From: a virus | Strand: one strand, 5' to 3' | IMG/VR virus record: IMGVR_UViG_3300025168_000498 | Span: 1 to 27,928 of that record | Length of the DNA: 27,928 bases | In this document: piece after piece, positions 1 through 27,928 of the stretch | Layout of the letters: the number at the start of each line of letters is the position of its first letter | Position numbering within the stretch: the stretch's first letter is position 1 | Position numbers and translations under genes: made by a program | The notes under the pieces: model-generated | The model's input: the letters and a program-made list of their open reading frames with translations, nothing else | Told to the model about the DNA's origin: nothing | Database searches by the model: none

Positions 1-743
1 TGTGTAAAAAATATTTGTCCACCTGCAGCATCAAGGTTTATATCGTGAGTTGCATCTACATATAAATCACCATCATTTGTTGAAATTGTTGGATTACCAG
101 TACTTGCTTGTAATCCAATAACAAATTTTTCAGTTCCACCACTATCTCTAATTTTAATAACTTCTGTATTAGCATTAGCTGATGCTTTTATTGTTAACTT
201 TTCTCCAGGTGAATCAGTTCCTATACCGACATTACCATCAGCTTTAATTCTCATCTTTTCAGAATCTGCACCTGCTGTAAAGACAACATCTCCTACACCA
301 CTATTAGTTAAGATTCTACTTCCAATTCTTACACCTAATTCTTCCCATTGTAGAAATTGAGAAGTACCATGATAATTTTTAGTATTAATACCTGCATTTG
401 TAGCTGCACTTCCTGATGAGGTGCTTGTTTGTTCTACTTTAAGCATTCCATCATTATCTGTCTGTGCAGTACCACTTGATAAATGCAATTTACCACCATC
501 AAAAGTAAGATTGGCTTCTCCGTTAATAGAATCAGCGTCAGATGCTGTAAGAAGTCTATTGTCAGCAAAGTTAGCTATAGAATCTACAGCTCCGCCAGAA
601 GACGCACCGCCGACTTGACGATACGTGCCATTATCGTTAATATATAGTTCAGTTGTTCCTGTCCTATATCCTAACTCATATACAGATAGATCGCTACTAG
701 AGGGTACACTTGACCCACGTTTAATTTTTAAAACATTAGCCAT
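1..743 (-). CDS. Tail fibre/appendage protein, 3' end cut by window edge
   Basis: Leftward frame opening with ATG at 743 and staying open to position 1, so the C-terminus lies outside the window. It starts MANVLKIKRGSS and continues with a short beta-rich head (ELYINDNGTYRQVGGA), then low-complexity Gly/Ser/Asn/Asp-rich sequence. Segments such as VGIGTDSPGEKLTIKA and DLYVDATHDINLDAAGGQ are of a kind common in phage tail fibres and in structural proteins from environmental marine phages. The start abuts the stop of the upstream gene (TAA then ATG), suggesting coupled translation. Probably a trimeric receptor-binding fibre or spike subunit at the virion tip. The fibre assignment rests on composition and on its place at the end of the structural operon; no catalytic motif is visible. 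Confidence 0.75.
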   Translation of the reverse strand, partial: MANVLKIKRGSSVPSSSDLSVYELGYRTGTTELYINDNGTYRQVGGASSGGAVDSIANFADNRLLTASDADSINGEANLTFDGGKLHLSSGTAQTDNDGMLKVEQTSTSSGSAATNAGINTKNYHGTSQFLQWEELGVRIGSRILTNSGVGDVVFTAGADSEKMRIKADGNVGIGTDSPGEKLTIKASANANTEVIKIRDSGGTEKFVIGLQASTGNPTISTNDGDLYVDATHDINLDAAGGQIFFT

Positions 744-1574
744 TTACGAATATGTACCGCAGTCTATAGTTGTGTCTACAAAGCCTTGTTGTGCTTCAAC
801 AGGTTTATTAAACTCCCATTGAGTTCCTGTGTGATCATATATCATACTTGCTCCTGCTCCATCTACTGTAATACCAGCTCCGTCTGCAGCTGAAGAATCT
901 GCTGCTCCTTTAGCTACTGTAATATTAATATCTTCAACATCTAATGTTGATGTATTAAGAGTAGTTGTTGCTCCTGCTACTGTTAAGTTACCAGCAATAG
1001 CTACTGTAGTTCCACTTGCACCGATAGTTAAGGTGTTTGAACCTATACTATCTAATATTGTTTTATTACCAGCAGTCATATCTAGATCTGTTAATCCAGT
1101 TAAAGTTGTGTCTGTTCCACCAAGTGCTACAGCTGAATCACCAATAGTAACACTACTATTAGCTAATTTAGCATTAGCAATACTACCTGCTAACTGTGCA
1201 TTAGATACACTTGAAATAGATACTGCTCCACTTGATACTGCAAAGTCTGCACTTGCAAACGATGCTACACCTTTATTTGATGTAGTTGCGTCTTCTGCGG
1301 ATACTGTTGCTGTACCTGATGAGTAGCCAACATCTAATCCTTCTCCTGCTGCGATTATAACTAAACCTTTAGTTCCTACTGCAGAATCTGGAATCTGTCC
1401 TACTACTATGCTGTTAAATTCAGTAACATTTACTGTACTGTTATTGCTTGCTAAAACTCCAACATATAATTTATTGCTACCATTAACCCATGCTAATTCT
1501 CCATAAGAAAGAGAGCCAGGAGCACCAGTAGCATTATATGTGGAAGTTCTATGTAATTGTATTTTATTCGCCAT
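744..1574 (-). CDS. Tail fibre-like structural protein
   Basis: A 276-residue protein starting MANKIQLHRTST, very similar in opening style to the next gene (MANVLKIKRGSS), so the two may be paralogous fibre components. The N-terminal part (residues about 1-55) has the pattern GSLSYGELAWVNGSNKLYVG seen at the head of many phage fibre proteins. The middle is rich in Ala, Ser, Thr, Val and Gly, with beta-repeat-like segments such as NAQLAGSIANAKLANSSV. The end (TQWEFNKPVEAQQGFVDTTI) resembles fibre subunit tails. It lies between a small beta-rich gene and the partial fibre gene with almost no spacing. Likely a distal tail or appendage protein; host receptor specificity cannot be read from sequence. 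Confidence 0.7.
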   Translation of the reverse strand: MANKIQLHRTSTYNATGAPGSLSYGELAWVNGSNKLYVGVLASNNSTVNVTEFNSIVVGQIPDSAVGTKGLVIIAAGEGLDVGYSSGTATVSAEDATTSNKGVASFASADFAVSSGAVSISSVSNAQLAGSIANAKLANSSVTIGDSAVALGGTDTTLTGLTDLDMTAGNKTILDSIGSNTLTIGASGTTVAIAGNLTVAGATTTLNTSTLDVEDINITVAKGAADSSAADGAGITVDGAGASMIYDHTGTQWEFNKPVEAQQGFVDTTIDCGTYS

Positions 1575-1575
1575 T

Positions 1576-1827
1576 TTAGAATACCCCTCCGTTTATGTCT
1601 TCAGTTTGTAACAAGACTTCAGCGTCTGTTACACTTATTGTTGTTTGTCCATTCAATACTGTAGCAGTAATTCCTGTTCCACCTACTATATCTCCTGAAA
1701 AATTATCTGCTTCTGTAATTACCACATCAGCTGTTCCATTGTCGTATTTTAATGAATTTCCATCAAAAAATACTAATTTAGTATATACATCTTTAATTTG
1801 ATTTGGTTTTGATAAAGTTCCACCCAT
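1576..1827 (-). CDS. Small beta-rich tail-associated protein
   Basis: An 83-residue protein of the structural operon. The sequence alternates short hydrophobic strands with Gly/Asp/Asn turns (KLVFFDGNSLKYDNGTADVV, then GGTGITATVLNGQTTISVTD), which suggests an all-beta domain like the N-terminal or linking domains of fibre proteins. Its ATG overlaps the stop of the upstream repeat gene by one base, a typical coupled arrangement. No enzymatic motif is present. I do not recognise a family; a tail-fibre attachment or adaptor role is inferred from position only. Confidence 0.6.
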   Translation of the reverse strand: MGGTLSKPNQIKDVYTKLVFFDGNSLKYDNGTADVVITEADNFSGDIVGGTGITATVLNGQTTISVTDAEVLLQTEDINGGVF

Positions 1828-2123
1828 TATGTAGATCTCCCTATGTCGTTATAGTTTGGACTAGATACATCTGAAATATTAGAAAAAGTAGGATTAGACA
1901 CATCTGCTACATCGCTAAAAGTAGGATTAGACACATCTGAAACGTTACTAAAACTTGTAGTTAAATCTGATATATTACTAAAAGTTGGATTAGAAGGTTG
2001 ATTTCTATCTGTAAAATTAGCAGATAAATTATCATTAAAACTAGCTAACAAATCATCCAAAGCTGTATATATAGAAGTAAAAGATTCTACTCCAAAATGT
2101 CCTTTTCTCCAAGTTTTTGCCAT
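1827..2123 (-). CDS. Small tail protein with 11-residue tandem repeats
   Basis: A 98-residue protein. Residues 1-40 (MAKTWRKGHFGVES, then TALDDLLASFNDNL) look like a small helical head. Residues about 42-95 consist of roughly five imperfect 11-residue units of the form SNPTFSNISDV, with variants SNPTFSDVADV and SSPNYNDIG. The repeats are also visible in the DNA as near-identical copies between about 1850 and 2000. Regular Ser/Asn/Pro/Phe repeats suggest an extended or beta-structured fibrous segment. It sits between connector-like and fibre-like genes and overlaps both neighbours by one base. Function unknown; virion association is inferred from operon position. Confidence 0.65.
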   Translation of the reverse strand: MAKTWRKGHFGVESFTSIYTALDDLLASFNDNLSANFTDRNQPSNPTFSNISDLTTSFSNVSDVSNPTFSDVADVSNPTFSNISDVSSPNYNDIGRST

Positions 2124-2539
2124 TAAAACTCCTGTTGTTTGATAGAAACCATGCCACTTATACGTCCACGGTTTTTAAACATTTTAGCTTCCTTTACTCC
2201 TTCTTCGTATCTATTTGAATAGTATCTAGCGTGATTAAGCCCTTCTGGTTTTGTTTCATATCCCAACTGAATTGCTTTATCTACTAAATATTGATGAAAT
2301 TGAGTAGGTAGCTCACTTACTTCTGTCATACTAGAAGAAGCAGAATCTAAAGTATTAAAATGCTCTGCTTTCTTGTAGTAAAATATAGTAATTGTTAATA
2401 CTTCATCAACTGATTTAAATCTAGTTGATTCACTTTCTAATGGATCAAATAATGCAAGACCAATCGAATCTCTTTCAACCCACCATACGTGTTGCTTGGT
2501 AGTTCTTGTGTATACTTTGCTATAATTATAATTTGGCAT
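2123..2539 (-). CDS. Probable connector/tail-completion protein
   Basis: A 138-residue protein, mixed alpha/beta, starting MPNYNYSKVYTRTTKQ. The pattern of an N-terminal beta region, a central amphipathic stretch (LPTQFHQYLVDKAIQLGYE, residues about 79-97) and a basic C-terminus (MFKNRGRISGMVSIKQQEF) is like small head-tail connector proteins encoded just after capsid genes in podovirus-like phages. It overlaps the previous gene's stop by one base and is followed directly by the repeat protein. Family identity is not certain; the assignment rests on size, position and the recurrent P-x-F-H/Y-x-x-L-V-x-K-A-I-x-x-G-Y-E pattern. Confidence 0.5.
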   Translation of the reverse strand: MPNYNYSKVYTRTTKQHVWWVERDSIGLALFDPLESESTRFKSVDEVLTITIFYYKKAEHFNTLDSASSSMTEVSELPTQFHQYLVDKAIQLGYETKPEGLNHARYYSNRYEEGVKEAKMFKNRGRISGMVSIKQQEF

Positions 2540-2817
2540 TATGTTAAATCCCTATATTCAGGTCTACCAACCAATCTTTTAATTCTTTTAACATTTCCTT
2601 CTGAATCTTGTAAATCTATTGATTTAATTTCTAATATTTCTGCTTTTAAACCGTAATATCTTTGATCAGCTACAGTATTGAATTGAGTAGCTTCATCCAA
2701 TATTAAAGTTCTAGCCGAAAAGTCATCTGATGCTTGATTTAAACTATGAATAATTTCATTAGTACCAAGTTCAGGATGATGCTTCTTAACCATTTCAATC
2801 ATTTGCTGCAGCTTCAT
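2539..2817 (-). CDS. Probable head-tail adaptor protein
   Basis: A 92-residue protein. The N-terminal helix (QMIEMVKKHHPELGTNEI) is followed by LNQASDDFSARTLIL, then a beta section with FNTVADQRYYGL and the C-terminal RLVGRPEYRDLT. The order of helix, DF-x-x-RT, RYYGL and a hydrophobic beta element resembles small adaptor proteins of marine podovirus-like phages that plug the portal and join head to tail. Its ATG lies 23 bases inside the 3' end of the long coiled-coil gene, so translation is probably coupled. The adaptor role is inferred from pattern and from position after portal and capsid genes. Confidence 0.5.
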   Translation of the reverse strand: MKLQQMIEMVKKHHPELGTNEIIHSLNQASDDFSARTLILDEATQFNTVADQRYYGLKAEILEIKSIDLQDSEGNVKRIKRLVGRPEYRDLT

Positions 2818-5485
2818 TTCCTTGCTCCTGTATTTGAGGTGAACCTAAATAATATGATAAAAACTCTACTAAGTCTTGTCTAACTTTATTGTACTGGTCT
2901 AGATACCATTGATAATCTGTAGTAACTTTTTGAAGTTTAGTTGTAAAGTTTTGGACTTCTTTAGCTATTTGCTGTCCATAAGATTCTACTTCAGTAGCAT
3001 ATTGCTGTATTTCCATAGCTTCTTTATCAGAACTTAATTGTGATTGTTGAATTTTATGTTGTAAATCTGCTTGATATATAGACAGTTCTTTTTGAAATTC
3101 ATTTAATTCATCTTGAATATCGTTTTGATGTTTTTGTAATTCTGTATTTCTTTTAGTGTTAAATAATCCAAGCTCTTTTTCTAAATTTACTTGATATTCT
3201 TGAACTTGTTCAGCAACTTGAGCTTGGTATGATCCAACTCTAGCTTGATAATCAGCTACTTTAGCAGTATTTTGAACTATAATAACTTCCATATCTTTAG
3301 TAGATGCTTCTAACTTGATTTGTAAATCTTTATTCATATTAGATAAATTTCTAGTTGCTGCAATTTCACTTTCCTGCTGTGCATCTGATGCATCTATTTG
3401 TGCTTGAGCAATAGCTTTTTGTAAAGCAGTATTATGTTTAGTCAATTCTTCTTGCACTTCTGCTTGATAACGAACATTATCTTTATTGAACTCATTTAGT
3501 TCATCTTGAATATCATTTTGGTGTTTTTGAATTTCTGTAGTTCTTTTTAACTGAAATAATTGTAATTCTCTTTCTAAATTAGCTCTATATTCTTGTAGTT
3601 GATCATTGACTTGAACACCATAAGATTCAACTCTTGCTTGATAATCAGCTACGATAGCATTATTATTTGCAATTAAAGACTCCATATCTTTGGCTCTAGC
3701 TTCCATACTTATTTGTAGATCTTTTTGTTTATTAAACTTAGCAACATCAGTTGTAGCAGCTGAATCTTGTTGTGCTTTTTGAGCAGCAATTTGAGCATCT
3801 GTTCTTACTTTGTCTAATGCTACATTTTGTTTTTGTAATTCTTCTTGAACTTCTACTTGATAAATATTTAAATGTTCTTGATATTCGTTTAAATTATTTT
3901 GTATATCTGCTGAATATTGTTGCAATTCAGTTTGTCTTTTTGTCTGCCATAAATTAAGTTCTTTTTCGGTATTAACTTGCCACTCTTGAACTTTTTTATT
4001 AATTGTAATTTGATATGAATTTATATCTTGTGAATATTTTTGAATCCCTTGTAATGATTCACTTTCTTCCATATCAGCTTGTTTCATAAGTTTTTGAACA
4101 TTAGCATTGTAAGCAGTCATGTTTTCATTAAATTCATTTAATTGATTTTGTATATCACTTTGATATTTATCAATTTGTGTTCCAATTTTTTGTAATGCTA
4201 TTGCTGCCATTTCTGGATCTTCGTCATAAATAAAATCATCAACACCTAAATTTGCTTCAACTCCAGCAGAAGTATCTGTTGCACTTAAAGTTCCAAAATC
4301 TAATGACAAAGATGGTGGTGCATATGCTGGTGCACTTGGTAAGTTACCTACACCTACATCAGCAATACTTGGTGCATTTGGTGCACTTTCATTCACAGTT
4401 AAAGAACTTATACCTGGAGCTCCTGTCATGTTAATAGATGCTGGTGCATAAGCTGGTAATGCAGATATAGCTGAATTGCCTGTAGTTACATTGGCATCTG
4501 ATACACTTGCAGTAGTTACTCCACTTACAGTTCCTGCAGAAGCATCTCCCGCACTTGCATCTGTATAACTTACACTAGTTAAATTAATTGTTGAAGGAAC
4601 GCTAGCACCTATAGTTAAAGCACTTATATTTGGTGCACTAGTTAAACTCATAGCTGTTTTAGTATAAGCAGGAACAACAGTTGTTACATTTGCATCTGTA
4701 ATAGAAGGTATTGTAACTGCCGCAACAGCTTCTCCTGTAGTTGATGCATCACCTACGCTTGCATCTGTGTAAGCAACTGTTCCTAATGTTATTACTGATG
4801 GAACAGAAGCACTAACATTCAATGAATTAATACTTGGTGAACTAGTTAAGGTTAAAGCTGTTTTGCTATAAGCTGGTGCACTTCCTAAGCTTCCTAATGT
4901 TACTGTTCCTACAGAACCTGCACTTGGTACGCTCGGTAAACTTAAATTAGCTGGTAATCCTGCATTTTTAGTGCTTAAAAATTTTCTTAACATTTCTTTA
5001 GAAGCATATAAAACAATTCCTCTATGCAATTCATCTGGAACATTATCCACTGAAGTTCCACCTAAACTAATTGCCGCTGGTTGTATTTTTCTTATTACTG
5101 CATTTTCAGTTGCAGTAGGTTCTGGTTGAACATACAGTGTATCATTTATAATTGAATATACTGGATCAAACTTACTGCTATAGTAAATACTATTAACATC
5201 TTTATAATCATCAAAATTTTCAAAAGCTACTTCTAGTGCTTCTCTGTTTCTAGTTCCATCTCCTCTAGTAACGGAAACAACATTTAATATAGGACTAGTG
5301 TCTAATGTTGTGCTAGTATTATTAAGAACAGCATTAGATGTAAGCTTTTGAGCCATCTCTCTGTTTTTGCCTACAAACTTTAATACAAACTTTACTCCCT
5401 CAGTTAGATATAAAGCAGCTTCAGCTGTATAATCTGGGCTATCTATATCACCAACTATTGCTTCTATCTCTGTTTTAAAACTCAT
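2795..5485 (-). CDS. Very long virion protein: connector-like head, Ser/Thr repeats, coiled coil
   Basis: An 896-residue mosaic. Residues 1-170 look globular and connector-like (DYTAEAALYLTEGVKFVLKF, then NVPDELHRGIVLYASKEML). Residues about 175-415 are Ser/Thr/Ala/Val-rich with long imperfect repeats: PAYSKTALTLTSSPSINSL recurs as PAYTKTAMSLTSAPNISAL, and YTDASVGDAS as YTDASAGDAS. Residues about 425-885 are Gln/Glu/Lys/Asn-rich and predicted to form a long coiled coil built of three related units, each carrying a form of IQDELNEF, ADYQARV and VQEELxKxN. The architecture suggests a head-tail connector fused to a long fibrous or ejection-tube segment. It lies just after capsid genes and overlaps the next gene. 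Exact role unknown; clearly structural. Confidence 0.7.
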   Translation of the reverse strand: MSFKTEIEAIVGDIDSPDYTAEAALYLTEGVKFVLKFVGKNREMAQKLTSNAVLNNTSTTLDTSPILNVVSVTRGDGTRNREALEVAFENFDDYKDVNSIYYSSKFDPVYSIINDTLYVQPEPTATENAVIRKIQPAAISLGGTSVDNVPDELHRGIVLYASKEMLRKFLSTKNAGLPANLSLPSVPSAGSVGTVTLGSLGSAPAYSKTALTLTSSPSINSLNVSASVPSVITLGTVAYTDASVGDASTTGEAVAAVTIPSITDANVTTVVPAYTKTAMSLTSAPNISALTIGASVPSTINLTSVSYTDASAGDASAGTVSGVTTASVSDANVTTGNSAISALPAYAPASINMTGAPGISSLTVNESAPNAPSIADVGVGNLPSAPAYAPPSLSLDFGTLSATDTSAGVEANLGVDDFIYDEDPEMAAIALQKIGTQIDKYQSDIQNQLNEFNENMTAYNANVQKLMKQADMEESESLQGIQKYSQDINSYQITINKKVQEWQVNTEKELNLWQTKRQTELQQYSADIQNNLNEYQEHLNIYQVEVQEELQKQNVALDKVRTDAQIAAQKAQQDSAATTDVAKFNKQKDLQISMEARAKDMESLIANNNAIVADYQARVESYGVQVNDQLQEYRANLERELQLFQLKRTTEIQKHQNDIQDELNEFNKDNVRYQAEVQEELTKHNTALQKAIAQAQIDASDAQQESEIAATRNLSNMNKDLQIKLEASTKDMEVIIVQNTAKVADYQARVGSYQAQVAEQVQEYQVNLEKELGLFNTKRNTELQKHQNDIQDELNEFQKELSIYQADLQHKIQQSQLSSDKEAMEIQQYATEVESYGQQIAKEVQNFTTKLQKVTTDYQWYLDQYNKVRQDLVEFLSYYLGSPQIQEQGNEAAAND

Positions 5486-5494
5486 TATCTACCT

Positions 5495-5737
5495 TTATAG
5501 TTTTTTACCAGTTAAACTAACTAATCCTTCAGATGCTTTTTGTGCTCTTCTTTGTCCTCTAGTCACTTGCATTTGTCGTACTTTTCTATACTGCTTAAGT
5601 TTCTGAGCAGCTTTAACACCTTTATAAACTTTTCCACCAGGCAACACAAAGGATGTAACGGTAACAATTCCTTTTATAATGTTTCTACCTATTTGTGCTT
5701 TCTTTCTAAAATCTCTTCTAGTTCTATTGCCTATCAT
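5495..5737 (-). CDS. Small basic structural-operon protein
   Basis: An 80-residue, strongly basic protein (MIGNRTRRDFRKKAQIGRN at the start, many Arg/Lys/Gln later). A central hydrophobic stretch with a Gly-Gly turn (IVTVTSFVLPGGKVYKG) could be a short membrane or beta segment. I chose the ATG at 5737 because TTAGGAGAA lies directly upstream. A longer reading from TTG at 5770 would begin inside the loop of the hairpin that follows the capsid gene and has no SD. Located between major capsid and the long connector protein, it may be a head decoration, minor capsid or internal DNA-binding protein. I do not recognise the family. Confidence 0.6.
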   Translation of the reverse strand: MIGNRTRRDFRKKAQIGRNIIKGIVTVTSFVLPGGKVYKGVKAAQKLKQYRKVRQMQVTRGQRRAQKASEGLVSLTGKKL

Positions 5738-5753
5738 AAATTCTCCTAAATAT

Positions 5754-5777
5754 GGGGGAGTATATTGCAACTCCCCC
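5754..5777 (-). terminator. Hairpin just downstream of the capsid gene
   Basis: Perfect 8-bp inverted repeat GGGGGAGT / ACTCCCCC with an 8-nt loop, eight bases past the capsid stop codon on the leftward strand. The 3' flank has only a weak T stretch (ATATTT), so it may act as an attenuator or RNA-stabilising end rather than a full terminator. The next gene's SD lies immediately after it, which fits higher output of capsid than of downstream genes. Confidence 0.6.
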
Positions 5778-5784
5778 TATTTTA

Positions 5785-7212
5785 TTAACTAAACTGTAAC
5801 ACTGTATGTGTTTCAGGAAGTTGGATTTCAAGACCTGCTTCTGTAAGAATCATATCTTTTCTTCCATCAACGTTTCTATTTTGAACGTTAGTGATAATCT
5901 GAGTATCACGAGACACTCCGTTACCAGATAACGGTCTATAAGCTACGTTGTTAAGGTCAATCATTACTGCTGTATTCTCATGTTGGTTTCTAAACAATGG
6001 TTCTAAAACAAAGTTAAGATTACCATATAGAGTTGATACTCTAGTAACGTGATGACCGAAGCCTCCCTTGATATTTTGAATATCAAGACCGCTTCCTACT
6101 TGACTATTTAAAGCCATAGTATTGCCTAAGAATGAACTTCCACCTAGTTTATTCAACCAAGATAGAACTTTTCTTGAAGCTAATACTAGTTTTTCACCAC
6201 TGTTTCCAGATTCAGGTGAAAAAACGTCTTCCATTGCATCAATGAAGTGATCGTAGTTAGCTGAAGAGTATTGGAAAGTTTTCACTTTACCATATGCTTC
6301 AGTGTAAGGTACGATACCCCATGATCTACGAAGTGGTCCGCCAGAGGCAGGGTTTGAATCTGTTCCGATTCCAAATAACATAGCATGCTCAAGATCCATC
6401 TTATGTTCCATAAGTTTTTCTTGGTATACACGCATATACTCATTTGCTTCTCCACGATATCTGGTTGCTAGAGCTGTACCAGAGAATAGAGGTACTGAAG
6501 TCTTAAAGATTTGACAATACCCTTCTCTGTTATAGAACTCGTCTTTCCATCCTTCTGGATCAGTTCCACCTTCTGCAAAAGCTGAACCAATAACTTGTCC
6601 CTTCATACCAGCGTCAAAACGTAGTTTGTCAGCTGATGTTACTGTTACAAGTCCTTTAGTTGCAGCGTCTGCTCCATCGGCACTTCTTGTTGCTTTTAGC
6701 ATAGCTTTTACGAATGACATTGCTAGAGTGGCTTTTGCGGTATTTGAATTATCCACTGCTGTTACTCTGTAATAAGCAATCGCAGGTGTGTCGCCTCCGT
6801 CTGTACCATCTAAATCCCATTCACATTCTATTGCTACCATTTGTCCGACTACAAAATACTCAGGTCGAACGGCTGTTGTCACTTCTCTTCCATATTTGTC
6901 ATATAGACATTCTACGTCAAATGCAGTAACATTCCAGTCTGAATCAGCTGGTGTATTACCTGCTGCTCCAGTTACTTCACCCGCTGAGGTGATTTGGAAG
7001 TTACGTCTTTGCCATTGATGTCTCTGTTCTAAGAACTTAAAGACTGGATCGTCTGTTGGCACTTTTGCAACATTTGATAAATATGAGAAGAAAGGTGATT
7101 GTTGGGGTGCTAATTCAGCGATTCTTTCACCGAAGTTAAAGATTCGTCTGTCGACGTTAATCGACGTTCCTTGAACTGCATCCCCTGCAGTTATACTATA
7201 TTGATCTGCCAT
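5785..7212 (-). CDS. Major capsid protein
   Basis: A 475-residue protein immediately downstream of the scaffold gene, starting MADQYSITAGDAVQ. Size, order (portal, scaffold, this gene) and composition fit an HK97-fold shell protein. Visible segments include an N-terminal arm (RRIFNFGERIAELAPQQSPF), a domain with EYMRVYQEKLMEHKMDLEHA, LLFGIG-type residues (MLFGIGTDSNPASGG), and a C-terminal beta part (FVLEPLFRNQ, then DLNNVAYRPLSGNGV) as in P22/SU10-like capsids. There is no obvious N-terminal protease or delta domain, consistent with a separate scaffold gene. A strong hairpin follows the gene. The family assignment is from context plus overall pattern; no database search was done. Confidence 0.8.
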   Translation of the reverse strand: MADQYSITAGDAVQGTSINVDRRIFNFGERIAELAPQQSPFFSYLSNVAKVPTDDPVFKFLEQRHQWQRRNFQITSAGEVTGAAGNTPADSDWNVTAFDVECLYDKYGREVTTAVRPEYFVVGQMVAIECEWDLDGTDGGDTPAIAYYRVTAVDNSNTAKATLAMSFVKAMLKATRSADGADAATKGLVTVTSADKLRFDAGMKGQVIGSAFAEGGTDPEGWKDEFYNREGYCQIFKTSVPLFSGTALATRYRGEANEYMRVYQEKLMEHKMDLEHAMLFGIGTDSNPASGGPLRRSWGIVPYTEAYGKVKTFQYSSANYDHFIDAMEDVFSPESGNSGEKLVLASRKVLSWLNKLGGSSFLGNTMALNSQVGSGLDIQNIKGGFGHHVTRVSTLYGNLNFVLEPLFRNQHENTAVMIDLNNVAYRPLSGNGVSRDTQIITNVQNRNVDGRKDMILTEAGLEIQLPETHTVLQFS

Positions 7213-7229
7213 GATTCATCATCTCCTGT

Positions 7230-8180
7230 TTATTGAAATGGATTCTTTTTATTAAAATTATTAACAAAACTATCCATCATATTATCTTCTACACTTTTAG
7301 ATGACTGCACTGAAGCACCTGGTTGGACACCTATCGGCCTAGGTATTTCCAACTTATCCTTTCTACTATTTAGTGTTTGCTGTCTCATTTTAGCTTTATC
7401 ACTTACTTGCGTAACCGATTGGCTAATTTGAGTTGTATCAACACCTTGACCAGTGTTAATTTTATGCAATTTAACTAAATTGTCTAAAGTTAAAGACTCG
7501 GGACGACTCATTTCACTGATAAATTGAGTAGCTTCACTAGGAGAAAAACCATGCTTTCCTTGCAACTCAGTAAAGACTTGATTGTCTCTAGATTGTTGCA
7601 TTTGAGCTTGCTGTTGAACAGCTAGTTCTTCTTGCCTCGATTCTTCTAATTCACCCATGTAATCAGTCATATTGTCCATATACGCTTCTCTCTGAGATAG
7701 ATACTTTCCAGAATCGCTCTCAGGGTCAGCTAGTGCTTCGGAATGATCATAGTCTCCAGGCTTCTTAGGTTTAACAGGTTTTTCTAATGTATTCACTGTT
7801 TCCTGAGGAGCTTGACTAGCAAGATTTTGAATTATCTCTGGATTTCGTTTAAGATGTCTTGCAATTGGCATTACATCTTCGATATCAGCTACTTGGCTTT
7901 TCAGAGCATCAAGTTCTGCTTGTCTTTTATCTGCTTGACTTTGCCAATATTTGTAACTATCGGCTTCACTCCCTTGTTCACTAACATCTGGAACATTGGA
8001 AGGGTCACTCTCAACAAGGTTACTCGGTTGTGATGGAGCTTTTGCAACAAACTCCTCACGATTATCGCTTCCGAATACTTCGTTGAATATGTCTTCTTGT
8101 GTAGGGGAAGAAGGATTTGCAGTCGTTTCTTCCACTTTTTGTTCTTGTGTTTGTGTCAAGTTATCTTCATTATTACTCAT
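7230..8180 (-). CDS. Capsid scaffolding protein
   Basis: A 316-residue, Gln/Glu/Ser/Asp-rich protein between portal and major capsid. It starts MSNNEDNLTQTQEQKVEE and has a disordered acidic N-terminal third. A central helical region contains RHLKRNPEIIQNLASQ and a coiled coil around ELEESRQEELAVQQQAQMQQ, then a C-terminal helix and tail (NMMDSFVNNFNKKNPFQ). These traits (low complexity, helical, no fold of its own, exact position before the shell gene) are those of scaffolds that guide procapsid assembly and are then released. No serine protease motif is seen, so self-cleavage is not predicted. Spacing to the capsid gene is 17 bases. Confidence 0.75.
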   Translation of the reverse strand: MSNNEDNLTQTQEQKVEETTANPSSPTQEDIFNEVFGSDNREEFVAKAPSQPSNLVESDPSNVPDVSEQGSEADSYKYWQSQADKRQAELDALKSQVADIEDVMPIARHLKRNPEIIQNLASQAPQETVNTLEKPVKPKKPGDYDHSEALADPESDSGKYLSQREAYMDNMTDYMGELEESRQEELAVQQQAQMQQSRDNQVFTELQGKHGFSPSEATQFISEMSRPESLTLDNLVKLHKINTGQGVDTTQISQSVTQVSDKAKMRQQTLNSRKDKLEIPRPIGVQPGASVQSSKSVEDNMMDSFVNNFNKKNPFQ

Positions 8181-8208
8181 GTTGTCTCCTTTTCTAATTC
8201 TCCATTTC

Positions 8209-10536
8209 CTAGAGTAATTCGTCTTGGGCTATATCATCATATAGGTCCTTCGACTCTTCCCCTTCTGGCTTAACAGAGGTTATCAGATTTGATTTTGCAT
8301 CATTCAATCTAGCTTTCATTAAGCTAGATGCCATTTCAGCACGATTAGATATTTTATCTAAGTCTCCACTGAATTTTTCTACTTCTAAACGCTTCTTAGC
8401 GTGGATTTCTTCACGTGAAGCAGTTTGAAGGTCTCCTTTGACCTTCTTTAATTCTTCTGATAGCTGTTCATTTTGTTGCATTAGTTGTTGCATTTGTCCA
8501 TGTCTTTGTAATACACCCTCTATGTCTACAACTTCTGTCTTCTTTAAGACTTCTACTTGGTCAATTAGACCCATTTTATACATTTCCATATACGTATTTA
8601 ATAAGGCCATTCTGTTTGTTGGTAACGTAGATCCAGATACTACTACTAAGTCATATTTCCCTACACCAATGTCATGGAATTTTTTAACTGCATCATCGTC
8701 AATTTCTCTATAGAAGTTAATTCTTTCTTCCTTTTCCAGTCCATTAGGTTGAACTAAACGAATAACCTTTTCTTCTGTATAAAGTTGCTGTATTAAAGGT
8801 ATTGCAACTTTTGCAGCTTGATTTAAAAAGTTTTCTATGTCATCTCTTCTTGATTTAATTCTTCTTTGTCCAAATTCATCTACAACCATTGTTCCTCTGT
8901 ATGTAGATGGAGCACCTTTACCACTTCCTTGCATCATTTCAAAAATACCGAATCCATATTCTAAGTCGTATTTAGCATCTGATTCATTCTTATATAATTC
9001 ATTAGGCAATGGAACTGGACCAGCAACGATCGGTGCACCCAGCTCAGCGTCAAACTCAATAACACTGGTTCCAGCTTTACTCCACTCCTCTTCTATCTGT
9101 CGAAGATCTGCTGAGCCTCTAGGTATAAGAAGCTTAACATTTGTACTCGTACTTGCATGTGCTATGATTAAAGAACGTATTTTATTAATATATTCTTGCA
9201 AAGGTCTGTATAATCTTACGTCAGATTCAGGATATGGATTTCTATGGTGAACATTCATTAGAGGAATGATAGGATAGTCTTCTGTTGGTAGCATTCTCGT
9301 ATAAAGAAGTGTGTCTCCAACGGAAACGACTTGCTTAATACAAGGTTTTTCTACTTTATTAGCTGTTATCTCTCCCATACCAACCAACTCTTCTGTAGTA
9401 ATAGGTATTAAAACAGTTGTACTACCTGGAATTGAGTCTGCATTTTCTGGCCCTGGAACTCTAACTGGAGGCTGAGGAATTACTTCGCCCATTTCATTCG
9501 CTTGAGGTTCTGGCAATTCATAGTGAAACTGAGGTCCATCTTTAACAATAATCTCCATTAAGTCTAAAATAGCCTCATCGTCATGAATTATCAGTTCTTC
9601 ACCAGTAATTTTTCTTATTTTTATATAACCTTTCTGGCGATATTTATTATACTCTTTTTGTGTAAATAAAAATTCTCTATCAGAGAAAGGTTCATATACG
9701 TTATGATAGTTTTCTAATTCTTTTGTGTATCTTTCTAGATATTTACGATTTTTATGGAATCTATTGTCATCTCCAGAACGAAACATTTGTCCTTCAGTAG
9801 CTGCTAAGTCAGTTATAGGATAATCTCCTGCACCAACTCCGTTATCTTCTTCTGAATTTTCAATTTTATTCATATATTCTGGATAAATTTGTTTAGCTTG
9901 TTCGTCTGTCAAATGCTTAGCTATAATAATGTGAGCAGCATCTCTTGCATATATATCTTTTGAGTTAGGATCAATGTATACATCTAAGGGATTGATAGAC
10001 TTTATACATACTTCACCCTTACCTAGATCAGCCATAGGGTCTTGATAAACTGTGAACACTCCCATACCTCCAACATAATAGTCGTCAATAGCTTTTTTAA
10101 GTTCTTCATCGCCAGATGATTTTTCCCAGATATATTGAAAAAGGTCTGAAAACACTTTAGCTGTATCTCTGTCTGAATCTTCCCTAGCACTAGATCTGAA
10201 TTGAGGTGAGTTGTATGTAAGTAAAGATTTAGCAGTCTCTACGATAGGGTGGATTCTATTAACTACGATGGGAGCTTGTCCACGAGCTTCTAGTATTTCT
10301 TGTTCTTCGTTAGTCCATTGTGCTCCTGCACGAAATTCTATGGATTCTTGAAATTTTTGTGCCCACAATTGTCTTTCATTGTTGTATTCATGCCAGACTT
10401 CTTTTGATAGTTGTACGTCTTTAGGTATTTCTTTGACACTTATTGCTGGACCATCTTCATATCCAAAAACAAACTTCTTGTCTGCATCACTCTGCGTCCT
10501 GGTTCTTGCTCTTCGTTTCTGAATATTTTCTGGCAT
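8209..10536 (-). CDS. Portal protein
   Basis: A 775-residue protein with the features of P22-like (podovirus) portals: an N-terminal helical region with EYNNERQLWAQKFQESIEF, QWTNEEQEILEARGQAPIVVN and IHPIVETAKSLLTYNSPQFR, then VGGMGVFTVYQDP and INPLDVYIDPNSKD. A middle section reads SKSRRDDIENF-like (QRRIKSRRDDIENFLNQAAK), followed by a long C-terminal helix and coiled coil (MQQNEQLSEELKKVKGDLQT) as in barrel-forming portals. The gene follows the large terminase after a short spacer with a candidate promoter and precedes scaffold and capsid. The portal forms the 12-subunit ring for DNA entry. The start ATG at 10536 is preceded by TAAGG about 10 bases upstream. Confidence 0.85.
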   Translation of the reverse strand: MPENIQKRRARTRTQSDADKKFVFGYEDGPAISVKEIPKDVQLSKEVWHEYNNERQLWAQKFQESIEFRAGAQWTNEEQEILEARGQAPIVVNRIHPIVETAKSLLTYNSPQFRSSAREDSDRDTAKVFSDLFQYIWEKSSGDEELKKAIDDYYVGGMGVFTVYQDPMADLGKGEVCIKSINPLDVYIDPNSKDIYARDAAHIIIAKHLTDEQAKQIYPEYMNKIENSEEDNGVGAGDYPITDLAATEGQMFRSGDDNRFHKNRKYLERYTKELENYHNVYEPFSDREFLFTQKEYNKYRQKGYIKIRKITGEELIIHDDEAILDLMEIIVKDGPQFHYELPEPQANEMGEVIPQPPVRVPGPENADSIPGSTTVLIPITTEELVGMGEITANKVEKPCIKQVVSVGDTLLYTRMLPTEDYPIIPLMNVHHRNPYPESDVRLYRPLQEYINKIRSLIIAHASTSTNVKLLIPRGSADLRQIEEEWSKAGTSVIEFDAELGAPIVAGPVPLPNELYKNESDAKYDLEYGFGIFEMMQGSGKGAPSTYRGTMVVDEFGQRRIKSRRDDIENFLNQAAKVAIPLIQQLYTEEKVIRLVQPNGLEKEERINFYREIDDDAVKKFHDIGVGKYDLVVVSGSTLPTNRMALLNTYMEMYKMGLIDQVEVLKKTEVVDIEGVLQRHGQMQQLMQQNEQLSEELKKVKGDLQTASREEIHAKKRLEVEKFSGDLDKISNRAEMASSLMKARLNDAKSNLITSVKPEGEESKDLYDDIAQDELL

Positions 10537-10642
10537 CTATAACCTTATACCCCTCTGGTATCTCAAGTTTGCTTAATAGGTCTATCTTTCCAATAAAAGA
10601 CGTAAAACTTAATTTATACTTATTTAGGTCTTTTTTTGGCAT
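10487..10642 (-). CDS. Small hypothetical protein overlapping the portal start
   Basis: A 51-codon leftward frame (MPKKDLNKYKLSFTSFIGKI, ending KSKNQDAE) fills most of the gap between large terminase and portal and overlaps the portal gene's first 50 bases in another frame. Composition is charged and plausible, with a possible amphipathic helix at FIGKIDLLSKLEIPEGYK. No clear SD precedes its ATG, and it starts close to the predicted start of transcription from the TTGACA element, so it could be weakly translated or not at all. No family recognised. It is reported because the interval otherwise has no gene. Confidence 0.4.
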   Translation of the reverse strand: MPKKDLNKYKLSFTSFIGKIDLLSKLEIPEGYKVIDARKYSETKSKNQDAE

Positions 10643-10664
10643 ACAACTGTTTGGGTCTAAATTA

Positions 10665-10688
10665 CGGGTTTTTATATAGATTTGTCAA
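10665..10688 (-). promoter_or_regulatory. Candidate sigma70-like promoter upstream of portal operon
   Basis: On the leftward strand a perfect TTGACA (10688 down to 10683) lies seven bases after the large terminase stop codon. It is followed 18 bases later by TAATTT, a modest -10 match. It would let portal, scaffold and capsid genes be transcribed apart from the terminase genes. The -10 element is weak, so this is tentative. Confidence 0.35.
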
Positions 10689-10695
10689 GAACTAT

Positions 10696-12180
10696 TTAAA
10701 ATAGTTTCCAGTTCTTTGCTTTTTGATATAAACGCTCTTCTTTCTCCTTAACATTGCCAATATCATGCACTGGTCTGTAGCAATTTTTGTTTGCATAGAA
10801 AAAACCATCTAATAAGTCATCATGCTTACCTCTTGGATATAATAATAGCTCGTCTACAAAATGTTGCATATTCTCTTGAATATACACTTTACCACTAGCA
10901 AATAGAGGTTGTAAGCTTTCTAACCTATAAGATTTAGATGTTCTAGGATTTTCTTTAATTTCTAACCCTGGTATAAACATACCAGATTCTTCTGACTTTT
11001 CTTTTATATATTGTCGTAACATCTCCTGATAACCAACTGATTCAATTCTAGTTTTAGAACTTTTATATACTTTAAAGTTATCTATAACTGCATCTGCTAC
11101 CTGTAAAGGTTTAGCTCTTTTTCTGTAATAAGGTAGAACAAACCTATTATTGTCCTCATCTACTGCAATATTAAATATTACCGAGAAGTCAGCAGTCTGA
11201 GCAGTACTAGATGCGGGATCGACACCAGTAAACACGTTTACAGGTCTAACCTCTTCCACTTCCTCGCCATTTAAGCTCGTCAGTACGAGGTTCGACAATC
11301 CCTGTTCATTCTTCTGTAAGTATCCCTTATAGTGTTTTAAATGTTCTTCTCTAAATAAATTATCCTCGTCACCTACTATCTGACATAGGTACTCTCTGTA
11401 AAATACGGAAAGTCTGTTAATACTATCTAACTCATCTTTTTTCTGTTTCAACTTCTCTATAGGCCATACTTCTGGCCATAAAGAGTAATTAGTTTCTAGA
11501 ACAGGTCTAAACTCTAATGTATCCCAACCTTTCATATCTTTTAATGTTTCTACCATACACCTTTGGTGTTGGGGAGTACCAATAACAGCAATCTTACCAC
11601 GTAGAGGATCTAATGATGGAACACCAGATTGTAGCAACCAACGAAGGTTATACTCCATTGACTCTGCTGTCTTAGTGTTGTTCTCATCTTCTGGATCATC
11701 AAGTATTAAAAGAGTCGGACGTTGGTTACCGTGCTTGATACCACGTATTTGTTGTCCAGTACCTTTACATATAATAATACTTCCATCTTTTAACTCAATT
11801 TCAGTATTTGTCCATTTCTTTGCTGAGTTTTGCCCCCAGTATCCAAAAAAGTATCTAAACTCTTTTGAGTAATCTAATACGTCTTTAAGTGTCCCTAGAA
11901 GTTTTGTAGCATGACCTTGTGTACGAGATACTAAAACAATTACTTTTATCCCCTTGTCAAACATTAAATGATATAATGGATAAACACCAGCAACTATAGA
12001 TGACTTAGCATGTCCACGAGGAGCAATAACATTTGTTTGCTTTGTATCTGAACTATGCAACTTCTTTACTATGTCGTAATGAAAGTTGGGAGAGTTCTCA
12101 CTGAACATATTCGGCATAACCATGCGGCCGAATAAGAGCATGTCTTTCTCCATCTCTAGTAAAATTTTATCTTTTTCCAC
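10696..12180 (-). CDS. terL: Terminase large subunit
   Basis: A 494-residue DNA-packaging motor. The ATPase domain shows Walker A APRGHAKSS at about residues 53-61 and Walker B LLILDDPE at about 157-164, followed by the coupling-motif-like IGTPQ (200-204). The C-terminal RNase H-like nuclease shows D321 (FTGVDPAS), E380 (TRIESVGYQE) and the final acidic site HDDLLDGF (453-460). It cuts and translocates DNA through the portal. The start is GTG at 12180, with AAGAGA upstream; an internal ATG at residue 10 is an alternative. It overlaps the end of a small upstream frame and follows the small-terminase candidate. The terL assignment is firm from motifs and order. Confidence 0.93.
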   Translation of the reverse strand: MEKDKILLEMEKDMLLFGRMVMPNMFSENSPNFHYDIVKKLHSSDTKQTNVIAPRGHAKSSIVAGVYPLYHLMFDKGIKVIVLVSRTQGHATKLLGTLKDVLDYSKEFRYFFGYWGQNSAKKWTNTEIELKDGSIIICKGTGQQIRGIKHGNQRPTLLILDDPEDENNTKTAESMEYNLRWLLQSGVPSLDPLRGKIAVIGTPQHQRCMVETLKDMKGWDTLEFRPVLETNYSLWPEVWPIEKLKQKKDELDSINRLSVFYREYLCQIVGDEDNLFREEHLKHYKGYLQKNEQGLSNLVLTSLNGEEVEEVRPVNVFTGVDPASSTAQTADFSVIFNIAVDEDNNRFVLPYYRKRAKPLQVADAVIDNFKVYKSSKTRIESVGYQEMLRQYIKEKSEESGMFIPGLEIKENPRTSKSYRLESLQPLFASGKVYIQENMQHFVDELLLYPRGKHDDLLDGFFYANKNCYRPVHDIGNVKEKEERLYQKAKNWKLF

Positions 12181-12304
12181 TTTTTCTCTTAACTATTACT
12201 TTAATAGCTAGGTCAGAAGCAACTTCTCTCATAGTAGCTACGAACAATTCTAAAGTTTCTTTATTCTTTGATAGTATTTCTATCGTCTTCTTTATCGATT
12301 TCAC
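12167..12304 (-). CDS. Small hypothetical protein between terminase genes
   Basis: A 45-residue leftward frame with GTG at 12304 and AAGG a few bases upstream. It starts inside the 3' end of the small-terminase candidate and ends 14 bases inside the large terminase gene. The peptide (KKTIEILSKNKETLELFVAT, then REVASDLAIKVIVKRKSGKR) looks like one or two amphipathic helices with a basic end, and it bridges an otherwise unexplained 80-base gap by overlapping both neighbours. This fits coupled translation and a real gene. No family recognised; a terminase accessory role would be pure inference. Confidence 0.5.
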   Translation of the reverse strand: MKSIKKTIEILSKNKETLELFVATMREVASDLAIKVIVKRKSGKR

Positions 12305-13046
12305 TTACCTTAGTCGCTTTCAGTTTCTTTCTTTCTTTTTCAAAATTATTAGATATTTGATGAGAGATATCTACCTCAAAAGATTCAGTTAATTGTTTCT
12401 GTTTGGGTTTCATTTCTAAAAATTCAGACAATTCCTTAGCAGCACGTATCATATTAGCTGGATCTTCTTTTGTTTTGGCTACGTCAACTGCGTCTTTTAT
12501 AATGTCCAGAACATACCCCTCATCAATATCTCGGTCGATTAACACTTCTTTTAGTTTCTCACTCATAATTTTCTTTGTCTCTTTTAATTTTAATAATCTT
12601 TTTGCTGCCACTGCAGGGTTTTTTTGATCTGGGCGGTATATCTTACCTATTTGCTCCAGATCTGGCCTTTTTCCTGCCATTTTGTACGTTAAATAGGCAT
12701 CTATTGCTAAATCAGACCTACTTTTATTGGCTTCTAGCTCATCATATCCTTTTGTAGTCACATTACTATAGTTTTTACTATAATAATGAGGCTCAAACTC
12801 TAATTTACCAGTTTTTGTAACAAATTGCCTACCATACGGGAACACCATTTCAATATTTGTGCTATAAATGTTACGCTGAAGGCACTTAGCCACATAATTG
12901 TCGTCACTAATTCCCCAATCGCCAGCATTACACTTACTCCAATGCTTGTATGTTTTGTTCTTCCCTTTAAATTCGTCCAATGGGTATATGTAGAACTCAG
13001 CTTCTTCAAAATTATTTGCCTTCAGCCTTCTTACTATCTTTATCAT
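12261..13046 (-). CDS. Probable terminase small subunit
   Basis: A 261-residue protein directly upstream of the large terminase. Residues 1-100 are a mixed region rich in Tyr/Asn/Lys. Residues about 110-190 hold a helix-turn-helix-like section (DLAIDAYLTYKMAGKRPDLE, IGKIYRPDQKNPAVAAKRLL), then a helical stretch (YVLDIIKDAVDVAKTKEDPA) and a helical/basic C-terminus (FEKERKKLKATKVSEIDKED). Small terminases recognise the packaging site through such N-terminal DNA-binding helices and oligomerise through central helices. The N-terminal extension before the helix-turn-helix is unusual. The assignment depends on position and the AAKRLLKLKETKKIM pattern, not on a diagnostic motif. Confidence 0.6.
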   Translation of the reverse strand: MIKIVRRLKANNFEEAEFYIYPLDEFKGKNKTYKHWSKCNAGDWGISDDNYVAKCLQRNIYSTNIEMVFPYGRQFVTKTGKLEFEPHYYSKNYSNVTTKGYDELEANKSRSDLAIDAYLTYKMAGKRPDLEQIGKIYRPDQKNPAVAAKRLLKLKETKKIMSEKLKEVLIDRDIDEGYVLDIIKDAVDVAKTKEDPANMIRAAKELSEFLEMKPKQKQLTESFEVDISHQISNNFEKERKKLKATKVSEIDKEDDRNTIKE

Positions 13047-13236
13047 CTTTATAGTTCTCTTCTAAATACTTAACAAAATCCTCTTTGTCCCCTTTCATCT
13101 TCATATATTCGTCCAGGGCCTTGTCTCCATTCATTACGTGGAGCTGTAATCTCTCTACCTGCATTGCTAATGCTGCAACCATTCCTACTAGCTCTCTATT
13201 TGTAGGTTTTTTGCTCTTTTTTTGTCCAATTATCAT
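13012..13236 (-). CDS. Small helical protein upstream of terminase
   Basis: A 74-residue, highly charged protein, starting MIIGQKKSKKPTNRELVGMV. Residues 14-45 form a likely amphipathic or coiled-coil helix (ELVGMVAALAMQVERLQLHV), followed by an acidic/lysine-rich tail ending KKAEGK. GGGAGGA lies about 14 bases before the ATG, somewhat far but plausible. Its 3' end overlaps the small-terminase candidate by 35 bases. It is the first gene after the operator-like array at 13259-13349. No family recognised; it could be a small terminase accessory or a regulator. Confidence 0.55.
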   Translation of the reverse strand: MIIGQKKSKKPTNRELVGMVAALAMQVERLQLHVMNGDKALDEYMKMKGDKEDFVKYLEENYKDDKDSKKAEGK

Positions 13237-13258
13237 TTTTTACTTGACATCCTCCCAT

Positions 13259-13349
13259 ACTTATAGTATACTTATAGTATCACTTTTAGTAAATACTTAA
13301 TAATTCCATAGAATTATGTATTAGTTACTATAAGTATTACTTAAAGTAT
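13259..13349. repeat. Array of five 11-bp operator-like repeats
   Basis: Two exact tandem copies of ACTTATAGTAT lie at 13259-13269 and 13270-13280. A variant ACTTTTAGTAA is at 13282-13292, an inverted copy (TACTATAAGTAT) at 13326-13337, and ACTTAAAGTAT at 13339-13349. The motif is nearly self-complementary. The array lies in a 114-base gap between two leftward genes, directly upstream of the terminase-portal-capsid block. It looks like an operator or activator-binding region for virion-gene transcription. Confidence 0.6.
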
Positions 13350-13350
13350 A

Positions 13351-13575
13351 CTAATCCAACTCTCTTCTTTCTAAAACTCCAAGTCTCATTGCTTCAATTA
13401 AGCACATAATTTCAACTTCTGCTAGATGAGCTTCTTTTATTTGCATATGCGTCTCATTCTTTGGATCATACTCAACATCTTCCCATTGCCCAGTATCCGC
13501 ATTGAACCTAGACAAGGTTTGATGTCCATCCGATAATTCTAAAATTTTTTTTAAAATATTTTTAGGAACCTTCAT
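13351..13575 (-). CDS. Small hypothetical protein, first leftward gene
   Basis: A 74-residue acidic protein beginning MKVPKNILKKILELSDGHQT if read from the ATG at 13575. A TTG at 13611 would add 12 residues, but neither start has a good SD. An N-terminal helix (NILKKILELSDGHQ) is followed by FNADTGQWEDVEYDPKNET and a C-terminal amphipathic helix (EIMCLIEAMRLGVLERREL). It is the most upstream gene of the leftward block and is separated from the next by the operator-like array, so it may be expressed differently from the structural genes. No family recognised. Confidence 0.5.
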   Translation of the reverse strand: MKVPKNILKKILELSDGHQTLSRFNADTGQWEDVEYDPKNETHMQIKEAHLAEVEIMCLIEAMRLGVLERRELD

Positions 13576-13611
13576 ATTGTTAAATATAGGCCCAATATTT
13601 GAAAAATGCAA

Positions 13612-13742
13612 TTAGATTGTGTGTACGTGGTATATTAAAGGGATACACCTTATCGTTTTGGCTTTGTTTTAAATTTTTGGTTGAGTTTATTCAAATCCTA
13701 TTAAAATCTAATTAAATCAACCTATATAAAGGAATAAATATT
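13612..13742. promoter_or_regulatory. Divergent control region between leftward and rightward blocks
   Basis: A very AT-rich gap between the first leftward gene and the first rightward gene. On the plus strand a weak promoter-like pair TTGGTT (13677-13682) and TATTAA (13699-13704) is spaced by 16 bases; a TATATAA box and AAGGA follow before the ATG at 13743. The location makes it the likely origin of rightward early transcription. No hairpin of note is present. Confidence 0.4.
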
Positions 13743-14066
13743 ATGGAAACGATTATAATTAATCAGTTATGTTTGACAAGTGAATCATCTTTAAGTGGTG
13801 TGGATAGTGTGAAATTGGTGCAAAGTGCTAACACAAGCCCATTAGACGATGATAAGAAAGCACAAGCAAGTGGTGGAATATTTGTTGTCGCTAGTGAATC
13901 CAATGACGAACTAGTGGCTTGTGTAAAGAGTAAATTGACTAATGTATTAGCAGATAATGTAAAAGTATGTGATTCTGGAACATTATGTAGTGATAAGAAA
14001 AGAGTTTGGTTATCTTTTGAGAGAGTTAATAAAGATAGTGGAACATCTACAAACGCTAGTATATAG
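13743..14066 (+). CDS. Small hypothetical protein, first rightward gene
   Basis: A 107-residue protein starting METIIINQLCLTSESS, preceded by AAGGA about 14 bases upstream of its ATG. Ser/Asp/Val-rich with four cysteines. A central stretch ASGGIFVVASESNDELVACV followed by KSKLTNVLADNVKVCDSGT suggests a small alpha/beta fold. Being the first gene of the early block, followed at once by a terminator-like hairpin, it would be transcribed as a separate early message, as host-takeover proteins often are. I do not recognise the family, and that role is inferred from position alone. Confidence 0.6.
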   Translation: METIIINQLCLTSESSLSGVDSVKLVQSANTSPLDDDKKAQASGGIFVVASESNDELVACVKSKLTNVLADNVKVCDSGTLCSDKKRVWLSFERVNKDSGTSTNASI

Positions 14067-14075
14067 TTAATGAAT

Positions 14076-14121
14076 AGGATTAGGATAAACTCTTATGTAG
14101 AGTAAGTCCTAATCCTCTTTT
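14076..14121 (+). terminator. Intrinsic terminator after the first early gene
   Basis: Perfect 10-bp arms AGGATTAGGA (14076-14085) and TCCTAATCCT (14107-14116), with a nested ACTC/GAGT stem in the loop, followed by CTTTTA. It lies 10 bases after the stop of the upstream gene. Shape and T run fit a Rho-independent terminator, although the T run is short. Confidence 0.7.
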
Positions 14122-14127
14122 ATATAT

Positions 14128-14142
14128 ACCATACAATACATC
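14128..14142 (+). repeat. 15-bp intergenic motif, copy 1
   Basis: ACCATACAATACATC, differing by one base from two later copies. It follows the terminator hairpin by a few bases. No gene with an SD begins after this copy. See copies at 14238 and 14801. Confidence 0.6.
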
Positions 14143-14202
14143 TAATGCAGTCCAAGTTTAGTCTATGCTATTTCCCTACTCATAGAAGTTATAAATACCA
14201 TA

Positions 14203-14240
14203 GGTTAAACTTAAGTATTAAGTATTTTTTAAGTTAAACC
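14203..14240 (+). other. Hairpin upstream of the 29-residue membrane peptide
   Basis: Arms GGTTAAACTTAA (14203-14214) and TTAAGTTAAACC (14229-14240) pair at 11 of 12 positions with a 14-nt loop. The 3' arm ends in the first bases of the repeated 15-bp motif. The 95 bases before it (14143-14202 plus flank) hold no convincing gene. Confidence 0.5.
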
Positions 14241-14252
14241 ACACAATACATC
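14238..14252 (+). repeat. 15-bp intergenic motif, copy 2
   Basis: ACCACACAATACATC, identical to copy 3. It begins in the 3' arm of a hairpin and is followed within four bases by an SD (GAAAGGAG) and a small gene. It could be a leader element, a processing site or part of a promoter. Confidence 0.6.
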
Positions 14253-14269
14253 TTGAAAGGAGAAAAAAG

Positions 14270-14359
14270 ATGGATTATATAATATTAATAGCATTATTCT
14301 TTGGAATATGCTATGGATTAAAGAAAGGCTTAGAGGCATTATCATATGACAATGTATAA
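14270..14359 (+). CDS. 29-residue single-pass membrane peptide
   Basis: A short frame with a strong SD (GAAAGGAG) eight bases before its ATG. The peptide has residues 1-17 as a hydrophobic helix (MDYIILIALFFGICYG) followed by a short polar tail (LKKGLEALSYDNV). It overlaps the next gene by 14 bases. The strong ribosome site makes translation likely in spite of its length. Small inner-membrane peptides of this type occur in phage early regions; the function is unknown. Confidence 0.55.
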   Translation: MDYIILIALFFGICYGLKKGLEALSYDNV

Positions 14360-14552
14360 TAAAGCAGATTTAGTTGAGTTGTTAAACTGGACATACAACT
14401 ACAACTATGGTAGACGAGTTAGTAATAGTCTACATTTCGATCAGTTAGAACCAGTAGAGTTAGGTAGAATATTAGTTATGAGTAAAGCAACATTCTATCG
14501 TTCCAATTTGTTTACGAAGTTACAAGGATTGAGTGGGACGCAATCGAGTTAG
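14346..14552 (+). CDS. Small hypothetical protein
   Basis: A 68-residue protein starting MTMYNKADLVELLNWTYNYN, with its ATG inside the 3' end of the membrane-peptide gene, suggesting coupled translation. The body (SLHFDQLEPVELGRILVMSK, then ATFYRSNLFTKLQGL) looks helical and could form a small helix-turn-helix-like bundle (LEPVELGRILVMSKATFYR). No reliable family match by eye. It is followed by a strong hairpin. A regulatory function is possible but unproven. Confidence 0.5.
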   Translation: MTMYNKADLVELLNWTYNYNYGRRVSNSLHFDQLEPVELGRILVMSKATFYRSNLFTKLQGLSGTQSS

Positions 14553-14577
14553 TTAATGTGCGAGTTAACTGACATTT

Positions 14578-14606
14578 GAGTAGGGGTTCGTTTGAGCCCC
14601 ACTCTT
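14578..14606 (+). terminator. Hairpin terminator candidate
   Basis: Stem GAGT-A-GGGGTTC (14578-14589) pairs with GAGCCCC-ACTC (14594-14604) around a GTTT loop, with one bulged A and one G-T pair, followed by only TT. GC-rich in an AT-rich region. It closes the small-gene pair before the duplicated structured elements. Confidence 0.55.
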
Positions 14607-14708
14607 AAACTAATATTAACATAAGGTATCTAAGGTTAGCCGCAACATTAAGTTAAGACTTAATCAATCGGTTCGGAAACGATTAACTAACGATGATACC
14701 TATGTTAA
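14605..14708 (+). ncRNA. Structured intergenic element, copy A
   Basis: A long closing stem pairs TTAACATAAGGTATC (14616-14630) with GATACCTATGTTAA (14695-14708), with a single bulged A. Inside, GTTAG pairs with CTAAC, and two hairpins follow: ATTAAG/CTTAAT, and AATCG/CGATT around GTTCGGAAA. The result is a three-way-junction-like fold of 93 nt. The flank and 5' half recur exactly 100 bases downstream. It is not a tRNA (no acceptor end, no anticodon arm). It may be a transcribed structured RNA, an RNA-processing site or a DNA cruciform. Confidence 0.5.
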
Positions 14709-14785
14709 ACTAATATTAACATAAGGTATCTAATGTTAGCCGTAAAGGTTCAGAAATGATTAACTAACGAAGATACCTATGTTAA
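14705..14785 (+). ncRNA. Structured intergenic element, copy B
   Basis: Second copy of the preceding element, offset by exactly 100 bases. The closing stem is conserved (14716-14730 with 14772-14785) and so is the inner GTTAG/CTAAC stem, but about 23 bases are deleted and the ATTAAG hairpin is lost. The AATCG/CGATT hairpin is also altered. Preservation of the outer stem with variable centre suggests that the stem is the functional part. Confidence 0.5.
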
Positions 14786-14802
14786 TATAATTTAATATTA
14801 AC
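14781..14802 (+). other. Perfect 8-bp hairpin before motif copy 3
   Basis: GTTAATAT (14781-14788) pairs with ATATTAAC (14795-14802) around AATTTA. It overlaps the 3' arm of structured element B, so the two folds are mutually exclusive, and it ends at the start of the repeated 15-bp motif, as does the hairpin before copy 2. Confidence 0.45.
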
Positions 14803-14815
14803 CACACAATACATC
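14801..14815 (+). repeat. 15-bp intergenic motif, copy 3
   Basis: ACCACACAATACATC, identical to copy 2. Again it starts in the 3' arm of a hairpin and is followed directly by an SD (GAAGGGAG) and a gene. Confidence 0.6.
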
Positions 14816-14829
14816 GAAGGGAGATAAGC

Positions 14830-15003
14830 GTGGAAAAAGAGATAAAAGTAATATCTGAGAACCCATACGAAGGAACTCAGCAAATAGTAACAATAACTAC
14901 TTACGATAAAAAGAAAAATCGTATAGGTAAACCTTATAAGGAAAGCGTTACAAAACATATTAAGGTAAAACCTACAAAATTCAGGAAGGTGGAAGAAAGA
15001 TGA
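14830..15003 (+). CDS. Small basic hypothetical protein
   Basis: A 57-residue frame with GTG start and a strong SD (GAAGGGAG) about seven bases upstream. It reads MEKEIKVISENPYEGTQQIV, a beta-like stretch VTITTYDKKKNRIGK, and a basic end (KHIKVKPTKFRKVEER). Probably a small beta-strand protein. Its TGA overlaps the ATG of the next gene (ATGA). Function unknown. Confidence 0.55.
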   Translation: MEKEIKVISENPYEGTQQIVTITTYDKKKNRIGKPYKESVTKHIKVKPTKFRKVEER

Positions 15004-15146
15004 ATATATTTATAGCAGTAGCAGTAATACTCATGGTATGTGGAATGATAGGAATTGCATACGATAACGGCGTAAAATATGGTAGATTATTGGAAAGAAT
15101 AGATTACCTTAATAAAAAGTCGGATAAGTATAATGCATCTATTTGA
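15000..15146 (+). CDS. 48-residue single-pass membrane protein
   Basis: ATGA overlap with the upstream gene. Residues 1-20 form a clear hydrophobic segment (MNIFIAVAVILMVCGMIGIA), followed by a polar, charged tail (YDNGVKYGRLLERIDYLNKK). It resembles the 29-residue membrane peptide at 14270 in layout: short hydrophobic N-terminus, then a Gly-Lys/Tyr junction. Predicted inner-membrane protein. An early-gene role such as altering the host envelope or excluding other phages is possible but only inferred. Confidence 0.55.
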   Translation: MNIFIAVAVILMVCGMIGIAYDNGVKYGRLLERIDYLNKKSDKYNASI

Positions 15147-15474
15147 GTTAGTTCTCAATATAGAAAACGATCCAACACTACAGTATGAACCACATAAAAT
15201 CTTTCAGAATAAATCTATTATGGAATCAGTTGATTGTGAAATACCATTTTCTTATATCAAAGGGTTTCATGGTAGGACTGAAAGATATCATAATGATATG
15301 TGTTGGATAGAGTTCGTAGAAAGTGAAAGTGTTAATCATTTTTACTTCTACGCAACTCTTATGAAATTATCAGACTTGCAAAACATAATTAATTGTTTAA
15401 ATGATAAAAAACAATACAAGTTATTCTTAAAATTCAAGAGGAAGTATTTTCATATAGAGTATAAGGAAGTATAA
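15133..15474 (+). CDS. Hypothetical protein, 113 residues
   Basis: Starts MHLFELVLNIENDPTLQYEP inside the end of the membrane-protein gene. Rich in aromatic residues (FHGRTERYHNDMCWIEFVES, then NHFYFYATLMKLSD) with a basic C-terminus (FLKFKRKYFHIEYKEV). Alternating strands and helices suggest a compact alpha/beta fold. No motif that I can assign. It ends just before a 230-base spacer with two structured elements, so it is probably the last gene of this small early cluster. Confidence 0.55.
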   Translation: MHLFELVLNIENDPTLQYEPHKIFQNKSIMESVDCEIPFSYIKGFHGRTERYHNDMCWIEFVESESVNHFYFYATLMKLSDLQNIINCLNDKKQYKLFLKFKRKYFHIEYKEV

Positions 15475-15504
15475 GAATTGTTATCTTCCTTTCGGTAACA
15501 GAAG

Positions 15505-15565
15505 ATGGGATAAGTAGTGCGTAAGGCCATGTTAAGCAACAGAGCAGCAAATACGCTTATCCCAT
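15505..15565 (+). ncRNA. Structured intergenic element C
   Basis: A perfect 10-bp closing stem ATGGGATAAG (15505-15514) / CTTATCCCAT (15556-15565), with an inner CGTA/TACG pairing and an open loop of about 28 nt. It lies 30 bases after the preceding gene. There is no T run, so it is not a classic terminator. Confidence 0.45.
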
Positions 15566-15576
15566 TTCATAAATTA

Positions 15577-15685
15577 AAAGGGCTAACAAAAAATCCTTAT
15601 CAATCAAATAGTAATATTAATATTGGTCATTGAGTTTAGAGTATCGCTCTAAGCAAAAGATAAGTTGATAGTTAGTCCTTTACAT
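15577..15685 (+). ncRNA. Structured intergenic element D
   Basis: An outer stem pairs AAAGGGCTAAC (about 15577-15587) with GTTAGTCCTTT (about 15671-15681), 11 bp with one G-T pair. A second stem pairs CTTATC with GATAAG. Inside is a hairpin TTAGAG/CTCTAA (loop TATCG) and an AT-rich arm. It is nested and multi-branched, ending about 20 bases before the next gene's SD, so it could affect that gene's translation. Confidence 0.45.
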
Positions 15686-15704
15686 TAAAAAAAAGGAGAG
15701 TTAG

Positions 15705-15830
15705 GTGAGTAAAGCTGAAAAAGCATTTAAAATACAAGAACAAATAAGCAAACTAATTACTAAATTAGAGAAATTAGGTTTTGAGTTTATGTTCTACAAT
15801 AGTCAGTCTTCAATAAGGAGAAAGAGATGA
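15705..15830 (+). CDS. 41-residue helical protein
   Basis: GTG start preceded by AAAAGGAGAG about eight bases upstream. The peptide is MSKAEKAFKIQEQISKLITK followed by LEKLGFEFMFYNSQ and a basic end (SSIRRKR). The N-terminal two-thirds is a likely coiled-coil or amphipathic helix. It overlaps the next gene by ATGA. It is the first gene after the structured spacer and heads the run that leads to the ubiquitin-like cassette. Function unknown. Confidence 0.55.
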   Translation: MSKAEKAFKIQEQISKLITKLEKLGFEFMFYNSQSSIRRKR

Positions 15831-16018
15831 TTATCAAATATGATAAAAATAGAAATCCTTATATTTACAGTGACAAGCGTGTAATTATGAACGATCAATG
15901 GCGTAAAAAAACAGAAGAAGAGTTTCGTGAAAAGTATGGAGCGTGGTGGATATTTGTTGGTCTACCAAGTAGAAAAAAGAAAACATGGATTGAGAAATTC
16001 AGAAAGAAGGGAGTTTAG
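15827..16018 (+). CDS. Small basic protein, 63 residues
   Basis: Starts MIIKYDKNRNPYIYSDKRVI, with AAGGAGAAAG upstream. Very rich in Lys/Arg/Trp/Tyr (EFREKYGAWWIFVGLPSRKK, ending IEKFRKKGV), so probably nucleic-acid-binding or membrane-surface-binding. Overlaps the 41-residue gene by ATGA and abuts the next gene (TAG then ATG). No family recognised. Confidence 0.55.
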   Translation: MIIKYDKNRNPYIYSDKRVIMNDQWRKKTEEEFREKYGAWWIFVGLPSRKKKTWIEKFRKKGV

Positions 16019-16459
16019 ATGAGTAACAATGAAATGATACTTAAAGATGTAATGGCTGCATTAGATTCAACTGCTGAGCAAATAGAAGCAGAGAAAAACA
16101 TTACATGGGAAACTATAAATGATATAAAACAAAATGTTACAATGCATCTTAAGGAAAGATTAAACTTAGGTGCTGAGAAATATCAGAAAGAGTTACCAAT
16201 ATTTACTATTGACGATGAAAATCGTGACAATTTGCTTGAATGTGAGTATGAAATACTAGATGGATTAAATTATTCTAGTGCAGCACGCATGAAAGCGGCA
16301 GAATTTGGAGATGATAAGATAAAAAATGCTTATAGAATCCAGATAACAAGGGTTATTGCCCACTTATGTTATGCTTACTATAACTTAAAAGTAACGCAAG
16401 ACATAATAAATAATATTAATATTAATAAGAAAGATCCGAGGGAGGATTCAAATGAATAA
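16019..16459 (+). CDS. MazG-like all-helical protein (possible nucleotide pyrophosphatase)
   Basis: A 146-residue, largely helical protein. Residues about 47-60 (RLNLGAEKYQKELPIF) and 71-90 (NLLECEYEILDGLNYSSAAR) follow the pattern of phage MazG-like or dATP/dGTP pyrophosphohydrolase proteins, where a GA-x-KY segment precedes an E-x-x-x-E...D helix that binds metal; here E74, E78 and D81 are candidates. Such enzymes hydrolyse (d)NTPs or alarmones. The second metal-binding helix typical of MazG is not clear, so activity is uncertain. Its 3' end overlaps the ubiquitin-like gene by eight bases, placing it in the same message as the conjugation cassette. Confidence 0.45.
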   Translation: MSNNEMILKDVMAALDSTAEQIEAEKNITWETINDIKQNVTMHLKERLNLGAEKYQKELPIFTIDDENRDNLLECEYEILDGLNYSSAARMKAAEFGDDKIKNAYRIQITRVIAHLCYAYYNLKVTQDIINNININKKDPREDSNE

Positions 16460-16685
16460 TACAAGTATGACTATTAAGTTGATGTATAACAGTTCTAATT
16501 TTGCTGATACAGAGTTACCATCAAACGTAACATCTGTAGGACATCTTAGATCGCACTTAGGTGTAGATTCAAGAGCCGTAGTAAATCTAGACGGAGTAGT
16601 ATCAAGTGATGATACAACATCATTGAGAGATGGTGGCTACGTTGCTATTGTTAAATCAGATAAAACTGGTGGAGACAATGCATAG
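16452..16685 (+). CDS. Ubiquitin-like beta-grasp protein (Ubl), MoaD/ThiS-type
   Basis: A 77-residue protein with the beta-grasp layout: strand MTIKLMYN (6-13), second strand with TELPSNVTS (20-28), helix VGHLRSHLGVDS (29-40), strand AVVNLDGVVSSD (42-53), then TTSLRDGGYVAIV (55-67). The last part matches the V-N-G...L-x-D-G-D-x-V pattern of MoaD/ThiS and bacterial Ubls. The chain ends KTGGDNA: Gly73-Gly74 is placed where Ubls are activated, with three extra residues that a JAMM peptidase could remove. The ATG follows GGGAGGATT and overlaps the MazG-like gene. It probably acts as the transferable protein of the E1/E2/JAB genes just downstream. A sulfur-carrier role is the main alternative, but no MoaE- or ThiG-like gene is nearby. 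Confidence 0.8.
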   Translation: MNNTSMTIKLMYNSSNFADTELPSNVTSVGHLRSHLGVDSRAVVNLDGVVSSDDTTSLRDGGYVAIVKSDKTGGDNA

Positions 16686-16709
16686 GTTGAAGTAGTAAAG
16701 TTAAAACAA

Positions 16710-16749
16710 GTGTGGCTATCTTTTATGTGAGGGCATGGGATAGTCACAC
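16710..16749 (+). other. Intercistronic hairpin between Ubl and E2-like genes
   Basis: GTGTGGCTATC (16710-16720) pairs with GATAGTCACAC (16739-16749), 11 bp with one G-T pair and an 18-nt loop. It lies 25 bases after the Ubl stop and ends 12 bases before the SD of the E2-like gene. It could protect the Ubl message end or reduce downstream expression, giving more Ubl than enzyme. Confidence 0.55.
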
Positions 16750-16774
16750 GTTAATTAATCTAAGGAGGAATAAA

Positions 16775-18928
16775 ATGGCTGAAGCTAGAAATGGTAGAGA
16801 TTATGATATGAAAACTATTGAAATAGATGATTATAATCCAGATTTAAAATCAGTGTCAAAAGAAGTTATTGTTGGTCCAAAGAATAAGGTAATGAAAGAT
16901 ATTGAGACTTTAAACTCACAATATTTAACAAGACCATGGATTTACGGCAATAGAAGTAGATTACCAATATTAAAACCATTGGGAATCACAGAAGCATTTA
17001 ATTGGAAAAGAGGATATAAACAAACTATCATCGAAGCAATTAGATCACGATTTGATCAATATGGAAAAGTAAATGGAAGTTTAGATTTGCTATTAAATAG
17101 AAGACCACAAAGAATGGAGTGGGATAAGAAGCAATTTATAAAGAGTTTAATTCTAATTGATCAACAACTACGAGACTTAAGAGGACAAGGTGTCAACTTT
17201 GGTAATCAAGTAGAAAAAGCAATGGAATCTATAAATGAAATAAAGCTAATATTGAAAAAACAATACAAGGCAGTAGAAGAGTTTATAGAAAATTCAGAAT
17301 GGAAAGACAAAGTAGAATTAAATATGTACATAACCTTTCCAGAAGTAAAAGATGGTTGGATAGAAACTATGAATCTATCTAAACATGCAAAAGAAGTCAT
17401 CAAATGGCAGTGTTCTAAGTTAGTATTTGAAGTTTGGTATAAAGAATCAAATATACAAGTTCAATCTAATGGAGGAAACATATTGGGACAAGTTCCATTA
17501 AAACCATATGGGTTATCTTTTGGTCTTAAATTAGAGGAATATATAAATCTAATTCAAACTAAGGGTGATTTGCAAAATATTAATGCAACGAACTTTCAAA
17601 GAAGACATTATGGATATAGTAGAACATATTCTGATTTAGCTGGAATGAGAGCAGAAAGTAATAACAATAGTTATAATTGGGACGCACATTGGCCTAGTAA
17701 AAGAATAGAAAGTGTTATTCCAAATGGAGAAACTAACGATTATAGTGATAATTACGAATTATTACATCCATTTCTTCATAAAGGCTCTAGATCATATTCA
17801 AGCAGAGGTTCAAATGGAGTTACTATGTTCCATAAATGGGTAGAACAAGAAGATCTAGCAAAAACTGGTATTTGTTTTGGTAATCTGGAAACAGAAATAA
17901 CAGAACATTTAGTAAAGTTAGATCTTGTTGGTTTATTTATAACATTAACACTATGGAAAAGATATGAAATGGGTTCAACTGGACCTTTGAATCATATTAG
18001 CAAATCATTTCATGGTATGCCATCACAATATTCAAATGAATTTAGTATGGCAGTTGGAAAGAACCTGATAGACAATGCTTTGATGATGACTGGAAATATT
18101 GTTAGTCAAGATGTAATTATCAATGGTTGCACAACAAGTTGGTTATCTCCAAGGTTCCTAGAACCAAGAAGAGCTGAATTAATTGCAAATCATAAACCAT
18201 CTCTTGAAGAAATGAATAAAAGAGCAATATATCAAGCAAATTACTCAGATGGTGGAGGTAGAAGATATAGCGGTTTAGATGATTTCTTTACAGTAGAAAA
18301 TCTTTATTGGCTATCAAGCGATTCTTATCCAGAAATCAATAGAGAAATTCAATTTGAAGATGCATTAAATGAAGATGAAGAAATTGAAATGCGTGTTATG
18401 AATTGGGATATATTTGATCCTAAGTGGACTTTGAACGTTAAAGTTTTTCATAGGTCAACATATTCAAAAGAAATGTTCAATGATGATGAAGGTGATTATT
18501 GTGATTATTACGATAAAGCTTCAGATATGCATAAAGAAATAGCAATTTCTTTTGCTTATGCTTACGTAGAATATGCTGATAACATAGAATGTCAATTACG
18601 TGAAAAGTGTTATTGGTATCAATCCTTAAACTATATGATTAAAAAGTTGGAAGGTGAAATACCAGTTGATGCAGTGTCTTTTGCAGAATCATTAGCAATT
18701 AATAAAGCAGAGATGGATGTTGTAGAAGTAGCTCCAGATCCTGAATTATTACCCTTTGATGAAGGTTATGAAGATGCAACACAAGTATACGAAAGGTTGG
18801 CAGATGAAGCTATGGAAGAAGAGAGTATAGCAAACGAACAGCACAATGATGATATGGATCAAGAAAATGAAATAGCAAATCAAATGCGAACATGGGTTTC
18901 AGCATTGAGAGGAGGAAACAATGGCTAA
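16775..18928 (+). CDS. E2-like (UBC-fold) protein with large extensions, 717 residues
   Basis: I chose the ATG at 16775 because AAGGAGG lies eight bases upstream; a GTG at 16712 falls inside a hairpin. Residues about 180-260 (VELNMYITFPEVKDGW, KLVFEVWYKESNIQVQS) could be the beta-meander of a UBC fold. Residues 331-370 carry HPFLH followed about 30 residues later by GICFGN, the arrangement of the HP-x-(V/I/L)...G-x-C-(L/F)-G signature of prokaryotic E2-like proteins. Cys367 is the predicted thioester residue. It is followed by VKLDLVGLFITLTLWKRYE, as in the helix after the E2 cysteine. The remaining 300+ residues at each side have no family that I know; the C-terminal 60 are acidic. The end reads ALRGGNNG, overlapping the next gene's SD. 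Probable Ubl-conjugating enzyme, possibly with its own target-binding parts. Confidence 0.7.
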   Translation: MAEARNGRDYDMKTIEIDDYNPDLKSVSKEVIVGPKNKVMKDIETLNSQYLTRPWIYGNRSRLPILKPLGITEAFNWKRGYKQTIIEAIRSRFDQYGKVNGSLDLLLNRRPQRMEWDKKQFIKSLILIDQQLRDLRGQGVNFGNQVEKAMESINEIKLILKKQYKAVEEFIENSEWKDKVELNMYITFPEVKDGWIETMNLSKHAKEVIKWQCSKLVFEVWYKESNIQVQSNGGNILGQVPLKPYGLSFGLKLEEYINLIQTKGDLQNINATNFQRRHYGYSRTYSDLAGMRAESNNNSYNWDAHWPSKRIESVIPNGETNDYSDNYELLHPFLHKGSRSYSSRGSNGVTMFHKWVEQEDLAKTGICFGNLETEITEHLVKLDLVGLFITLTLWKRYEMGSTGPLNHISKSFHGMPSQYSNEFSMAVGKNLIDNALMMTGNIVSQDVIINGCTTSWLSPRFLEPRRAELIANHKPSLEEMNKRAIYQANYSDGGGRRYSGLDDFFTVENLYWLSSDSYPEINREIQFEDALNEDEEIEMRVMNWDIFDPKWTLNVKVFHRSTYSKEMFNDDEGDYCDYYDKASDMHKEIAISFAYAYVEYADNIECQLREKCYWYQSLNYMIKKLEGEIPVDAVSFAESLAINKAEMDVVEVAPDPELLPFDEGYEDATQVYERLADEAMEEESIANEQHNDDMDQENEIANQMRTWVSALRGGNNG

Positions 18929-19874
18929 TTTCTACATTAAAGAAGCAGAATGGAATAAGATACAAAATTATTGCAAATATGCTTGGGATGAGCATAAATC
19001 AGAAATAGGAGGAATGATGCTTGCCGAAAAAGATAAAGAAGGTAAATGGAAATTGTTTAAACCTTCTATACTAAAGCAAATAATATCAGCGGGTAATACC
19101 GTTTTAGAGAAAGAGGCTTTATCTCACTACTATATTGAAGTGGGAAAGAAGTATGCTAAAAGAAATGTTCAATTAGTGTGGTGGCACAGTCATCACACTA
19201 TGGCTGCATTTTGGTCTGGAACAGACTTAACAGCAATTGATGAAATGTCAAATGGTAATATGTCAATATCATTGGTAGTAAATCTTAAAGAAGAATACAA
19301 ATTACGTGTTAATCTTTGGAAACCATATCCAATGCATATAGATACTGAACTAGACATTATCAGAAATAAACCTAGAAACAAAGTTCCAAAAGGCATAGTG
19401 TCTGAAGTTGATATGTTATGTGAGAAACCAGTAATGCCAAAGTCAACAGCATTTTCTGAATATCAACGAAAACATAACAATACGTCTTGGACATATAGCA
19501 ACCAAGGAACATTGTTTCCAAAACAAGATCAAGAGTTAACTAACTTAGAAGTTAAAGTAGATGATATTTTAACTGACTATGCTTGGGATAGGATTAAATT
19601 TTATCAATATCATGATGCAATTAAAGCATTAAATGATGATTTAATAAAATCAGATTCTGAACTTAGAGTAGCTTTTACTTCTAAAGATAAACTAGATACT
19701 TGTATTCATACAATGCCAAGTGATAAATGGATCTATAGCAAAGGTAATAAATTTAGTTTGGAAGATGCTTTAATAGAAGCAGATGAAGAGCTATATGATT
19801 ACGGATGGTATACACGAAGTTACGAAGATGATCTAATCAAGACTGATAAGAAGTTATTGGAGGTATTAAAATGA
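18921..19874 (+). CDS. JAMM/JAB (MPN) metalloisopeptidase
   Basis: A 317-residue protein. The N-terminal 150 residues are a JAB domain: Glu28 in HKSEIGGMML, then WWHSHHTMAAFWSGTD with His89, His91, Ser99 and Asp102, the full E...H-x-H-x7-S-x-x-D zinc site of deubiquitinase-type JAMM proteins. Such enzymes cut after Gly-Gly, either maturing Ubl precursors or removing Ubl from targets. Residues about 160-317 are a helical, acidic extension of unknown role, containing two similar segments (ALNDDLIKSDSELR and DALIEADEELYDY), perhaps for substrate binding. The ATG is preceded by AGAGGAGG and overlaps the E2-like gene by eight bases; the end overlaps the E1-like gene by four. A phage-tail JAB (lambda gpK-like) is unlikely: no NlpC/P60 domain and far from tail genes. 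Confidence 0.85.
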   Translation: MANFYIKEAEWNKIQNYCKYAWDEHKSEIGGMMLAEKDKEGKWKLFKPSILKQIISAGNTVLEKEALSHYYIEVGKKYAKRNVQLVWWHSHHTMAAFWSGTDLTAIDEMSNGNMSISLVVNLKEEYKLRVNLWKPYPMHIDTELDIIRNKPRNKVPKGIVSEVDMLCEKPVMPKSTAFSEYQRKHNNTSWTYSNQGTLFPKQDQELTNLEVKVDDILTDYAWDRIKFYQYHDAIKALNDDLIKSDSELRVAFTSKDKLDTCIHTMPSDKWIYSKGNKFSLEDALIEADEELYDYGWYTRSYEDDLIKTDKKLLEVLK

Positions 19875-20515
19875 ATGTAAATCAAAGATATAATGCAATT
19901 GTAGATAACTTTGATTCCTATACATATCACATACTAGGTTGCGGAGCTATAGGTAGTTCCGCAGCTACCCAATTAGTTAGAATGGGTGCTACTAATCTTT
20001 ATCTTTATGATAGAGATACAGTAGGTGCAGAAAATATAGGAGTTTCAATGTTTAATCAAAAACATATAGGTTCAACTAAAACGGAAGCGTTAGAAGAAAT
20101 GTGTTTAGAAATTAACAATGATTGCAATATAACATGCTTTCAAGGAGAATTTGAAAAATATTCACCATACAACAATGATATAATTATCTTAGGATTTGAC
20201 TCTATGTCTTCAAGACTAGAAGCAGTAACTAATATATTAGATCATAAAAAACCAGATTATTTAATAGATGGTCGTATGGGTGCTGAACATTATCAGCAAT
20301 ATGTATTCAAAAATCCAACACTTGCAAAATATAAACTTACATGGTATAGCGATGAAGACGGAAGTTCAGAACCATGCAATGCTAAGGCTACAAGTTATTG
20401 TAGTAATATGAGTGGAAGTTTCATATCTAATACTATTAGAAAAATTTTAATGGAGCAACCTTATAATAAGGAGTTCTCTTTTAATTTTCCTACAATGTAT
20501 TTAGATTGCAAATAA
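19871..20515 (+). CDS. ThiF/E1-like Ubl-activating enzyme, minimal form
   Basis: A 214-residue Rossmann protein. The ATP-binding site is LGCGAIGS (22-29), followed by an acidic residue after strand two (LYLYDRD, Asp47), then AENIGVSMFNQKHIGSTKTEAL where N55, K64 and K70 occupy places of the E1 ATP-contact residues, and the conserved GFDSMSSR (108-115). Cys169 (SSEPCNAK) or Cys177 (ATSYCSNM) follows the crossover region and precedes SGSFISNTIRKIL, as the catalytic or zinc-binding Cys does in ThiF-like proteins. It would adenylate the Gly-Gly end of the Ubl. It is a bare adenylation domain, shorter than eukaryotic E1 or Bil-type E1. ATGA overlap with the JAB gene links the two. A MoeB/ThiF sulfur-transfer role is the alternative. 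Confidence 0.85.
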   Translation: MNVNQRYNAIVDNFDSYTYHILGCGAIGSSAATQLVRMGATNLYLYDRDTVGAENIGVSMFNQKHIGSTKTEALEEMCLEINNDCNITCFQGEFEKYSPYNNDIIILGFDSMSSRLEAVTNILDHKKPDYLIDGRMGAEHYQQYVFKNPTLAKYKLTWYSDEDGSSEPCNAKATSYCSNMSGSFISNTIRKILMEQPYNKEFSFNFPTMYLDCK

Positions 20516-20536
20516 TACTAAGTCACTTCCTTAGTA
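20516..20536 (+). terminator. Hairpin at the end of the E1-like gene
   Basis: TACTAAG (20516-20522) and CTTAGTA (20530-20536) form a 7-bp stem directly after the stop codon. There is no T run after it; the 3' end runs into the arm of the larger element that follows. Weak as an intrinsic terminator on its own. Confidence 0.4.
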
Positions 20537-20622
20537 AATAAAGCTTACATCGTGATATCGAATCGAGAATATCTCATTTTCGTTTACCCTAATATCAGTT
20601 AGATCATGATGTAAGCTTTATT
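20537..20622 (+). ncRNA. Structured intergenic element E, 86 nt
   Basis: Perfect 15-bp closing arms AATAAAGCTTACATC (20537-20551) and GATGTAAGCTTTATT (20608-20622), extended by GTGAT/ATCAT with one G-T pair to 20 bp. Inside, GAGA/TCTC can form a small hairpin. It ends the conjugation cassette. It may be a terminator, an RNase III target or a stable RNA; the T tract is interrupted. Confidence 0.55.
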
Positions 20623-20623
20623 C

Positions 20624-20652
20624 TTGCATAATCAATAAAAAAGTCTTACATT
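20624..20652 (+). promoter_or_regulatory. Weak promoter candidate before the recombination/replication genes
   Basis: TTGCAT (20624-20629), 17-base spacer, TACATT (20647-20652). Matches to consensus are 3/6 and 4/6 only. It would start a message about 45 bases before the annealing-protein gene. Confidence 0.25.
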
Positions 20653-20704
20653 AATAGGCTTTAAACAAGTAATTAAATTAACAATAAAACGAAAAGGAGA
20701 TTAA

Positions 20705-21319
20705 ATGGGATTTAACATTAATAATTATACAGAAGTTAAAGATCGTGTGATCGCATTCAGTGAAGAATATCCTAAAGCTACAATAAAAACTGAATTATTA
20801 TCAGTAAACAATATAGTTGATTCACCAACAGGTGAAATGTGCAACGAATATATTATTAAAGCTAAGGTTATTCCAAATCCAATAGAAGAACCAGAAATTT
20901 ATTTCACAGGCTTAGCTGCCGAAAGAGATAATACAGGTTTTGTAAATAAAACAAGTGCACTAGAGAACGGAGAAACATCAGCAGTAGGTCGTGCATTAGC
21001 ATTTGCAGGCTTTGGTGGTGACTTTGCTATTGCTAGTAAAGAAGAAGTTCTCAACGCACAAGCAGCACAAAAAAAATCTAATGTAACTATTGCCATGACA
21101 AAAGAGCTAGATAAGCTTGTCAAAGATATGGACAAAGAAGGATCTTTAGATGCTAAAGCTGTTGCTAGATTTGGTATTAGAAGAGAAGAAGGCTATTTTG
21201 ACACAAAAGTTAAATGGCAAACTACAAAAAATTCTTTGACTATCAGTAGAAAAAGATGGTTACAAGATAATGAGGGGGCTAAAAGTGACAAAAAAATCAC
21301 AAAAAAACCTTCAAAATAA
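20705..21319 (+). CDS. Putative phage single-strand annealing/recombination protein
   Basis: A 204-residue protein with AAAAGGAGA about seven bases before its ATG. Residues 90-103, ETSAVGRALAFAGF, followed by GDFAIASKEEVLNAQ, match a pattern that I recall from phage proteins grouped with the ERF/Rad52-like annealing proteins, where a conserved S-A-x-GRAL helix precedes a short beta turn and the I-A-S-x-E-E-V segment. The C-terminal part (residues about 125-204) is helical and basic, ending KITKKPSK, and could bind DNA. It lies beside SSB-like and primase-helicase genes, supporting a role in recombination-dependent replication. The family assignment is from memory of the motif and is moderate. 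Confidence 0.5.
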   Translation: MGFNINNYTEVKDRVIAFSEEYPKATIKTELLSVNNIVDSPTGEMCNEYIIKAKVIPNPIEEPEIYFTGLAAERDNTGFVNKTSALENGETSAVGRALAFAGFGGDFAIASKEEVLNAQAAQKKSNVTIAMTKELDKLVKDMDKEGSLDAKAVARFGIRREEGYFDTKVKWQTTKNSLTISRKRWLQDNEGAKSDKKITKKPSK

Positions 21320-21575
21320 AGAAAAACATGAAGTTGTATTAAAAAATGGTGAAGCACAGATAATTCAAAATGCTGGAGGAACTTATATTTTAGTTAAAGT
21401 TCCAATGGTACAAGAAGACGGATATCATGCTCATCCTAATCATGCATTAACAGTTAAATCTGTTGAAAAAGAGTTAACTCATCTATCAGAAGCAATTCAA
21501 GAAGGTGAACATGATACTCATTTGCAAATGAAATATGACAATATGGCAGAAAAACCCAATAAGGAGGATAGTTAA
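21285..21575 (+). CDS. Small hypothetical protein in the replication operon
   Basis: A 96-residue protein. I start it at GTG 21285 (MTKKSQKNLQNKEKHEVVLK) because GAGGGGG lies eight bases upstream; an ATG at 21270 has no SD. A central strand-like section (KNGEAQIIQNAGGTYILVKV) is followed by helices with many His/Glu (HAHPNHALTVKSVEKELTHL). It overlaps the end of the annealing-protein gene and abuts the SSB-like gene. Function unknown; replication-related by context only. Confidence 0.55.
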   Translation: MTKKSQKNLQNKEKHEVVLKNGEAQIIQNAGGTYILVKVPMVQEDGYHAHPNHALTVKSVEKELTHLSEAIQEGEHDTHLQMKYDNMAEKPNKEDS

Positions 21576-22133
21576 ATGGCTATTACAGGAACTAAAGTAT
21601 CAGCAAGCGGTGGTAATAAGAACTACTTTATTAACCAATGCACGATAACTGATATAGAAGTAATGGACTCACAATATACAGATATGAGTCTAAAAGTTAT
21701 ATTAACAGACAATAACAATGGTTATACATATAATTGTTTCGTTAATCAAAACTTTGAAAAAGACAATAATGGTGTTGTAACTGGATTAAAATTTCCAGAT
21801 GATTTAAACACTTTATTTCTTGCTACAAAAACAGATCTCAATGTATCAGACGCAGGGGTGTTAGATACTAAATCATTAGAATCTCTAATGCAACAAGAGG
21901 TTGCTTGTATTACTTATCAATCTAGTGGTAAATACAAAAGAAATACTTGGGGAGTTGTTTCAAGTATTGAAAATGCAGAGAATCTTGAAAAGAGATTTAA
22001 AACTCAATTAGAAAAAGGTTACCCTAAAGACTACAAAAAGCCAGAATCTCAAGGTTTATCACCAGAGATAATTAAGCATGTAGAAAAAACCTTGATTGAA
22101 CCAGAGCCATCTGATGACGGATTACCATTTTGA
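21576..22133 (+). CDS. Single-stranded DNA-binding protein (SSB-like)
   Basis: A 185-residue protein. Residues about 1-130 are strand-rich with FINQCTITDIEVMDSQYTDM, LKVILTDNNNGYTYNCFVNQ and KFPDDLNTLFLATKT, consistent with an OB-fold-like core. The C-terminus is acidic and ends EPSDDGLPF, close to the DDDIPF tip by which bacterial and phage SSBs recruit partner proteins. Placed between the annealing protein and primase-helicase genes, as SSBs often are. The ATG directly follows the previous stop (AAGGAGG upstream). The next gene starts by TTGA overlap at its end. The core does not show a clear bacterial SSB motif, so it is probably a divergent phage type. Confidence 0.65.
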   Translation: MAITGTKVSASGGNKNYFINQCTITDIEVMDSQYTDMSLKVILTDNNNGYTYNCFVNQNFEKDNNGVVTGLKFPDDLNTLFLATKTDLNVSDAGVLDTKSLESLMQQEVACITYQSSGKYKRNTWGVVSSIENAENLEKRFKTQLEKGYPKDYKKPESQGLSPEIIKHVEKTLIEPEPSDDGLPF

Positions 22134-22408
22134 GAATTACAACAGAATCTATAATAACGAATTGGATCATTAGTAAATTTAAAAATAGTAGCGATAATGT
22201 ATTTTATAGCTATGATTTTGAATCAGAAGTTCCAGGTTATGGAAGACTAGTTCATCAAAAAACATACACTGTAAGTACTTATTCTAGAGCATTTAGAAAG
22301 ATGCGTGAAAGTAATACTTTAGATAAGTTTGGATATGAATTAGTAGAAGTTGAACATTTTAAAAGTAAGGTAAAAGGATGGAAAGTAAAGAAACAATCAT
22401 TGAAGTAG
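22130..22408 (+). CDS. Small hypothetical protein, possible winged-helix
   Basis: A 92-residue protein with TTG start overlapping the SSB stop (TTGA), so it probably relies on coupled translation. It reads MRITTESIITNWIISKFKNS, then FESEVPGYGRLVHQKTYTVS, TYSRAFRKMRESNTLDKFGY and a basic end (KVKGWKVKKQSLK). The helix, YSRAFRKMR helix and beta tail resemble small DNA-binding winged-helix proteins. It overlaps the primase-helicase gene by 31 bases. A replication-initiation or regulatory role is inferred from context. Confidence 0.5.
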   Translation: MRITTESIITNWIISKFKNSSDNVFYSYDFESEVPGYGRLVHQKTYTVSTYSRAFRKMRESNTLDKFGYELVEVEHFKSKVKGWKVKKQSLK

Positions 22409-24177
22409 TACAAGGGAAGATCAATAAGAGAAACCAACTTACTACTTTGGATATATACTCTGAATTGCAAAATAAAAATGCATTCAAAGAAGAAATGTAC
22501 AGATCGTATTATTCTTTTGATAAGACATATTATGATTTTGTTCAAAAAAACAAAACAGTAAAAGGTTTTGATGGATTAGTATATATAGATACAATAACAA
22601 TCGATATAGATAAAGGAGAAGCAGATGAAGAAGGTATTCAACATTATGTTAGATATGCTCTTGATGAGTTGTTTAATTTTGGCATTGATAATAATCATGT
22701 TAATATTTGGTTCAGTGGTTCTGGCTATCATATTGAGTTACTTAATGTATTCGGGTTTCAACCAAGTAAGCTCTTGCATGAAAAAGTAAGAGCTACTATG
22801 AACGAATATTTTAGTTTTGGAGATAACATATACGACAAAACTAGAGTAATAAGATCAAAATGGTCTTTAAATACTAAAACCAATCTATATAAGGTTTATA
22901 TCCCGTTGAAAGATATATGGGATATGAGTTATGAAGATGTTTGCAAAGTAGCTAAATCTAAAAAAGCATATAATAAATATAGAGCTTCAAAAGAGAACTT
23001 TAGTTTAAATTTAAACACAGATAATAATATAGAACCTTATTTGCAAAGACATATTCTTTCAGGTAAAGAATACACAAATGCAAAACAACAAGGTCCGTTG
23101 AATCGGGGTAATACCAATTCAGTTGTGACTTGTATGCAGCACGTTTTTAATGAAGGACCATCAAAAGGGTCTAGAAATATGAAACTAATGCGAATGGCTA
23201 GTAGCTACAAAAGAGCTGGTATACCATTGTTAGTATCTTTAAATGGATTACAAACATGGGCTAACGGCGAAATGGATAATAAAGAAGTCCTTAGAACAGT
23301 GTCTAATGTATATGACAACAATTACACTTATGGTTGTGATGATTCAATTATGTCAGAATATTGCGACCCTAAATGTATTTTCTTTAAAAGGAAAGATTAT
23401 ATGTTAGACATTAAAGATGTAAGTTCTTTAGAAGACAACTTTAAGCTGTATGTACAAAATGATATGACAAAGAAAAGTATAAATATGAAAGATATATTTG
23501 ATGATTGTCAAGATTATTCCTTCAAACCAGGTGAACTTGTTATATTTTCAGGTGATACTGGTATGGGTAAAACAGCATTTGTTCAAAACATAGTTACTAG
23601 AGCAAAAAAAGATACTTTATTCCTTTCATTAGAAATGAGTGAAGTGTTAACATGGAGAAGATTCGTTCAGATTGCTTGGAATAAACCCAAGGAATGGGTG
23701 TATGAACAGTACAAATCAAATCCAGATAAGTCTTTGGGTGAAGACTTGAAACACATTAAAATAATGACAATAGCTCCAGAAATTGAAGCTGTTAAAAAAG
23801 TAATAGCACAACATGAACCTAATATTCTTGTAGTTGATACAACAGATGAGCTGCAAGTAGATAGATTTGATGGTGAGATACAGAAACAAAACGTTATTAT
23901 TGATGCGTTAAAAGGAATTGCTCAAAGAAATAATACAACCATATTTGCAATACACCATGTAAATAAAGCTAGCGGACAACAGAACACAATTGGACTGCAT
24001 TCCCTAAAGGGAAGTTCTAATGTTGTTCAAAAAGCTGACAAAGTTATAGTTTTAAAAGGAAATAGAAATGAAGTCTACAGAACAATCGTCTCTGAGAAAT
24101 CAAGAGACGAAGGTAGATTTGAAATGATTTCTGTTTTTGATAGTGAAACTATGACATTTAAACGATACGGAGGTTAA
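22378..24177 (+). CDS. Primase-helicase, bifunctional replication protein
   Basis: A 599-residue fusion. The N-terminal half is a DNA primase of the archaeo-eukaryotic (AEP) type: Asp76 and Asp78 in DTITIDIDKG, SGSGYHIE (113-120), and RVIRSKWSLNTKT (156-168) in the places of metal and nucleotide contacts. A cysteine group (C320, C329, C333) may bind zinc. The C-terminal half is a RecA-fold, DnaB-like helicase: Walker A SGDTGMGKT (391-399), LFLSLEMS (414-421), Walker B ILVVDTTD (483-490), and IFAIHHVNK (522-530). It would prime and unwind DNA at the phage fork. The ATG lies within the upstream gene after AAGG. No DNA polymerase is present in this window; it may lie outside. Confidence 0.85.
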   Translation: MESKETIIEVVQGKINKRNQLTTLDIYSELQNKNAFKEEMYRSYYSFDKTYYDFVQKNKTVKGFDGLVYIDTITIDIDKGEADEEGIQHYVRYALDELFNFGIDNNHVNIWFSGSGYHIELLNVFGFQPSKLLHEKVRATMNEYFSFGDNIYDKTRVIRSKWSLNTKTNLYKVYIPLKDIWDMSYEDVCKVAKSKKAYNKYRASKENFSLNLNTDNNIEPYLQRHILSGKEYTNAKQQGPLNRGNTNSVVTCMQHVFNEGPSKGSRNMKLMRMASSYKRAGIPLLVSLNGLQTWANGEMDNKEVLRTVSNVYDNNYTYGCDDSIMSEYCDPKCIFFKRKDYMLDIKDVSSLEDNFKLYVQNDMTKKSINMKDIFDDCQDYSFKPGELVIFSGDTGMGKTAFVQNIVTRAKKDTLFLSLEMSEVLTWRRFVQIAWNKPKEWVYEQYKSNPDKSLGEDLKHIKIMTIAPEIEAVKKVIAQHEPNILVVDTTDELQVDRFDGEIQKQNVIIDALKGIAQRNNTTIFAIHHVNKASGQQNTIGLHSLKGSSNVVQKADKVIVLKGNRNEVYRTIVSEKSRDEGRFEMISVFDSETMTFKRYGG

Positions 24178-24396
24178 ATGAAGTACTTTAGATTAAACAA
24201 GATAAAACAAAAGGATATTTCAACATGGACACTTATGATTTTTAAATTCCTTAGAATAGGTGTTACATACGAAACTTCTCATGGAAAACACTATGGGATA
24301 TTACTTGGTTTAGGTCGTTTAGAATTAAACTTCATACTAAGGTTTTGGGATGCTGGATTAAAAATCTGGGCAGCCAAAAGCAGTTATGACGCATAG
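24178..24396 (+). CDS. Small hypothetical protein, possibly membrane-associated
   Basis: A 72-residue protein; ATG immediately after the helicase stop, with GGAGG seven bases upstream. Basic start (MKYFRLNKIKQKDI), a hydrophobic stretch (STWTLMIFKFLRIGV), and a second amphipathic/hydrophobic part (GILLGLGRLELNFILRFWDA). High Trp/Phe/Leu content suggests membrane contact or a compact core. Overlaps the resolvase-like gene by 11 bases. No family recognised. Confidence 0.5.
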   Translation: MKYFRLNKIKQKDISTWTLMIFKFLRIGVTYETSHGKHYGILLGLGRLELNFILRFWDAGLKIWAAKSSYDA

Positions 24397-24718
24397 AAAC
24401 AAAGTGCGTGGTAACAACTTAGAGCGTGAGATCGTCAACTCAGCTAAAGAGGAAGGGCTCTCTGCAAAGAGGGCCTATGCCTCAAATGGTATGGCACTTG
24501 GTAAGTCTGAACAAGTAGATTGTTTAGTAGAAGGATATGCTGTTCAAGCTAAAATGAAAAAGAAAATAGCTCAATGGTTATATCCAGAATACCACGCTGA
24601 TGATGTAGATATAGTTGTTACACGCATGGATAGAAAAGAAGCATTAGCTGTAATACCATATAAGGAATGGATAAGATTAATTAAAATAGAAAAGGAGTTC
24701 AATAATGAACATGAGTAA
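24386..24718 (+). CDS. Hjc-like Holliday-junction resolvase/nuclease, PD-(D/E)xK type
   Basis: A 110-residue protein resembling archaeal/phage Hjc-type resolvases: RGNNLEREIVNSAKEEG with Glu13, then KRAYASNG, SEQVDCLVEG with Asp45, and AVQAKMKKK with Lys56. In the usual ExK motif the first residue is Glu; here it is Gln54, as in some PD-(D/E)xK members. Later parts (DIVVTRMDRKEALAVIPYKE) fit the core strands. It would cut branched DNA during replication or before packaging. It follows the primase-helicase gene, a common place for a resolvase. Its ATG overlaps the upstream gene and has no clear SD, so it is probably translated by coupling. Confidence 0.65.
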   Translation: MTHRNKVRGNNLEREIVNSAKEEGLSAKRAYASNGMALGKSEQVDCLVEGYAVQAKMKKKIAQWLYPEYHADDVDIVVTRMDRKEALAVIPYKEWIRLIKIEKEFNNEHE

Positions 24719-24941
24719 AGAAGAAGTAACAGCAATTATGTCGTTAGCTAAGAAAATTATTCAACATGAAAACGACAAACAATGGTTACAAGACTTACAA
24801 GATGAGTCTGACGCTGAATGGAATTCTGAAGAATATGTGCAAAATGAAGATAGTCATTTAGAAACTATAAGAAGATCAGAAGATCAACATGATATGACTG
24901 GACGACCAGGTCCAGGGAGTTGTGGGTGCTGTAATGATTAA
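24705..24941 (+). CDS. Small acidic hypothetical protein with Cys-rich tip
   Basis: A 78-residue protein with AAAGGAG upstream, overlapping the resolvase gene by 14 bases. A helical start (MNMSKEEVTAIMSLAKKIIQ) is followed by a very acidic middle (DLQDESDAEWNSEEYVQNED) and a short end reading RPGPGSCGCCND with three cysteines, perhaps a metal or disulfide site. Function unknown. Confidence 0.55.
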   Translation: MNMSKEEVTAIMSLAKKIIQHENDKQWLQDLQDESDAEWNSEEYVQNEDSHLETIRRSEDQHDMTGRPGPGSCGCCND

Positions 24942-25074
24942 ATTAAAACTAGAAGACGCAGCGGAGTTGTTGATTATTAAAGCAGCATTAGTTAACTTTA
25001 AAAAAGCACCTTTCTTATCTAAGCAAGAAATTAAATTGTTAGATGTACTTTTAATAAAAATTAATGAATTATAG
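24934..25074 (+). CDS. 46-residue helical protein
   Basis: Short frame starting within the stop of the previous gene (ATG at 24934), with GGGAG about 15 bases upstream. It reads MIKLKLEDAAELLIIKAALV, NFKKAPFLSKQEIKLLDVLL, INEL: two amphipathic helices with Leu/Ile on one side. The frame ends directly before the strong structured element at 25076. No family recognised; likely real from overlap and composition. Confidence 0.5.
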   Translation: MIKLKLEDAAELLIIKAALVNFKKAPFLSKQEIKLLDVLLIKINEL

Positions 25075-25075
25075 A

Positions 25076-25244
25076 ATTATCCCCCCTTTAAAATAACACG
25101 CTTTACAAGGAAGCAAGCAGGTATCCAATCCAGCATACAGATTATCATTATTGTTTAATAATAGATTATCTTTAATAAAGTAACTTGTAAGCAAATACAC
25201 TTGGTTGGCACCATGTATTAATATATTAACTGGGGGGGGATAAT
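25076..25244 (+). ncRNA. Large structured intergenic element F, 169 nt
   Basis: ATTATCCCCCC (25076-25086) pairs perfectly with GGGGGGATAAT (25234-25244) as an 11-bp closing stem; the 3' strand carries eight consecutive G. Inside, GCTTTACAAG pairs with CTTGTAAGC (one bulged T). Further hairpins are ATTATT/AATAAT with loop GTTT, GTAT/ATAC, and AATACA/TGTATT. It starts one base after a stop codon and ends about 20 bases before the next start. A leftward frame covering it is low-complexity and crosses the structure, so I read it as noncoding. Confidence 0.55.
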
Positions 25245-25263
25245 AAAGAAAAAGGATAGATAA

Positions 25264-25437
25264 ATGAGATACGGAGTACCTAGAATACCTAGACAAGAAA
25301 AACCTATATTGGAAAAAGGTGCAGTTCCAAGAATATTGCAAGAAGTATATTATACTTGTAGTAGCGACGGATCAAAGGAAGTCAATATAGAATTAACTTT
25401 AAAAAGATTTAAAAATAAATTAGAAAAGTTACAATAA
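25264..25437 (+). CDS. 57-residue hypothetical protein, last rightward gene
   Basis: ATG with AAAAAGGATAG upstream. Sequence MRYGVPRIPRQEKPILEKGA has two similar PR-I/V-P motifs (VPRIPRQ and VPRILQ) and then YYTCSSDGSKEVNIELTLKR with a basic helix (FKNKLEKLQ). Preceded by the structured element F. It ends 121 bases before the end of the opposed large gene; that gap (25438-25558) contains a T tract at 25471-25479 but no convincing terminator. Confidence 0.5.
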   Translation: MRYGVPRIPRQEKPILEKGAVPRILQEVYYTCSSDGSKEVNIELTLKRFKNKLEKLQ

Positions 25438-25558
25438 AGACGTCCAGAATGCCCATAGAAAGAGATTAAATTTTTTTTTAATACCTAAGTAGGTTTAAAA
25501 AGAGATAGTTCTGTAGAGGGCTATTCTAGTGGCAAAAGGGGTAATAATGCGGAAAATT

Positions 25559-27928
25559 CTAGTCTTCAGACAAATCTTGGTCTTGAATTGGCATTTCAGC
25601 TTGTTGTTCAGTTTCTAAGTCCTCAATTTGAGCTCTTCTCATTGAATGTAACCTATGTAATGGCATTCCAGTAAGAAAATCTACAGCCATTGCTGGATTT
25701 TGATATGTTCTATATGAATCTCTAATTAATCTACCATAAGGAAAGTATGTAGCTACTTGGTATTGTCTTAGCATTTCATAATCATTATTTAACATACTTG
25801 TTATTGGTGGTAAAACAAAACGTCCAATAGGTGGCGTTACAATTTGTAATGGTGCTAATACCTTAGATGGATATTGACTAAAGAATGCTCTATCACGTTC
25901 TTCTTTATCACCAAATAGTAGTTGTGCAGTATCTTGTGCCCAAGACATAGGTGGTGATAGTGCATACTCAAATATACTTGAAACAAATACATTAGCTAAT
26001 GCAAGTGACATTAGATCTGCTGTAAACTGTCTTTGAAATTGCTTAGTTTGTAAAAGTTCCTTATTCCAACCTTCTTGTTGTGCTCCTCTATATAACTTTA
26101 CTCTTCTTGCTATACTATTCCAAGCATAAGGATGGAAACGTGTCATAACACGACCAACTGAAGTGTTTGCAAAGTTAGGTCTATATGCAGCTTGATATAA
26201 GAACTGAGAACTTAGAACACCTTTCATAGCAAAATCTAATATAACTGGATTATCAAAAGCAATATTATTAGCAGCAGGTCCCATTACATTAAATCTCATG
26301 TTAATTGCATTAGCTAAGAATGCAGTACCACGTAGTTTACGTTCAGACCATTTCATAGGCCATGCACCAGCTTCAATAAATGGTGTTGAAATTTTATATT
26401 CTTTAGCTAGCTCTCCATGAGTTTGTTTAGCTCTTCTATTATAAGCTTCTGGTGTTTCAAGTTCACCTTTTCTAGCAGATTTATTCATTTTTGTAATAAA
26501 CTCTACCCAAAATTTTCTTTGGTTTTTTTGTCCAAAACGTCTATCTAAACCAACCATATCAGTAAACATCTGATCAAACACACCTAAAGATTCCATCCAA
26601 CCTTGGATATCTTCTTTAGTTCTAATTGGTTTTCTTTCAAAAGATTTAGTTTCTTTGTTATATTTAGTGAAATAAGCATTTTCACCAAAAAATTGTGCTA
26701 ACAACCAGTCAGTATCATTTGCTTTTCTAAATGGTGCCCAACCAGTATCAGAGATAGTATTTTGCATACCACCATATAGATTTGTTATTAATGTTTTAGG
26801 GTGAGATAATAATGATATCAATTCAAACTTACCTTCAATATCTGAAATTTGTTTAATTCTTTGCATCTTAGCCATTTGTCTGGCTTTTTTACTTTTAGGT
26901 AAAGGTCCATACAAACTACCACCCATAGCTCCATCTATTTTATCAAAAAATCTAGTTGCAGCACCATCTGAATAGTAGTGACTTAACGTTCCATATATAC
27001 CAGTGGTATTAACTTGGTTAACAAGTCTTTTAGCTTTCTCTAATCTCATGCTTAACATTTTTTGTTTTGAATAACTAATTCTCTCAGACATTACAGATGA
27101 AATACCTTTTGAATCACCCCATATTTGATTTTGTTGCATTTCACCAATAGATGTTGCTATATCAAAATCATACAATAAATCTTTTTTATATGTACCCAAT
27201 AGACCCATTTTAGAAGAATCTAATTTATTATCTACATAACTTTGAAGAAAAGCTTGATCTTGTTCTTTAATACCATTTAAGTTTAATGCTCTAGCAGTAG
27301 GCATACCCATCATACTAACAAAACTACCTCTCATATAGTTTAACCAATTAGGCATATAATCTTCACTCTGATTTTTTTTACTGAACTCTTCTAAAGCCAT
27401 TTCTGTTCTTAGTCCAATAACGTTTGTAAGCCATGTTTTACTACCACCATCTAAGTAATTTCTAAGAGCCTCAAGATTCTTTTGATAAAAAGGCATAAAT
27501 CCATCTCCCCTTGATTGGAAGTTAGCATGAGTTTTTTCACCTAATTCAAATTCTTTTTTATTTCCAGTTAAAATGTCGTATAGTTGTGTTTCAGATTCAT
27601 ATTGCTGTTGAGTTAAAGAGTTTCCTTTAGTTTTTTCCATCTGTGCATCTAATATGTTTTCTTTATACCATGCTTTAGCAGTAGATAAATCTGTAATACC
27701 ATCTTCTTTTAATCTTAATTTCATTTGAACTGCGTGAGGTAAATCTGCTTCAGTTTTAATACTTTCTAATTTTTTTATATTCTTAGCATTTATCCAGGTT
27801 TCTATCTCTGGTATATTTTCTTTTATTAAAAAATGTCCATTTCTAGGAAAATATCCTTCTGCAATATACCCTACTGTTTCATTAATAAAGTCATAATCTA
27901 TTCCTTCTTCGTTCTTCTTAGCTGATCT
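25559..27928 (-). CDS. Very large virion/internal protein, 5' end cut by window edge
   Basis: The frame is open from the right edge to TAG at 25559; the ATG at 27724 is internal, since the codons before it (reading AEGYFPRNGHFLIKENIPE and so on) stay open to 27928. At least 789 residues are visible. Largely helical, basic and Gln/Lys-rich, with PFYQKNLEALRNYLDGGSKT, KRIKQISDIEGKFELISLLS, and a hydrophobic segment LMSLALANVFVSSIFEYALS near residue 580 of the visible part. The C-terminus (IEDLETEQQAEMPIQDQDLS) is acidic. Length and style fit internal virion or DNA-ejection proteins, or large polyvalent proteins, of podovirus-like phages. No catalytic motif seen. It is convergent with the early block. 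Confidence 0.65.
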   Translation of the reverse strand, partial: RSAKKNEEGIDYDFINETVGYIAEGYFPRNGHFLIKENIPEIETWINAKNIKKLESIKTEADLPHAVQMKLRLKEDGITDLSTAKAWYKENILDAQMEKTKGNSLTQQQYESETQLYDILTGNKKEFELGEKTHANFQSRGDGFMPFYQKNLEALRNYLDGGSKTWLTNVIGLRTEMALEEFSKKNQSEDYMPNWLNYMRGSFVSMMGMPTARALNLNGIKEQDQAFLQSYVDNKLDSSKMGLLGTYKKDLLYDFDIATSIGEMQQNQIWGDSKGISSVMSERISYSKQKMLSMRLEKAKRLVNQVNTTGIYGTLSHYYSDGAATRFFDKIDGAMGGSLYGPLPKSKKARQMAKMQRIKQISDIEGKFELISLLSHPKTLITNLYGGMQNTISDTGWAPFRKANDTDWLLAQFFGENAYFTKYNKETKSFERKPIRTKEDIQGWMESLGVFDQMFTDMVGLDRRFGQKNQRKFWVEFITKMNKSARKGELETPEAYNRRAKQTHGELAKEYKISTPFIEAGAWPMKWSERKLRGTAFLANAINMRFNVMGPAANNIAFDNPVILDFAMKGVLSSQFLYQAAYRPNFANTSVGRVMTRFHPYAWNSIARRVKLYRGAQQEGWNKELLQTKQFQRQFTADLMSLALANVFVSSIFEYALSPPMSWAQDTAQLLFGDKEERDRAFFSQYPSKVLAPLQIVTPPIGRFVLPPITSMLNNDYEMLRQYQVATYFPYGRLIRDSYRTYQNPAMAVDFLTGMPLHRLHSMRRAQIEDLETEQQAEMPIQDQDLSED

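Follow-up and report, generated by a model that had tools for sequence, protein, structure and literature searches.

A conserved gene block in the replication region of tailed phages carries the parts of a putative ubiquitin-like conjugation pathway

Does a phage lineage encode a ubiquitin-like protein (Ubl) conjugation pathway of its own, and on what would it act? Complete bacterial Ubl cascades are known as host defence systems or as uncharacterised plasmid cassettes, and a literature search turned up no complete cascade described as belonging to the conserved core of a phage lineage. The question is raised by the viral fragment IMGVR_UViG_3300025168_000498 from IMG/VR, whose 27,928 bases are here called the window. 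Its source was confirmed as a tailed phage, since it contains genes for TerL, portal, major head and tail-fibre proteins, all on the minus strand. A four-gene cassette at 16452-20515 lies on the plus strand, opposite to the structural genes and between replication genes (Table 1). Megablast with the whole window found no match among named phages. An earlier note on this DNA had described a Ubl ending in Gly-Gly plus three residues, an E2-like protein with HPFLH...GICFGN, a JAMM protein with five metalloprotease residues and a ThiF/E1-like protein with GCGAIG, the second to fourth genes overlapping by 4-8 bases. All of these features were located, and the overlaps measure 8 nt between the E2-like and JAMM genes and 4 nt between the JAMM and E1 genes.

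Table 1. Positions of the cassette genes and adjoining features in the window.
Feature	Position	Strand	Details
146-aa gene, no family match	16019..16459	+	overlaps Ubl start by 8 nt
Ubl	16452..16685	+	77 aa, beta-grasp; C-terminus K71-T-G-G-D-N-A; GG codons 16668-16673
E2-like	16775..18928	+	717 aa; H331-P332 (HPFL) 17765; candidate catalytic C367 17873; W394; NPLN-like PLN 404-406
JAMM metalloprotease	18921..19874	+	317 aa; E28 19002, H89 19185, H91 19191, S99 19215, D102 19224
Minimal E1/ThiF-like adenylating enzyme	19871..20515	+	214 aa, one domain; candidate catalytic C169 20375
Inverted repeat	20537..20622	+	20-nt arms 20537-20556 and 20603-20622, one mismatch
ERF-type single-strand DNA annealing protein	20705..21319	+	PHROG matches; directly 3' of E1

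Relatives of the cassette were collected using E1 as the bait; 80 loci were kept out of 378 IMG/VR matches, and the relatedness of these loci inflates all conservation counts given here. Among related IMG/VR loci with enough sequence upstream of E1, the block was kept in every case, with JAMM present in 69/69, the E2-like gene in 54/54 and the Ubl in 49/49. Purifying selection acts on each of the four genes (dN/dS 0.17-0.39). The same gene order, for which the earlier note had suggested a search in other phages, was found in dozens of other viral contigs and also in crAss-like and Flavobacterium phages. The 146-aa gene upstream of the Ubl is patchily conserved, being present in part of the relatives only, and is probably a co-transcribed neighbour of the cassette.

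The AF2 model of the Ubl (pLDDT 83) showed the strand and helix order beta-beta-alpha-beta-beta-beta, and its best matches among solved structures were MoaD, ThiS, Mth1743 and ubiquitin-like proteins. An HMM built without the C-terminus, and so blind to the Gly-Gly, recovered 54 Ubls in 54 loci, and all 54 have Gly-Gly at the expected place; the background frequency of Gly-Gly near an ORF end is 4%. A conserved Lys, which is a trypsin site, precedes T-Gly-Gly or V-Gly-Gly. The tail that follows is at most 8 residues long in 45 of the 54 and 9-11 residues in eight. The Ubl of locus L039 carries a fused domain of more than 110 residues beyond the Gly-Gly, for which there were neither relatives among the loci nor a Pfam match. 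The fold and the conserved Gly-Gly together describe a beta-grasp modifier with an exposable C-terminal glycine, as in known Ubl conjugation systems. The JAMM protease probably cuts off the three-residue tail (D-N-A) of the window Ubl. A tblastn search of named phages with the Ubl of a relative found nothing.

The JAMM protein matched Pfam Prok-JAB (3.6e-05, 24.0 bits, slightly below the 25-bit cut-off) and the PADLOC JAB model (8.6e-08), and its best profile matches were Rpn11 of Caldiarchaeum and of the 26S proteasome (3.9e-08). It contains the isopeptidase motif E...HxH...S..D, and E28, H89, H91, S99 and D102 are invariant in 33/33 sequences. The E1 matched Pfam ThiF (4.8e-19) and has residues of the adenylation type in addition to the motif GCGAIG. 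Its invariant residues are G23/G25, D47, N55, K70, D110, R115 and C169, the last in 35/35 sequences, crAss-like phages included. At the level of residues, the protein therefore has the adenylation site and the putative catalytic cysteine expected of the E1 in a Ubl conjugation system. Its profile matched UBA6, UBA5, MccB, ThiF and Bub/Cap2 E1 chains, with UBA6 and UBA5 nearest among solved structures.

These matches bear on the possibility of a sulfur relay, in which the Ubl would be a ThiS/MoaD/TtuB-like carrier activated by the ThiF-like E1 and trimmed by JAMM, with the large protein as sulfur acceptor or synthase, for example in nucleotide or tRNA thiolation. We consider a relay improbable. 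The Ubl fold does have ThiS and MoaD among its nearest matches, one-domain E1s of the ThiF/MoeB type often serve sulfur transfer, and crAss records label the E1 as thiamine biosynthesis. However, within the PDB the profiles of JAMM and E1 come closest to deubiquitinases and to E1s of conjugation systems, CxxC cysteine pairs of the zinc type are absent from the E1, and a protein with the invariant HP...CxG cysteine always accompanies the block (for one exception see below). Moreover, a search of 15 E1-holding records, with controls, detected neither a rhodanese nor a TtuA-type ATPase (ATP_bind_3), although the host could supply the donors.

The E2-like protein is the weak link of the set. Its start was placed at ATG 16775, which is preceded by a strong aaggagg site; an alternative upstream start, GTG 16712, would give 738 residues. 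In an alignment of 48 E2-like proteins, C367 is the sole invariant residue (48/48), while P332, W394 and P404 are each kept in 47/48, which gives the HP...C motif of an E2 catalytic cysteine. A second cysteine motif, at the C-terminus, contains C606. The window protein matched nothing in the family libraries, Pfam and NCBIfam scans of the 48 proteins gave scattered weak matches and no E2 family, and neither HMM nor profile-profile scores matched E2 families significantly. The core profile did match PRTRC_B at the active-site cysteine, where it beat 100/100 shuffles over 12 columns only; comparisons with Cap2-type and Prok-E2_E domains stayed at shuffle level, and 8/100 shuffles scored higher than the match with UBE2D2. 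Used by itself as the query, the E2-like protein gave no match in IMG/VR or, by tblastn, in named phages.

Structure prediction, proposed earlier as a check, bore out the beta-grasp fold of the Ubl and gave a moderate model for the 717-aa protein, with a mean pLDDT of 73.7 and an active-site loop below 50. Whole-model Foldseek and VIA searches matched no UBC chain or solved UBC structure; among viral structures it matched the E2-position protein of the crAss-like phage cr128_1. A UBC fold could still be present, because the model spans 717 residues and its active-site loop is poor. Since the moderate model matched no solved UBC structure, we confine the putative E2 assignment to the invariant HP...C-x-G motif, the gene context and the motif-level match to PRTRC_B. 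The earlier claim of a four-part Ubl conjugation set thus holds for the parts, their active-site residues and the context, with the E2 recognised by motif.

It is also conceivable that conjugation is independent of an E2, as with SAMP or Urm1, and uses the Ubl, E1 and JAMM, with the 717-aa protein as main substrate, adaptor or E3-like factor. Consistent with this, one relative (L008) has the Ubl, JAMM and E1 and no E2-like gene either at the locus or elsewhere in its 27.8-kb record; the same search found the gene in three control records. The unrecovered UBC fold and the single invariant residue of the large protein point the same way. Nevertheless, we regard this arrangement as unlikely: the one residue that never varies is a cysteine with surroundings like those in E2s, HP...CxG followed by a downstream NPLN, the large gene is kept in all testable loci and occupies the same place in crAss-like phages, and the PRTRC_B match falls on the motif.

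The genomic setting offers a clue to what the cassette acts on. In 75/75 loci the gene immediately 3' of E1 encodes a single-strand DNA annealing protein, which is of one of two unrelated kinds, ERF or Sak4. The best tree has five exchanges, only one of which is forced by well-supported branches, and the synteny may reflect shared ancestry of the replication module. The placement agrees with the earlier proposal of early expression and not a tail role, as the cassette is in a replication/recombination (probably early) region. A part in tail or virion assembly would follow the example of lambda gpI/gpK, a Ubl-JAB pair in a tail cluster with an NlpC/P60 partner and without E1/E2 (PMC1779556). 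Phage tail clusters do contain Ubl and JAB proteins, and both gpI/gpK and the window cassette are phage-encoded, but the window genes run opposite to the structural genes between replication genes, include an E1 and an E2-like gene and encode a JAMM protein without an NlpC domain. The gpI/gpK type was rejected, and a tail function is very improbable.

The functions offered by the earlier note included tagging of replication proteins, tagging of the virion and action against defence or rivals. Because of the annealing-protein linkage in 75/75 loci, we favor action on replication and recombination over the other two. In a counter-defence or attack role, the phage would tag proteins of host defence, rival phages or plasmids, or decoy a host Bil/CBASS pathway. 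Relatives of these enzyme families in bacteria are known to work against phages (Bil, CBASS; PMC10097602, PMC11354881), and the E2-like protein evolves faster than E1 (47% identity where E1 has 83%), as would be expected of a part that tracks changing targets. On the other hand, the cassette is in every relative and is fixed beside replication genes rather than in a variable accessory region, PADLOC defence models matched none of its neighbours, and the likeness to host defence Ubl systems is at the family level only. Such a role is doubtful in our view.

The gene order recalls Bil, as had been pointed out; the order is indeed the same, Ubl-E2-JAB-E1, here in a phage-encoded set, but kinship with Bil did not hold. 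BilA has two Ubl domains, BilB has a C-x5-E-x-H-x4-H site, BilD combines an inactive and an active adenylation domain with a Cys domain, and the Bil JAB is a Ubl protease (PMC11354881). In contrast, the window encodes a single 77-aa beta-grasp domain, an E2-like protein in which C367 is followed by FGNLETEITEH, without the CEHH spacing, which is also not conserved in the family, and a 214-aa E1 with one ThiF domain. Membership in Bil was rejected on these three features. The order is also found in the plasmid ParB-related, ThiF-related cassette (PRTRC; proteins C, F, B, A and ThiF) and is therefore not diagnostic of Bil. PRTRC and the window share the order of their common parts, genes that abut or overlap, and an E1 that stands alone with a single domain, and the PRTRC order and architecture were seen directly in loci L120 and L121. 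With its stand-alone E2 and one-domain E1, PRTRC is a closer architectural match than Bil. Membership in PRTRC was rejected as well, on scores below the model cut-offs, with 17.2 of 101.8 bits for PRTRC_A and 23.8 of 144.75 for ThiF and no match for B and C. PRTRC has protein F between the Ubl and E2 and protein E before the Ubl, whereas the window has no F at that place; PRTRC_C in L120 ends ..AKGAHAQI where the window Ubl has Gly-Gly; and the E1s of PRTRC and of phages form separate clades. PRTRC E, F and ParB-related proteins were not among the ten plus-strand proteins around the cassette in this record, which is a fragment. Type II CBASS likewise has E1, E2-like and JAB activities by family, and the window E1 matches Cap2 profiles. 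However, Cap2 joins E1 and E2 in one protein and conjugates the CD-NTase with no separate Ubl, while the window has separate E1 and E2-like genes, a Ubl and no CD-NTase that we could see. Membership in type II CBASS was rejected for want of the fusion and of any defence-model match among the neighbours.

A divergent block in the same order occurs in cultured crAss-like phages (crAss001, DAC15) and in Flavobacterium phages, where it is annotated "thiamine biosynthesis" and "metalloprotease"; gp79-gp76 of crAss001 are annotated hypothetical, metalloprotease and ThiF. Our literature search found no description of it as a Ubl system. It has E1 and JAMM proteins homologous to those of the window with a Ubl upstream, the phage E1s form one clade (support 99/97), and it too is in a replication neighbourhood, with primase and Sak4. 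The protein at the E2 position has MHSH...CxG. The beta-grasp domain of the crAss-like Ubl ends in KSGA with a long C-terminal extension, in contrast to the Gly-Gly of the window, and that of the Flavobacterium phage FpV4 ends in KSGG, also with a long extension. An N-terminal extension is common in the E1s of these phages, whereas the window E1 has one domain. Their block is followed by a uracil-DNA glycosylase gene and that of the window by the annealing-protein gene.

We consider it likely that the block is a phage-specific pathway of Ubl conjugation and deconjugation, acting most likely on the replication/recombination machinery of the phage itself or on host proteins that meet it. Judging from the protein families, JAMM would trim the Ubl tail after the Gly-Gly, a step needed where a tail exists, as many relatives already end in Gly-Gly. 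The E1, which has one domain and is probably homodimeric in the manner of UBA5/ThiF, would adenylate the Ubl and hold it on C169 as a thioester; the large E2-like protein would then receive the Ubl on C367. Substrates would probably be chosen by the extra N- and C-terminal parts of this protein; the Ubl would be joined to target-protein lysines and later be removed by JAMM. We infer the targets from linkage, as the cassette is fixed beside ssDNA-annealing protein and helicase genes. No E3 was found. More tentatively, and with less confidence than not, we suggest that a whole phage clade, crAss-like gut phages among its members, has a Ubl pathway of its own that works at replication forks or recombination intermediates, on the annealing protein, SSB, helicase or host nucleases. 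In viruses of prokaryotes it would correspond to the ubiquitylation and SUMOylation of PCNA/RPA in eukaryotes, and the E2-like protein would be E2 and E3 in one. If conjugation is what the block does, phages themselves use ubiquitin-like signalling, and the thiamine biosynthesis and metalloprotease labels in the best-known gut phages need new names. In every member tested the cassette is linked with DNA annealing and replication, and eukaryotes too use such tags in this process. As cultured phages carry the divergent block (crAss001, DAC15, FpV4), the question is directly testable.

E1 matches from a genome collection proved to be other ThiF proteins, among them L087, which adjoins a ThiS-like gene; one match was a crAss-like contig in a Spirochaetia MAG. 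Scans for promoters and terminators did no better than shuffle level, and no Rfam family or tRNA was found. The inverted repeat between E1 and the annealing-protein gene forms a strong predicted RNA hairpin (fold z-score -5.6), and a similar but diverged inverted repeat is present in the relative L006.

The four genes that the earlier note had read as a ubiquitin-like conjugation cassette were verified in the window sequence, with their coordinates, motifs and overlaps. The record is an IMG/VR virus fragment of 27,928 bases, in which the cassette sits between structural genes on the minus strand (terminase, portal, major head and tail-fibre) and a replication module on the plus strand (ERF-type annealing protein, DnaB-like primase-helicase and RusA-like resolvase). 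We conclude that the cassette is a new, conserved and phage-specific variant of the ubiquitin-like system, the target of which is unproven.

Coordinates of features in the window and in compared records
Feature	Record	Coordinates	Strand	Remark
Ubl	window	16452-16685	+	ends K-T-G-G-D-N-A
E2-like	window	16775-18928	+	start most probably ATG 16775, directly 3' of an aaggagg site
JAMM	window	18921-19874	+	
E1/ThiF	window	19871-20515	+	
Inverted repeat	window	20537-20622		20 nt, one mismatch; between E1 and ERF gene
185-aa protein	window	21576-22133		between annealing protein and helicase
Large ORF	window	25559-27928	-	at least 721 aa, runs off the end
Ubl with fused domain	L039	2288-2875		
Ubl, JAMM and E1	L008	1438-3377		E2-like gene absent
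Split Ubl gene	L118 (cr106_1)	2699-3902		HNH endonuclease gene inserted
crAss-like E1 and uracil-DNA glycosylase	L086	1-3681		contig binned in a Spirochaetia MAG

Relatives were collected by searching IMG/VR with an E1 alignment; of the 378 stretches found to encode one, the 80 best were retained. Among loci with sufficient sequence upstream of E1, JAMM was present in 69/69, the E2-like gene in 54/54 and Ubl in 49/49, although the loci are related by descent and neither these counts nor those for the Gly-Gly (GG) motif below are independent trials. Comparison of the window with L006, the relative nearest to it, gave dN/dS values of 0.17 (Ubl), 0.38 (E2-like), 0.39 (JAMM) and 0.17 (E1), and therefore all four genes are maintained; the E2-like protein had the lowest identity (48%).

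The Ubl sequence had no match in the family libraries. Its AlphaFold2 model is a beta-grasp (pLDDT 83) with MoaD, ThiS and ubiquitin-like proteins as top structural matches. When relatives were detected with a Ubl model cut before GG, and thus blind to it, GG was at the expected place in all 54 matches from 54 loci, compared with a GG-type ending in only 4% of ORFs generally; identity to the window Ubl was as low as 16%. The protein ends within 8 residues of GG in 45 of the 54 and has a tail of 9-11 residues in 8. The Ubl of L039 continues after NKTGG into a fused domain of more than 110 residues with no detectable relatives, and it resembles a ubiquitin-fusion precursor.

E1 matched ThiF in Pfam (4.8e-19), and a profile of 35 relatives matched solved chains of UBA6, UBA5, MccB, ThiF, MoeB, Cap2 and the Bub E1. 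Its adenylation residues and C169 are invariant, crAss-like phages included; C169 lies at a position similar to that of the catalytic cysteine in UBA5/ThiF-type E1s. JAMM was just below threshold against Prok-JAB (24.0 of 25 bits), matched the PADLOC JAB model (8.6e-08), and its family profile was nearest to the Rpn11 deubiquitinases (3.9e-08). E28, H89, H91, S99 and D102 were invariant in 33 sequences.

Residues, gene order and conservation are observed; the chemistry given here is a proposal. JAMM would expose GG, E1 would adenylate Ubl and take it onto C169, and C367 of the E2-like protein would then receive it; the large flanking parts of that protein would choose substrates, and JAMM would reverse the tag. 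JAMM is kept where Ubl already ends in GG, which argues for deconjugation and not maturation alone. A sulfur relay in place of conjugation is weakened by the invariant E2-type cysteine, by an E1 without CxxC pairs and by 15 records that all carry E1 but neither rhodanese nor TtuA-type genes, although sulfur donors may be provided by the host. Counter-defence and E2-independent action are themselves forms of conjugation, compatible with the core of our explanation, and the confidences of these rivals partly overlap.

The E2 identity is the weak link. The E2-like protein had no match whatever in the family libraries, and C367 was the sole invariant residue among 48 relatives, with HP[FY][IV] ahead of it and C-x-G, W394 and NPLN behind. 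In its model (pLDDT 73.7), residues 215-252 form a four-strand meander and C367 is followed by helices; the active-site loop is poorly predicted, and no UBC structure was among the Foldseek/VIA matches. On the refuting condition set by the earlier note, failure of this protein to model as a UBC fold, the model speaks clearly neither for nor against. In profile alignment with PRTRC_B, a protein of a plasmid cassette, the match was centred on the catalytic cysteine (GICFGN versus GKICIGS) and scored better than 100/100 column shuffles, over only 12 columns. UBE2D2 aligned in the same register, with 8/100 shuffles scoring better; the remaining E2 families gave nothing. L008 is a natural variant that retains Ubl, JAMM and E1; no E2-like gene was found among these or in the rest of its 27.8-kb record. 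The C-terminal part of the family, around C606, conserves C-x4/5-C-x5-C-x2-[YF], a motif that is partly lost in the window and may bind metal or be an E3-like element. In outline the earlier note read the cassette correctly; the UBC fold is unproven.

About kinship to Bil the earlier note was wrong. Bil has a two-domain BilA, a CEHH BilB and a two-domain BilD with a Cys domain (PMC11354881); the cassette has none of these and shares the order alone, so membership was rejected. The closest architecture is PRTRC, whose operons in L120 and L121 run E-C(Ubl)-F-B(E2)-A(JAB)-ThiF (E, C and F were identified in L120); there too the genes abut or overlap and the E1 has one domain, but no window protein matched the PRTRC models at the cut-off. 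Lambda gpI/gpK belong to a tail cluster without E1 or E2 (PMC1779556).

E1 relatives were found in 74 named phage records, of crAss-like phages (crAss001, DAC15, frurule, cr128_1 and others) and Flavobacterium phages. Their order is Ubl, an E2-position protein with MHSH...CxG, JAMM and E1, with a primase adjoining. Their E1s and that of the window form one clade (support 99/97), separate from PRTRC, CBASS and other bacterial ThiF proteins of a sample that left out ThiF and MoeB of model bacteria. Searching viral structures with the model of the E2-like protein returned, beyond close kin, a 435-aa cr128_1 protein (E 0.11) and one of 420 aa (E 0.031), the accession of which resembles that of a listed Flavobacterium phage protein; the matches are weak, but gene position and size are right. 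The crAss-like Ubl domain ends in KSGA (KSGG in FpV4) before a long extension. The Ubl gene of cr106_1 is interrupted by an HNH endonuclease gene exactly after KSG. The Ubl is thereby free-standing, with KSGKF at its end, and the C-terminal part has an ORF of its own, consistent with a domain border at this point. No such cassette was detected in cellular genomes at the sensitivity used. The L086 contig looks like a misbinned phage contig. Among the open-access papers searched, none ties a Ubl cassette to the replication region of any phage or to crAss-like phages, and the cassette genes are absent from the main text of the original crAss001 paper. That the cassette can be tested in cultured phages makes it of high interest.

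A single-stranded DNA-annealing protein lies 3' of E1 in all 75 loci with sufficient sequence, being the first ORF of at least 100 aa in 67. It is ERF-like in 40 and the unrelated Sak4 in 35; the E1 tree has five switches between the two kinds, of which well-supported branches force only one. A DnaB-like helicase follows further 3' in most loci, and in crAss-like phages the block adjoins primase, Sak4 and uracil-DNA glycosylase. This neighbourhood, by guilt by association, makes a role in phage DNA replication or recombination more likely than counter-defence or the tagging of virions. Part of the linkage could be due to a common ancestry of the replication module.

The large minus-strand ORF had no Pfam match and one marginal PHROG match, to a family without assigned function. 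The 185-aa protein is conserved in many relatives. The inverted repeat is predicted to form a very stable RNA hairpin (fold z -5.6), and L006 has a diverged inverted repeat at the equivalent position.

Follow-up and report, generated by a model that had tools for sequence, protein, structure and literature searches.

A virus of marine bacteria carries a gene for a small ubiquitin-like protein (Ubl), and this gene raises the question of whether its product has to be trimmed before use and, if so, whether the JAMM metalloprotease encoded nearby is kept for that purpose. A first-pass annotation had described the protein as a Ubl in which Gly73-Gly74 is followed by Asp-Asn-Ala, and had made the JAMM enzyme responsible for both its activation and its removal. 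The DNA analysed here (the window) is a stretch of 27,928 bases with 33% G+C from a virus record. In the gene survey, the minus strand carried the terminase together with further structural genes and the plus strand the replication genes, which is the layout expected for a tailed phage; the source is a marine bacterial virus. The features relevant to the question are the following.

16452-16685, plus strand: Ubl, 77 aa, ThiS/MoaD/ubiquitin-like beta-grasp protein, predicted mature end at Gly74
16668-16673, plus strand: Gly73-Gly74, invariant di-glycine (45 of 45 aligned Ubls, 86 of 86 distinct Ubls)
16674-16682, plus strand: Asp-Asn-Ala tail, predicted pro-peptide (absent in 27 of 86 Ubls; unconserved and 1-117 aa long in 59 of 86)
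16710-16749, plus strand: stem-loop directly 3' of the Ubl gene and before the 717-aa gene (-22.5 kcal/mol, z -4.0)
16775-18928, plus strand: 717-aa protein, probably E2-like, with candidate catalytic Cys367 at 17873-17875 (conserved Cys, weak structural match)
18921-19874, plus strand: JAMM/JAB metalloprotease, 317 aa (E28, H89, H91, S99, D102)
19871-20515, plus strand: E1-like ThiF-family adenylyltransferase, 214 aa (GxGxxG, R6, D47/D49, N55, K70, D110, C169, C177)

The four genes thus run in the order Ubl, 717-aa protein, JAMM and ThiF-type E1, and short overlaps of a few bases join the last three. The reading that we favour, with moderate confidence, is that they form a phage-encoded Ubl conjugation module, in which the tailed Ubl precursor would be cut after Gly74, most likely by the module's own JAMM, and in which the conserved duty of the JAMM would be to remove the Ubl from its targets.

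Judging by its predicted fold and its family profile, the 77-aa protein is a genuine beta-grasp Ubl of the ThiS/MoaD/ubiquitin type, as the first-pass annotation had proposed. The AlphaFold model, for which 45 viral homologues were aligned, has a pLDDT of 82, falling to low values in the last block at the tail end, and shows the bbabb topology of the beta-grasp fold. Its best structural neighbours in the PDB are Mth1743 (Z 8.8) and ThiS in the ThiS-ThiF complex 1zud (Z 8.1); MoaD, ubiquitins and CsUb are further neighbours. The family profile matched MoaD among PDB sequences (E=0.0028), and the family consensus, which is a computed and not a natural sequence, matched Pfam ThiS over the cut-off (E=4.4e-6). 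As a single sequence, the window Ubl retrieved nothing meaningful from Pfam, PHROG or NCBIfam, and a tblastn search with it gave no match in 50,697 phage records. The C-terminal Gly-Gly that goes with the beta-grasp superfamily is found in every one of the distinct relatives.

At 16662-16685 the plus strand reads AAA ACT GGT GGA GAC AAT GCA TAG, that is, K71 T72 G73 G74 D75 N76 A77 stop, so the C-terminus is the one first described. In the alignment of the 45 divergent viral Ubls, the mean column identity is 26%; G73 and G74 are the sole invariant columns, and K71 is kept at 90% or more. Gly-Gly is missing from none of the 86 distinct viral Ubls pooled from several scans, and this invariance upholds the choice of Gly74 as the conserved end. 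Because the two residues are fixed while their codons vary (GGT, GGC, GGA, GGG), the constraint acts on the protein. It should be noted that the gene after the Ubl begins at 16775 with its own AAGGAGG, and therefore the Gly-Gly of the window Ubl does not owe its presence to a ribosome-binding site.

Past the Gly-Gly, the 86 Ubls have no common sequence. The protein stops exactly at the di-glycine in 27 of them and continues in the other 59, mostly for only 1-3 residues; the lack of a consensus at this point is expected if the cut is read from the Ubl side. The commonest first tail residue is Asp, largely through one clade with Asp-Gln. The state changes between tail and no tail at least 11 times on a tree built from 88 E1 rows and at least 8 times on an E1+JAMM tree of 55 rows, both counts being approximate, with several weakly supported branches. 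A one-base difference in the stop codon is enough to add a tail, as is seen in two near twins (GGA TAA in L051, GGA TAC TAA in L049), and the Ubl of the window's nearest relative, L006, ends in DQS where that of the window ends in DNA. The fixed Gly-Gly and the free turnover of what follows, taken together, support Gly74 as the mature end of the Ubl and Asp-Asn-Ala as a putative pro-peptide. Frequent in-frame stops just 3' of the Ubl gene may help to keep tails short.

Longer tails of 18, 21, 31, 60 and 117 aa were also seen. After K-T-G-G, the Ubl continues in frame into a 117-aa C-terminal region in L172 (2288-2878) and into 60-aa regions in L025 (674-1111) and L031 (4004-4441). These forms are in effect Ubl fusions, recalling the ubiquitin-ribosomal protein fusions; no separate-gene copies of the three long tails were found in the fetched loci. 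In the clade of L077, L083, L094 and L099-L111, the Asp-Gln tail has been kept while the clade diverged and its Asp codon changed synonymously; in no other instance is there a hint that a tail is under selection.

The JAMM protein matches Pfam Prok-JAB with E=3.6e-5, slightly below the curated cut-off, and carries the motif E ... HxH(x7)SxxD as E28, H89, H91, S99 and D102, all at 100% in 47 distinct relatives. The two histidines lie at the positions under which they had first been numbered, and the gene, which had been said to adjoin the Ubl, is intact and two genes away. A scan for the JAMM pattern in 84,980 cellular genomes, of a type that detects close relatives only, returned no relative. 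In viral contigs, a scan with the JAMM protein gave 257 relatives, of which 80 were kept as a first set of loci; the E1 and the 717-aa family were present in nearly every locus with room for them. Because these loci had been found through the JAMM, its constant presence there proves nothing, and a second set was therefore anchored on the E1 by alignment search (nearest 80 of 385 relatives). A JAMM gene with intact motif was present in 76 of 76 informative loci of this set, namely all 74 in which the upstream sequence reached 1 kb or more, plus 2 in which it was shorter, and the 4 loci without it have at most 332 bases upstream; the E1 seeds all came from JAMM-bearing loci, so that more distant relatives may lack the gene.

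Viruses with tail-less Ubls are among the E1-anchored loci with an intact JAMM. Maturation therefore does not account in general for the presence of the enzyme, and we rejected the idea that the JAMM is kept mainly to mature the Ubl, as it is equally present beside Ubls that have nothing to trim. Likewise, the claim that conjugation depends on the JAMM for activation finds no support across the family: 27 of the 86 Ubls already end in Gly-Gly, and the JAMM is still kept. Trimming is needed in tailed members only, and retention of the enzyme where the tail is absent means that a genetic dependence between the two cannot be demonstrated. The conserved role of the JAMM is probably deconjugation, with trimming an extra task.

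For the tailed members, the E1 would make trimming a requirement. The 214-aa protein matches Pfam ThiF with E=4.8e-19 (68.9 against a cut-off of 28.1 bits) and is of the short ThiF type, lacking a Cys-domain insert. Its Rossmann motif GCGAIGS is invariant in a 14-row alignment, and the residues listed above are conserved over 67 distinct relatives, among them the nucleotide-binding loop, R6 and C169, with C177 at 97%. Enzymes of the ThiF/MoeB/E1 type adenylate the C-terminal glycine of their substrate, and ThiF and MoeB read the free Gly-Gly of their partners; the Ubl model resembles ThiS and MoaD as they occur in complex with ThiF and MoeB, respectively. Asp75-Ala77 must therefore be removed, and the description of the window Ubl as a precursor stands, in that its three-residue extension would have to go before the E1 adenylates Gly74.

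Which protease would do so is best judged from known systems. The pro-ubiquitin of Caldiarchaeum subterraneum, with 9 residues past GG, was shown by mass spectrometry to be refractory to E1 until the JAMM protein Rpn11 cleaves it (PMC5654768), and BilC is reported to expose the C-terminal glycine of BilA (PMC11354881); Iyer et al. (2006) proposed JAB trimming for the Ubls of phage tails (PMC1779556). By the archaeal precedent, the JAMM is the obvious candidate for the maturase of the tailed Ubl, and most likely is that enzyme. The earlier assignment survives to the extent that JAMM maturases of Ubls do exist, and fails for the tail-less members, which do not need one. It is unlikely, in our view, that the tail is instead trimmed by a host protease or carboxypeptidase and that the JAMM acts on conjugates only. 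Such an arrangement would agree with the fact that JAMM presence does not follow tail presence, and tails of mostly 1-3 aa could be within reach of general peptidases; however, the long tails require a specific cut past the Gly-Gly, and the JAMM precedents just cited speak for the resident enzyme.

With regard to the 717-aa protein, the window sequence gave nothing meaningful in Pfam, PHROG or NCBIfam, and tblastn in 50,697 phage records gave no match. Foldseek of its model against the PDB found no match, while a BFVD search with the model returned six viral proteins, apparently of the same family. No significant sequence similarity to known E2 families was found; hhalign of the family was not significant against two human E2s. 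What the family does have is a conserved pattern: Cys367 in 117/117 members, preceded by [HFY]-P-[YF]-[IV] (P332 in 115/117) and followed by W394 (116/117) and P404 (117/117). The residue before the proline is H331 in 64/117, and its spacing to Cys367 is longer than in classical E2s. When residues 157-414 of the model were compared with the E2 UbcH5b (2esq; VIA), a weak match was obtained (Z 3.4, 121/149 residues aligned). Pattern and structural match together tentatively suggest that the protein is a very divergent E2.

The same protein ends in LRGG-NNG, and we considered whether it might be a second Gly-Gly-tailed modifier. This was rejected for the window, where the codons for RGG (AGAGGAGGA) serve as the ribosome-binding site for the JAMM gene, which overlaps at this point. 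Among its relatives, only about 16 of 109 have Gly-Gly near the C-terminus, and a Trp is more widely kept there. One group (e.g. L029, L042, L047, L048, L056) has W-A-x-x-G-G-A-x-N-L at this end, which in some relatives cannot be a ribosome-binding site, the JAMM gene lying 9 to 3315 bases off.

A further alternative, which we also regard as improbable, is that the Ubl is no protein modifier but a sulphur carrier that forms a ThiS/MoaD-like thiocarboxylate; removal of the tail would still come first. ThiS and MoaD are indeed the closest folds, the family consensus matches Pfam ThiS, and the E1 is of the short ThiF type without a Cys-domain insert. Nevertheless, no sulphurtransferase, thiazole or molybdopterin gene was found among the scanned window proteins, and one protein of the module has an E2-like motif whose Cys is invariant. 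That the tail simply stays on and is irrelevant, the Ubl working without a free Gly74 carboxylate (e.g. as a non-covalent scaffold), is very unlikely: tail gain and loss do appear neutral, but this would leave Gly73-Gly74 and K71 as the most constrained positions, and the intact E1 and JAMM, without a reason.

Returning to a conjugation module, the course of events that we infer would be as follows. The Ubl would be made as a precursor in which Gly74 is followed by three dispensable residues; the bond between Gly74 and Asp75 would be hydrolysed by a protease, most likely the JAMM of the module; the ThiF-type E1 would adenylate the carboxylate thus freed on Gly74; and the Ubl would pass to Cys169 of the E1, then probably to Cys367 of the 717-aa protein, and finally to a target. 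The JAMM would recognise the Ubl body and the Gly-Gly and cut anything downstream. Its main work would be to strip the Ubl from targets, trimming being a by-product of this activity at the Gly74 end. If it cuts after Gly74 in this way, tails would be harmless and could come and go by stop-codon mutation.

Modules of this kind, with Ubl, E1, E2-like protein and JAMM, are already known from bacteria and archaea. The C. subterraneum operon (pro-ubiquitin, E1, E2, RING E3, Rpn11/JAMM; PMC5654768) resembles the window in the short peptide past the Gly-Gly of its Ubl and in the position of its JAMM gene next to the E1. It differs in being archaeal and in having a RING E3 and eukaryote-like E1 and E2, whereas the window module belongs to a bacterial virus and has a short ThiF-type E1 and a candidate E2 that has diverged strongly; a RING protein was not found in the viral module. 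The Bil system (BilABCD) and related bacterial E1-E2-JAB-Ubl operons follow the same four-gene logic (PMC11354881; PMC1779556, rows 6a-6d). BilA, however, has two Ubl domains, and the bacterial BilD E1 combines inactive and active domains with a Cys domain, while the viral module has one Ubl domain of 77 aa and a single 214-aa ThiF domain; having neither the two-Ubl BilA nor the two-domain BilD, the viral module does not belong to Bil. In the PRTRC system, PRTRC_A is the best NCBIfam match of the JAMM, and the E1 also matches PRTRC_ThiF, but the scores are far below the NCBIfam cut-offs (17.2 vs 101.8 bits and 23.8 vs 144.75 bits), so the module was not assigned to it either. Lambda tail proteins I and K (TAPI Ubl, TAPK JAB; PMC1779556) likewise pair a phage Ubl with a JAB partner; they are tail assembly genes without an E1, whereas the window module is separate, has an E1 and lies outside the structural cluster.

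Further parallels are gp79-gp78-gp77-gp76 of crAss001 and the operon of Flavobacterium phage FpV4, in which the genes stand in the same order, the E1 is clearly homologous and the JAMM motif is shared. These operons encode a protein with a beta-grasp-like N-terminus, a protein of about 430 aa with an invariant Cys-x-Gly, the JAMM and ThiF. Unlike the window Ubl, their Ubl-like part extends 110-190 residues beyond a conserved K-x-[IV]-[KR]-S-G-[AG] and does not end near Gly-Gly. When the crAss protein of about 430 aa was compared with the 717-aa family by hhalign, the match was not significant (E 0.07), the alignment falling on the Cys-x-Gly stretch. In the records, the only annotations given to the crAss-like and FpV4 operons (L003, L004, L005, L086-L090) are 'thiamine biosynthesis protein' and 'metalloprotease'.

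Accounts of Ubl conjugation in prokaryotes have so far dealt chiefly with defence in bacteria and housekeeping in archaea. In the open-access literature, to which our search was confined, no paper was found that describes the window-type or the crAss-like/FpV4 module as a conjugation module. It is quite possible, if short of probable, that a complete E1-E2-Ubl-JAMM module, acting during infection on proteins of the virus or of its host, is carried by marine tailed viruses in their hundreds and, as a separate case, by crAss-like phages of the gut, and that recutting of the Ubl by the resident JAMM makes the tail a free zone that accepts fusions (as in L172 and L031), as in eukaryotic ubiquitin fusions. 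A conserved virus-borne module with naturally tailed and tail-less Ubls would offer a ready test of what the JAMM is for, be it maturation, deconjugation or both, and it supplies new compact E1 and JAMM enzymes together with a candidate new E2 family.

Two further observations concern other parts of the window. A 107-aa protein that heads the plus-strand genes (13743-14066 in the window, 1762-2109 in L006) ends in 'RVWLSFERVNKDSGTS', which resembles the last strand and end of a longer type of Ubl (L017, 'VFLSFMRDDKTGG'); it is possibly a second Ubl-like protein that lacks Gly-Gly, profile support for this being absent. A strong stem-loop just 3' of the Ubl gene is present in many relatives as well, among them L006, L013, L051, L058, L061 and L065. 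Its sequence varies from clade to clade, and its mean z is about -2.8 over 76 relatives (mononucleotide shuffles). A short transcript of the Ubl alone may be protected by it, so that the modifier would be made in excess over its enzymes.
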